A stretch of 64,000 nt of DNA, taken from assembly GCA_020080175.1 (NCBI GenBank), contig JAGHQL010000085.1:44608-108607 (forward strand), read 5' to 3'. The notes under the pieces were generated by a model. The model did not search any database, had not been told where the DNA came from, and worked only from the letters and a program-made list of their open reading frames with translations. Shown here in pieces: positions 1-64,000 of the stretch (its first letter is position 1; each line of letters starts with the position of its first letter). A program made the translations under genes and the position numbers. The stretch comes from Glutinoglossum americanum. Its lineage: Eukaryota > Ascomycota > Geoglossomycetes > Geoglossales > Geoglossaceae.

Positions 1-1722
1 GCAATAGCTATCAGGGTGAGACTAATTTGACCACGACTTCTAAAAAGGGATCTGCGTAGTACTTGGTATGTTGTTAGGGACTAGTGAAGCTGACTAGGAG
101 GCAGGCGGCGGTGTAGTATGGAGTTTCTCGATTACTAACAATGAGGAAACGTGTGATCATACAAGGGCCGCGTAGGCTTCAAACGGTTGATGTGTCTTGC
201 TAGACCGCACGGAGTGATGATGTTCGGCTCTGAGGAACCCCCCGAAGACGGCGCGCTCACGAGTCTGTGCGCTCTGTAGGCGGTGTGTTCCGGCAAGGAC
301 CCCAGCTGAACTAGCCAGAAGTTGTCCGGAGAGTATCTTAGATAAGATAAGTTCACTTATGCGCGCGTCGGGTTATAGCCAGCGTTGCAAAGTTCGGCGG
401 TGATCGGGGAGGGGATGCGTCGTCGAGGATGGACTGCGGAGATGGAGGCTGATGTTTCCGGATCGCCTCCAGCAACCGAAGAAGCAAGTACCTAGTGCAA
501 ACGAACACACGATGTTGGTGGCAATCTAAATCGCTTTCCGCAAGCAAGGAACCATGGAAATATTTGAATAACAGTGGATTAATGTTGATTTCCGGGTCGA
601 TTCAAAGACGAGCAAAATACAAAGGAAATGCGGCTGTGAAGCGGTCGGCTCAACGATATTCCCACGAGGTCACTACGAAACTGATGATATGAATTAACGG
701 GTTCTACGAGTCTCACGGCACCTAGGGACTCGGTTCCGATTGACGATACAATATTTGTATTCAACGCAGTCGTCCTAGACTCCAGCCTTTGTTTTAGCGT
801 CGACGATGCCACAGAATATTCACGATTTATTTTTGGGTCGCGATATGAACTGTGTGAAAACATCGAGGGCGTCGTCTGAAACCCAGCCATTCGTCCGCAC
901 TAAAGCGCACGGATCACAGCTCTCAGTCCAAACAAGAGAAACATCGCAATCGGAAGCTCTCGCCTAAATGCCGATCCATTCCTGGTGCTGGTGGGAGCGA
1001 TCCGCAGCTGGGGTGCCTTTCATTTACATAGCGCGGTTCAAACGCCACTCAGGGAGAGGCTCACCAGGAAGATAGAGCAAGGATCCGCTTGTCGAGGGAA
1101 ATAGAGTACAAGATACTCCGAGCCTTGAAGATGATGCTCACTGTATAAATATCCGTTTGGGGAAGCCCGTCTCCAGTTTCCAGGGGCTGGCGAGTGCGCG
1201 GCCAGATTTTGCTTCCATTGGTTCGGTTGGCTTTACAACAGGCTTGATTCTGACAGACCGGAAACAAGCCTCGATTGCAATCTACAGCTATTTGTCGTGC
1301 CTGTAATCAGCGTAATGACGTATGACCTTGGTGGGCCGAAAACCCTGTCTCGTGTGGTGTTGCCCATGTTTCCCATGTTGCTCATGTTGCCCATGCCGCC
1401 CCACTTCCTCTAGAAACCAAGACCATCGCGAAATTCCACCGGTGGTTGCGGGACTTAGCCGCATCAAAGACATTTCTGCGTCAACACGGCCCAAGGACAA
1501 GTTCTTGCCATTACACTGCCTATCTCACTCTGGTTCTTTGGCAAGGGCTTTGAGATATCTTTTTCCCTGTCGATTTAAACCGTGGCGCCCCGCCCCCGCC
1601 CCCCCCAGTACCTTTCATGCGACAATAGGCCAGCTTCCTCCGAGACGCACAATTCATCTGATACCTTCCCTTCTCATCTCTACCCCAACAATTAATCGGC
1701 TCTTCTACTATCAGTCATTACG
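1..1722. other. Upstream region of hog1, no gene recognised
   Basis: I see no convincing coding region here; the open frames are short and on mixed strands. The last 150 bases before the hog1 start are pyrimidine-rich with C runs, as in promoters of highly expressed fungal genes. Positions 1359-1397 hold a short imperfect tandem repeat of a 9-12 base unit containing CCCATGTT. Confidence 0.5.
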
Positions 1723-3240
<1,518 letters not shown>

Positions 3241-3761
3241 TACACTCGAGCACAATTCTTTTTGTCTTCAGTCCAGCATCAATTGTCCCCTCTTCCTCCA
3301 CAATGTTGGCGTCCAATCATGGTATTAACTGGTTTCGTCTTCACTTGGGCTAGAACTTCTGACGCCAGCCAGCAGACGTCCAGGAAAGGAATGTAATAGG
3401 ACGCCACACCGGCATGGGTTATTTTGTAAAAGTTCTTAGTGGCGCTAGAGAAACGGAGAAGTCTCTCGTGATTCCTTTTTTTTCACTAAATTTCCCAACC
3501 CTCATTCATGAATACACGTTAGATAAAATGAATAAACGAGGTGTTCATGTCCAATCGAATAGCCTACCATATATGTGCATATATATATATATATATATAT
3601 GTGCTAGCGTTCGCAAAGCGTAAAGCCCAAATTTTGTTCATAGATATGTGATCGGCTAACTTTTGTAGCAGGGATTAAGCTTGCAAAAACAAAGTCGAAG
3701 AATTTCACTGCAATAGCCTATTCGCACTGTTCATGACTGTGAATACTCGAAACCAGAGATG

Positions 3762-6619
3762 ATGGCCGGTAGCGGCTTTAACCCGATTGTTGCAATCGTC
3801 GGCTTTCATCATGCAAGGTGACCAAGACCCCCCACAGCGTATGAATTGCGGTGGGCTGAACCTTATGGAACACTAGAGGGCCAGAGGTGGAAAGTTGGTT
3901 TGGAGTCGAAGACGGAAGTGATCCCGCAATTGAAAATGAATGGCCTCTTCTGCCGTTCATGGCCCTTTCAGACGGTGCACATGCGTAAGAAGCCACATGT
4001 CCCTAGTTACACAACTTCGGCCTCGGTTTCTAACTTTCGAACAGGGCCACTGAGGACTTCTCATACTTCACTCTAGTACATGAATCTGTTGGCCAGCGAC
4101 CCGCTTCATCTCTTTTTGGCATATCATGTACGCGCCAGATGGATGCCAATGAGCTCATCGTCCGGCCCAAGGATGTAACCAGATCGACGGTGCAGAAGGC
4201 TATCGTGGTAATCGCAGACAGCCCACAATTTTTTGGGTATCTAAGAGAGAAGCTCTCAGTGGTAACCAATGCATGGTTTGCCCAGAGGTAATAAGTTTCC
4301 AAAACCCCTAATATGGAAGTAAGAAATTCAACACTTAAACTAGAGACTTCACGGAAATGGATATCATCAAGGTTGGAGACCAGAAGAAGCCGTAGGATGA
4401 AAGACAGGCTGAATGTCGTCCAGAAATTTCAGGAGAGTCTATCACAAACACTGCGAGACTACGGAGAGGATAAGGATCAATACCTTGGTATTCATTCTTA
4501 TCCCGTTCTTTCGCCGCATGGGCTCACACCTTGCAGGCCTTCCACTCAGAGAGCTGATCCATGAATTCAAATACCAGACTCTCGTCCTCTTTAAATGCTG
4601 TCTCCTGCAGCCAAAGGCATGCCAAGTTTCACCCTTTCCTTATCACTTTCACTAACAAGGTTAGATGCTCTTCTTCGGTTCTCGCTGCGAGCGTTTATGT
4701 ATGACCCAATTTGCTCTAATCTCACTCATACCAGGCCTCATCCGCAATCTGCGGGATTGCGCTGACCCAGAACTGAATAATTACGAACACAACCTGGTCA
4801 AGCCAACAACGTTAAAAACAAGCGAAAGGACTTCATGTAGGCATGACCTGAATATTAGGACTGTAAGGATATAGTACTCACTACAGCAGTGCTCTCTTTC
4901 ATGGGGCTCCCACTGCAAATCTTTGGAAAAGTAGGTGGTTTGCATCAAGCTGTCAAGATTTCGAAGACTTACCCAACATCACAGGGTAGCCTTTTTGGAC
5001 CTTACACACCTCTGCAGCAGCTTGATCTTCTCGCCGACTGCGGCACGAAATCGTATCTCGTTGGTTCCACAAACTCTCTTCTGCTACAGCAGAAGGATCG
5101 GTACTGCGACATTCTCATAAATGTACGGACCTTACCCTCCTCCACGCGATATATATATGCATATGCGTACCTCTTTTTGATCATTTTTCCTGGTTCTTTT
5201 AGCTTGACGAAGGCACCATAAATATATCCTCCACCTCACTACGAGCTGCGCTAGCTCTTTCAGTGGCTGACAGGAGATGGATCGACTTCCTCACCCAAGC
5301 CGTAAATGATACCTGGGATGAAGGTATTGCGTCTCTTTTCTACGCATGCTATGGATACGGTTAACGAAAACAAAGCGAACCCAAGTCGGCCCAAAACTAT
5401 GGGATACGTTGGGAGTGAAGAGTTCATTCGCCTGCAGTTTGAGGAGTATTTATTGTCAATGATCTCGTCTGTGAAGTATCACCTCTATTCTGAAGTACAC
5501 CGAGATCAGCCTAGGTCGCTCCTCCCCAACATCGGTTTGTGCAATGTTAGAACCTCGGGAACAAAGCAATGCTAATTAGGGGGCAGACGGAGACCCATCA
5601 AACGACTTTGGGGTTGATTGGGTCAATGCATGGATGAAAACTGATAATTTCAAGATTTTTCACAATTTTACGGGTGGGCTGCCTGTGAGAGAGCCGCCGA
5701 ATGCAGTTACTCATAACTTAATTTTAGATTCGCATCTATTCGATATTGTGGAGCCAAGACACCCTTGCGCGGGAGGGCTCACAATTGAGGATGTTCAGCG
5801 GAGACTTGCCCTGTGAGTCCGCTATGTGAATGTCGTGGGTATACCGCTGACCGTTAGGCAGGCAAGTAAGTGAACTTCACCTCGACGAAAGATTCAACAC
5901 AGGTAAAGAGGCTCTTGGTAAACACTTGGCAACTGGCCAAAAAAAAGTCTCATCAGCGTTCAACAATCTTTGGGCTGATATCGAGGCAATGCGGGAGGCC
6001 CAGCGACAACGCCAAGAGGAGCAGAGGGCAGCAACATCTTTGGCATCACCATTGGAGACACTAGGAAATCCAAAGTCCGAGAAGGCGAAATGTAAGTATT
6101 ATCCACTTTTAGCAACCACTTCGAGAAGATATTGACCACTATCTAGCCCATAAGGGCCCTAATCTAGCGGAGGCGCAGGCTCAGGTAGCGGCCGCTGGCT
6201 CTCGCGCAGGTGCTTATTTCTCTTCTTGGGCGGTATGGGCGGGTGAAAAGAGAAAGACTGGTTGGGGCCGTTCGTCTTCTGTCATCCCCCTGCATTCGCA
6301 GCATGAGGGCGAGGGAATTCGACGCGGCTCTTCTGATGAAAACAACGAGGTCAGTCGCCGGCGGTCACTAATGGAATCAGCACTCGATCCTAGCACCCAA
6401 GTGGGATCGGATCCGATGGAGAATACAAACAGAGAGCGAAGTGGGCAAGAGCGCATATCTACAGGAGGGGCTGAACCTTTTCTGCAGCCCCTACCTAGGG
6501 CTTCTGCTATGAGGGAGGCAACTGTCGACACCGCCCCGGAGAACGTAGAATCTTCGAGTAAGCATGATGCACAAGAACATCCAATACAGGAACCTCACAA
6601 GGCTTCAGTTGAGACATGA
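3762..6619 (+). CDS. avl9: Avl9 late secretory pathway (DENN-like) protein
   Basis: Avl9 family proteins act in late Golgi-to-surface secretory transport and have a DENN-like fold. The start reads MAGSGFNPIVAIVGFHHARG followed after an intron by GPEVESWFGVEDGSDP, the classic Avl9 opening. Further exons give SLFGISCTRQMDANELIVRP, REKLSVVTNAWFAQR, HEFKYQTLVLFKCCLLQPK and LIPGLIRNLRDCADPELNNY, then a charged low-complexity C-terminus rich in Ser, Gln and Glu ending at 6619. About ten introns are needed. One, at about 4617-4664, begins with GC instead of GT and has a good CACTAAC branch site. The gene lies downstream of hog1 in the same direction with about 520 bases between them. It looks intact. 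Confidence 0.93.
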
Positions 6620-8326
6620 AATCAGCTTTTACGACCTCTATCCGATACGGTTGAGACGAGCGGTGGCCTTTACATTTGTGGCGACTCACTTGATGGGATT
6701 CCCTAGATATATGCAAGAGTCTGACAGAGTGCGTAGGCGTTATTTATTATTATTTTTTCTGGGTATAACAAACACCAGCTTTCACTTTGATTCTATATAC
6801 CGAGATTGCATGTTTGCATATGCCCCACCGGGCACCTGCAATACTGCTAGTTCCCAGGTACATGATGGCTCCAGATGACTCACCACCGGGTTATTTAATA
6901 CGATGGGGTGGGGTCTGAGGATGGATGGGGTGCTTGTATTCATCTCCATAAGCGCAGGTGATGACCGCTATGTCCTCGGCATCTAAATAAAGCATTTACG
7001 GAGCGGATGTCCATAACGATCGCGTGCTCGGTAGTCCAGTCTCGCTGGAGCTACCTGAAATTGTAAACCCGTCTGATCTCTCACAAATGTTCAAAATACG
7101 GAGTCTCCTACCTACCACACCCCTCCTGCCCCAAGAAAATAGTTGGGGGAGGAGTGGTGCAAGGGGAGACACAAAAAAGCCCACTGCGTTCAGGACAGTC
7201 TGGCACTCGATCCGGCGTCCCTGGGGCACGCGAAAATGGCCTTCATCTTTTATTTCACCACTACGTCACCGGTCCTTTCTTATAGAGGTCATACTTTTAA
7301 ATTGCCCATCAATCCGCCCACCCTTGTTAGGGAAAATGGAAGACGGGGGGGGGGCGATAAATTATATACCCCCACACCAACCAAAATAATCGTTAACTTA
7401 ATTAATATGATGGAATCTCATTCGATTTCCCATGTATCTCAGCAAATACCTCTAACCTAAATACGTCTTTGCTTTGAGCAACCCAATCTCTCGGAGGGAT
7501 TATCTCGTATGGACACCCTAGACGAGCCGGAACGCGTGTACCACGGCAGCATCGCGAGATGAAAACTTGAAAGAATTGTTTATTGATTTTCGTCCGGCTA
7601 CCTTTCGGTGTGATGGATAGTACTAGTAATATTGAGTGATTTCGATGGTACATGTGTCCTAATAAGTAGTAATTTTGTGGTATCCGAGTAAATAGGAAAT
7701 AGGATGAAAAGTTTATTCGAAGATGGATATTCGAGTTACGCAATCTTCTGACGCCCGGCGGAGGCAATACTGAACGTACACATCTGGGCGAACTAGAGAC
7801 TAATTCTTTTATCCTTTAATAAACAAAGGAGTTGACACCAGCTTCCGCCCGCACTTAAGCTTGAGTCCGTGATGCCATTTGCTCGATGAACAGAAAAAAG
7901 TAGAAGAGCCAGGGAACCACAATCGCTCGCCACTCCAGGGACACAATAAAACGAACTAGAAGGAGCAAAGAGCATAGATTCCCCGATGCCCCTTTTAGCT
8001 TGAATATTCTCGTTTCCCTTCCTACAAGGAGTTAGTGCGCCTTGACGAAATTATCGACAGGAATTGTCCGGACATGTTTGTATGCCCGCCAACGGAGAAG
8101 AGGGTGTCTTATCTAGCTAAAACCTAGATAAGTTCTGTTCGGCTACCACGAGCGCTCCATCGCTATCGAGATGATATAAAAGTGGTCACTTCGCCGTCTG
8201 TTCAATCCACTACCTCATCTTCAATCACGCGGGCCGAGTGGCCTACAAAACAGTAGACAAAACTACCTCGGGCCCACTCCCCGAACCGAAAGACAAAGAG
8301 AGCCGAATAATGGGCCATGACATTGT
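6620..8326. other. Intergenic, avl9 3' side to cullin 3' side
   Basis: This is 1.7 kb between two converging genes. It contains a G run near 7346-7354 and an AT-rich stretch near 7380-7400. No open frame resembles a known protein. Confidence 0.5.
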
Positions 8327-11078
8327 CTATGCCAGGTACCCTAATTCTTCACCGTCCAACCTCTCTAGATACTCCTTTTCAAGCAGAATGTCAATACACT
8401 TTTTGATATCAGGGATCTTAGGCGTGAATCTCGATTGGATTTGCGAGATGGTCTCTTGCACAAGCAGGACGTGCTTCATCTTCTTCCGCGCTTTCATTAT
8501 CCGTACAATGGCGGACTGTTTTAAAAAAAAGTATCTGGTTAGTTCTTATTTAGACTCTAGCAGGGTCGGGAGAAAAGGCCATAAGAGACTTGTATACTAA
8601 CCTGCATTAGCAACTTTCGATCCTCCTCAATTGTCTTATGGGTGTCCTCTATCTCCTGCTTCTGTTCCATCTTGACTTGTATATTTAGGTTGACTCTTAT
8701 CTTTTTGCTCTTGAAGTCGTAGTTCAGGAAGAATTTGGTCCCTGGTCCTGGCTTTGCGTCTTCGGGAGATATGGTCAGGACCTTAGCCTTAAGGAAAATA
8801 CCGAGGTTGGGATCCAGGTACTCTTTCGAGAGTTCTGTAGATTTTTCTAATTCTTCATACGTCATCGTGTCGACGTCGTTGAACAGCAGGAGGATAGCCA
8901 TTTGGAATGTTGAGACCTGAAACGTGTATGGGGTCTTAACACCTCGGCAGTACATGGCTTTCAGTTCGCCTTTACAGAGGTGCCAGAGCCATGAGAGCTT
9001 TCGTCCACTGTGTTTCTCAAAGTAAAACTTTTGGAAGCGTTCGTATGTCTTGATGATAACTTGAGGGATGATGACCTTGGTATTTGGAGGAGTGAGGGGC
9101 CAGAATGAAGTCCCTAGAACGAAAATATGGAAGTCGACTGCCTTCTTCATGTCGTCCTCGTCGAGAACTTTGACCATCCAGGCCTTGTATGAATCGTTGA
9201 GATCCTTGGATATCTGCATGTCCTGGAACATCCGTTGAAGCTTGTTAGTGTATTCAAATCCACAAGCCTCCTTCAGCTTGCCGATCATGCTCGTCTCAGC
9301 GTCTTCCGAAGCTGAGTTTGTGTGAACTAATCGCCGAGCCAACATCCTGGAATAGAACTTCTGGAAGACGTCTTTATCTTCGATATACTTGAATACTGTC
9401 ATCTGGAGCAGAGTCAGTTACATCGCCCAACTAGAATTCCCGCTCTAAACCCACAATTTGCGTTAACATATTCTCCAGATCCGATTCTTCGGCGCTCTTA
9501 GCGCTCTTCTTGAGTAGGGAGTCTGTATATTTCGCCAATAGCTCTGGCGATTTGGTTGATCCGGACTTGCAGACCTTATTTCGGTTGACAAACTCCCGGC
9601 ACGCGTTGTCCAAAGACCTTACAAATTCAGATTCTGCCTTAAAGGCATTGTTAACCAGATTCTGGTAAAGCGTATGCACCTCCAACAACGCATCCACGTA
9701 AACCTTGGGTTCAATATTTTCGCCTGCTTCGGCAGCAACCTTTTCTACGGCCATCAGCCCCGCCTTTCTCACATGGGCCTCAAATTTGTTCCGGAGAGGT
9801 TCGAGTCCATCGGGAATGCGGGAAAGTAGGTTGTACATTCGCGCTAGGTCATCTTGACGGTCGTTATCGAGAAGGTTTTGGAACTCATCTCGTAGGAGCG
9901 CAGAGTGCTCGGCAATTAGAACAGTGTTGCAGGTCTTCATTAATGGTTGCATAATATCAGGATGTAAATAGAGACCGACACGATCTTTCTCCTCTGCTAG
10001 TCGGGTCTCGGCCTAATGCAAAGTAAGCATGGTTCAGGGGAGCTCAGTGATTTGATTGTTTTACCTTCTTCATATATTCTACTACGCTATTCTCGGCCAC
10101 AAACTGTTTAGACTCGGTTTGGTAATATGCAGTTGTAGCGTCCAAGAATGGCTTTTCAAAGTAGTACCGATATACCTCCAGCGTCGACTTGGTAGAATCG
10201 TTTTCGTCAAGGCCTAGAGAAACGAAAGAGTCTACTATGCTCTTAACCTGTGACGTTTCAATAGTTTCACCGTTACGTTGCTTCTCTACCAGTCTGAGCA
10301 CCGACGCCATAACACTTCTTTCGACGTTCGTGAAAAAATCCACCTTCCAGCGTACCAGATGCAGAGTATAGACGTCGTAAATATTCTTTTTGCCCTCATC
10401 CATTTCCCGCTTCACCCAATGTCGATTGAGATATCGGAAGAGATGATTGATATACTTGGCAGCTGTTGTGTATCTGTTCCACTCCCGTATGTAAAAGGTT
10501 AGGAGGGCTTCATCCGTGTGTGTCTTCGCTGCATTATCAAGCTGCTTGAGATGTCCCGTAAGATACGTTATGAGGTTATTGTATAGGTCTTCACCAAGTA
10601 GATGCGCTATGTTACATTAAAGAGTTAGCCTCATCGGGGTCGTTAGTAGGGGCCATCTAGCTCACCTCCCCGATGTGCAGCGCCTATTGATCCCATTGCT
10701 CCAGGCGAGTTAACAGCTTTTTGAGACGTACAGAAGTTATGGACTGCGCTATAGCCAAGTCAGTATGAGCCACGAACCTAAGCTGGAGGATAAAACCCAA
10801 GCTTACGTATAAACGCCCATATACTAGATATGGTACTGTCAGCAATCTAGTTTATCCGCAAAACCAAGCATTTGGTCTACCTACGGTGTTCATGTCAACC
10901 CCAGCCTTCAGATCCAGCATGATTCTCGAGATGCCGGCCTCAAGATATTTCCATCTAGACGCGTATATTAGTGTCTACTTGCCCACTACCTATATAGTAG
11001 TCAAAGCTCATGGTGATCTGATACGCACGTTGCAACTACGTCCTCCCTATTAGGAGTAGGCGGCATTATCGTTGGCAT
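8327..11078 (-). CDS. culA: Cullin-1 (Cdc53/CulA), SCF ubiquitin ligase scaffold
   Basis: Cullin-1 is the scaffold of SCF E3 ligases: the N-terminus binds Skp1/F-box adaptors and the C-terminus binds the RING protein Rbx1. The start at 11078 gives [20 protein letters not shown], and the later N-terminal repeats include [20 protein letters not shown] and [20 protein letters not shown]. The cullin homology domain begins near [20 protein letters not shown] and includes [20 protein letters not shown]. The neddylation site lies in [13 protein letters not shown] in the last exon (8327-8515). The protein ends in [13 protein letters not shown], the conserved cullin C-terminus. Several introns interrupt the gene, among them 8516-8601 and about 9403-9457. 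It appears complete. Confidence 0.95.
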
Positions 11079-12305
11079 AATGACAGATCCTTCCGTCGAC
11101 CACGGCAGTTGCGAAAGTTTGAAGACAGTTGCAGAAGAAATCGCAGATGTGCTGATTAGTGCCTTTGGAGAAGAGGGTCCAGCCGTGGAATATATGGCTG
11201 TGATCAGCTTATGGTGGCTCCTTGTGTCAGATCAGAACGAGGATGTTCAGCAAGGCGGCTGAAAGGCGACAAGTCAAGCGAACTAATACTTTGGGCAGAA
11301 GCGCGTCACAGAACGACCACCGAGAGGAAAGAAAGCAAGGATCAACGAATATCGGCGAGGGATCTGCGGGGCGGAGTGAAAAGTGGATGATGGGGGATCT
11401 GAAAATGGAAGAGGAGCGGAGAGAAGGGGGTTCAAGAGCGCGGGCCACTTGACATGATCTTCACCTCGATTCGCTTGGTCGAGGCAGACAAAACATGGTG
11501 TTATGTACAAGTTACTTATACCACACGATTAAATTCTGCTCTGCTATCGATGGCCTATCGTCCATTAACCACTACCCATCGCCCATCGTTAATTGCCCGT
11601 CATCCATCGTCGAATATCCATCACCCCTCCCCCGCGGCGTGCATAAAACAGGGCTGTTCCCTTCAACATCTATACGGCGGGGCCACATTCGCCCTGCGCT
11701 GGATCCTTCTCCAACCAGGCTAGCTTCTCAGTCTTCTACACCGCTTCCTCCTCCCCTTCTCGTCCGTAGCACATACCCTACTGCTCACCACTCCAGGTAA
11801 ATCTGAAAGCCTCCATCTAGATCATGTGGAAATGCTTTTGCGGGGATGAGCACTGCACCTCCTTTCTCTACATCTAATTCAGGTTCCCCTCCCCACTGAA
11901 GTATAGGCGTGCCCGCCCGGCTACGATGCATAGAAATTCATGGGGTGTGGAATGGAAATGCAAGATGCCATACATGGGGTAGCGCTGATGGGGTAGTGCT
12001 ATCCCGCCCTACAATGGGTGATCTAAAATGACGCGAGGGGCGGCGTTACCTCAGACTTCTTATAGGCATTAGCAGGTTCTTAGCAGCTATAGAGTATACA
12101 ATGTGACAAAAGGAATTTTCTAATTGACAAGTCGCCGTTTGGAAAGAAGTCAAGCCCCAGTCCCATGCCATGTGCTCCCAAAATCCCCAACATGCCATTC
12201 ATGCCACTGAGGACACTTTGAACTCCCAAATCCCTTACTCCTGTAAAGCAGGATAATAAAGTACATACGAGAGGGTTATATGTAATGAGCGGCGGAGTGG
12301 CTGCA
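11079..12305. other. Intergenic, culA promoter side
   Basis: This stretch contains the culA upstream region and the 3' flank of the next gene. Positions 11550-11620 have scattered CCATCG-like short repeats and C-rich tracts. I see no gene. Confidence 0.45.
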
Positions 12306-13602
12306 CTAATTCCGGGTGACCCGTTCTACTACCCTGTATATAATATGAGCTGGGGTGCTCTGAGAGGCAACAACAGACTCACGTACCTGAGGACACTAAT
12401 ACTAAATGTCGTAATCCATGCTACTAGCGCCACCAGCAGCACACTACTCAGAGCCCGCTGACGAACACAGAGCAGAGCATTTCTTGGAGTGGCACTGCCC
12501 GTCCCACTATCGTCTTTACAGCTCCATCGCACGTCGGATAAGGCATCAAATGCAAGGCTCAGATTGGCTGAGTCAAAGACAATAAAGAATAAATCCAACA
12601 GTATTAAGCGCATTTTTGCCTTGGGTGATCGCAGACCAAGAGGTTTACCGGTATACTCGTCGTAAGTGATATAGAGAATGTATACAAGCGCTATGATGTC
12701 GACAATAATAGCCATCAGTGTGGATGGCCTCTGAGAGAAACCTTCCGTCTCAGAGATATGGAAGATAGAACCACCGAGCGCGAGCGCGATCAGCGAGAAC
12801 AGCCAGATGATGAGCCGGAACACAAGTGGAATGATTGGATTTCGGAGCAGAGTCCTCTAAGGGGCAAGAGTAAGATTAGGCAACAGTAGATGTGGATATA
12901 CTAGTGGGTTTGGAATAGAGACATACTTGTGCCCGTACATACCATACCCTCCTCTTTGTCTTGCTCCTTAGAAATATTAACTCATCGCCCTTCTCTCCAT
13001 CCCCACTAGCATTGCCGGCGCCCCACGGAGATTCGAGGTCCCCTCCATTCGCTTCAAGCCACGCATCATCAACAAGCTGACTTTCTCCCGAAGATGCAGG
13101 GGGGTACACAGAACCCTTCGCAAATACATGCCAACGAGAAGTGTATTCATGGACAGGAGCTGAAATAGCGACAGGAGTTCTATCTCGGGCTGCATCATGG
13201 AGCTTTCCAGGACGCACACTTTGTGGTGCCGGAGAGTTGTTGTGGTGAGCGTGCTGAATGTTTCCTGGATACGTAGGAAGTAGCCGTTTGGTGGGATCCG
13301 TATCTTCAGCGTCACCTTCTTCAAACGAGTGGACCCACGCTGCGCTTTTTCTTAGTTAAGAACAGCGGTGGTGCGGGATACCGGTTTAGGGCCCACCTAC
13401 TTGGCAATGTTCTCACTTCTCTCTGGGCAGCGCGGTCTTCAGCTGCTGCATTACCTGAAGAAGCGAGTTGAGGCTTTGGCCTATGTTCGATAGACGGTGG
13501 AAGGGACGACATGCCCGACGATCCGCTCACAGGTCGGTCAGCAGATGATGACGGTAACAGCATGCCTCCTGGGTCCTCTAGAGCCTTTTCCGTTAGCACC
13601 AT
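12306..13602 (-). CDS. srf1: Srf1-like regulator of phospholipase D, membrane protein
   Basis: The protein resembles the fungal family named regulator of phospholipase D Srf1, an integral membrane protein. The start at 13602 reads MVLTEKALEDPGG. After an intron at 13340-13400 the conserved block TLPTWVHSFEEGD appears, followed by RWHVFAKGSVYPP. The next junction joins RRVWYVRAQ to RTLLRNPIIPLV. Membrane segments follow: LIIWLFSLIALALGGSIF, LMAIIVDIIALVYILY and a third one after LLDLFFIVFDSANLSLAFDA. A last intron joins ISVLR to VVERVTRN, ending at 12306; without that splice the frame would end at about 12329. The two family blocks and the membrane pattern make the family call firm, but its function in this fungus is inferred. 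Confidence 0.82.
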
Positions 13603-14144
13603 TGTGATTCAAGCCAGTGCTCAAACGCTTCCGCCTCCGGATATGCGTGACTAGGTTATCTTGATGCACCACCACATCGACGTGACTATGGGCGCGACAC
13701 GAAGTCAAGTGACGACGTCGATATTCAATATGAGGAAGTCGGGATCATCACTTAGAACCCGAGCGGAAGTAGATAAGCGCAAATAACTGGGTTCGTAGAG
13801 ATACTGTAGCTGTAGCGTACGTGTAATATACACGTATTTTGTTGCTCAAGGGACGGTGGAGACTGCAAGGTTTCAGGCCATATCGCGAGGCTTTGATGGT
13901 GGTGAGGTAGATGGCTGATATAAGCAATGACCTCACCCGTGCACGAACCACCTTCTTTTCTTATTCTTTCTAGGAGCCGCATGTCATGCTTCAACTCAGA
14001 TACGGCATCCCCCCCTTGATCTTGTTAGTTGGCTTCAAACACTCGCGCTTTCATGTCTCGCATAAGTCGGTTTGACTGAATTCCTTTATTAAGCCTTCTC
14101 TCCCGCTCTTTCTTTCCCTCTGCGTAAGAGTTGAGAACGGTGAG
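13603..14144. promoter_or_regulatory. Divergent promoter region between srf1 and the K+/H+ exchange gene
   Basis: The two flanking genes start on opposite strands 542 bases apart, so this stretch must hold both promoters. It has a pyrimidine-rich tract just before 14145. I cannot identify specific sites. Confidence 0.5.
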
Positions 14145-15236
14145 ATGCGACTTTTCTTGCTTCCAATCTCGACAAAACGGGCCCTCATCTACTGCGAGAA
14201 ATCAAGCAAGCTTCCTACGGATCGAAAGACGCTCCTGGACAAGGCTACCACTAAGGCAGCTCAAATTTGGTTACAGTGGGAGAAGAGCAACAAGAAATGG
14301 CAAAAGACTGTCACCGAGTATGGCAATAAAGCGTTTCAGCGCATACCTTTTGAGGAATGGGGTTTAAAATCAATACCTCCACTTTCACCTCGTCGGAGAG
14401 CCGAAGGAGCGAGTGGCAAGAAGGTAGAGGTAACATTTCCGCCGACTTTAATAAGGCCAGGGTCCATAGAAACGTTATTGAGGAAGTTGGGCACGGAGCG
14501 TCAATCGTTACACAGAAATCGAATGTGGTGGAGCATTGTGGGAATGCCAATCACGATTCCGGCGGCATTTGTCCCCCTGTAAGGCCCTGGGGAGACGTGT
14601 TCCTAACCCAGCTCAATGGGGAGTCAGAGTGTCGACAAGCTGACTTTGGCGCTTGTTGGCCAGTATACCGAATATCCCCTTCTTTTATCTTTGTTTTAGA
14701 GGTAATTTGTACTCCGCCCTAAAATCATCATGAATGAGATCTGATGCAAGTTGTATAGCGTGGTCACACTGGCGAGGTTAGCCTGAGGACAGTTCCTGTG
14801 TGGTACCAAGTCCACTGATCACAAACGAACAGCACTATCCGGATCAAAACACCTAGAGTTCCTTCTTGACAACAATCTCATCAAACCCTCGCCATCGCCG
14901 ACATTAGACGAACTATATTCGGCTGGAATATCCCACAAGTCAAAGCAGTGGCAAAGAGCACATACGGATCTTGTGGCAGAGAGTCCGCCGAGACACAGCG
15001 ACGATAGCGGTGGGGGAGCTTCGCGACCTGGGCAACAAAAAGAATCTGTGCTTCTGCAGCAGTGGAATTCCAGGCTGATTGCCCAGGCGCTTGAAGTATC
15101 CGAACTTCACCCGGAGCTGGAGCGAGCCATCCGACAGGTAGAGAAGTCTCTAAAGGCAGAGGCCATGATAAATGACGGCGGAAGGAAATCGGATGATACG
15201 CAGACAAAGGAAGAAAAGAAAAAAGCCGAACGATAA
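14145..15236 (+). CDS. Mitochondrial K+/H+ exchange-related protein (YDL183C family)
   Basis: The start MRLFLLPISTKRALIYCEKS matches the opening of the fungal mitochondrial K+-H+ exchange-related family (Pfam Mit_KHE1, yeast YDL183C), inner-membrane proteins linked to potassium/proton exchange. Membrane segments are WWSIVGMPITIPAAFVPL and the following IPNIPFFYLCFRAWSHWRAL, which is assembled from four exons: 14145-14578, 14664-14701, 14759-14776 and 14833-15236. The third exon is only 18 nt and the second 38 nt, and both restore a conserved sequence, so the model is well supported. The C-terminal half is hydrophilic and ends in a Lys/Glu-rich tail. The protein is about 295 aa, normal for the family. 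Confidence 0.88.
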
Positions 15237-16451
15237 CCTCAAACAGTATGTCTGTGAAATCACTCGAGACACCCCGAGCACTCTAGCTGCAGATCTCGCG
15301 ATGAGAGAAAAAGGGTTTGAAGTGGGGAGGGCTAAAATCTCCAATGCCTGTATAATTATCACCTCACCTGCCGATGTGCGGCAAACTTCTCCACTTAGAA
15401 AAGCTCAAATAGACGAAATTGGGATATAGCATATACCACTCCATATACCCAATTCATTAATCATTGGCCCAAACGGAAAACTGAAAGCGATAGCCACTTT
15501 GTTCCACGATATCACTTCATTGACCAGGAGCGTTGATCGTACTTCGCATCATTTAATTTTTCGAGACAATTACTTGAATACCGAAAACGTTAGAATATTA
15601 CTAGCATTGTTGACTGTGTAAATTAAAGATAAACTTTCATACGGTTACAAATTTGCTAGTGTTTAGTAAAATCTTGATGGTATTTGAATATTGGTCCAAA
15701 AGTTATTGATGCGTTAGAGATGTAATAAAAGCTTGAGGTTGAATTAGGTCCGCATTCGCCCTAGTATAGTCGCTAGTATAGTCGGAGTATTTAAGACCCT
15801 ATAATCGTAGAACTACCTTTGACAGCCTGAAACCCGCACAATTGACTGGCCATAGTATTATTGCCCCGAAACCGAGAAAAGGGTTTTGCAGAGACGGGTT
15901 GCAGCATCCAAACAGTATTCCACATGCTTACTAAAAAGCTCGTCGAGAGACGCAAAGCTCTGCGATCAAGCCACTAAAGCGGCGGAGCGAGCAAACGAGT
16001 GCACTGTCCCCTCGGTCCTTTTTTCGGGGTTAGCTCCGTGAAATTAGTGAGCGTACTCACATATATTTACTACACCAAAACCCCATCTAAAACATATGCG
16101 CCGTGATACAATGGTCACCCCGGGATGATTGGATTGCCTAACTAGTACCTTCAATTTTCAATGTTGCAACTGACTGCGCAAGCGCCAAGCGCCAACTACC
16201 ACTTTTCAATATTTTTTGGGATTAGATTAGATACGCGATACAACGCGATCAGACAAAATCGCGTGACCTGGATCGACCCACGCGTCCACTCAACGCGTTC
16301 TTCCGTTTGAGGCGGCTCCATTCATCTCGACCCGACACAGCAGCAGCCTTGGTAACAGCGCTCGCACCACGGTCAATTGTGGTTTGGATTCGTACTATCC
16401 GCGAGTGCCTCTCCACCCGAGGGAATATTTCCCCGCGTTAGCCATTCAAAC
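15237..16451. other. Intergenic, promoter side of mus-30
   Basis: No gene is seen. The middle (15480-15830) is AT-richer than its flanks. The region just before 16452 contains several CGCG-containing words (for example near 16228, 16281 and 16297), of the kind bound by MluI-cell-cycle-box-type factors; this is only a visual impression. Confidence 0.4.
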
Positions 16452-19324
16452 ATGGGCACTCCCATGACGTCTTTCACGGGAACCCCTTCTCGCGCTGCTT
16501 CGAGCCCCCCGTCTTCACCCCCCTCTGAAGTCCACAGTAGCCAACTACTGCATGGGACCGAAAATGGAGGTTTCACGACCCTGTCTGAGTCTATGCTGAA
16601 GGAGGACGTCCGGATGAAAGCAGCTAGGAAAAAGGAGGATAATGAATATAGAAAGAAATATGAGAAAGAGCGAGAACAAGATATCAAGAGCGGTGGGGCA
16701 GATATGAAGTTTGAAAAGTTACAGTACCTCATCGGCCAAAGCAAGGTGCGCCATTGCCCCAAAGTCTCCCAACAGCAGTTTTCGCCTAAGTGAAAATGGT
16801 TTGGTTATTGACGGTTATGCATTTCACTAGATATATGCGAATATCATGATGGCTAAGATGGAGGCACAGCAAGCCACAATGAGGAGCAAGGAGCAGGAGG
16901 AGGAAGAGGAGAAGAAAAGAGAGAGCCAGCGGGAAGAAAAGGCGAACAAAGCGGCCGCTGTATCACAGAGAAAGAACACACGTGCAAGCACTGCTGCTGA
17001 AGCTGGATCCGGCAAGAATCCGCCCCGTCAAAAAGGCCCCGCACCAAAGAAAGCCACAAGATCCGCAGGGAAGAAAAAAGATGGTCTCAACATCGCCGAT
17101 TACTTCAAGAAAGACGACCTAAAGGCTAAAGCTGGTAAAGAATCGGTCGTTGAGGCGTTGGAAGAAGCTGCTTTAGAGCAAGAGCATAATCCAAAAGCAC
17201 TCGGTGTGCAAGTGTTGCGATCCGCTCGTCAGCCGGCTTTGCTTACAGGAGGGGTGATGCGGGGTTACCAACTTGAGGGGTTAGACTGGCTCTGTTCGTT
17301 ATACGAAAACGGGCTGAATGGGATTCTGGCTGACGAGATGGGCCTCGGGAAGACAATTCAAACAATAGCATTCTTAGCCTTCCTGAGAGGAAAGGGAACC
17401 ATGGGCCCGTTCCTAATTGCAGCCCCCCTGAGTACCTTGAGTAATTGGGTGGATGAGTTCGAGCGATTTGCTCCTACAATACCAGTAGTGCTTTATCACG
17501 GAACGCCCCCTCAAAGAGCAGAGATTCGGCACACACGACTTAGGAAGGAGAGCAGCCCAGATTTCCCAGTTGTCTGCACGACATATGAAATCTGTATGAA
17601 TGACCGGAAATACTTAGCTGATTATAACTGGAAATTCGTTATTATCGTAGGTAGTCCTGTCGTCCAACCCGACATGACGGTAGACGGTTAACGCGGCGCA
17701 ACACAGGATGAGGGACACCGGATTAAGAATCTCAATTGCCGCCTCGTCAAAGAGCTTAAATCCTATAAGTCGGCGAACCGTCTCCTTATTACAGGAACCC
17801 CGCTACAAAACAACCTTGCAGAACTCTGGTCCTTGCTCAATTTTCTTATGCCCGAGATTTTTGATGCTCTAGAGTCCTTTGAGAGCTGGTTCGACTTCTC
17901 GGCACTACAGGAGAAGGACGGACACAAGCAAATTCTAAACGGAGAGCGCAAATCCAACCTCATCTCGTCGCTCCATGCGATCCTCAAGCCTTTCTTACTT
18001 CGACGGACTAAGGCGGAAGTTGAAACGTCGTTGCCTCAAAAAAGAGAATATATTCTATATGCTCCGTTATCTACTACGCAGAAGGAACTTTATAGGGAGA
18101 TCCTGGAGGGTAACAGCAGGAACTACCTTGAACAGAAAGTGATAGATAGAATTACCTCCAGCGGAGCCTCGACACCGTTGAGTACCAAGAAGAGGAAGGC
18201 GGCTAGTGGAATTTCAACCCCAAATAAAAGTAATAGGTCTAGTCGAACGTCAACACCTGCTGGAAGCATCAGGGGGCGGAAAACGACAAAACGGCGAAAC
18301 TACAAGGAGCTTGGCGATGACGAGTTCTTTCAGCAGTTGGGTGAGAGTGATAGCGAAGTTGTGAGTGAAGAAGATCAAGAAGAGCTTGAACGGGCAAGGA
18401 CAGTTGCACTCGCAAGCACGTCTACCCTCCGCCGAACTCGGGCCCTATATCTCAGATGCGTGCTAACTGACAATAGAGAAGGAAATCGGGAATAAGAAGC
18501 TCCAAAACCCGGTCATGCAGCTCCGTCTAGCCTGCAACTCTCCTCATAACTTCTACTGGCCTTGGGAGAATGATGAGACCCCAGACTCGAGAATAATTTC
18601 CGAATCCGGGAAAATGCTCCTGCTCGACCGTCTCGTCCCAGCACTTTTCGCAAGGGGTCATAAGATCCTCATCTTTTCCCAGTTTAAAACGCAATTGGAC
18701 ATTCTGGAGGACTGGGCTATACTCATTCGGGGATGGAAAGTTTGCCGGATTGACGGTCAGGTCAAGCAGGAAGATCGCCGAGAGCAAATTAAGGCATTCA
18801 ACACTGATTCTGACTACAAGATGTTCCTGTTGAGTACGCGCGCCGGGGGCCAAGGCATCAACCTCGCTGCAGCAGATACAGTCGTCCTCTTCGACAGCGA
18901 CTGGAACCCCCAGCAGGATCTGCAGGCCCAGGACAGAGCCCATCGCATCGGGCAAACCAGACCAGTGATCGTGTACCGGTTAGCAACCAAAGGCACAGTC
19001 GAGCAGACGCTCCTTGAAAAAGCAGATGGCAAACGAAGGCTAGAGAAACTAGTTATCCAGAAGGGTAAATTCAAGTCGCTTGCTTCGTCAAACAAGGACG
19101 ACATCGAAGAACTTCAGCGGATTCTAATGGAAGACGACTTCGAAAAATATGATGCTCGCGGGGGTGCGGAGATCTTAAGTGATGCAGATCTAGATGTGTT
19201 AATGGATAGGAGTGATGAGGCGTATGAGAGGGCGGAGAAGGGTCTTGATGGTGGTAAAGACTTCAAGGTTGTGGAGACGAAGAGGGAAGGGGAAGGGATT
19301 TTGGCGGCTATGAGTAGCAAATAG
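16452..19324 (+). CDS. mus-30: SNF2-family chromatin remodeller, LSH/HELLS type (MUS-30/Irc5)
   Basis: This is an SNF2 ATPase of the LSH/HELLS group, called MUS-30 in Neurospora and Irc5 in yeast, linked to genome stability and to DNA methylation in other eukaryotes. The first ATG is at 16452. A Ser/Pro-rich leader is followed by a Lys/Glu-rich coiled coil. Then come YQLEGLDWLCSLYENGLNG, the Walker A region ADEMGLGKTIQT, DEGHRIKN (motif II), LLITGTPLQNN (motif III), STRAGGQGINLAAADTVV (motif V) and QAQDRAHRIGQ (motif VI). Introns lie at about 16746-16830, 17647-17706 and 18416-18476. The last has a GC donor and is needed to read VALAKKEIGNKK. A Ser-rich insert with several TP/SP sites splits the two helicase lobes, as is usual in this group. 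Confidence 0.92.
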
Positions 19325-19656
19325 TCGATTGTTAATTATTAGGAGTTGTGGCTAATATACTACCCCGATGCCAGCGGATCTTTGGATCATGGCTTTTAGA
19401 TCTTAGACATTTGCCTCCCCAGATAGGGATAGGCGTTCAGGACACGGGGGGAATAGGCGCTCCCCCGTTGTGTCTATATACAGGACTGAGGAATTTCGGT
19501 ATATAAGTAAATGGATAATTCGGAATATCCTCCAGAGAAAATAACTGAGCATCCAGCCACCCATGGACAATGATGGGTGATAGTATGAACCAATAACTTC
19601 CCATACCCCTTAACCGCATCCCTAAGCTTCCCCCTTATCTCCTAACATCCCTAAAC
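19325..19656. other. Short convergent intergenic region
   Basis: The 332 bases separate the 3' ends of mus-30 and end3. I see no gene; it should hold both terminators. Confidence 0.5.
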
Positions 19657-21039
19657 TCACCGGCTCCTCTTCTCATCATCAATTTCCCGCCGCAAACCCT
19701 CCAGCACCTCCCCTCTTAGTCTTAAATGCGCTTCTAGTCCCTCCACTTGCTCCTTCACCGTGTCTACTTCCGCCGCTACGTTCTTTAGGCTCGCGCCTAC
19801 ACGACTCCGGCCCTCACCCTGCTCTAGTTCCCGTAGCTCGCGGCGCTTGTATTCGAGCAACTGCTCCAGCTCCCGCTTCACGAGAGCGGGCTTGGAGGTG
19901 TCTCGCCTTGATGCTCCCGAGCGTTTTGAGGCGGCGGCTTCAACGGATTCGATCTTGGCATCGAGTTCGGCGAGTTGTTTTTTTAGGCGAACTTCTTCCC
20001 AGTCGTCGGTGGTTTTTGTTTGGGAAAAATCTGTGCCGGTGGGGCGGTAGGTACTCCGTCCACCTATCCCTAGTCTACTTAGATAAGTATCCCCGAATTT
20101 TGCCTTGCGCCCAGTAGGGGTTTCTTCATCGCCGTGAGCTCCCCACCGCTGTGCCGGCGAGCTAGTCTTTACTCGGTCAACCTGGTAGTCGATCTGGTTG
20201 CGCTCGAAGCTTGCACGGAGAGAGGCGGGGACGGTTCGAGGGATGCGGTAACCTTCGTGGCGATTGTTCAGTATGTGGAGGAAGGCTAGGGTGGCGTCTT
20301 TAGAGATTGTCTGGGAGGCGGAGGGGTTGATTAAGTTCCATGCGGAACGGATGTCGGTGTCTGGGACGTCTAGGGAGGAGTAGAGAGGTTCGAGAGAGTC
20401 GACTGATTTCACCGTCACAGGTTAGCGAGTGATCTTCTTCCTAGTCCCGAACATAGTTATGTCTACTCCAGAAAATAACTCGAGAATTGAAGAACCAGTC
20501 TTACAGCGGAGCTCCCCTCGCCCATCTTTGTTGGCCTCGTAGATATCTTCGTATTTTGATTTATCCGCCGGGCTCATATACCAGTCGAAACCATCCCTCA
20601 GACCTGGACTATCTAGATCGTCATCCACACGCTCGAACTGCGGTTGGCGTCCCGTTAGTGCACGATTCGCTTGCACCAGATGCGCCTTCGACTCTGGTAT
20701 TAGCCAATCCGGCAGCGACTGTGGTACATCCGTATATTCCTTCGGAACCAAAAACATTAGCCACCAACGTTTTGGACTTTCCATGGACCAGACACAAACC
20801 CCATTAACCAAATCGAAAATTAGCCTCATAGCTACACAAAACTCCTCAAAATCCAGGTTCCCGTCATTGTCCACATCAGCGAGATCCCAGACCTTCTCGA
20901 GCTGATCATCACGTAGCTGACTATTCTTCAGCACTGTCGCGGCCTGACCACCGGTGAGATGGCTGGAGCCGTTGGCGAGGGAGGAGAAGATCTCCCAGAA
21001 GCGCTCCACCTCCCATTGTTCTATCTTCTTGTTGGACAT
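19657..21039 (-). CDS. end3: End3/SagA, EH-domain protein of the Pan1 endocytic complex
   Basis: End3 is part of the Pan1-Sla1-End3 actin-regulatory complex at endocytic sites. The start at 21039 gives [20 protein letters not shown]. An N-terminal EH domain follows with the EF-hand loop [13 protein letters not shown], then [20 protein letters not shown] and a second EH-like region around [20 protein letters not shown]. The C-terminal third is coiled coil with repeated Glu/Leu/Arg heptads and ends in [10 protein letters not shown]. An intron near 20740-20800 removes a frame-breaking stretch after FDLVNG, and another near 20410-20490 joins GRGELR to the [16 protein letters not shown] block. The length of about 400 aa is normal. 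Confidence 0.93.
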
Positions 21040-21667
21040 GCTAGATAGGCCAAGAGTACAGCAAAGCTCAAGGAGAGATAGATAGAAGCGTGAAGTATGT
21101 TTTCTTTAAGATTATGTAGTTGACGCAAGTTGTATTCTGGTGCGCAATGGCGCGCCGGGTAAGTTAATTAGTCGAGACAACTTTCCCACCTCTCCTCCGA
21201 ATTCTCACCAACAATATTAATCCCTAGGAAGCATATATCTCCAAGAGCACCAGTATTAAAGGCTTTTGTACCTCACCATTCAGTTATTTATTTCTTGTTG
21301 TATTCAGCCTCAGTACTCATAAATGAAAAGCTGCAATCATATGCATCCACCACCGAGCACATCACTGGATCACTCGGGGCCTTACTCCCGATCCCACTTC
21401 CTCTCTCAAACTCAATTCTACAGTTAATCTTAAGCAATTAGAATGTTTCCCTATCAGGATAATCGCCTTTATTTTTTTCCTAATCTCTATTTGCTAGGAA
21501 AAGGGTATTGCGGGCTCACAAGCTGGCCGGTCTTGGCGATGGCATAGGGTCCCCTCGCGCATAATTCCTAGAAGCGGAGTTGTCATTCTTGCCCTACGTG
21601 GTAACCTGTACCGTACTTTCTTCTTAAGGCCTATTAGCCAGCAATTGAACATTTCCTTCGAGCCTTC
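21040..21667. promoter_or_regulatory. Divergent promoter region, end3 and the 21.7-kb gene
   Basis: Both flanking genes start from this 628-base stretch. It is moderately AT-rich (for example 21425-21500). No specific site can be supported. Confidence 0.4.
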
Positions 21668-22493
21668 ATGAAGCCTTCTGCTCCAGTTTATTCGAGACCT
21701 TTTGCAAAATCCCGAAGAACCTGCATCAACGCCAACCGTCCCTTATCTTGTCAGTTCAAAAGGCAGCGTATGATGGATGCGGACGACGATGAGCACGACA
21801 TTGTCAACCAATCTACCCGCACAACTCAAAATAAACCGCCTCGCTGTGGTGTTATCGTACCTATCATTAGGTCTCACACTAGACTCAACGAACCAACAGT
21901 CGATAGAGATGTTGTGGTCCACGATCTCGGTAACTTGTTTGTGTTATGGGTCCAGAAGAATGCAGCAGAGCACAGGCGAATGAACCAATTGTCCAAAGAG
22001 CCTGTTCGTTTTCGACGTGCCTGCAACGACCTCTGGCGGTTTAACCGCGAGTTTTATGAAACCCACTCGATAGTCGAACAGATACAGAATCAGCAATCTC
22101 TAGGCGAAATGAAACGTGAATGGCTCTACGACTTGTTCGCAGAGTCTCAGGAACGACTTTCCGATCTGCAGCATTTGATATATTTCCTCGAGTCTCTGGC
22201 AGAGGCTCTCTGGGAGGAAATTCCGTCTTCCGAGGCCGAAAACGCATCTGCTCAAGCACTCTTCTGGGGTAAGCTGACCCCGGCGGTCAGGCATTTTATA
22301 CACTCCACTAATGTCTCCTACTGCCTCAGCGCAGGATGCTATAATTGCAGCCGGACCTCATTTGGTCTACCAACTGTATCGTTTGGACAATAGACCTATT
22401 AGGCGGCGAGACTTCATGATCGGGAAGGTGTACCTACAGAGCCATACGATCCAGAGCTTGATCGAAGGGATCATGACAGCAGAAGAGGAGTGA
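21668..22493 (+). CDS. Unrecognised two-exon protein
   Basis: I do not recognise this protein. An ATG at 21668 opens a frame of about 200 codons with a Lys/Arg-rich leader, an acidic stretch (DADDDEHD) and a helical body rich in Arg, Gln, Leu and Glu. An intron of about 50 nt at 22288-22336, starting GTCAGG and ending GCAG after a CACTAATG branch-like site, joins it to DAIIAAGPHLVYQLYRLDN and a C-terminus ending EGIMTAEEE at 22493. Protein length is about 258 aa. No signal peptide or membrane segment is seen. The leader contains several Met codons, so the true start could be further in (for example the Met-Met near 21770). Confidence 0.5.
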
Positions 22494-23338
22494 GCGGTCA
22501 AGCGGACAGTGGATGGCTATTGTCTAAGTTTAGTCTGCTAACACGGCTGATTTTTCACATATTTAAACCACAAAGTGGATAGGTGGGGGAAAGTTCAACG
22601 GCTGAATCATTGGTCCCAATGTACGTACAGAGGGAGTAGGAAATTCTCTGGACATTTTCTTTCTTCCGCAAGCAGAGTTGTAAACAGCAAATTTCCATTG
22701 TATAGTATGTATAATATTCCATCTTCTGTCTGTTTACGGTGTATCCGGAAACGGCCTTTCAAATCGAAGAGCAGTTCAGTTTTCGTGGGCCTTTTACACC
22801 TCGGCATTGAATCCTCCCTGCACTTTATATCTTACAGGCCAACCCCCAAACACACCCCTACAGATTTACGTTGTCTAGGGCTTAAGGTTACAAACCCTAT
22901 CATGGAGAAAGATGAAAAGGTTATCGAGGAGAAGACTACTTCAGCAGTAAGGAGCTACAAAATCTCAGCCGTAGCACACCTCACTCACAGAGGAACTAAG
23001 CTATTGAGTAGCTAAGCCATGCCAGGATGCCCTGATCGAAGCTCTACCACAAGATGTTTTGTTCCATACAATGGGGCTGGCTGATAAGGGATAAATCTAC
23101 TATTAGACTAATAGGCAGGATGCAGGGCGCGAGAGATTGCATGGACAAATAGTGGGTACGATTTGATTTATCATAAGCCAACTGCACCCATCACAAACTA
23201 AGAATTCGATGAATCAGGGAATACCACCTTAGGAACGCCTATCCAGACCGCCCCAAAAGCCATGAGCACCTCCGCTCAAATGCCTCCACCTCTCCAGCTG
23301 CTCCATATCAGCAGTATGTAGCGGTGTTGGACATACGA
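22494..23338. other. Intergenic
   Basis: A 146-codon open frame at 22575-23015 has no recognisable motif, and its composition looks random. I would not call it a gene. Confidence 0.4.
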
Positions 23339-24388
23339 TTAGAGTGCCCGGTCCTGGAAAGGCGCATATCCCTCCCTCTTACCGAACCGGTCGTTGTCAA
23401 TCTGCCCCTCTGCATCTCCACACTCCATTTCCATGTCATAGGCTTCATCTACGCTCCTCTTTACTACCCTCCTGATCCCCAGGCCCAACCTCTTGTCCAT
23501 CGCACAGCCCGGGTTGTTGTCGGATTCGGGCCCAGCCCCCTGTGCTGGGATCCCAGCAAACTGTGCCACATCCCGTTGCGCCGTGAGGATCGTCATATAG
23601 GATAGGAGAAGATTCTTCATGTCGTCGTCGAAAGTAGCACAGAACCGCTGCGATTGGACAACTTGTATTGCCTTTATTAGGTCGAGGCCATACATAGCCA
23701 TTACATAGGCAGCCACGACAGCAGCTGAGCGTTCGTTACCAGATTCACAGAAGACTAGTACCTTGCCCATTGCGATGCCGCCGCCCCCCGCCATAGGCTC
23801 TCTGCTAGCATCCTTTGGGAGAGCTTCAGTCCGTTGCGAATAGACCTGGGACAAATGCTCGTTGATAAGTTGAACAGCACGAGGGAAGGCGGCAATAAGC
23901 TCCTGGTTTCCATCCACGTCTACTGCAAGGGAAGCTATTCCAAGTTCGTTTGCAATTTTTCTTCCGTCCAAAAGTTTAGCTTGTGCAGACCTGGTGTTCC
24001 TAACCGCAAGGAGCAGCGTGATCCCCTCGCGCTTAAGAAAGTCGCGATCTTTAGTGGCCCCCACTGGGCCGAGGTGAATGAATGGAAGAACCCTCTGAGC
24101 TCGACGGCGCCATTCATATCTCCACTCGAGTGGTGATTTTGGCGCATTGAAATCCCCGCTAGTGACTCTGTTGAGAAATTCCGTATTTCGAACTTCGTTA
24201 GACGAAGAACTGCGAGGGTTTTGAAGAGTGAGGTGAGCCAAAGCGTTAGGTGCCCAGGCCGGGGGGGGGACGAGAATGCGTGGTGGAGTCGGAATATGGT
24301 GTGAATAGGCCGACGTTGGTTCGTGGGGAGCTTCTGTTGATGAAGAGCTTGATTGAGGCACCAGGGGCTGACCTGGGTGCATTGACAT
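23339..24388 (-). CDS. Dual-specificity phosphatase-like protein (Cys-X5-Arg loop, His replaced by Phe)
   Basis: The central fold is that of small tyrosine/dual-specificity phosphatases: VLPFIHLGPVGATKDRDFL at the start, a LAVDVDG block, and the phosphate-binding loop VLVFCESGNERSAAVVAAYV. The loop keeps the catalytic Cys and the Arg five residues later but has Phe where active enzymes usually carry His, which would be expected to weaken catalysis. The remainder, YVMAMYGLDLIKAIQVVQSQ, is the usual helix pair. The N-terminus is Pro/Ser-rich and the C-terminus acidic. The first in-frame ATG (MSMHPGQPLVPQ) is at 24388; the frame stays open upstream to about 24556 without an ATG, so an extra 5' exon is possible. 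It could be a pseudophosphatase like STYX. Confidence 0.72.
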   Translation of the reverse strand: MSMHPGQPLVPQSSSSSTEAPHEPTSAYSHHIPTPPRILVPPPAWAPNALAHLTLQNPRSSSSNEVRNTEFLNRVTSGDFNAPKSPLEWRYEWRRRAQRVLPFIHLGPVGATKDRDFLKREGITLLLAVRNTRSAQAKLLDGRKIANELGIASLAVDVDGNQELIAAFPRAVQLINEHLSQVYSQRTEALPKDASREPMAGGGGIAMGKVLVFCESGNERSAAVVAAYVMAMYGLDLIKAIQVVQSQRFCATFDDDMKNLLLSYMTILTAQRDVAQFAGIPAQGAGPESDNNPGCAMDKRLGLGIRRVVKRSVDEAYDMEMECGDAEGQIDNDRFGKREGYAPFQDRAL

Positions 24389-26105
24389 CGTATGAGAAAT
24401 GTCGGCGTCGAGATCAGGAGCAGAGCAGGTAAGACACTGCAAAAATAAGAGCAGGCTATACGTGAGTTTTAAAATGTTGGAGTTGGATATAGAAAGACGG
24501 AGCAACGCTTTGGATAAGTGAATAACACTCGGCCTTCGGGACGATTCGATGTCCACACCATCTGGCGTCGAGTCCTAACTTAAGAAGGCTGCAGGCGATA
24601 ACAGAAATCAAAGTTAAAGAGACAGTGAGATGAATATGAACATTATTCCTGTCCCACGTGGATAGTACAGCCCAGCGTGGAAATCTGCAGAAACCAGCCT
24701 TTCCGAGGGGCCTCAAGTTGTGACGATGGAAGGCTCAGCAATTGACGACCCGATGGGGGAGCGCGATAAAACAACAACAACCAACAGGGACGAACGAGAT
24801 GCGTTACAGAAGATATAATATCATGAATTTGGTGTACACATGATTAAGTCTCTAATCGCGAGGCTAGTATAGCTAAGGGCGAGACCTTTCTACATGTCGC
24901 GGAAATGCTTGCTGGCTTTCTAATGGAGCCCCGCTGGGCGGGAGCGGGCAGCGCGACTTTCATAGGCCAGGCGGCGCCGCCTTGTGCTCGCGCGAGGCAC
25001 TCCGGAGCGAAATCACCTACAAGCATTAGAATTCAGCAAACGCTAGAAAATAGATCCAGGAATTTATTTAACCCTAAAAATTAAATTCAAGCTGTGAAGT
25101 AGTGATGTAAGCTCATAATAAATTATCGACTACATATCATTTTCTATGCACATATAATCTCAAGACTTTTATTTTAGTTTTAAAATATTATTCAAAATAT
25201 TTAATTAAACTGGCAAGCGGCAAATTGGCTGATTGGGCTGCAGTTTTTCGCAGCCGACTTGCCAAAATGTCGCGCTGCTCTTAAAGCTCGCTTGCCGGGG
25301 GCTAAGGCGGCAACACCTTAGGGACCTGAGTTGCATCCTGAATTTAGATGTATGTGCTGCATAGCTGCGATCAAGCGACTGGATAGGACGTTAAACTGAA
25401 AGAAAGCAAAGAAAGCGCTTCTGCGCTATTAGAGGGATATCCTTAGGGGAGGGAACCCCTGGGGCTCTGTAAATGCTTCACATACGGGCCCTAGAAAGGC
25501 TGTTCCTAGAAGCTTATATGCTCCTAGGTTGAGTAGAATGGAAGGCAGCGAGCTGAGCACTGGTAGCGGAATGCTGCCATGTGCCACTGCTTCCAAGAGC
25601 ATGGCAATGAGCTGCTCGCTCACTTGCCCATGGAACACCCCGACATATGGTGTTCCTTATATAAACTGGTGCCTCCACCGGGAGGCACAAAGCAAGCCAC
25701 CCGAGCATGACAACGTCCTATCCAGCACGGCTGAGAGAGTGGACGTCATGGCACCATATCACAAGGTGCCATGACTTCATTAGCCCCATGATATTGGTAG
25801 AACATCGCCCCGAGGTCAATACCCCTGAGCGGAATGCTCCAAGACAATACCTCGCAGCAGAATCAACCTTGGCTTCCGACTTCAGCCCACGAGGTACTTC
25901 CAACAGGGGTTAAAGTGTGCAGTGGATCTCCTCTCTGATATTAGATAATACTGAAGGTTGGCTAGTGATTATTGGCAGGAAACTTCTTAGCAGGGTTGAG
26001 AGTAGTAATGTACTAGGTAATAATGCAAGCCACTGCGAGGTTGGACACTTTTCAGTTAGCTACTAGTTGTATAGAATAAGGGTGTCGGTACAGCTGCTGC
26101 CCTAT
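24389..26105. other. Intergenic with an AT-rich block and a foldback
   Basis: No gene is supported. Positions 25050-25210 are strongly AT-rich. Around 25211-25310 there is a GC-richer segment with imperfect inverted repeats (GGCAAG...GGCTG against CAGCC...CTTGCC, and a GCTGC/GCAGC stem). It may be the remains of a small inverted-repeat element. Short open frames at 25430-25910 have no recognisable product. Confidence 0.45.
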
Positions 26106-27015
26106 CTACAAACCACTCGACGACCCCATAGTTTCATAGAAGTTATCTGGGGAGATTCTCTCCGCAGCCAAGATCCGTGTCACTGCAGCTTCTAACATTG
26201 AAGAATCTCCCCAGCTGCCCTCACCCATTATATCCTCATAGGTTTCCTTGACAGTACAGTAGCGGGCCAAAAATGCTCCTGCGAAACCTTTCATTGAAAC
26301 ACCGTGAGGAAGCCATATTCCATATTGTGGGGCCACTACCTCCATTGCCTCACCCTCTCGAGCATTTATGGTAAAGCGAGGCCCGCTGCTGGTAAACTTA
26401 GCAGCACAGGCTTGGTCAAGGCTACCAAGACGCTGGACCGTGACCAACCGGTCTAAAATCCGAGTCCAATCTGTACAGGACCGCACAATAACTGTTGCCA
26501 GCCATATGACCGGCGCATCAAAACCCCCACCTAACCCTTTGCGTTCGGGACTCATAGCATCTGCCACATAGTTAAAACATCGGAGGCTGCTAACCACAGA
26601 AGAGATAGATGGTGTAGAGCGTGAAAGATCCATTGGGCGATATAATGCTTGATGAGACAAAAGGCCCAAGTGCATCAAACTTTTAGCAATGACAAAGATC
26701 TCCTCTTGCACTCGGAATCGGTATGACAGCGCTCTCACCAATTCCTCAATCGCACTATGCTTTCGAGTCTTCGAAAATCGATCGAGAGACAACAGATCAT
26801 CCGGAATTCCCATATCACCGGCATCAGGCCAGTCTGTATCAATGGCCTCCATTTCATGTCTCAATACTACCTCAGCAGCAGTATATGATGACAGTGGTGG
26901 TGATGAATGGTTTCGTTGCTGTCTCAATCCTCAGTGCTTCATTTGGAGGAGTCAAGACCCGCCCGGCATGGGCTGGCACGCGATCGAAGCTGAAGTCGAT
27001 GTAGTCCTGATACAT
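26106..27015 (-). CDS. Unrecognised accessory protein, gene model uncertain
   Basis: I do not recognise this family. The main frame of about 260 codons ends at 26106 with PDNFYETMGSSSG and contains blocks such as SLRCFNYVADAMSPERKG, APVIWLATVIVRSCTDW and PQYGIWLPHGVSMKGF. No ATG opens it cleanly. An upstream frame on the same strand (first ATG at 27015) gives MYQDYIDFSFDRVPAHAGRV and overlaps it near 26870-26920. A short intron of about 46 nt from the GTCATC near 26888 could join them, but the donor and acceptor are weak. A one-base frameshift in a decaying gene would look the same. Confidence 0.35.
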
Positions 27016-27720
27016 GATTTCCCACAAGGAGAGGAATGTTGGAAGGCGAGCAGCCTCAGTGGTTGGTAGGTTGTCTGTGCAGGGTAATGTGTCAGTCAAT
27101 GATCACTAAAGCGGATATTTGGTGATCGGTGCGCAACAAAAAGCAGAAGCGGAAACAGAAACTAGTTTCGAAGGAGTACAAGAACAAGCTTACAAGTATG
27201 GGTTTGCACGTCAACTAGTTAGTACCAACATGATCTTTAGTTTTTAAGAATTTAAAAACCCCAGGGCTTCGAACGCTTAATTAAATCTCTAACCTAGTAC
27301 GGTATCTACCCCAAGAAGCAGTAATGCCATGGCCGTGGCATTACTGTTACGGGCCGTAGCACTACTTTTCCCCCATGGCACTACCGTTTTGCCCCGTTAG
27401 CTTCACTAGGGTGGTCGTGGCAGCGCGACGTAATCGGGTCGAAGAGCCGGCGACAGTATGGCGCCCAGTGTGCGAATGGAATATCTCAGCACTGAAGTAT
27501 GAGGCGAGTAGATAGATACATGACTAATCTACGAGGCGTGATTATGAGGTTGGGATGGAGAATAGCAACAATCGCAAGACGCGCCAGCAACGCCGGCTTA
27601 CCCGGCGCCCGCAAGAATGTGTGGACACTCCTCCGCTGCAATACATCCGTCCAAACGCTGCTTTAACTTAAGTATTTTCTATCAATCGTATGCTTTCATC
27701 GACTTTATGATTTCATACAA
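27016..27720. other. Intergenic with a palindrome
   Basis: This is the upstream region of the kinase gene. Positions 27321-27348 form a nearly perfect 28-bp palindrome: two 14-base arms with one mismatch, read as CAGTAATGCCATGG and CCGTGGCATTACTG. TAGCACTACTTTTCCCCCAT and similar words nearby make a loose repeat cluster. Confidence 0.5.
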
Positions 27721-29421
27721 ATGATGGATCAAATCCGGAAGCGCGAGGTAGAGAATGCTTGTAATGACTTCATTGCTTCGATTGATCGAACGGCTATCTG
27801 TGATCTAGCTTCATCCTTTCATGACAAAACACCATGCCGAATATTCAAAGAACCCCAGCGGGGTAGTTACAACATCTGTTTTCCTGTCGTTTTTACATCT
27901 AGCCGGGAGAGCAATGAAGGGGAGAAGTGGATGGTGCGCATCCCGTTACTGCCACGCCTACCGTTCTGGGAGGAAAAGCTCCGGAGTGAAATTGCAACAA
28001 TGAAGTAATTTGCTGAACATCTATAACTAAGTCAGCTCGCTGAGCTAACTAACGTCGCTACTACTGTGGGGTTTAGGTATATCTCGGAACGAACAACCAT
28101 TCCTGTACCACGCCTATTTGGTTATGGATTCAAAGACGATAACCCAACCGGCCTTCCCTTCATGATTATGGAGTACATCGATGGTGTATCACTATTCACT
28201 GTTGATTTTGACGGCCTCGACGACAAGCAAAGGACCCATCTACATGGTCAATTGGCGGATATTTTCATTCAACTCCACCTTCAACAGTTCGACCGTATAG
28301 GATCTCTCACGCTCGACCGAGATGACTCGTCTTGGACATTTGGCGAAAGCCGACCCCTAACTATCGACATCAACGATCAAGAGATTGATGGCTTAGACGT
28401 CGCTCGCATTATTGGACCTGATCAGACGTACGGCTCGACAATAGACTATATATACACCCTCATGCAGCTCGTCTTCAACCAGTTTCTCCGAGGGCGACAT
28501 AGCGTATACAGTGAAAAGGATGCACGATGGGAGCTCTATGGTCTTCATAAATTTCGTGCCCTTTTGATGGAATATGTTCTTCCTGAGTACAACCATGGGC
28601 CATTCGTCTTAATGCATGGTGATTTTCGCAGTTCGAACATCATGATGGATGAAAATCTCAACATCGTCAGCGTCATCGATTGGGAATGGAGTCGAACGGT
28701 TCCGGCACAATTGTTCGTGCCTCCCGAGTGGCTTACTGGATATGAGGTCAATGGGCTACTGTCCGTCTATAACAAGCTTCACTATATGCGGGAGCTCTTC
28801 AACTTTAGGAGTGCAGTCTGGGACCGGGAGAGGAGTTTAAAGCAAGAGAATGCTTTGCCCGCTGTCCCATTATCGAAGCTCTGGCGTACAGTTGACGATG
28901 ATGCAACCTTCTTCATTGCTCATGCGCTTTTGCGGTTCCACGTGCTTGGAGACATCTACTGGGATTGCCTCGACCGCCGCTACTATGGCACTGACCCTGA
29001 AGGTAGGATCAACGACTTCTATGACGCGCAGGCAACAGAATGTCAACTTGAGATCGTGAAGAAGAAACTAGACGACTTGGCAATATACAAGAAGGAGTTG
29101 GAGGACTCCGGTATTGAGAAGGATCAGCCCAGAGAACCTTCCAAAACCGCTCAGGCACGCCATGATTCTCTCAAAACCATAAAGAGGGAAGGGAATGAAG
29201 TGAAGGGCTTGGTTGCCCTACTTTCCAATTCAGGAGCATTCTCTGCACTTCTCCCGTTATCTTGGAGGTGAGTATCTTGTGGCCGAGTGGAAGCAAATAT
29301 TCATTTACACTCACGACACATTAGAAAATCTGAATGTACATTTACTATACATTCAGCAGCAGTTAGCGTCGTGACGCTATCGGTGGTCTCCTTTGTAATT
29401 GCCCGGCGATGGCTCAGATAA
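27721..29421 (+). CDS. APH-fold kinase-like protein with C-terminal membrane anchor
   Basis: The protein belongs to the aminoglycoside phosphotransferase/choline-kinase-like family, which is strongly expanded in fungi; substrates are mostly unknown. The start at 27721 reads MMDQIRKREVENACNDF. After an intron at 28005-28076 come YISERTTIPVPRLFGYGF and FMIMEYIDGVSL (hinge region), then the catalytic loop LMHGDFRSSNIMMDE and the metal-binding VIDWEWSRTVPAQ. The frame would stop at 29271, but a strong GTGAGT donor lies one codon earlier. Splicing 29268-29324 gives 33 further residues, including SAAVSVVTLSVVSFVIA followed by RRWLR and a stop at 29419-29421. This is a single hydrophobic segment with a basic end, as in tail-anchored proteins. 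A coiled-coil-like charged stretch precedes it. Confidence 0.75.
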
Positions 29422-30132
29422 AGATGTTGCAGCCTCTCACTGGCAGTACAGCTTCAACCGGATACGCAGGGCAGACTTTGACCTGAATTTCCTTTTGCCT
29501 GCCCTCTAAGGCCTTTGTTTATGGTGAGGCAGCACCCTAATTAATATTAGTCTAGTACCTGACACTACCAGAGGGAAGAGAGCAGGCAGCCGTGAGGTGT
29601 CTGTCAAGTCGCTCAACATTGGACAGATCCGTTCTTACAAATGACCTCCGACCACGACTCGTGTGCTTCGCACAATGGGAACGCTTTTCTATTCACAGTT
29701 TCATATGCGCCCGATCTGCGCAAGGATAGGGTTTGACGCGCCATGAAGGGTTGAGCCACCTCAAGGTTGAGAAGGTGATAACATCAGTGTCCATCTGCAT
29801 AGATGATTGGCGACCGCATGACATTACGCGGGGCTTCTACGAAGGATGGTGTGGGCCAAGACCCTATTGACTGGGTCATTCGCAATGGAACCAGTGGGCG
29901 TGGGTCTTCGTAAGGCTTGAACACGTCACAGCCTCGGGGAGCAGGGTCCGGTTGATCTGGGAAAGGGCCTTGCTTCATGTGCATCGGATAAGCGCTCAGA
30001 GGCCTTGCTAATCCTTTGATCGGTTTGAACAACCAACTTGGGGCCGCTGATGAACCCTGCTACTTAAGCAACGCATGGACGCTTAAGGTCCGGGCGTCCC
30101 CAACTCTCCAGCTTGACACTGCTTCGTCAGTC
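29422..30132. other. Intergenic
   Basis: No gene is recognised in these 711 bases. A short reverse-strand frame at 29784-30032 has no ATG context or motif worth calling. Confidence 0.4.
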
Positions 30133-31423
30133 ATGACCGACCAAGCTCATCCGCAGTGGTCTTGTACGTACTGTGGTCAACGTTTTGCTACTTAGAAGGA
30201 GATTTGTAATCACGTCGAAGCCGAGAGAGTGCGCTTTCTTTAGTCTTCTATGGTGAAAATAAATACTTACATTCTGTAGTTGCGCGTAGGCGATCTGATA
30301 GAGCAGCTTCGGATTGCTTTGCTACATTCGACTTCCCCGTACTCGACCCATACCACGGAGGATTCCTACGACGAAACTGCGGGTGACCCGGATAGAAATG
30401 TGTCTGATAATCAGTTTAGCAAGCACGAATCTATTGATCAATCCAATAAGGGCGATTGCCTGAGACGCCCGTTTCCTTCATGCAATGGAGAGGAGACGTA
30501 TAGGAAGACTGAACATGTTCCGACATTACCAAACACGTAAAGCATTCCCTTTCATATCAAGAATTGATGCAAAGCTGACATGATTTTAGATATTGGATGC
30601 AACGAGGAATGTGCTTTCTGTAAAAATCCTTTCGATCGTCTTCGCAAACTAGTCAAACACCTTGAAGATTGCAAGGTTGAGAAGAGTCGGGATAAGCAAG
30701 GCATTTGTCCTAGCCCGATGCAATATCTGGCCCTGCGGCGGAAGGATCAACTGTGCAAGTCGGCGCTGAAGCAGATGGAACAACAAACGAATCAAGACGG
30801 GAAGTAAAAAGGGGCAGAAACGCGGAAAGGACTCCGCTCTCAAGATAACCGCTCCGTGTGTTGGCAACGATGAGATAGTTCTACGGAGGAACATCTAGCA
30901 ACCCCTACTGAGCAAATGTCGCCCACCCAAACCCATCTCTCAGTGCGAAAACGTCGATGTACTGACTGAAAGATGTACCCCGAAGATGGTCAACATGCTT
31001 CTTCGAACTCTGGCGCTTACCGTGGAGGCTCATCCGAGCTTGAAATGTCACTTGCTGCAGCCGAATCAAGTGCTCGAGATCCGGTTGATGAGGGTGGGGG
31101 GCTTGGCGGACCTTCAGGTACGTTCAGATTCAGCTACACTTTGTGATGAGGCTAGCTAACGCACATCTCACAAATAAGTATACCCAGCCATAGCAAATAC
31201 TAGAGGGAGGGTCTGCTTCTATCACCCAGCATACAGACCTCCGAGTCACGGTCAAGTCGCAAGCCAATACGCAATACCAGCACATGCAGGGGCACCAGCG
31301 CCTTATCACACGATGAACGAATCCCCAAGTTATGGTCAACTTTCAAGTCAGCGCACAGCTACCGTATATGGAAACCCGTCGGTTTACCATATAATACAAC
31401 CAGCAATAATTACACGAACTTAA
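30133..31423 (+). pseudogene. Zinc-finger protein gene, probably broken (C2H2 then C2HC)
   Basis: An ATG at 30133 gives MTDQAHPQWSCTYCGQRFAT, then a TAG stop where CAG is expected, then KEICNHVEAER; this is a C2H2-type finger with a C-to-T nonsense change. After an apparent intron (ending CTGTAG at about 30279) a linker follows to 30540. A second finger at 30580-30660 reads CNEECAFCKNPFDRLRKLVK with HLEDC; its frame cannot be joined to the linker by any intron I can see. Further on, 30973-31117 and 31179-31423, joined by a normal GTACGT intron, encode a Ser/Gly-rich then Tyr/Pro/Gln-rich tail ending at 31423. The whole reads like one gene with at least one stop and one frame break. Confidence 0.5.
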
Positions 31424-31531
31424 ATTTAGAAGACAATATTCCATCTGTGTCTACTCCAGGTCATCCATTGATCGGAACTACCGAATTTTCCCAAGGCATA
31501 TTTGCCACCTGTTAGTGAAATTGGACGATCT

Positions 31532-31783
31532 TCATTTGAAATGTGTTTTTTTCCCGCTTGCTATCCAACGCGCCACAGATATCGCAGTCAAACAAGGACT
31601 AAACTTATCATCTAACGTATTACGCTCGATAAAGTCCAATCTATTTTCCGTCAAGAACGGATAGCCTGCCCCTGCGAATTCATCAACTTGCTTTCCGATG
31701 GTAGGGTCTAAACGACAATAGAACCCATCCTTCTCTATCGCCTCTTTCACTATTTCAGCCGTTGGAGAGCTTGAAGAAGCCAT
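31532..31783 (-). CDS. Small unrecognised ORF, possibly a truncated gene
   Basis: An ATG at 31783 opens 83 codons beginning MASSSSPTAEIVKEAIEKDG and ending ISVARWIASGKKTHFK. Composition looks protein-like, with alternating charged and hydrophobic residues and no low complexity. I do not recognise the family. It may be the first exon of a gene whose remainder has been lost, because nothing downstream (below 31532) continues it convincingly. Confidence 0.35.
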   Translation of the reverse strand: MASSSSPTAEIVKEAIEKDGFYCRLDPTIGKQVDEFAGAGYPFLTENRLDFIERNTLDDKFSPCLTAISVARWIASGKKTHFK

Positions 31784-32884
31784 GACTTGAAAGAAAGACT
31801 TACTGTGGCGGCGCTTAGATACCGTTCTGTTGCGGGGTGGGTAATCGTGACAATGTGGCGCAGGATCTGCAAGCCCCCGCTTACATCCGTCAATTCGGGA
31901 ATAGTTCTTTTCGGGAGAAGTACCTCTGTACTGGTGGAAAAAGGATAAGTTTTTATTTCTTGGGCTATACACGTGTTTCCGGTGAATTTACCCTTGCGGG
32001 ATTTCGGCGGATCCCATCATACTGCTTTTTGCTGCCTAAATTTGACTGTACGCTACGGGCTCATCTTTTGCTGGCCATTTCAAAGTCCAACTTTTGCGGT
32101 GCATTGTTCCTTTACAGAGAGAGCCATCAGCCAGGGAATGGCGGCTGAAGCGGCAACCTTAAGGCATCTCGTTGCCTCTATTGAGGGGTAATGTACGTCG
32201 ACGTTGCAGCGCTTCACAAGACAACTCACGGCGAATAAGCAATCATTACTCGAGGCTTGGAGTTGATACAGATCAACTCCAAGATCTCAACAGTGAGCAT
32301 GTTCAATCATCCGTGAGAGGCCTAAACGTGAGATCACTCAACCGTGAGATTACTCGACCATCAGCTCATGGCAAGATAGCCGGCATCCTGTGATGGGCAT
32401 GCTTGCCCCCTGTGCTAGGCTTCCCACTAGTGGAGCTTCCGATGAGCTTTCCAGACATTCGATTGCTTCATGTTGTCTGCAATGAGCTCTTTTACTACAA
32501 TTACATCTGAACCAGTGAACAAAATATAAGTCAGTCATGCAATTTCAATCTGGTACGCAATTCGCACCCACCGAATAGCATCTCCATTCGCGCTAAGTCG
32601 CAAACTCGTCAATAGAGCTCTCCTTCATCGCTTGAAGCAATGACGTCGATTTCAAGCTCGATCACTTCAGAGTGTTCAACGGTTTCTAGATATCCTAGAT
32701 CGAGTAGCCACCGCAGCAGCAATCTCGCCATCGGCACTAGAAGCAAGCAAGCCTGAAACTGTTGCGACACTGAAGATAAGAAACAAGTCGAGACAAACGG
32801 TTTAGCGGCAAAACACAAGGCAATTAATGAGGTGTATGGCTCCCGAACTAGTATGCAGCATATAAAGTTGATGTTTTTGTTATA
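31784..32884. other. Intergenic, nothing recognised
   Basis: Short open frames on both strands show no family motif. Bases 32280-32360 contain a few short near-repeats (GTGAGA with TCACTCAACC-like words). Confidence 0.35.
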
Positions 32885-34105
32885 TGCAGTTGGGATAATG
32901 CCGCCTACAAGTACAAAATCGTCGACTCCGTTGAGAGCATATCAAACAAGAAGGATCCAGTAGACTGTGCCTTTGTCATCCGCCGGCGATTTGGTATGTA
33001 CTTGTTTTTTCCACTGGCTGGTGCAGATGCTAATGCTCCGCAAAACAAGTCAAATACAACCTATGGGTACTTTGTGGACATTAAATCGGAGGGGCTATGA
33101 GACATCCTTCGCAAAAATTTGAAAGAAGTCAAAGGGTTCCCTCTGAGAGAAGATAAATCAACAGTAAGAAAGCGGAAGCATATTTGATATGCCATTCTTC
33201 TGGGATCGGATTTGGGTTAGTCCGAAACCCCTATTCCGCTATCTTATCCAATTCGAAAAGGACCTGGCTTTTCGGAAAGGATCTGCTCACCAAGGCCCTG
33301 CGGAGCCCGGTAACGCTTCATCTCATATACGGCAGCTGGAAGTATTAGTGGAATTCCTCAAGGGTCATTACGTATCTACCATTGAAAGCCGACAGGCACT
33401 TTTGGAACATGGCGAGATCAGATTTGACCTGCTCTGGACCTTGTTCCCGCCCAATACAATTGTCTATACCGAAAGCTACGAGTTCAACCTACCCAGATGT
33501 CTTAAGTTCAACTGGAGCGAAGAGGAGAAGGTTCGGGGTGGCAGAGTGTTCGTGCTCGATTGTTGTTATCTTGGGTATGATGGGGAGAGCCTTGGTGACG
33601 CTTCCATTTTGCTTGTGATCGAAGAGTTCTGAGGTGGGGGGGAATTAGATCCCTGGACGTTTTTCCTCCGATTTATTACGAGAAAGTAGAAGAGGTGAGG
33701 AGCAATCTTATCCAAATGGGGCGAACGTTTATCTCCCTGAAAGGGATGCACCATCGAGAATACGAAGGTTTCGCGTTTGTAAGGAAGGACCGAAAAGTGA
33801 ATATGGTATACACGAGAGGCAGAGTTATGATTGACGTAGGCTCATTCAAGCGGAGATGTCCAAACTGCGAAACCCCGAAGATCAAAGCTAGCTCATTTGG
33901 GGTATACACCGTCGTGGACACCCCCGCGAAAGAATCGAACCATATCACTAAAAAGGATTACGCTCTATGAAGTGAAGAAGGGAATTTTAATCTGCAGCCC
34001 AACAGCGTCTGGATTTATCTTCAGAAGTAAGGGGTGGGGCATCTTCTCGGTCTATCCACTGTTAAATAAATCTATAGAATTCTACATCTTTTCCTATCAG
34101 CGCTA
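32885..34105 (+). pseudogene. N-terminal half of a DUF7025 AAA-ATPase gene, broken
   Basis: Fungal AAA ATPases with an N-terminal DUF7025 domain (relatives of Bcs1/Yme-type ATPases, many in accessory regions) carry blocks that I can read here in several frames. In order they are: YKYKIVDSVESISNKKDPVD near 32905; DIKSEGL then an in-frame TGA then DILRKNLKEVKGFPLREDK near 33080; GEIRFDLLWTLFPPNTIVY near 33410; VFVLDCCYLGYDGESLGDAS near 33550; SLDVFPPIYYEKV and MGRTFISLKGMHHREYEGF near 33650-33770; and LICSPTASGFIFRSKGWG near 34000. The TGA stands where CGA (Arg) is expected. A frame shift follows at a run of Gs near 33632-33640 and another near 33965. The ATP-binding AAA domain itself is absent. 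Confidence 0.7.
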
Positions 34106-34612
34106 ACTTATGGAAGGCTTTTCCGATTTCGAACTCTGAGGGGGAATTTTGAACAGGCTGTTTCATTCTCTTACGGTCTTATTCAACAGTACATACCGCC
34201 GAACTGCGCCCCTACCATTTGAGCAGTCTGACTTCCGTTAATAGTAGAGTTTGCGTTGCTGCCCCTAAGCTGTCCTTCGCCAGTTAAGCCGGTCCTTTTC
34301 AGTCGCTTGCCATAGAACGCGTCTGATAGTGGTACCTTGGCTCCTTGCCGCTAGGCCTCACAGAGATATTGGAGCTTCTAACGTTGGCTTCCCTAAAAAT
34401 AAAACTAAGATCTCGCTCCGGCATCTCTGGAGTCACCCTACCCAAAAGTAATACATATGTTTGAAAATTCCCGAACTCTGATGCTGTCGCTTTTCCGGGT
34501 CGATCGATAAGTAATCTGGATATGTTGCTAGTATTCACTGCCTTACCAACCCTTTACGACTGCCTTATGTATCTGTAGATGAGACGTGAATTGACTAAAG
34601 TACCAGCACCTA
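34106..34612. other. Intergenic
   Basis: No remnant of the AAA domain or other gene is visible between the broken ATPase gene and the 3' end of the next gene. Confidence 0.4.
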
Positions 34613-35449
34613 CTATACAGCCGAAACGAATACTTCTCCAGATTCCATGGTACATTCGTTACGGTCGCCTTCTAAGGTAATCTCATCCTCAAGATCCACC
34701 TCAATCATGTCTTCTACCTCGCTTTCGAGATACCTTGGCCTATCGTATCTCTCCCACCATGCTTTCTTCCCCAGCGTCATCTTATCCACCTTGTTGCTTG
34801 CAAACCAGCTCCAGCGGACCTTGCGATACTGCACTGCGTATATCTGCTCGCCCGGCGCTATGAAATGTCTTTGCTCACCCTCCATACGATGGCGAATGCC
34901 ACCAACCCCAGGGTCCGCTATGTTGGTGAACGGTAAAACCACACCGGATGCTGCTAGCGCTGTTGATACTGTTGATATTGGTATCGCTAAGCTCCCACCG
35001 GCAGCGCTTCCACCCCCAAGCTGCTCTATTATTCGAGTGTCGAGTAATGTGTGATAGGCTACCACCAAATATATGTCTTCTCCTTCGTCGATGATTTGTT
35101 CGATCCACTTCTGAGTTTCTTTAGATTGTACGGCATCTCGAAACCATTGCCCCGCATTGTTTAGATAGTACGTCTTGGCTTGGTCAGCTGAAATCCTTAT
35201 TGACGCTTTGAGACACTTCGAGAAAGAGGAGGAAAGGAAGGTGGTAAGCTGTGATGCTACGTTTTGATTCTTGACAGAGTGGTGAATGCTGTCGTACTGG
35301 GCTTGGACCCTCTCAATGACTTCAGGGCTAGAGTTGCAAAGAGGATCGTAGAAATCTTGATGAGGATGGTCCAAGCTAGTAACGAAACGCCCCAGGCTGA
35401 CGGCCGACGGCGGGAGAAAAAACTGCGAAAGTAGGATACTTGGAGGCAT
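34613..35449 (-). CDS. 278-aa partner of the TPR-CHAT gene; candidate gasdermin-like effector
   Basis: This single-exon, uninterrupted gene starts at 35449 (MPPSILLSQFFLPPSAVSLG) and diverges from the TPR-CHAT gene, with 310 bases between the starts. Visible blocks are AGQWFRDAVQSKETQKWIEQ, a strand-like hydrophobic GEDIYLVVAYHTLLDTRI, a Gly/Ala/Ser-rich segment with SLAIPIS and GVVLPFT, and GEQIYAVQYRKVRWSWFASN. The last 48 residues are strongly acidic (16 Asp/Glu). It has no signal peptide or clear membrane helix. I have a general memory of a fungal family of this layout but no named domain. Known biology places fungal gasdermin-like genes (RCD-1/HET-Q1 type) next to S8 or CHAT protease genes, and length, single exon and context fit; the gasdermin assignment is inference. 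An alternative is an unrelated regulator of the CHAT protein. Confidence 0.8.
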   Translation of the reverse strand: MPPSILLSQFFLPPSAVSLGRFVTSLDHPHQDFYDPLCNSSPEVIERVQAQYDSIHHSVKNQNVASQLTTFLSSSFSKCLKASIRISADQAKTYYLNNAGQWFRDAVQSKETQKWIEQIIDEGEDIYLVVAYHTLLDTRIIEQLGGGSAAGGSLAIPISTVSTALAASGVVLPFTNIADPGVGGIRHRMEGEQRHFIAPGEQIYAVQYRKVRWSWFASNKVDKMTLGKKAWWERYDRPRYLESEVEDMIEVDLEDEITLEGDRNECTMESGEVFVSAV

Positions 35450-35759
35450 TGCAGGAAATTTTTACTATCGCTGGAGTGAGAGATGTCTACAAGAATACTG
35501 CTGCGAAATATTGGAGCGACTGTTTGACTTGAATTAGGTGCGGGAAGCTCACCCTACTTGGTAAATGCATGGGAGCAAAGGCGGTGCAAAAAAACAAGCA
35601 TTTTCTGACGTGGCTAGCTGTGCTGCGCCACACTCTTCAAGCTGAACTAGTAAATATTCTAGTGCCCTGCACACTATTCTACATCTCCAAATTTAAGGGT
35701 CCTGCAAAACGGTTTATCAAGCTCGCCTCACTTATCTTCACATTCTATATCCAGTAGCT
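35450..35759. promoter_or_regulatory. Bidirectional promoter of the CHAT/partner pair
   Basis: The two start codons face away from each other across 310 bases with no room for another gene, so both promoters lie here and co-regulation is likely. The stretch ends in a pyrimidine-rich tract before 35760. Confidence 0.6.
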
Positions 35760-38669
35760 ATGGATGACGACGTCGACATTGACACACATTTGCTTGAGAA
35801 CTCCGAGCTTTTAAGCGTAGTAGCCGGTGAAGACAACAGCCTCAAAACAGAGCTATGTATGCACTATGCTGTGTTAAAAATGAAGCTTTTCGAGCGCTGG
35901 GGACGAATAGAAGACCTTGAAGAAGCGATTGAGAAGGGGAGGCATGCTGTAATAGAAACACGAGAGGAGGATAAAGCCTACGCAGGGAGGCTAAGCAATC
36001 TGGGGGTCATGTTTGTTTACCAATATGAACGCACGGGGAAGATAGAGGTCCTCGAAGAGGCCATTCGAGTATCGAGGCAGGTAGTCAATGTCACACCTAG
36101 AGACCATCCAGATCTCGCAGGGAGGCTAAACAACCTGGGAAACAAACTCGGTCGCCGATATGAACGTATGGGGAAGATGGAGGACCTCGAGGAGGCCATT
36201 CAAGTAGCGCGGCAGGCAGTCAACATCACACCTAAAGACCATCCAGATCTCACAGGGAGGCTAAACAACCTGGGAAACAAACTCGGTCGCCGATATGAAC
36301 GTATGGGGAAGATGGAGGACCTCGAAGAAGCCATTCAAGTAGCGAGGCAGGCAGTCAACATCACACCTAAAGACCATCCAGATCTCGCAGCCCAGCTAAA
36401 CAACCTGGGAAACAAACTCGGTCGCCGATATGAAAGTATGGGGAAGATGGAGGACCTCGAGGAGGCCATTCAAGTAGCGAGGCAGGCAGTCAACATCACA
36501 CCTAGAGACCATCCAGATCTCGCAGCCTGGCTAAACAACCTGGGAAACAAACCCGGTCGCCGATATGAACGTATGGGGAAGATGGAGGACCTCGAAGAGG
36601 CCATTCAAGTAGCGCGGCAGGCAGTCAACATCACACCTAAAGACCATCCAGATCTCACAGGGAGGCTAAACAACCTGGGAAACAAACTCGGTCGCCGATA
36701 TGAACGTATGGGGAAGATGGAGGACCTCGAAGAAGCCATTCAAGTAGCGAGGCAGGCAGTCAACATCACACCTAAAGACCATCCAGATCTTGCAGGGAGG
36801 CTAAACAACCTGGGAAACAAACTCGGTCGCCGATATAAACGTATGGGGAAGATGGAGGACCTCGAAGAGGCCATTCAAGTAACCAGGCAGGCGGTCGACG
36901 TCACACCTAAAGACCATCCAGATCTCGCAGCCCAGCTAAACAACCTGGGAAACCAACTCGGTCGCCGATATGAAAGTATGGGGAAGATGGAGGACCTTGA
37001 AGAAGCCATTCAGGCAACTCAACAGGCCTGGAGATGTGAAAATGCCACTCCTTTTGTTCGTATACGCGCCTCCACTCGGGCGCTCCGGCTGCTCCAAAGT
37101 CGAAGGGACTTTGAGAGCGCATACAGTCTCTCCGTGGAGGCTATAAACCTGCTACCTTATGTTCACAATAGATCCCTAGACAATCAGGACCAACAGTATG
37201 TTATCTCGCACTTTTCTGGATTAGCTACGACTACCTGCTCTCTCGCTCTCCAAACGGGACAGGGGCCCGAAGCCTCCTTAGAAGTTCTAGAGCAAGGACG
37301 CGGAGTTATCCTTAGTCTCCTTATGAATGATCAGAGTGACACCTCTGAACTAAAAGTAGCCTATCCCCAGCTGTGTGCGCGATATGAAAGTCTTCGTTTA
37401 GAAGTGAACAAACCTGCCGAAAATATTTCAGATGATCATACGCGCAGGACTGCTTCAATGAGCCGGATAGAAGCAATTGCAAAGCTTGAGAAATGTGTAC
37501 GAGATATCCAGCAGCTTCCTGGGTTCGGCCAATTTCACAAAGGCCTTACTGCAAAGCAGATGCAGAGCTGTTCCACAGAAGGCAGTATCGTCGTTGTGAA
37601 CGTTACCGACCTCAGGAGCGATGCCATAATTATTACTGCTGATGTATTTAAGGTCCTCCCGCTTGCGAGTTTAAGCGTACACCAAGCTAAGGACTGGATT
37701 AATCAAGACCTTACCACGACTTCGTCAAGCAACCGCGGTCGCAAAAACAAAGTCTACCTTCAATTCTTGTCATGGCTGTGGCGTGAGAGCGTGAAGCCTG
37801 TGTTGGACGAGCTTCACTACTACGGGGAACCTTCCGCAGAAAATCTACCAAGGGTCTGGTGGATCGGAACTGGCCTTGCTAGTTCCTTCCCTTTTCATTC
37901 TGCTGGCGATATATCTGTTGAGCCGACGGAAAATGCGTGTTACCGGGTCATTTCGTCCTACACACCAACGCTTAAGGCCCTTCAATATGCCCGATACCAT
38001 GCCGGGACTGGCATCCCGTCTCGCCATGATCCTCGGAAAATAGTTATCATAACTATGCCTAAGACCCCAGGTGCAAGTAATCTTCCAGGGACAGGAGCAG
38101 AGAGGTCTGAGATTATAGCAGCTACGGGGTCCTCTGTTTCCGTAAAGACCCTGGAATACCCTGACGTCGTAAGCGCTACGGCTCAACTCCAGGAGTGCAA
38201 CATCGCTCACTTCGCTTGCCATGGGGTATCAGATCCAGCCGATCCTTCCAGGAGTGGCCTGATACTGCAGACGGCTAGGACAGCTGACGAAGAGCCAAGG
38301 CAGGACATACTGGGTGTTCGCGAGGTATCTCAGGCCCATCTCTTGCGGGCGGAGATTGCATACCTCTCTGCCTGCTCGACCGCGCAGAACCAGGCGATAA
38401 GGCTTCAGGATGAAGTGCTCCATGTTGTCAGTGGGTTCCAGGTCGCTGGATTCAGGCATGTAGTTGGGTGTCTGTGGCCGTCTGACGACAAAGTATGCGT
38501 AGAAATTGCGAAGTCGTTCTACTCCGAACTTAATCAAGGTGGAACTATGAGTTACGATGATAGAGCAACTGCATTGGCATTGCACAAGGCCGTTGTAAAG
38601 GTTCGAAGAAGTAATGAATACCGCAGGCGGCCGCTGCTCTGGGCGCAGTACGTGCATTTCGGGGCATGA
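35760..38669 (+). CDS. TPR-CHAT protein (caspase-like protease fold with TPR array)
   Basis: The 969-aa protein has about 25 leading residues, then nine units of 45 residues (from about residue 28 to 432), each containing LNNLGN, GRRYE and EDLEEAIQ, a TPR-type helix pair. A helical linker (about 433-620) follows, and then a C-terminal CHAT domain. CHAT domains are caspase/separase-like peptidases: the catalytic pair is visible as His821 in AHFACHGVSD and Cys872 in YLSACSTAQN, followed by FQVAGFRHVVGCLWPSDD and ending LLWAQYVHFGA, the usual CHAT terminus. It is a single exon with no stop or frame break. In bacteria and fungi TPR-CHAT proteins act as proteases that activate a neighbouring effector. 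Here the neighbour is the divergent 278-aa gene. The TPR period of 45 is longer than the usual 42 of fungal NLR-type TPRs. Confidence 0.93.
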   Translation: MDDDVDIDTHLLENSELLSVVAGEDNSLKTELCMHYAVLKMKLFERWGRIEDLEEAIEKGRHAVIETREEDKAYAGRLSNLGVMFVYQYERTGKIEVLEEAIRVSRQVVNVTPRDHPDLAGRLNNLGNKLGRRYERMGKMEDLEEAIQVARQAVNITPKDHPDLTGRLNNLGNKLGRRYERMGKMEDLEEAIQVARQAVNITPKDHPDLAAQLNNLGNKLGRRYESMGKMEDLEEAIQVARQAVNITPRDHPDLAAWLNNLGNKPGRRYERMGKMEDLEEAIQVARQAVNITPKDHPDLTGRLNNLGNKLGRRYERMGKMEDLEEAIQVARQAVNITPKDHPDLAGRLNNLGNKLGRRYKRMGKMEDLEEAIQVTRQAVDVTPKDHPDLAAQLNNLGNQLGRRYESMGKMEDLEEAIQATQQAWRCENATPFVRIRASTRALRLLQSRRDFESAYSLSVEAINLLPYVHNRSLDNQDQQYVISHFSGLATTTCSLALQTGQGPEASLEVLEQGRGVILSLLMNDQSDTSELKVAYPQLCARYESLRLEVNKPAENISDDHTRRTASMSRIEAIAKLEKCVRDIQQLPGFGQFHKGLTAKQMQSCSTEGSIVVVNVTDLRSDAIIITADVFKVLPLASLSVHQAKDWINQDLTTTSSSNRGRKNKVYLQFLSWLWRESVKPVLDELHYYGEPSAENLPRVWWIGTGLASSFPFHSAGDISVEPTENACYRVISSYTPTLKALQYARYHAGTGIPSRHDPRKIVIITMPKTPGASNLPGTGAERSEIIAATGSSVSVKTLEYPDVVSATAQLQECNIAHFACHGVSDPADPSRSGLILQTARTADEEPRQDILGVREVSQAHLLRAEIAYLSACSTAQNQAIRLQDEVLHVVSGFQVAGFRHVVGCLWPSDDKVCVEIAKSFYSELNQGGTMSYDDRATALALHKAVVKVRRSNEYRRRPLLWAQYVHFGA
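35841..37055 (+). repeat. Tandem 135-bp coding repeat (nine TPR units)
   Basis: Units start every 135 bases at 35841, 35976, 36111, 36246, 36381, 36516, 36651, 36786 and 36921. The first two and the end of the last are diverged; the six from 36111 to 36920 are almost identical at DNA level. The units at 36246 and 36651 are identical base for base over 135 bp as far as I can read. This pattern points to recent unit exchange or duplication, keeping the frame. Confidence 0.95.
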
Positions 38670-38896
38670 TGGAGAGGAGGGGTTATTAGCGCCAAGAACA
38701 TAACTACTCCGCACCACAACAGGCTTAGAACCTCGTGCCCCCTACTCCTGCTATACTCTTCGTACAGGGTCCAGACTCGAGAGTACTTCCATTCTTGTAG
38801 CAGAGACGAACCATCCCGAGGGTATACAAGCAGAATTAGGGACCACACCTTTAGTGACTAGGGCGTATCCTCTTCAACAAGCACACTATCGGAATG
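38670..38896. other. 3' flank of the CHAT gene
   Basis: Short spacer between the CHAT stop and the broken zinc-finger gene; nothing recognisable. Confidence 0.4.
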
Positions 38897-39603
38897 ATAT
38901 ATTTTTACCCCTGCAATCGAACCCTTCCAAACCATAAATCCCTCGAGCAGCACCTCAGCACATCATCTCGCCACAGTGTCATAGATACCAAAGATCCTTT
39001 AATTCCGCCGCAGCCAAACGGCAGCATCTTGCCAGCTCTACAAGCCACCATATCTGCATCGATTGCTCTGATCGGCCGGACTACACATCGGAAGACGGCT
39101 TGGATCAGCACCGAGCAAGCATTTACCATTACTGTATTCCCTGCAATAAATATCTCAGCACCGCCGCACAGTTAACCAGGCATGACATAGCTGTTCATAA
39201 CTTGTGCGAGATCTGCAAATCCTACTCCAACACTCCGCAAAATCTCAAAGCGGCATGAGACAAAGACCGTTAAATGCTACGGTTGCCATAAATTTCGCTC
39301 TCTGTCGGCAATGCTACTTCACCTCGAGTCCGGTACATGTGAATGCGGGATTGAGTGTGACGATATTGTGGAATTGTCCTCCGAATGCTACCAGCCGCGA
39401 TACTTACGTCCGACTACGGTGATTGCCCGTTCCAATGCCCCACGTGCACTAGCCAATTTTATAGCATAAGCTCCCTCTTTCAGCATGTCGAGAGCGGCTA
39501 CTGTGATGAAGCAGCAACGTCTGGAAGCCCACTAGGGAAGTTTCTACAGTTTCTGAAAACAAAGAATATAAAAGTGTTATCTAGTAACTTCCTCTCACTC
39601 TGC
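38897..39603 (+). pseudogene. Broken multi-C2H2 zinc-finger gene
   Basis: Pieces of a fungal multi-finger C2H2 protein can be read in all three forward frames. They are CNRTLPNHKSLEQHL (38914 on); HICIDCSDRPDYTSEDGLDQ, YHYCIPCNKYLSTAAQLTRH and NLCEICKSYSNTPQNL (39050-39250); RHETKTVKCYGCHKFRSLSA with MLLHLESGTC (39250-39345); and FQCPTCTSQFYSISSLFQHV followed by ESGYC and SPLGKFLQFLKTKN (39430-39570). The LxHLESGxC block and the final finger are typical of this family. At least three frame changes and stops separate the pieces, so no intact product is possible. Confidence 0.7.
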
Positions 39604-40194
39604 ATAATAGCACCCGTTGTTTTCCCCGCTATATCCGGCTTATTGGAGAAGGAAGAAATTCAACGGAGAAACGAAGGGCACCAATTGTTTCCAATAAAGA
39701 AATTACTCATGTCTGCTTCCAGTGTCAACCTCTCAATTTTCTCTCGTGGTGTTTCGCCCATGCATCTAATCTCCTATTTCTCCTCGCTTTAAACACCGCT
39801 TCCCTCGACCGTACCTGCTCCCGCGTAAGATCGTTTTAGATGTAACCATTTTCTGCCACGCTCCTATCGAATTCTAGAAGCTTCGCCTATCGCTGTGGTG
39901 AATTACCAGACTATATATTCATGCCTACCCCCAGACCCCTCCATGAAATAGAGATATAAAGAAAAATATAATTGTAGGCAAAGCAGGAATATAGCTTCCG
40001 ATACAATCTCTCTTCCCCCCCCGAGCGGGGGACCGCCCACTCAAATGCAGAAGCACCCACGCTTTCTTAGAATTCTTTGCGTATTCTACAGAAAAGAGTA
40101 GGAAGATAAATTACTATCAACTTTACATACTTCAAGACTCTCCGGCCAGGGCGTTCTGCCCCGGGTAGGAGACTGTATATATAATGTTAGAATA
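39604..40194. other. Intergenic
   Basis: No gene is recognised. A short C run followed by GAGCGGGGG near 40013-40030 forms a small GC-rich hairpin. Confidence 0.35.
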
Positions 40195-40608
40195 TCAGGG
40201 AATATTAAACTCTATGACTTTTACTATACCAGAAGGAAGACCAAGCACAACAAGAGTATCTTGAAATGCTGAACTAGAAGGCCGGTACTCTAAAGGGAGC
40301 CAAAGAAGCTTTGTGTTTCCAAAAGAAATCCAATTGTTCTTGATAAAAAAACTGCTGTTGTGGTTTGCTTTATCGCACATAGGTTACTATGTGAGCCTTG
40401 GTCAGTGCGAAGGCATAGACCATCCCTGGGAAACGCCAAGGTAGAAATGGAGCAATTCTTAAAACACCTGTTGCAGCGACCCACACTGTACTGTCTTGTC
40501 GTCCGAGGCTGATGCGACCAGGTTGCCGTCTAGCGAGAAGACGACAGCTCTAACCCAGTCAGTATGGTCCTTGAGCATCTCCCTTAAACTGCTTGCGAAC
40601 TAAACTCC
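40195..40608 (-). pseudogene. 3' end of a NACHT-WD40 (NWD) gene, broken
   Basis: On the reverse strand one WD40 repeat is clear: SLREMLKDHTDWVRAVVFSL with DGNLVASASDDKTV. The frame must shift twice to read VWVAATGVL and then ISTLAFPRDGLCLRTDQGS. A last frame carries NNWISFGNTKLLWLPLEYRP and LVVLGLPSGIVKVIEF before the stop at 40195. This is exactly the order of the last repeat and C-terminal tail of HET-E/NWD-type NLR proteins. Nothing of the NACHT or HET/effector domain is present upstream. Confidence 0.75.
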
Positions 40609-42389
40609 TTTGTGGTGCAAATGCAAGGGCACAGAAATACGCTTGAAGAGTGTTGCGGGAGTGCTGTGGCGCCGCCACATGAAAACCTTGTTGACAATCT
40701 TCCCAATCGGAAAAAGGGGTAAACTACGTGAATTACCCCTGACCCCCACTGCATGGGTTCGCAGGGCGAACCCACCAGCACATAAGGTGCTTGGCAGCAC
40801 CTGCGCTCGTAGGAATTCTCGTCTAGCTAGCTAGTCGTTACAATTGAATTGATTCTACGTACACTTTGTGTGCTTACTCGCTCGTGCCCTCGTAGCGACG
40901 TCTTGTGACGTCATACATACCGAGCCCCCCACCATTCTGCAGGAATAAGTTCTTCAATTGAGCCGAGTCAGTCGCCACCTACAACAATATGCTAACACTC
41001 GCTGGGGATATAGACCACGTGAGCGAGGCGCTACCCGGCCGAGTGAAGCGCGAGACTATCACTACAAAAGGGCTAAATAACTTTTATGTGAATTCCCCAA
41101 AAGCCTTTTTCTTCACTCGTATGGACCCTAGGACCCCAAGACCCCAGAATGAATTGGAATATGCCACCAACTCTCCACCACCATTCCCAGATCCCAGATC
41201 CCAGATCCCAGGGGGGTGCCTCTCCTCCAATTTCAGCATGTGCTGATGATGACAGAGTAAATTAAGTACAAATCCCAAACTTCTCAATTTGATCTACAAA
41301 TATGCTACTGACTCTCCCCCCATTGCCATTTCTAGGTCCCAGATCCCGAGGTCCCGGGGGTCACACGAGCAAAGAAATCGACTTTCGGGGGTTACCCGTG
41401 TTCATATAAAAGTCTTGGGGGTCCATCCCGAGTATTTAGCGCCCGAAAAAAAAAATAGGACGACCAAGCAGTAGCCGGCACCGCTAAAGCAAAAGCGCTT
41501 GGAAAACGGCTATGTGCTGTCGGTTCTCTCCTTCCCAAGGAAAAAACGACGTTTCCTGTCTCGGTAATGGAAAACCTGCTTTCTTGCTTGGCCCGGCGCG
41601 GTTAAAATCCTTCAGCACCCCTGGGTAAAAACCACTTCCGGTGGAAGTATATATGGCCCGGATTGCGGATTGGGTGCGAGATGTGCTTGGCCTACGAGAT
41701 GCGCATGCGAACATAACGCGGTTGGGATCCGTAGGGGGTAAGTAGCGTGGAGTTGCGCTGTGTATTTCAAGGCTGTTTATGTTATGGTTTTTTTTTTTTA
41801 GATTATCTATCTGCTTGATTGTCTTTAGAACGTATCTGGTCGTGGATTTGCCAAAGCATTAATGGGTGTTGGCACGCATTTCTACGCATTTTGTGTTGGA
41901 GAAAACGGACAAGAGGTTGAATTGGAGATGGGGACGAACTCCCCTAATAAGGCCGCGTAGCAGCCAAGACGCTAACTTCAACATTTTGTTTTCAATTGAA
42001 GAGCCCAATGGCAGGTGCTATTCCACTGCTCAGCATTCCTGTATCATTGCTCTCATACCATTCCCCAGCTCGCCATGATCTGCAGAGGTGTAGATATAGC
42101 ATCCGCCTCAAAGCGTTTCCTAAGTCTATTACGTTTCTTATAAGCGCCACATCCCAGATAGCCGCTTGCTAGATACGAGCTAATCACCCCAAGTCCATAG
42201 TGTCAAGCAAATTCAGTCTCTTCCGCGCGTCCAGATCAATCAACACTACGTTAGTTCTGCTTTAGTCGAAATGAGCGAGGCTTGACTGTGGCACAAGGCC
42301 CCAAACCCCTTCAGGAGAAAATACACCAGAACCAGAGGCGGTAGCTTAGTTTCCGTTGCTAGCTCGCAAGTTTGAACCATTGGCAAGCC
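40609..42389. other. Gene-poor stretch
   Basis: These 1.8 kb hold only short frames. There is a small tandem of the 8-base word ATCCCAG(A) at about 41189-41212 and again in weaker form near 41338-41350. A poly-T run lies at 41791-41800. I see no gene. Confidence 0.4.
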
Positions 42390-43661
42390 TCACCACCGTG
42401 TGTTGAGATTGATAGCAAGGAACAACATGATTAACATGCCGACCATCCTCGGTGCGTTTCTTCGACTCGAAGACCCGTTCTTTTTAGGCGGAACGTTCGA
42501 AGTCCCTGTTACTACTACGGCGCGGCTATATGTAGTAGTCGACGCCGAAGACCCGTCGAATGATATCGTTTCCGGCAAAGTGCCTGAAGTAAGGGGATTT
42601 CTTTCTAAGACTGAGAGATCAGACGAATGCCAGCGGATCTGAATGGCGGGAGCTAGTGTGTAGTCTGCGATGAGTTCGACTGGGTCAGTGCTGACCGAAA
42701 AAGCGTGGAACGTGGTGTACGACAAAAGGCACGACGAAAAACTTGACTACTGTTAGTACATTCAAGTGACCTCTACTGATCGGTTCAGTTAGGGGCAGCA
42801 CTCACAACCGGGCGGCGCATGCCAGGTGTGAGGAGCAGGTCCAGCTTCTTGAATTATATGTCAGCAATCGTACTACTAATGAGCTCGCATCACCATTTTA
42901 GCGTATGGCTGTCGAGAGTCGAAAGCTGAGTTCTTACTCTGGGACGCAAAACCCCACCGTATGCGATGGTGGAGGTGGAACGAAAATGTCACCGCTGGTC
43001 GCAATGCAGCCGACTGTATAGGCAGATGGGCAAATCCCGGGCGAGTAATAACCGTAGTCGTCGGGCTCCGCACCCGCATCAAGGAAATAGGGCGGCGAGC
43101 ATGTGGTTTCCGGAAAATTGGACAGACTCTGTACGATCGATGGACAGTCGCCAGGGGGCGTCCAAATGGTCGTGAGGGGAATTTCCGGAATGACCCAGGC
43201 GGTCTCGGTTCCCGTGACTGTCACGGTGGTTCTTGTAAAAGGCAAATTAGTCCGTGACATTGTGCGCATCCAGATTCGCGATCGAATCAATCGGTTTGCT
43301 GTCAACTCTGATGCTGGGTGTTGTAAGTCGGGGATGGGTTGATAGGAGGCTCCGGCACTTTAAAAAGAAGCCCCTCGTTGCGGATAGTGGGGCTGTACGG
43401 GAGACTAAACTATGGGGCAGTTCGCACGTCGCCAAGAGGCGTGGCGCTGGGCACACCAGACGCAGGCCGCTTTTGAGCTCGAGGCGCCAATAAGCTACAC
43501 AGCAGAGGGCGTTCCAGGCTCGAGTACTGCATCGGTGTAGCTGCCAGTAACGCCACCAGCGAAGCTACCAGGCTGCCATTGGTTTCCGTTCGAAATATGT
43601 CACACTCGAAGGTCATGGGGCGGGATAGGGATAAAGTGCCAAGAACGAGGGCGGAGATCAT
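42390..43661 (-). CDS. Secreted or surface Thr/Pro/Cys-rich protein with C-terminal hydrophobic segment
   Basis: The protein resembles a fungal family of Thr-rich cell-surface proteins. Frames with introns give a core starting MSRTNLPFTRTTVTVTGTET, then TTIWTPPGDCPS, YYSPGICPSAYTVGC and, after an intron starting at about 42937, a last exon with ELIADYTLAPAIQIRWHSSD, a Ser/Thr-rich stretch and APRMVGMLIMLFLAI near the end (42390). The first ATG of the core exon is at 43269. An upstream exon from 43661 (MISALVLGTLSLSRPMTFEC, signal-peptide-like) can be joined by an intron ending ACACCCAG at about 43316. Middle exon borders near 42780-42930 are uncertain. It diverges from the DUF3433 gene, so shared control is likely. 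Confidence 0.5.
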
Positions 43662-43821
43662 ACCGAAACAACAATGCACTCGAGGACCTCCGGCCTGGAG
43701 AGCCTGCCGCTACCAAGGCGGCGGTGTTGCGACGGGCGACACGGTTTCAACACCATCTTAAGGAAGGGCAGGCATCCTCGGGCCAGTGCGACCGGCCCGC
43801 AGCGGAGTTACGCACAAGGAT
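43662..43821. promoter_or_regulatory. Short divergent promoter
   Basis: About 160 bases separate the proposed starts of the surface-protein gene and the DUF3433 gene. Confidence 0.35.
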
Positions 43822-46800
43822 ATGTCGGAGCACGGCCAGACTGGAAGGCAGGCAGATGAGGAACCGATTTCCGGGCAGCCTGATTCCCCGGCGGTCTCTC
43901 CACCATCCCCTGTATCTCCTGTGTCCGACAATGAGAGCGGAGATAGCGCTGTCAATGAAGACACGGAAACAAGACCGCAAGATCGCCAAGACACCGAAAG
44001 AACGCCGCTACCTTCCAGAGACATCGGGTTGGGAAATGTTGATACGCAGCATGTCGTTGCAACGGCTGGTCCAGCCTCGAGAGATAGCAGCTCAGCCACG
44101 TCGTCAGGGATCCATGGACATGAAGCAGGCATAGAACTTCAACACCTTCCCGCATCCGATGGCGAGAACAGAAACGTTCCGCCCGAGCCGAGTCGAAGCC
44201 ATTCTCACGCTTCAACCCTTCGTCCAGAACTGGAGCCACCTCCCCAAAGCGCACCAGATACACAACGAAGACGATGGTGGACACCTCTTCCGTTTCGTCT
44301 GGTTTCGTTAATGCTGTTGCTCATCGTATCTCTCGCCGTGAATGCCGTTCTCATCTACCTACTCGTCGTATCCAAGCGACGGACCGGAATCGCACCCGTA
44401 TCGTCAATACCGAGGTTGGCTAGGCGACTAGTTCCCACAGCAAGTAAGGTCTTCCACGCTCATCCCAGTAAAGTATCGAAACGTTCACTTGCTGACTCGA
44501 GAGCTTTCAGTAATTACAATTCTTCAGTTTTGTTGGAGCCGCTTGGATTTTCGAGCCTGCCATCTGCAGCCATGGATATCGCTGCGCAACGGGCCGGCTA
44601 CGGTCACTCAAAGCCTTGACGTCGATTACATCTCTACCTTGATGCCAAAGAAGCTTTGCGTGGCGGTCAAGAACAGACACTGGATGGTGGTCTTGACAAT
44701 TGGCGGCAACCTTTTGTGGCTGCTAATGATAGTATTCTCGACTAGTCTCTTTTTAGAGAACAACGTCAACATAATAGACAGCAACGCCGAGCTTCTTGTC
44801 CTTAATCAATTCGATGGACGAGGGTTAGAAGACAGGTTCAATTTTCTCCCTCCAGCAGGAAATATCGACTTGCCGGACATTGACGTCCGGATTCTTGAAG
44901 TCCCTAGAGGATTTAACGGGGCTTCGGGTGTCGATTCGAGGGTCTTGTCTAGTGTCGTTGCATTCAACCATCCCGACTTCGAGCTCGGATATCCGCTAGG
45001 CACAACCCCGGAATATGCAACTCAGTCCTTCGCCAGTAGTGACTTAAATCTCAAAGATAGGAGTCCATCGGCTATGGTGGACGTGTTTTCCTCGGACCTG
45101 GAGTGCGAAGTAGGACGGCTGGACTCTCTCCCCGAACTCGTACCGGACTGCGGTTCATCACCCTCATCCCCCGGAAACGATGACTTGTGCAACAAAATCC
45201 CTGCATATATCTTGAATATTACCACTCCAAGTTGTCAGGTTGTCAATGCATCCATTGCACTACCGGGGCATACTACGAGAGACAAAAAGCTTGACCAGGG
45301 TTACTATGGTGGAACCCACTTTGTGGAATGCCTTGACGACTCATCGTCTTCAGAAGACCTGCAATATCGGCTTCTCGTCACTCTGGTATGGTCTTCTAGT
45401 TCCGAAAGCACTGAACCAGCTATCAAGGGAGGCACTAGGATAGGACCGCCAGCCATCTCCATGGTTCGTTCTAATCACCTGCTCTGCAAGCCAAGTTACT
45501 CCATCCATAACGCACTTGTCACGGTCCCGTCGACCATCGGCTTTGATCCGAAGACATACGTCCAAGTACAAGACATCAACGACGCCAGCAAAGGCCGTAC
45601 ACTCGACGGCCTCTCCCAGGACAATTTTACGGCTCTGTTCGGACACGCACTGCAGGATACATCATTTATAGAAAGACTTCTCCCCGCCAACAATGGCACA
45701 ATACGCGTCTCCAGTTCCCTTCGCGTACTGATGTTGCGTAATCCTGCGATCAGCATCGAAGACCTGTTCGATCAAGACGTCCTCGAAAGAGAGTTTCGGG
45801 CCACATTTCGGCAGATTGCCGCTCAGTTGGCCAAATATAATCTCTTGCGGCCCGCGAATGCCATCACCCGCGGGAGTTTGAGCCACCGCGAGGATCGAGT
45901 GGTTGTTAGCCAACTCTCCTTCGGGCTGGTACAAGGCGCCTTTGCTCTCATTTATATTTTCCTGGGAGTCTTCATGTTCAACATCTCGATCAACATCTCG
46001 AGGTGGTCGCTGCCCCGCGATCCGGATAGTATGGCTGCCACCTCTGTCCTCCTCAAGGACAGTAGGGAGTTGTTAGACAGACTCGAGCCACTAAGCCACT
46101 TGCGACGGACAGGAATTCGCAAGGAAATTTCCGACCAGATGTACCAGATCCGGGCATCTCCGGGCGCCGACGAGACAGTCTTTGCGATCGAACCTTCCGA
46201 GACCCCTCCGGGGGAGCGCAGCAAAGCATCTAGATTTAAGAAAATGATAATGACTATGACGACGATGATGGTGAAGAAGAAGAAGAAGAAGAAGGCACTA
46301 GATCAGCTAGGATGGGGGATGTATCCCATGAAGTGGTGGGGGATAGCTATTTTCATTGTTGGGCCAATCTTGTTAATAACTGGCCTCGAACTCAGCTTCC
46401 GGCTAGTCAACTCGAGGGAAGTGTTGCACTGGGAAATTCCGGGAAAGCAGGTGACCTACGTTTGGCAATATCTTCCTGCAGCAATCATGGTCATTGCTTC
46501 CCTCCTGCTGACCTCTTTTGCAATGTCAGTATTAACCACGGTGCCGTACCACGCACTTCGACAAGGACGAGCATCTGCAAAGAACAGCGTGTTGATGAAT
46601 TACGTGAGCCAGCCGGCTCCCGAGGCACTCCGGCTTGCGCTCCGTAGAAAACATTGGCCTGTCGTCTTTGCGTCGCTCACGGCAATTATTGCCTCATTTC
46701 TAGTCATCGTAGTCGGCGGATTGTTCACTGTCGAGTGGGTCTCCGTTGTCAAGCCCATAGAGTTCACGGCGAACGATACATTTTCGCCTTCATTTTTCGG

Positions 46801-48004
46801 CGAGTCTAATAATACTATTCCAGGAATCTCAGCAAGTCTCATCATCCTCAATAACGTCACCTATCCAGACAAGGTCTATGGAGACCTTGTCCTCCCGAGG
46901 TTCGCCAGGTCATCAACACCAAGCCTCAGTAAAGCTCCAGACAACCTCGCGACCTTCAACTTGAGAATTCCGGTCCTCCAGCCCCAGATCTCATGCGATA
47001 CCATACCATCCAAAGGTATCGAGGTAGAGGTTCTCCGAAATGGGAACTCCACCACATTTGGGCCCGCCATTGCTATTCCGCTCCTAAGCTGCGCTGGTCT
47101 AAGCCCCTTTGGCGATGCTGTTCCTCTAAAGACTGACTTCGACGCTGGAACTATCCCCCCAAATGGCTACTTCGGAGGTGTAAGGTTTTGGGGAGGCTGC
47201 CCCAACTTTTTTGTCGTTTTCGGCAAGGCCGGTAAGAACAGCATCGAGGACGTCAGCGCTCTTGGCTGCACCGGATGGGTCTCCGAAATCCAGGCTAGCT
47301 TCAACTTTACCTTCAATAACTTTACCTCCAACTTTACCATCTCTAAGCCGCCTGAAATACATCTGGAGACTTCACGAAACATCTCCAACGTTAGCTTAAG
47401 TATACTTCAGCCTCTCTTTGGGCCTGTAGACTTAGCGCCGAACGGTAGCACCAGTGCAGTAGGCTCATTTCTACAGGCTGCAATATACGGGGTTAATGGG
47501 GTCCGCCCGGAAGACCTGCTAGGCAGGAATGGAACCAATACTTCGCGCTTAGAGAATCGTGTAGCGGAACTCTATCGGCTCACGGCCGCCCAATACATAG
47601 ACCGGGGATGGCGGCGGGATATCAATTCAACAAGCGCAGAGGCTTCTGCGCCGGAGAACACCTTCCACGGATTTATCGAGTTTAAAGTCAGGCCGCAGCT
47701 GAAGCAAAACATGCCGGAGACGAGAATTCTGGACAGTCTTCTTGGGGCTATCTTCATCTGCGTCCTCGCCACATATATCCTGATTTGGCCTGGCCGAGCT
47801 ATCCCCGATGTCCCCAAGAACCCCCACGCCATTGCCTCGGTGGCTAGTCTCTTTGCGGGCTCAAGACTAATGAGGGATCTGCAGGGGACAGGAAGTATAG
47901 ACCCATGGGCCGGAAAGACCTTCTCGTTGGAGGAGTGGACTGAGGAGGGGGGAAGGTTGAGGTTTGGAATCGATCAGGATAATTTACCTCAGCCCTCGGC
48001 CTGA
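43822..48004 (+). CDS. Large DUF3433 membrane protein
   Basis: The first ATG is at 43822 (MSEHGQTGRQADEEP). A Ser/Pro/Asp-rich cytosolic leader is followed by the first membrane segment, LVSLMLLLIVSLAVNAVLIY. A normal intron at 44444-44510 joins PTA to IITILQFCWSRLDFRACHLQ, the DUF3433 signature region (Trp, Asp and the LQPW block), then STLMPKKLCVAVKNRHWMVV. The protein has two DUF3433-like halves, each ending in an RHW/RKHW motif followed by a membrane helix, separated by a Lys-rich low-complexity run (46238-46295). The second ectodomain carries clustered N-glycosylation sites (NFTFNNFTSNFT). The model gives 1371 aa. Function of the family is unknown; the glycosylated loops suggest a plasma-membrane or cell-wall-facing role. 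Confidence 0.85.
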
Positions 48005-49254
48005 TAGTTAGGTGGAGAGGTTCAAGTGGTACCGGGAGATGGGTCTGGTGGAAGTGGGAACTTAGGGCTCGATTCCTACCAAATTGAAGCCTGACTGATG
48101 GAACCAGGATAGCTTTTTCACTACTGAGTTTAAATCTCTGTGGGGGGGGAAGAAATCAAAAATGCGCTCTCTTGAGATGATATATATATACCCCCATTGA
48201 TTTTGCCATATTATTTCACTTCACGGTTATCGGCAATACCGAGATATGAGTCAAGAGCCCCCATCTAGCTGCGGTATGGCAAGGGGTGCTATGCGTTAAG
48301 GGAGGAGCTACAATCCTAGAGATTTCAGTTGGGTTTGAGAATAAAGTCAAATTCGTAATTTATTAATTCAAAAGCAAACTATCTACACATACAACCTTTG
48401 TATGTTAGTCAGCCTGAGAGGTACAATGGGGGAAACGAAGGATGGGGGAAGGCCACAGTGCAATGCATGCATGGTGTGGGACCGGAGGTTATGTGTTGTG
48501 GTTGGGACGCCGATCAACATCCGGTGTTAACAAATGGGCGTGGCCCAAATTGTGTGGCCCCTATTCACTGACACAGGGTCGCCGGCGGGGACTTAACACT
48601 TGGAGTATATAGGGTCCCGCGAACACCAATGTACTTAGTTTCTTCTACATACTTTACACACTCTCTCTACTCCGTACGGTAGCTAGCTAATACAATTCTT
48701 CTACACCATACGTTCAATACATGGGTACTGCTGATTTAGAAAATAACCTCATCAAAAGCAACCGCAGGAGCAGAGAGGGGTGGGAGAATGGGAATTGAAA
48801 ATCGAGAATGGGAGGTGGAAATGGGCGATGACTTTTATGTTATTTATTGCCCAGCAGGGGGGAGAGCCGACAGAGCGGCAAGCAATCGGCTGATGCGCGC
48901 TTTACAGCGTGGAGGCCGCAAGGTGACCTGCCCGGAGGGTTCTAGGGCAAGTCTTGGCGTTCGCTTCCTATGTATTCTCCTCGTAGCTAGCGAACACACA
49001 ACGGCCTACCACCCAAGCACAAACCCGGCGACATCACAACAGTTACACGATCGAGGCAACCCCCATAGGTGGGAGGCGAGTCCACTAAGATAAAATATGT
49101 ATCCCAAATCAGTTTTAGTGATTTTGTGTCTAAAAAGAGAGGGTTTGGTTGCTGTTTTTGAAGGCATTTCTATACTTATTACCAGCTCTTATTGAATCGG
49201 CTGCCCGCTTACCTAAGCTAAAAGAATAATTCATCCACTTAATTTTAGGATAAG
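48005..49254. other. Transition from genes to repeat DNA
   Basis: There is no convincing gene. A 101-codon frame at 48788-49093 has no motif. A (TA)n tract lies at 48180-48190. Confidence 0.4.
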
Positions 49255-49256
49255 TA

Positions 49257-49442
49257 CAGAGGCCCACTGCAAAAGTATTAAGAATTTCGCTTAGGCTCCA
49301 CCCTACTAAAATCCAGTTATGACTCTAGTTAAGCTTATACCTAATTAGTGCAAGATATTTTGGTGGGGTGGGATTGTGTTGGTGAGGTCGCTTAGCTGGG
49401 AGTTTAGGCGGCAATTCTTAATTCTTTTGCAGTGGGTCTCTG
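49257..49442. mobile_element. 186-bp MITE with Tc1/mariner-like ends
   Basis: The ends are inverted repeats of about 30 bases (left CAGAGGCCCACTGCAAAAGT, right the reverse complement with a few changes) and are flanked by TA on both sides (49255-49256 and 49443-49444), the target of Tc1/mariner elements. It has no coding capacity. The same terminal sequence, less AT-shifted, is seen at 60504. Confidence 0.85.
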
Positions 49443-49559
49443 TACTTCTCTTTCTATTACAGTTTTGTCTCATAATATTATTATTATTTGTTTATTAACG
49501 TCAGTTATCACCTATCTGCCAATATCACCCACTCACCACTTTTTTACAAGCCCATTATC

Positions 49560-50293
49560 TCTCTACTTTAACATGCATTTTCTCTATAACTATTCAATAC
49601 TAGAATAATCTAAAGACGCTAGAATACTTTTAGCTATCAAAGCTCTTTGATCTAATCTGAAATTAAGGGTCTACATTACTACAAAAACTTATGATATGCC
49701 TAGAACTACTCTTCACAATAGAATAGATGGTAAGATAATTAAGGTGAAAATACAACTAAAAAACTAACTTCTAAATAAATTGAAGGAGAAAATTCTTCTT
49801 GAGCATATAATTAATTTAAACAATTAAGAACCTTTTCTAAAAATTGAAGCTGTAGAGGATATGACTAATTACATTCTCGTATTATGAAAGTAATAACACA
49901 TTGGTAAGCTTTGGGCATATCACTTTATAAAGCGTAACTCAAAGCTAAAAACACATTTTTCTTACTTCTATGACTTCTAATGAGCCTTCTGCAAAGATCC
50001 TAAGCTTATTAAAAGCTGGTTCCAACAAGTAACGGATATAAAAACAAAGTTTGGGATTTAAGATTACAACATATGGAATTTTGACAAGATAGACTTTATA
50101 ATAGGGATTATATCAAGCTTTATAATAGTTACATAAATGGAGCGAAAGGGTAGACATAAGAGAGTACAACCAGGCAATAAGGAATAGGCTATAGCTATTA
50201 CTTGCGTCAATACTAAGGGTTACAACATTCCACTATTCCTCCTCATTAAAGGTATCTACTACCTTGCTAATTGATATACGGAAGGTACTTTAC
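49560..50293 (+). pseudogene. Pogo/Fot1-type transposase relic, RIP-like decay
   Basis: Reading across stops, the DDE_1 transposase order is recognisable: KIKTKFGI-like block near 50035, YNIWNFDKIDFIIGIISS (catalytic Asp in NFD) near 50065-50115, ERKGRHKRVQPGNKE near 50140, and AIAITCVNTKGYNIPLFLLI near 50190. Many TAA/TAG stops and very high AT content are what RIP would produce. It is cut at 50293 by a solo-LTR-like repeat. Confidence 0.65.
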
Positions 50294-50542
50294 TGTTACG
50301 ACTATAGCAGCCTATGTATGGCTCATGTGTGGCCTGCTATAAGTTATGGTACTAGGGCTAACCCTTAGTGTTCTGTGCAAGGCTGGCGGAGCCTCAGTAT
50401 TAAGACTATGGCTCGCTGGCACTGTGCAGCCATACAGTGTTATACCTATATATATATAACTTTCACACATCCCACACCTTTCTTCTTCCTCTAGTTTAGT
50501 ATCGTCTTAATAGAATCTATCCAATACATCTTTCAGGCCCTG
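50294..50542 (+). mobile_element. Solo LTR family D, copy 1 (truncated)
   Basis: The segment begins TGTTACGACTATAGCAG and is matched in inverted orientation at 57817-58107. The 3' end is lost where the next LTR begins at 50543. Confidence 0.6.
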
Positions 50543-51016
50543 TGTAAGAACTCTCGATGTCAAGGCAACACAAAGGTACTCCAACGTCGAGAGGTCTAGA
50601 GGGTTTGATAACAGTGTGTCGTCGCACCTCGCAGCGATGACGATGGTTGGCCGACTGGTCTACGTCTAGGTAAGGCCTAGATGTATGAGGACTAATGGAT
50701 AAACTTGATGGTCGATGGTTTAGGGCGACTTGACGTCGGCCTGGTTTAGAATATAGAGTAGATGAAATAGACTTGATTCTAATGAGTAAGAGATGTAAAA
50801 GAACTGATCGCTGACCTCCAGCAGGAGGCCAGCAAGCCGCTTATATATACAACGGGCATTCAACAATGGAACAGACGTCATAAAGTAATAAGAATGTACG
50901 CTTGCGGAATCCATATAGCCATATAGGCAAGTCACCGTTTGCATAACCTGAGCTAGTTACCCAGCCGCAGAGACCTAAATGGCCTCGCCGGGTAACCGAC
51001 TGCAGGTCATGATACA
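50543..51016 (+). mobile_element. Solo LTR family C, copy C1
   Basis: The repeat runs TGTAAGAACTCTCGATGTC...GATACA (TG...CA ends, about 474 bp). It is the least mutated of the C copies and interrupts the family D repeat. No matching flanking duplication is seen, so one side has been rearranged. Confidence 0.7.
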
Positions 51017-51362
51017 TTCTTACAGTAATGCAATATTCTAACTATTATGTATTCACTATTATATATATATATGACCTACTAGCCTTCAAGCAAGAGGCCA
51101 GTAATCAGTCTTTTATATTTCCTGCCTGCTAGAATTAAGTCTATCCTACCTGCCATATATTCTAAGTTGGACCAATATATAGTCATCCCTAAATCATTAA
51201 GTCAACTCATTAGTCCTTATATACCTAAGTTTTATCTACATATAGGCTAGGTAACTAGCTATCATTGTTACTATAAGGTATGATATCATACTATTACTAA
51301 ACCTCCTGCAAACCCTTAGTGTCAGAGTACCTTCATGTCATCATGACATCGAGAGTTCTTAT
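51017..51362 (-). mobile_element. Solo LTR family C, inverted truncated copy
   Basis: The sequence is the reverse complement of the 5' two-thirds of family C, ending CATCGAGAGTTCTTATA. It lies tail to tail with C1. A further, more decayed inverted fragment continues to about 51500. Confidence 0.6.
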
Positions 51363-52337
51363 ACTACCTTATACTTCAAACTAGGCCAATATCTAGTTAC
51401 TTTTAAACTATCAAATTATTAAATCAATCTATTAGTTTTTGTATATCTAGAGCTTACTTAGATACAAATCAATAAGCTAGTTAGTATAGTTACTTGTTAT
51501 AGGTTTACTCTATAATACTGTTGTTATTTTGTATTGATATTATTCACATATTTGCTTAGTAAGCCTACTAGCCTATCCTTTAATACTTAATATATATAAA
51601 GATCTTTTCTTACTTTACTTTGCTCCTCATACAACCTCTTGTTCTTATACTTTTAATAAACTTCTCTTCATAAGAAATTCGACTTTATTTGCCTGGATTT
51701 ATCTAGCCAAATAGGCTTACTTAATATACTTGTTCTTCTGATAGCTTAATACCTTCCCTTTATATTTTATTTGTGACATTACTACAAGGTACAATATTAT
51801 ATTGTTTGTTATTATGTATTGATATTATTTATATATTTACTTAGTAAGTTTACTAACTTACTCTTTAATATTTTATATATATAAAGATTTTTTTTCACTT
51901 TATTTCTTCTTTATATAATCTTTTGTCTTTATATACTTAATAAACTTCTTCTTACAACAATTCTAACTTTATTTACCTAATGTTATGATAGCTACTAAGT
52001 AAGAGCCTAGCTGGCTATCAAATAAGTTGAGGAGAAGAACTAGCTTTAAAGAAAGCTAGTAGAGTATAGAGGAAACTACTTTACATATAATATATTAAAG
52101 CTAATGATATATGGATAGGGACTACAAGATCCCACCAATAATGTCATGAAGAACTCTATATAAAAGTACAACTAGCAAAGGAACTGCATGAGTATTATAA
52201 GAACCTCATATGAAAGCATAGCTGATAGTAAAGAAACTACATAAGTATTATAAGAACTCCATATAGAATCATAGCCTGGAAGTACAGCTGGTACCAAAGA
52301 AACTACATATGTACATAGGTAGAGAACTATAGTTAAA

Positions 52338-52679
52338 TGTCAGGTCTTAGGAGGGTGCTGCGGGCGCTTGAGGCTCGAGGGAGTCATTTGAGAGGTTGTT
52401 CGTGAACTCGCGAATGGGTTCTCGAGCTTGAATGGACGTCACGGCTCGGCAGGAGGTCCAGCAGAATGTCAGAGGCCAATAGGCTGAGTAGGAGGATGGA
52501 TTTGAGCCACCAGGTGGCTTCTATTAGATGAACTATATACAAGAGGTATGTTGACTGATAGAGGTTGAAGGATCAACTCTGTCAGTCAAAAAAGGAACTC
52601 GAGGGCTTGGCTTAAGTACAGACCCTATGCTAATCTAAGCTTACAAGCCCTGTCTCTTGTAACCCTATGTGCTGTGACA
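52338..52679 (+). mobile_element. Solo LTR family B, copy B1, perfect 5-bp target duplication
   Basis: The 342-bp repeat has TG...CA ends (TGTCAGG...TGTGACA) and is flanked by TTAAA at 52333-52337 and 52680-52684. A second copy lies inverted at 61133-61475. It is clearly more GC-rich than its surroundings, so it looks younger or less mutated. Confidence 0.88.
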
Positions 52680-52798
52680 TTAAAGGACTTACATAAGATC
52701 AATGGATGATTTTACTATTAGCTAATTAGAGGGGAGCCAGGTAGGCTCCTATCTCTTGACCTCTCAGGACTATTAATATATATAAGAGACCAAAGAGA

Positions 52799-53291
52799 TA
52801 TCATAACCCACGATTGGTTATCCAGCGAGGCTGCTGAGCCTCTATGGCCAAGTAATTAAATCACATGACATCAACGATATCTTATTCATATGATGATATG
52901 AACTTCGAAAGCATATATTCCAAAGTCAATACTGGAGGCTTGCATTCTTATAGCAATACAATCTCCTAACCATTATGCATTTACTATCATGTATATATAT
53001 GACTTGCTAGCCTCCCACTTAGAGGTCAGCGATCAGTTTTTTACATTTCCTGCCTGCTAAAATCAAGTCTATCCCGCTTACTATACTTTCTAAGTTAGAC
53101 CAACATATAGTCATCTTCAAATCATTAAGTTAACTCCTTAGTCCTTATATACCTGAGTCTTATTTACATGTAGGCTAGGTAGCTAGCTATGATTGTCACT
53201 ACAAGGTGCTATGTCACACCATTACCAAACCTCCTAAGAACTCTTAGTATTAGAGTACCTTTGTGTCACCTTGACATCGAAAGTTCTTACA
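52799..53291 (-). mobile_element. Solo LTR family C, inverted copy, perfect 5-bp target duplication
   Basis: This 493-bp copy runs in reverse orientation and is flanked by AGAGA at 52794-52798 and 53292-53296. It sits inside family A copy A1; removing it rejoins ACCAAAGAGA to GTCTGAAAAG, which matches the other A copies. Confidence 0.88.
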
Positions 53292-53525
53292 AGAGAGTCT
53301 GAAAAGAAACTTCATTAGTTAATATTCATAACTATCTTAAATAAACTATTAAGATTAATAAGTTTACTCTCTCTATTGTACTATATGGCTGGTCTTTCTT
53401 GCTCCTTCATAATTGGCCCTCTAGGGCTAACTTAACCCTAACACCTACAGCATCTACTCTTTGTGATCCAGCTTACATAAGTAACTATCATATTTGAACT
53501 TGCTTAGTTAAATAAACTTACCTAA

Positions 53526-53999
53526 TATAAGAACTCTCAATATCAATATAACATGAAGGCATTCTAATGTCAAGCACTTTCAGAGGTTTAATAATAGTAT
53601 AACGTCATACTTTACAGTAACAATAATGGCTAGCTAACTGATCTATGTCTATATAAGGTCTAGAAGTATGAGGACTAATAGATTAACTTAGTAGTTTGAT
53701 AGTTTAAGGATGACTAAACATTAGCCTAATTTGGAATATAGAGTAGGTGAAATAGACTTGATTCTAGTAAGTAGATAATATAGAAGAATTGATTGCTAAC
53801 CTTTAATAAGAGGCCAGTGGGTCACTTATATATATAGTAAGCTTTTAACAATGAACTAGATATCATAAAACTATAAAAATAGATACTTTCAGAATCTATA
53901 TCACTATATAGACAAGTTACTGTTTGTGTAACTTAAACTAGTTACCTGACTACAGGGGCCTAAATAGCCTCAACAGGTAACTGACTGCAAGTCATAATA
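53526..53999 (+). mobile_element. Solo LTR family C, copy C2
   Basis: The 474-bp copy is strongly AT-shifted. It is flanked by CCTAA (53521-53525) and CTTAA (54000-54004); the single difference is a C-to-T change. Confidence 0.8.
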
Positions 54000-54025
54000 C
54001 TTAATATACTTATTCTTTTAATAGC

Positions 54026-54488
54026 TGTAAGAACTCTCGATACCAAGGTGACATGAAGGCACTCCGATATCGAAAAATCTAAGGAGTTCGATAACAGTAT
54101 GATGTCGCACCCTGCAGCAATAACGATGGCTGGCCGACTAGTCTGCATCTAGGTAAGGTCTAGATGTATGAGGACTAATAGATAGACTTGATGGTCGATG
54201 GTTCAGAGCGACTTGATGTCAGCCCAGTTTAGAATATAGAGTAGACTTAATTCTAGTAAGTAGGAGATGTAAAAGAACTGATCGCTGACCTCCAGCAGGA
54301 GGCCAGCGAGCTGCTTATATATATGACAGGTATTCAACAATAGATCAGACGTCATAAAGCAATAAGGATGCATGCTTGTAAAATTTATATAGCCATATAG
54401 GCGAGTCGCTGTTTGCGTAACCCGAGTTAGTTACCCGGCTGCGGAAGCCTAAATGGCCTCACCGGGTAACCAACTGTGGGTTATAACA
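54026..54488 (+). mobile_element. Solo LTR family C, copy C3
   Basis: The 463-bp copy begins TGTAAGAACTCTCGATACC and ends GGGTTATAACA. It is inserted in repeat E between ATAGC and CTTAATAC. The flanks ATAGC and ACTGC agree at only three of five positions. Confidence 0.75.
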
Positions 54489-54540
54489 ACTGCTTAATAC
54501 TTTCCCTCTATATCTTATCTATAATAACTATATAAGTAAG

Positions 54541-55125
54541 TTACTATTTATATAATCTGAGCTAGTTACTTAGTTACAGAGACCTAAATGGCTTCATTAA
54601 GTAATCAACTATGAGTTATAATAATATAATAAAACTATTTATTTTTGTTAATAAATCATCTGTAAATAATAAAAACTTAACTTTTCAAATTGATTATAAG
54701 ATCTTCTCTACAAATAAAATAACTATAAATAATATTTTTATAATAGCTGATAACTTGATCTACTAGAGTTCAACAAAATATAAATATATAATATGAAATA
54801 TATTAGTATTAAAAATTTATGCTGTAATTTATAGTATTGATATATAAATTACAATTAACACTACTATCAATATAATTACTATTAAGTTAGGAATCTTTAA
54901 GATCTTTTTGATTATATGTATAGATTCATTTTTATTCTATAAGTATCTAGTCAAGCTTGATATAATAAAAGAAAAGTATCTTATAATTAATATTATAAGC
55001 TTACAGTAATTATATAAGTACTAAGAGTTGTTTAAAATTTAGTAAATTTATAAACAAGACAATCTTGTAAATATAATGATAAAAAGTAATATAAACTATA
55101 CTTTATAGATATTTATAAACAAGAA
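54541..55125 (+). pseudogene. AT-rich relic, possibly retrotransposon polyprotein
   Basis: Reading across stops gives NKSSVNNKNLTFQ and IFIIADNLIY, which loosely resemble the protease/pre-integrase segment of copia-type polyproteins. Composition is extremely AT-rich and the match is weak. Confidence 0.25.

Positions 55126-64000: not shown

Follow-up and report, generated by a model that had tools for sequence, protein, structure and literature searches.

The question raised by this locus is whether two neighbouring genes of Glutinoglossum americanum, one for a protein with TPR repeats and a CHAT domain and the other for a 278-aa protein, work together as a protease and its pore-forming effector. 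A first-pass annotation of the window (the whole stretch of DNA that was analysed, 64,000 nucleotides) had described an intact single-exon pair with a shared 310-bp spacer and a CHAT domain carrying His821 and Cys872. We found both reading frames, divergent and each uninterrupted from ATG to stop, with 310 bp between the two ATGs, and the CHAT domain matches PF12770 with the two residues located in HFACHG and SACS, so this description holds. The pair has the appearance of a self-contained cell-suicide switch, and we consider it highly probable that they form a two-gene module for regulated cell death in which a CHAT sensor-protease frees a pore-former by removing its acidic tail. The features of the locus are as follows.

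34613-35449, minus strand: gasdermin-like effector gene, 278 aa in a single open frame (family, and gasdermin fold in two models)
34754-35449, minus strand: predicted pore-forming (gasdermin N-like) domain, residues 1-232 (AlphaFold2 and VIA-align to the RCD-1 pore)
34613-34732, minus strand: acidic C-terminal tail, residues 240-278 and stop codon, a putative inhibitory fragment
35450-35759, no strand: intergenic region between both start codons, 310 bp, shared promoter (from ORF positions)
35760-38669, plus strand: TPR-CHAT sensor-protease gene, 969 aa in a single open frame (ORF and Pfam)
36048-36992, plus strand: seven 45-aa (135-bp) TPR units, residues 97-411, with 93% mean pairwise nucleotide identity
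37764-38663, plus strand: CHAT protease domain, residues 669-968 (Pfam PF12770, E 1.1e-34)
38220-38222, plus strand: codon of catalytic-type His821 (HFACHG), kept in 23/23 linked CHATs
38373-38375, plus strand: codon of catalytic-type Cys872 (SACS), kept in 23/23 linked CHATs

The adjoining accessory genes had been described as broken, and frame breaks are indeed present at two flanking stretches: a DUF7025 gene piece (33168-33970) is spread over two overlapping frames and a weak zinc-finger match (38938-39792) over several. Introns may explain these breaks, and their reading as damage is tentative. AT-rich, RIP-like sequence lies about 9 kb from the gene pair. A scan of the 310-bp intergenic region for bacterial-type promoters gave nothing informative.

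The 969-aa protein carries near-identical TPR units and a conserved catalytic pair

Besides the CHAT domain, the 969-aa protein matches the Pfam family TPR_10 (E 4.8e-39). No NACHT or NB-ARC domain is found among the best 25 of its 27 Pfam families, and we do not file the protein as an NLR, though it may act in the manner of a contracted receptor. The catalytic-type residues are widely kept. His and Cys are both present in all 23 CHAT proteins that share a contig with an effector relative (the linked CHATs, below), and among the 120 CHAT proteins listed the His is kept in 119 and the Cys in 116.

Across the seven TPR units, 14 positions vary in amino acid and 4 vary only silently, and the most variable positions are 26, 9, and 25. 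A second CHAT gene of the same genome, on contig C43, has 23 TPR units that are most variable at positions 32, 36, 25, 9, and 7. Fungal NLRs are described as having TPR units that closely resemble one another but are hypervariable at sites of their concave face, and concerted evolution together with positive selection is argued for these units (PMC4986451). By this resemblance in sequence, the TPR repeats of the 969-aa protein appear sensor-like, and the near-identical repeats of such a receptor could be read for specificity.

The 278-aa protein is modelled with a gasdermin fold

A Pfam scan of the 278-aa protein returned a single meaningless match (E 0.71), and the same scan of 66 family members at E<=0.1 returned 11 weak families, none of them in more than 3 members. 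The frame is nonetheless more than chance, because 149 database proteins, among them its own record, match it at E<=1e-3 (best 120 of 149 listed). The family thus recovered comprises well over a hundred proteins without an informative name. A. lentulus and A. felis are among the species names in it.

Sequence searches against the PDB gave no match to the 278-aa protein with phmmer, and two family profiles returned two and one weak, unrelated chains and no gasdermin. In structure searches, AlphaFold2 models of the 278-aa protein and of a homologue with 45% identity to it both ranked gasdermins first. At E<=1e-3 the Foldseek matches are gasdermins in 9/9 cases for each model, and the best of them is the Neurospora RCD-1 pore (E 2.6e-6 for the 278-aa model, 4.5e-9 for the homologue). 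The top VIA-align rows are likewise gasdermins for both models, and the alignment to the RCD-1 pore covers residues 8-232 of the 278-aa model. The Neurospora crassa proteins RCD-1-1/RCD-1-2 (PDB 8jyx, 8jyy, 8jyz) are thus the best structural match over the pore domain and are of similar size, at 14-18% aligned identity and with no HMM match.

Model confidence is moderate, with mean pLDDT of 63 for the 278-aa protein and 68.5 for the homologue, values below 50 at hairpin tips and tail, and low TM-scores by query (0.41 and 0.46). The 278-aa model has long strands at residues 44-62, 78-96, 127-145, and 193-212 and low-confidence loops at 60-79 and 146-190, and across the family conservation is higher in the long strands than in the loops that join them. 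For the homologue model, MACPF pores come directly after the gasdermins (E 1.2e-3), and one cytolysin-like pore stands at rank 22, above the last gasdermins. From these models, a gasdermin N-domain fold for the 278-aa protein is supported.

The first-pass annotation had offered two identities for this protein, gasdermin-like or a new effector family, and had proposed a structure model with a Foldseek search. That search brought up gasdermins ahead of all else for the two models, rather than a confident fold unrelated to pore-formers, which favours the first identity. We dropped the second, a new non-gasdermin effector, after the fold searches, in which MACPF and cytolysin chains fall mostly below the gasdermins.

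An acidic tail follows the aligned domain

The aligned domain ends at residue 232, and past it residues 240-278 form a stretch of 39 residues and 4.4 kDa with a net charge of -13. The charge of this tail is negative in 66/66 aligned family members (median -11), and that of the body is near neutral (median +1). The alignment holds 66 of the 120 listed homologues, and a second one holds 73 of 128 listed; mostly fragments and near-copies were removed by hand in each case. Conservation extends to residue 241, position 245 is variable (its commonest residue occurs in 20% of rows), and a conserved acidic block occupies 246-255. Cleavage would probably fall near the start of the acidic tail, at about residues 233-247. 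Because the tail is modelled at pLDDT below 50, its presumed inhibitory role is argued from charge and conservation.

If the tail is inhibitory, the CHAT protease would act by removing it. One might instead suppose that the gasdermin-like pore-former runs without proteolysis, that allelic partners activate it, and that the linked CHAT protein serves as co-receptor or scaffold. The closest structure is consistent with this idea, since RCD-1 is described as activated by allelic partners and not controlled by cleavage (PMC12881547). The same protein is also described as having no inhibitory C-terminal part (PMC11760362), in contrast to the acidic tail of every aligned member of the present family, and the catalytic His and Cys are kept in every linked CHAT. 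We regard activation without proteolysis as improbable.

We think it more improbable still that the CHAT protein cleaves the 278-aa protein to yield, on the same fold, a fragment that binds lipids or signals and forms no pore. There is precedent for such a product, in that Csx29, a TPR-CHAT protein of type III-E CRISPR systems, cleaves Csx30, a sigma-factor binder and inhibitor (PMC10028731), and some gasdermins have been suggested to have lost pore formation (PMC8742441). Yet the best match of both models is RCD-1 in its pore state, and the better conservation of the long strands than of the intervening loops also speaks for a pore. Release of a pore-former by removal of its tail is the reading that we carry forward.

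Effector and CHAT genes are linked across fungi

The first-pass annotation had proposed a family search and a count of neighbouring protease genes. We collected 77 effector contigs, each of at least 4 kb, from the homologues listed (best 120 of 149 and best 120 of 177), and compared them with the 120 CHAT proteins listed of 1175 matches, within a protein-length range. For the homologues of other species, linkage rests on identical contig sizes and on locus tags. A CHAT protein is found on at least 23 of the 77 effector contigs, the window's own included, and this number is a lower bound because 120 of the 1175 CHAT matches were listed, within that length range. As a control for the matching of contig sizes, nine offsets gave 0, 1, 0, 0, 0, 0, 0, 0, and 0 matches.

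Nine linked pairs have consecutive locus tags (MGYG_02591/02590, FQN57_004573/004572, N7507_003716/003717, CNMCM5623_004430/004429, N7479_000695/000694, VN97_g390/g389, TRUGW13939_00290/00291, N7478_011245/011246, and N7474_010705/010706), and in one further pair the tags are two apart (GP486_005019/005017). Linked pairs occur under species names that we take to represent several ascomycete classes. Among viral contigs, 51 stretches matched a pattern and 0 encoded a relative.

The linked CHATs are confined to one part of the CHAT set. Among the 120 listed, all 23 fall with the 81 that have at least 50% identity and 0 with the 39 below, and in a quick tree of the 120 all 23 lie in a group of 83 rows and 0 in the other 37. 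Inside the 83-row group they are scattered, with 18 changes, compared with a mean of 21.3 after shuffling (14/500 shuffles were as low). Over the 23 pairs, effector and protease distances correlate with r 0.80, above all 2000 permutations (maximum 0.31), and nearest neighbours agree in only 13/23 pairs. From these results we conclude that the effector family has an inherited link to one CHAT clade.

For the remaining 54 of the 77 effector contigs, no mate is found in the list of 120 CHAT proteins (of 1175 matches). In Penicillium cosmopolitanum the effector and a CHAT protein lie on different contigs (N7509_003892 and N7509_001143), and P. riverlandense has a second effector member, N7474_010683, without a mate among the CHATs listed. 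True single effectors probably exist. The expectation that homologues lie next to protease genes is thus borne out for many members, which are linked to a TPR-CHAT gene.

A chance neighbourhood of two unrelated accessory genes carried along by duplication, for which one could cite the RIP-like sequence near the pair and the 54 contigs without a listed mate, is hardly credible and already disfavoured, given linkage across what we take to be several ascomycete classes, consecutive tags, mirrored distances, and the location of this genome's other three CHAT genes on contigs without a 278-aa match, where nothing similar is seen alongside by eye.

Two family members carry TPR units themselves: in P0114 one unit precedes the gasdermin part, and in P0241 units follow it. 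These fusions may be gene-model errors and are not counted as proof of interaction.

Proposed mechanism

For the tail-removal module, the computed support consists of open genes, a gasdermin fold in models, a conserved catalytic pair, inherited linkage, an acidic tail, and sensor-like repeats. From this we infer that cleavage occurs and where, that the tail inhibits, that a pore forms and the cell dies, and what kind of cue is sensed. The diversifying TPR array of the 969-aa receptor would sense a cue (non-self, infection, or cell damage), and the sensed cue would switch on the caspase-like CHAT domain through His821/Cys872. The active domain would then cut the 278-aa gasdermin near the start of the acidic tail, at the site proposed above, and free a piece of about 4-5 kDa. 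The released gasdermin domain would oligomerise in the plasma membrane, where its hairpins would insert and the cell would die. If true, two genes hold everything from sensing through caspase-like cleavage to pore formation. We know of no biochemical demonstration that a CHAT protease cleaves a fungal gasdermin.

Comparison with known systems

The first-pass annotation noted that most fungal gasdermin-like genes adjoin an S8 or CHAT protease gene. Of about 1900 fungal gasdermins reported, about 80% lie near a protease gene, about 63% near an S8 gene, and 19% within 10 kb of a CHAT gene (PMC10197012). CHAT domains occur in about 17% of gasdermin-linked fungal proteases (PMC10989679; compare PMC12881547), and such proteases often bear TPR, WD40, or ANK repeats (PMC12881547). 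The gasdermin-CHAT two-gene clusters of Clave et al. 2022 are the same kind of pairing (PMC10197012). The pairing in fungi is therefore already known (PMC10197012, PMC10989679, PMC12881547), and the subfamily here is unnamed; we found no account of it in the portions consulted of reviews and other papers on fungal gasdermins and CHAT proteases.

HET-Q1 of Podospora anserina is also 278 aa long, and its partner protease removes the last 40 residues, about 5 kDa, with F238 as P1 (PMC10989679). That partner, HET-Q2, is a 388-aa S8 serine protease (PMC10989679), unlike the TPR-CHAT protein here, and we liken HET-Q1 by description only. Csx29 shares the TPR-CHAT design, and its TPR part passes activation on to the His/Cys pair of the CHAT domain; it differs in being bacterial, in being switched on by an RNA-guided complex, and in that Csx30 is a sigma-factor inhibitor (PMC10028731). 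Bacterial gasdermin-protease operons likewise link protease and effector, in a bacterial rather than a fungal host.

At hetB of Aspergillus fumigatus, which we also liken by description, a CHAT protease allele has an incompatibility role confirmed by expression, and this one locus has the CHAT gene and a 149-aa ORF as its idiomorphs, unlike the neighbouring genes here (PMC11138114). Two questions posed in the 2024 hetB paper are the identity of the protein cut by its CHAT protease and the possible involvement of a gasdermin (PMC11138114). Given its A. lentulus and A. felis members, the present effector subfamily is a candidate target of a hetB-type CHAT. A wider proposal, which we offer as speculation and think doubtful, is that CHAT-driven incompatibility in Pezizomycotina has this subfamily as its gasdermin arm, and that CHAT het genes, hetB among them, have their target here. 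The system would then be an inflammasome shrunk to one protein, with a self-diversifying TPR array reading non-self and a caspase-like domain cutting off an electrostatic tail to unleash a pore-former.

Fold and genomic linkage support the earlier reading, and cleavage, pore, and trigger are its predictions. The pair makes the mechanism testable through its intact catalytic site, defined candidate tail, and inherited link to one CHAT clade, and being compact it offers a candidate substrate with a short segment where the cut can be sought.

A second copy in the same genome

A Pfam search of the genome gave at least 5 CHAT loci, and a search with the 278-aa protein gave matches only on C302, the contig of the window pair, and on C43. 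Alongside the other three CHAT genes, inspection by eye of ORFs of at least 130 aa within 10 kb revealed no similar frame, a search in which a distant gasdermin could be missed. The genome has ten S8 protease matches, none of them on C302 or C43.

C43 holds a second divergent pair. Its gasdermin copy has six stops (two TGA and four TAA), and its CHAT domain lies in an open frame of 1705 aa from stop to stop. The CHAT parts of the two copies share 428/542 residues, and dN of 0.116 against dS of 0.512 shows that the CHAT frame has been under constraint since the copies parted. Given this copy, the CHAT protein may also be of use where a local gasdermin is lacking.

The second divergent pair and the window pair

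The TPR-CHAT gene of the second pair in this genome, on contig C43, is an open frame of 1705 aa, and its repeat number differs greatly from that of the window TPR-CHAT gene, the 45-aa TPR unit occurring 24 times on C43 and seven times in the window. Sequence comparison also showed that the final 86 nt of the window CHAT gene have a match in inverted orientation (86 nt, 79%) on the far side of the broken C43 gasdermin copy, and this match is the trace of an additional CHAT copy.

L005:604-5721, contig C43: second TPR-CHAT frame
L004:9392-9476 and L005:3-262, contig C43: broken gasdermin copy and inverted CHAT match
L011:41-3025, contig C56: 994-aa frame near another CHAT gene
Window 33168-33970: DUF7025 gene piece, spread over two overlapping frames

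Assessed by eye, the C56 frame looks like a candidate NACHT-ankyrin receptor.

Joined domains in gasdermin-like homologues

In P0242 (Geoglossum umbratile M1839_001464), the gasdermin part is followed by a stretch of PNP_UDP-like appearance, and a Pfam scan of the protein gave no match for this stretch; P0242 may represent either an effector fusion or a faulty gene model. In P0241, which also has a weak homeodomain match, TPR units of the same type as the window array follow the gasdermin part. In P0114 such a unit, recognized by eye, precedes it.

Surroundings of the window pair

The DUF7025 piece is apparently truncated. Window positions 48001-64000 are AT-rich with a RIP-like dinucleotide bias (TpA/ApT 1.14-1.39 versus 0.71-0.88 elsewhere in the window), and this stretch contains a weak match to MuDR-transposase (56576-57541).
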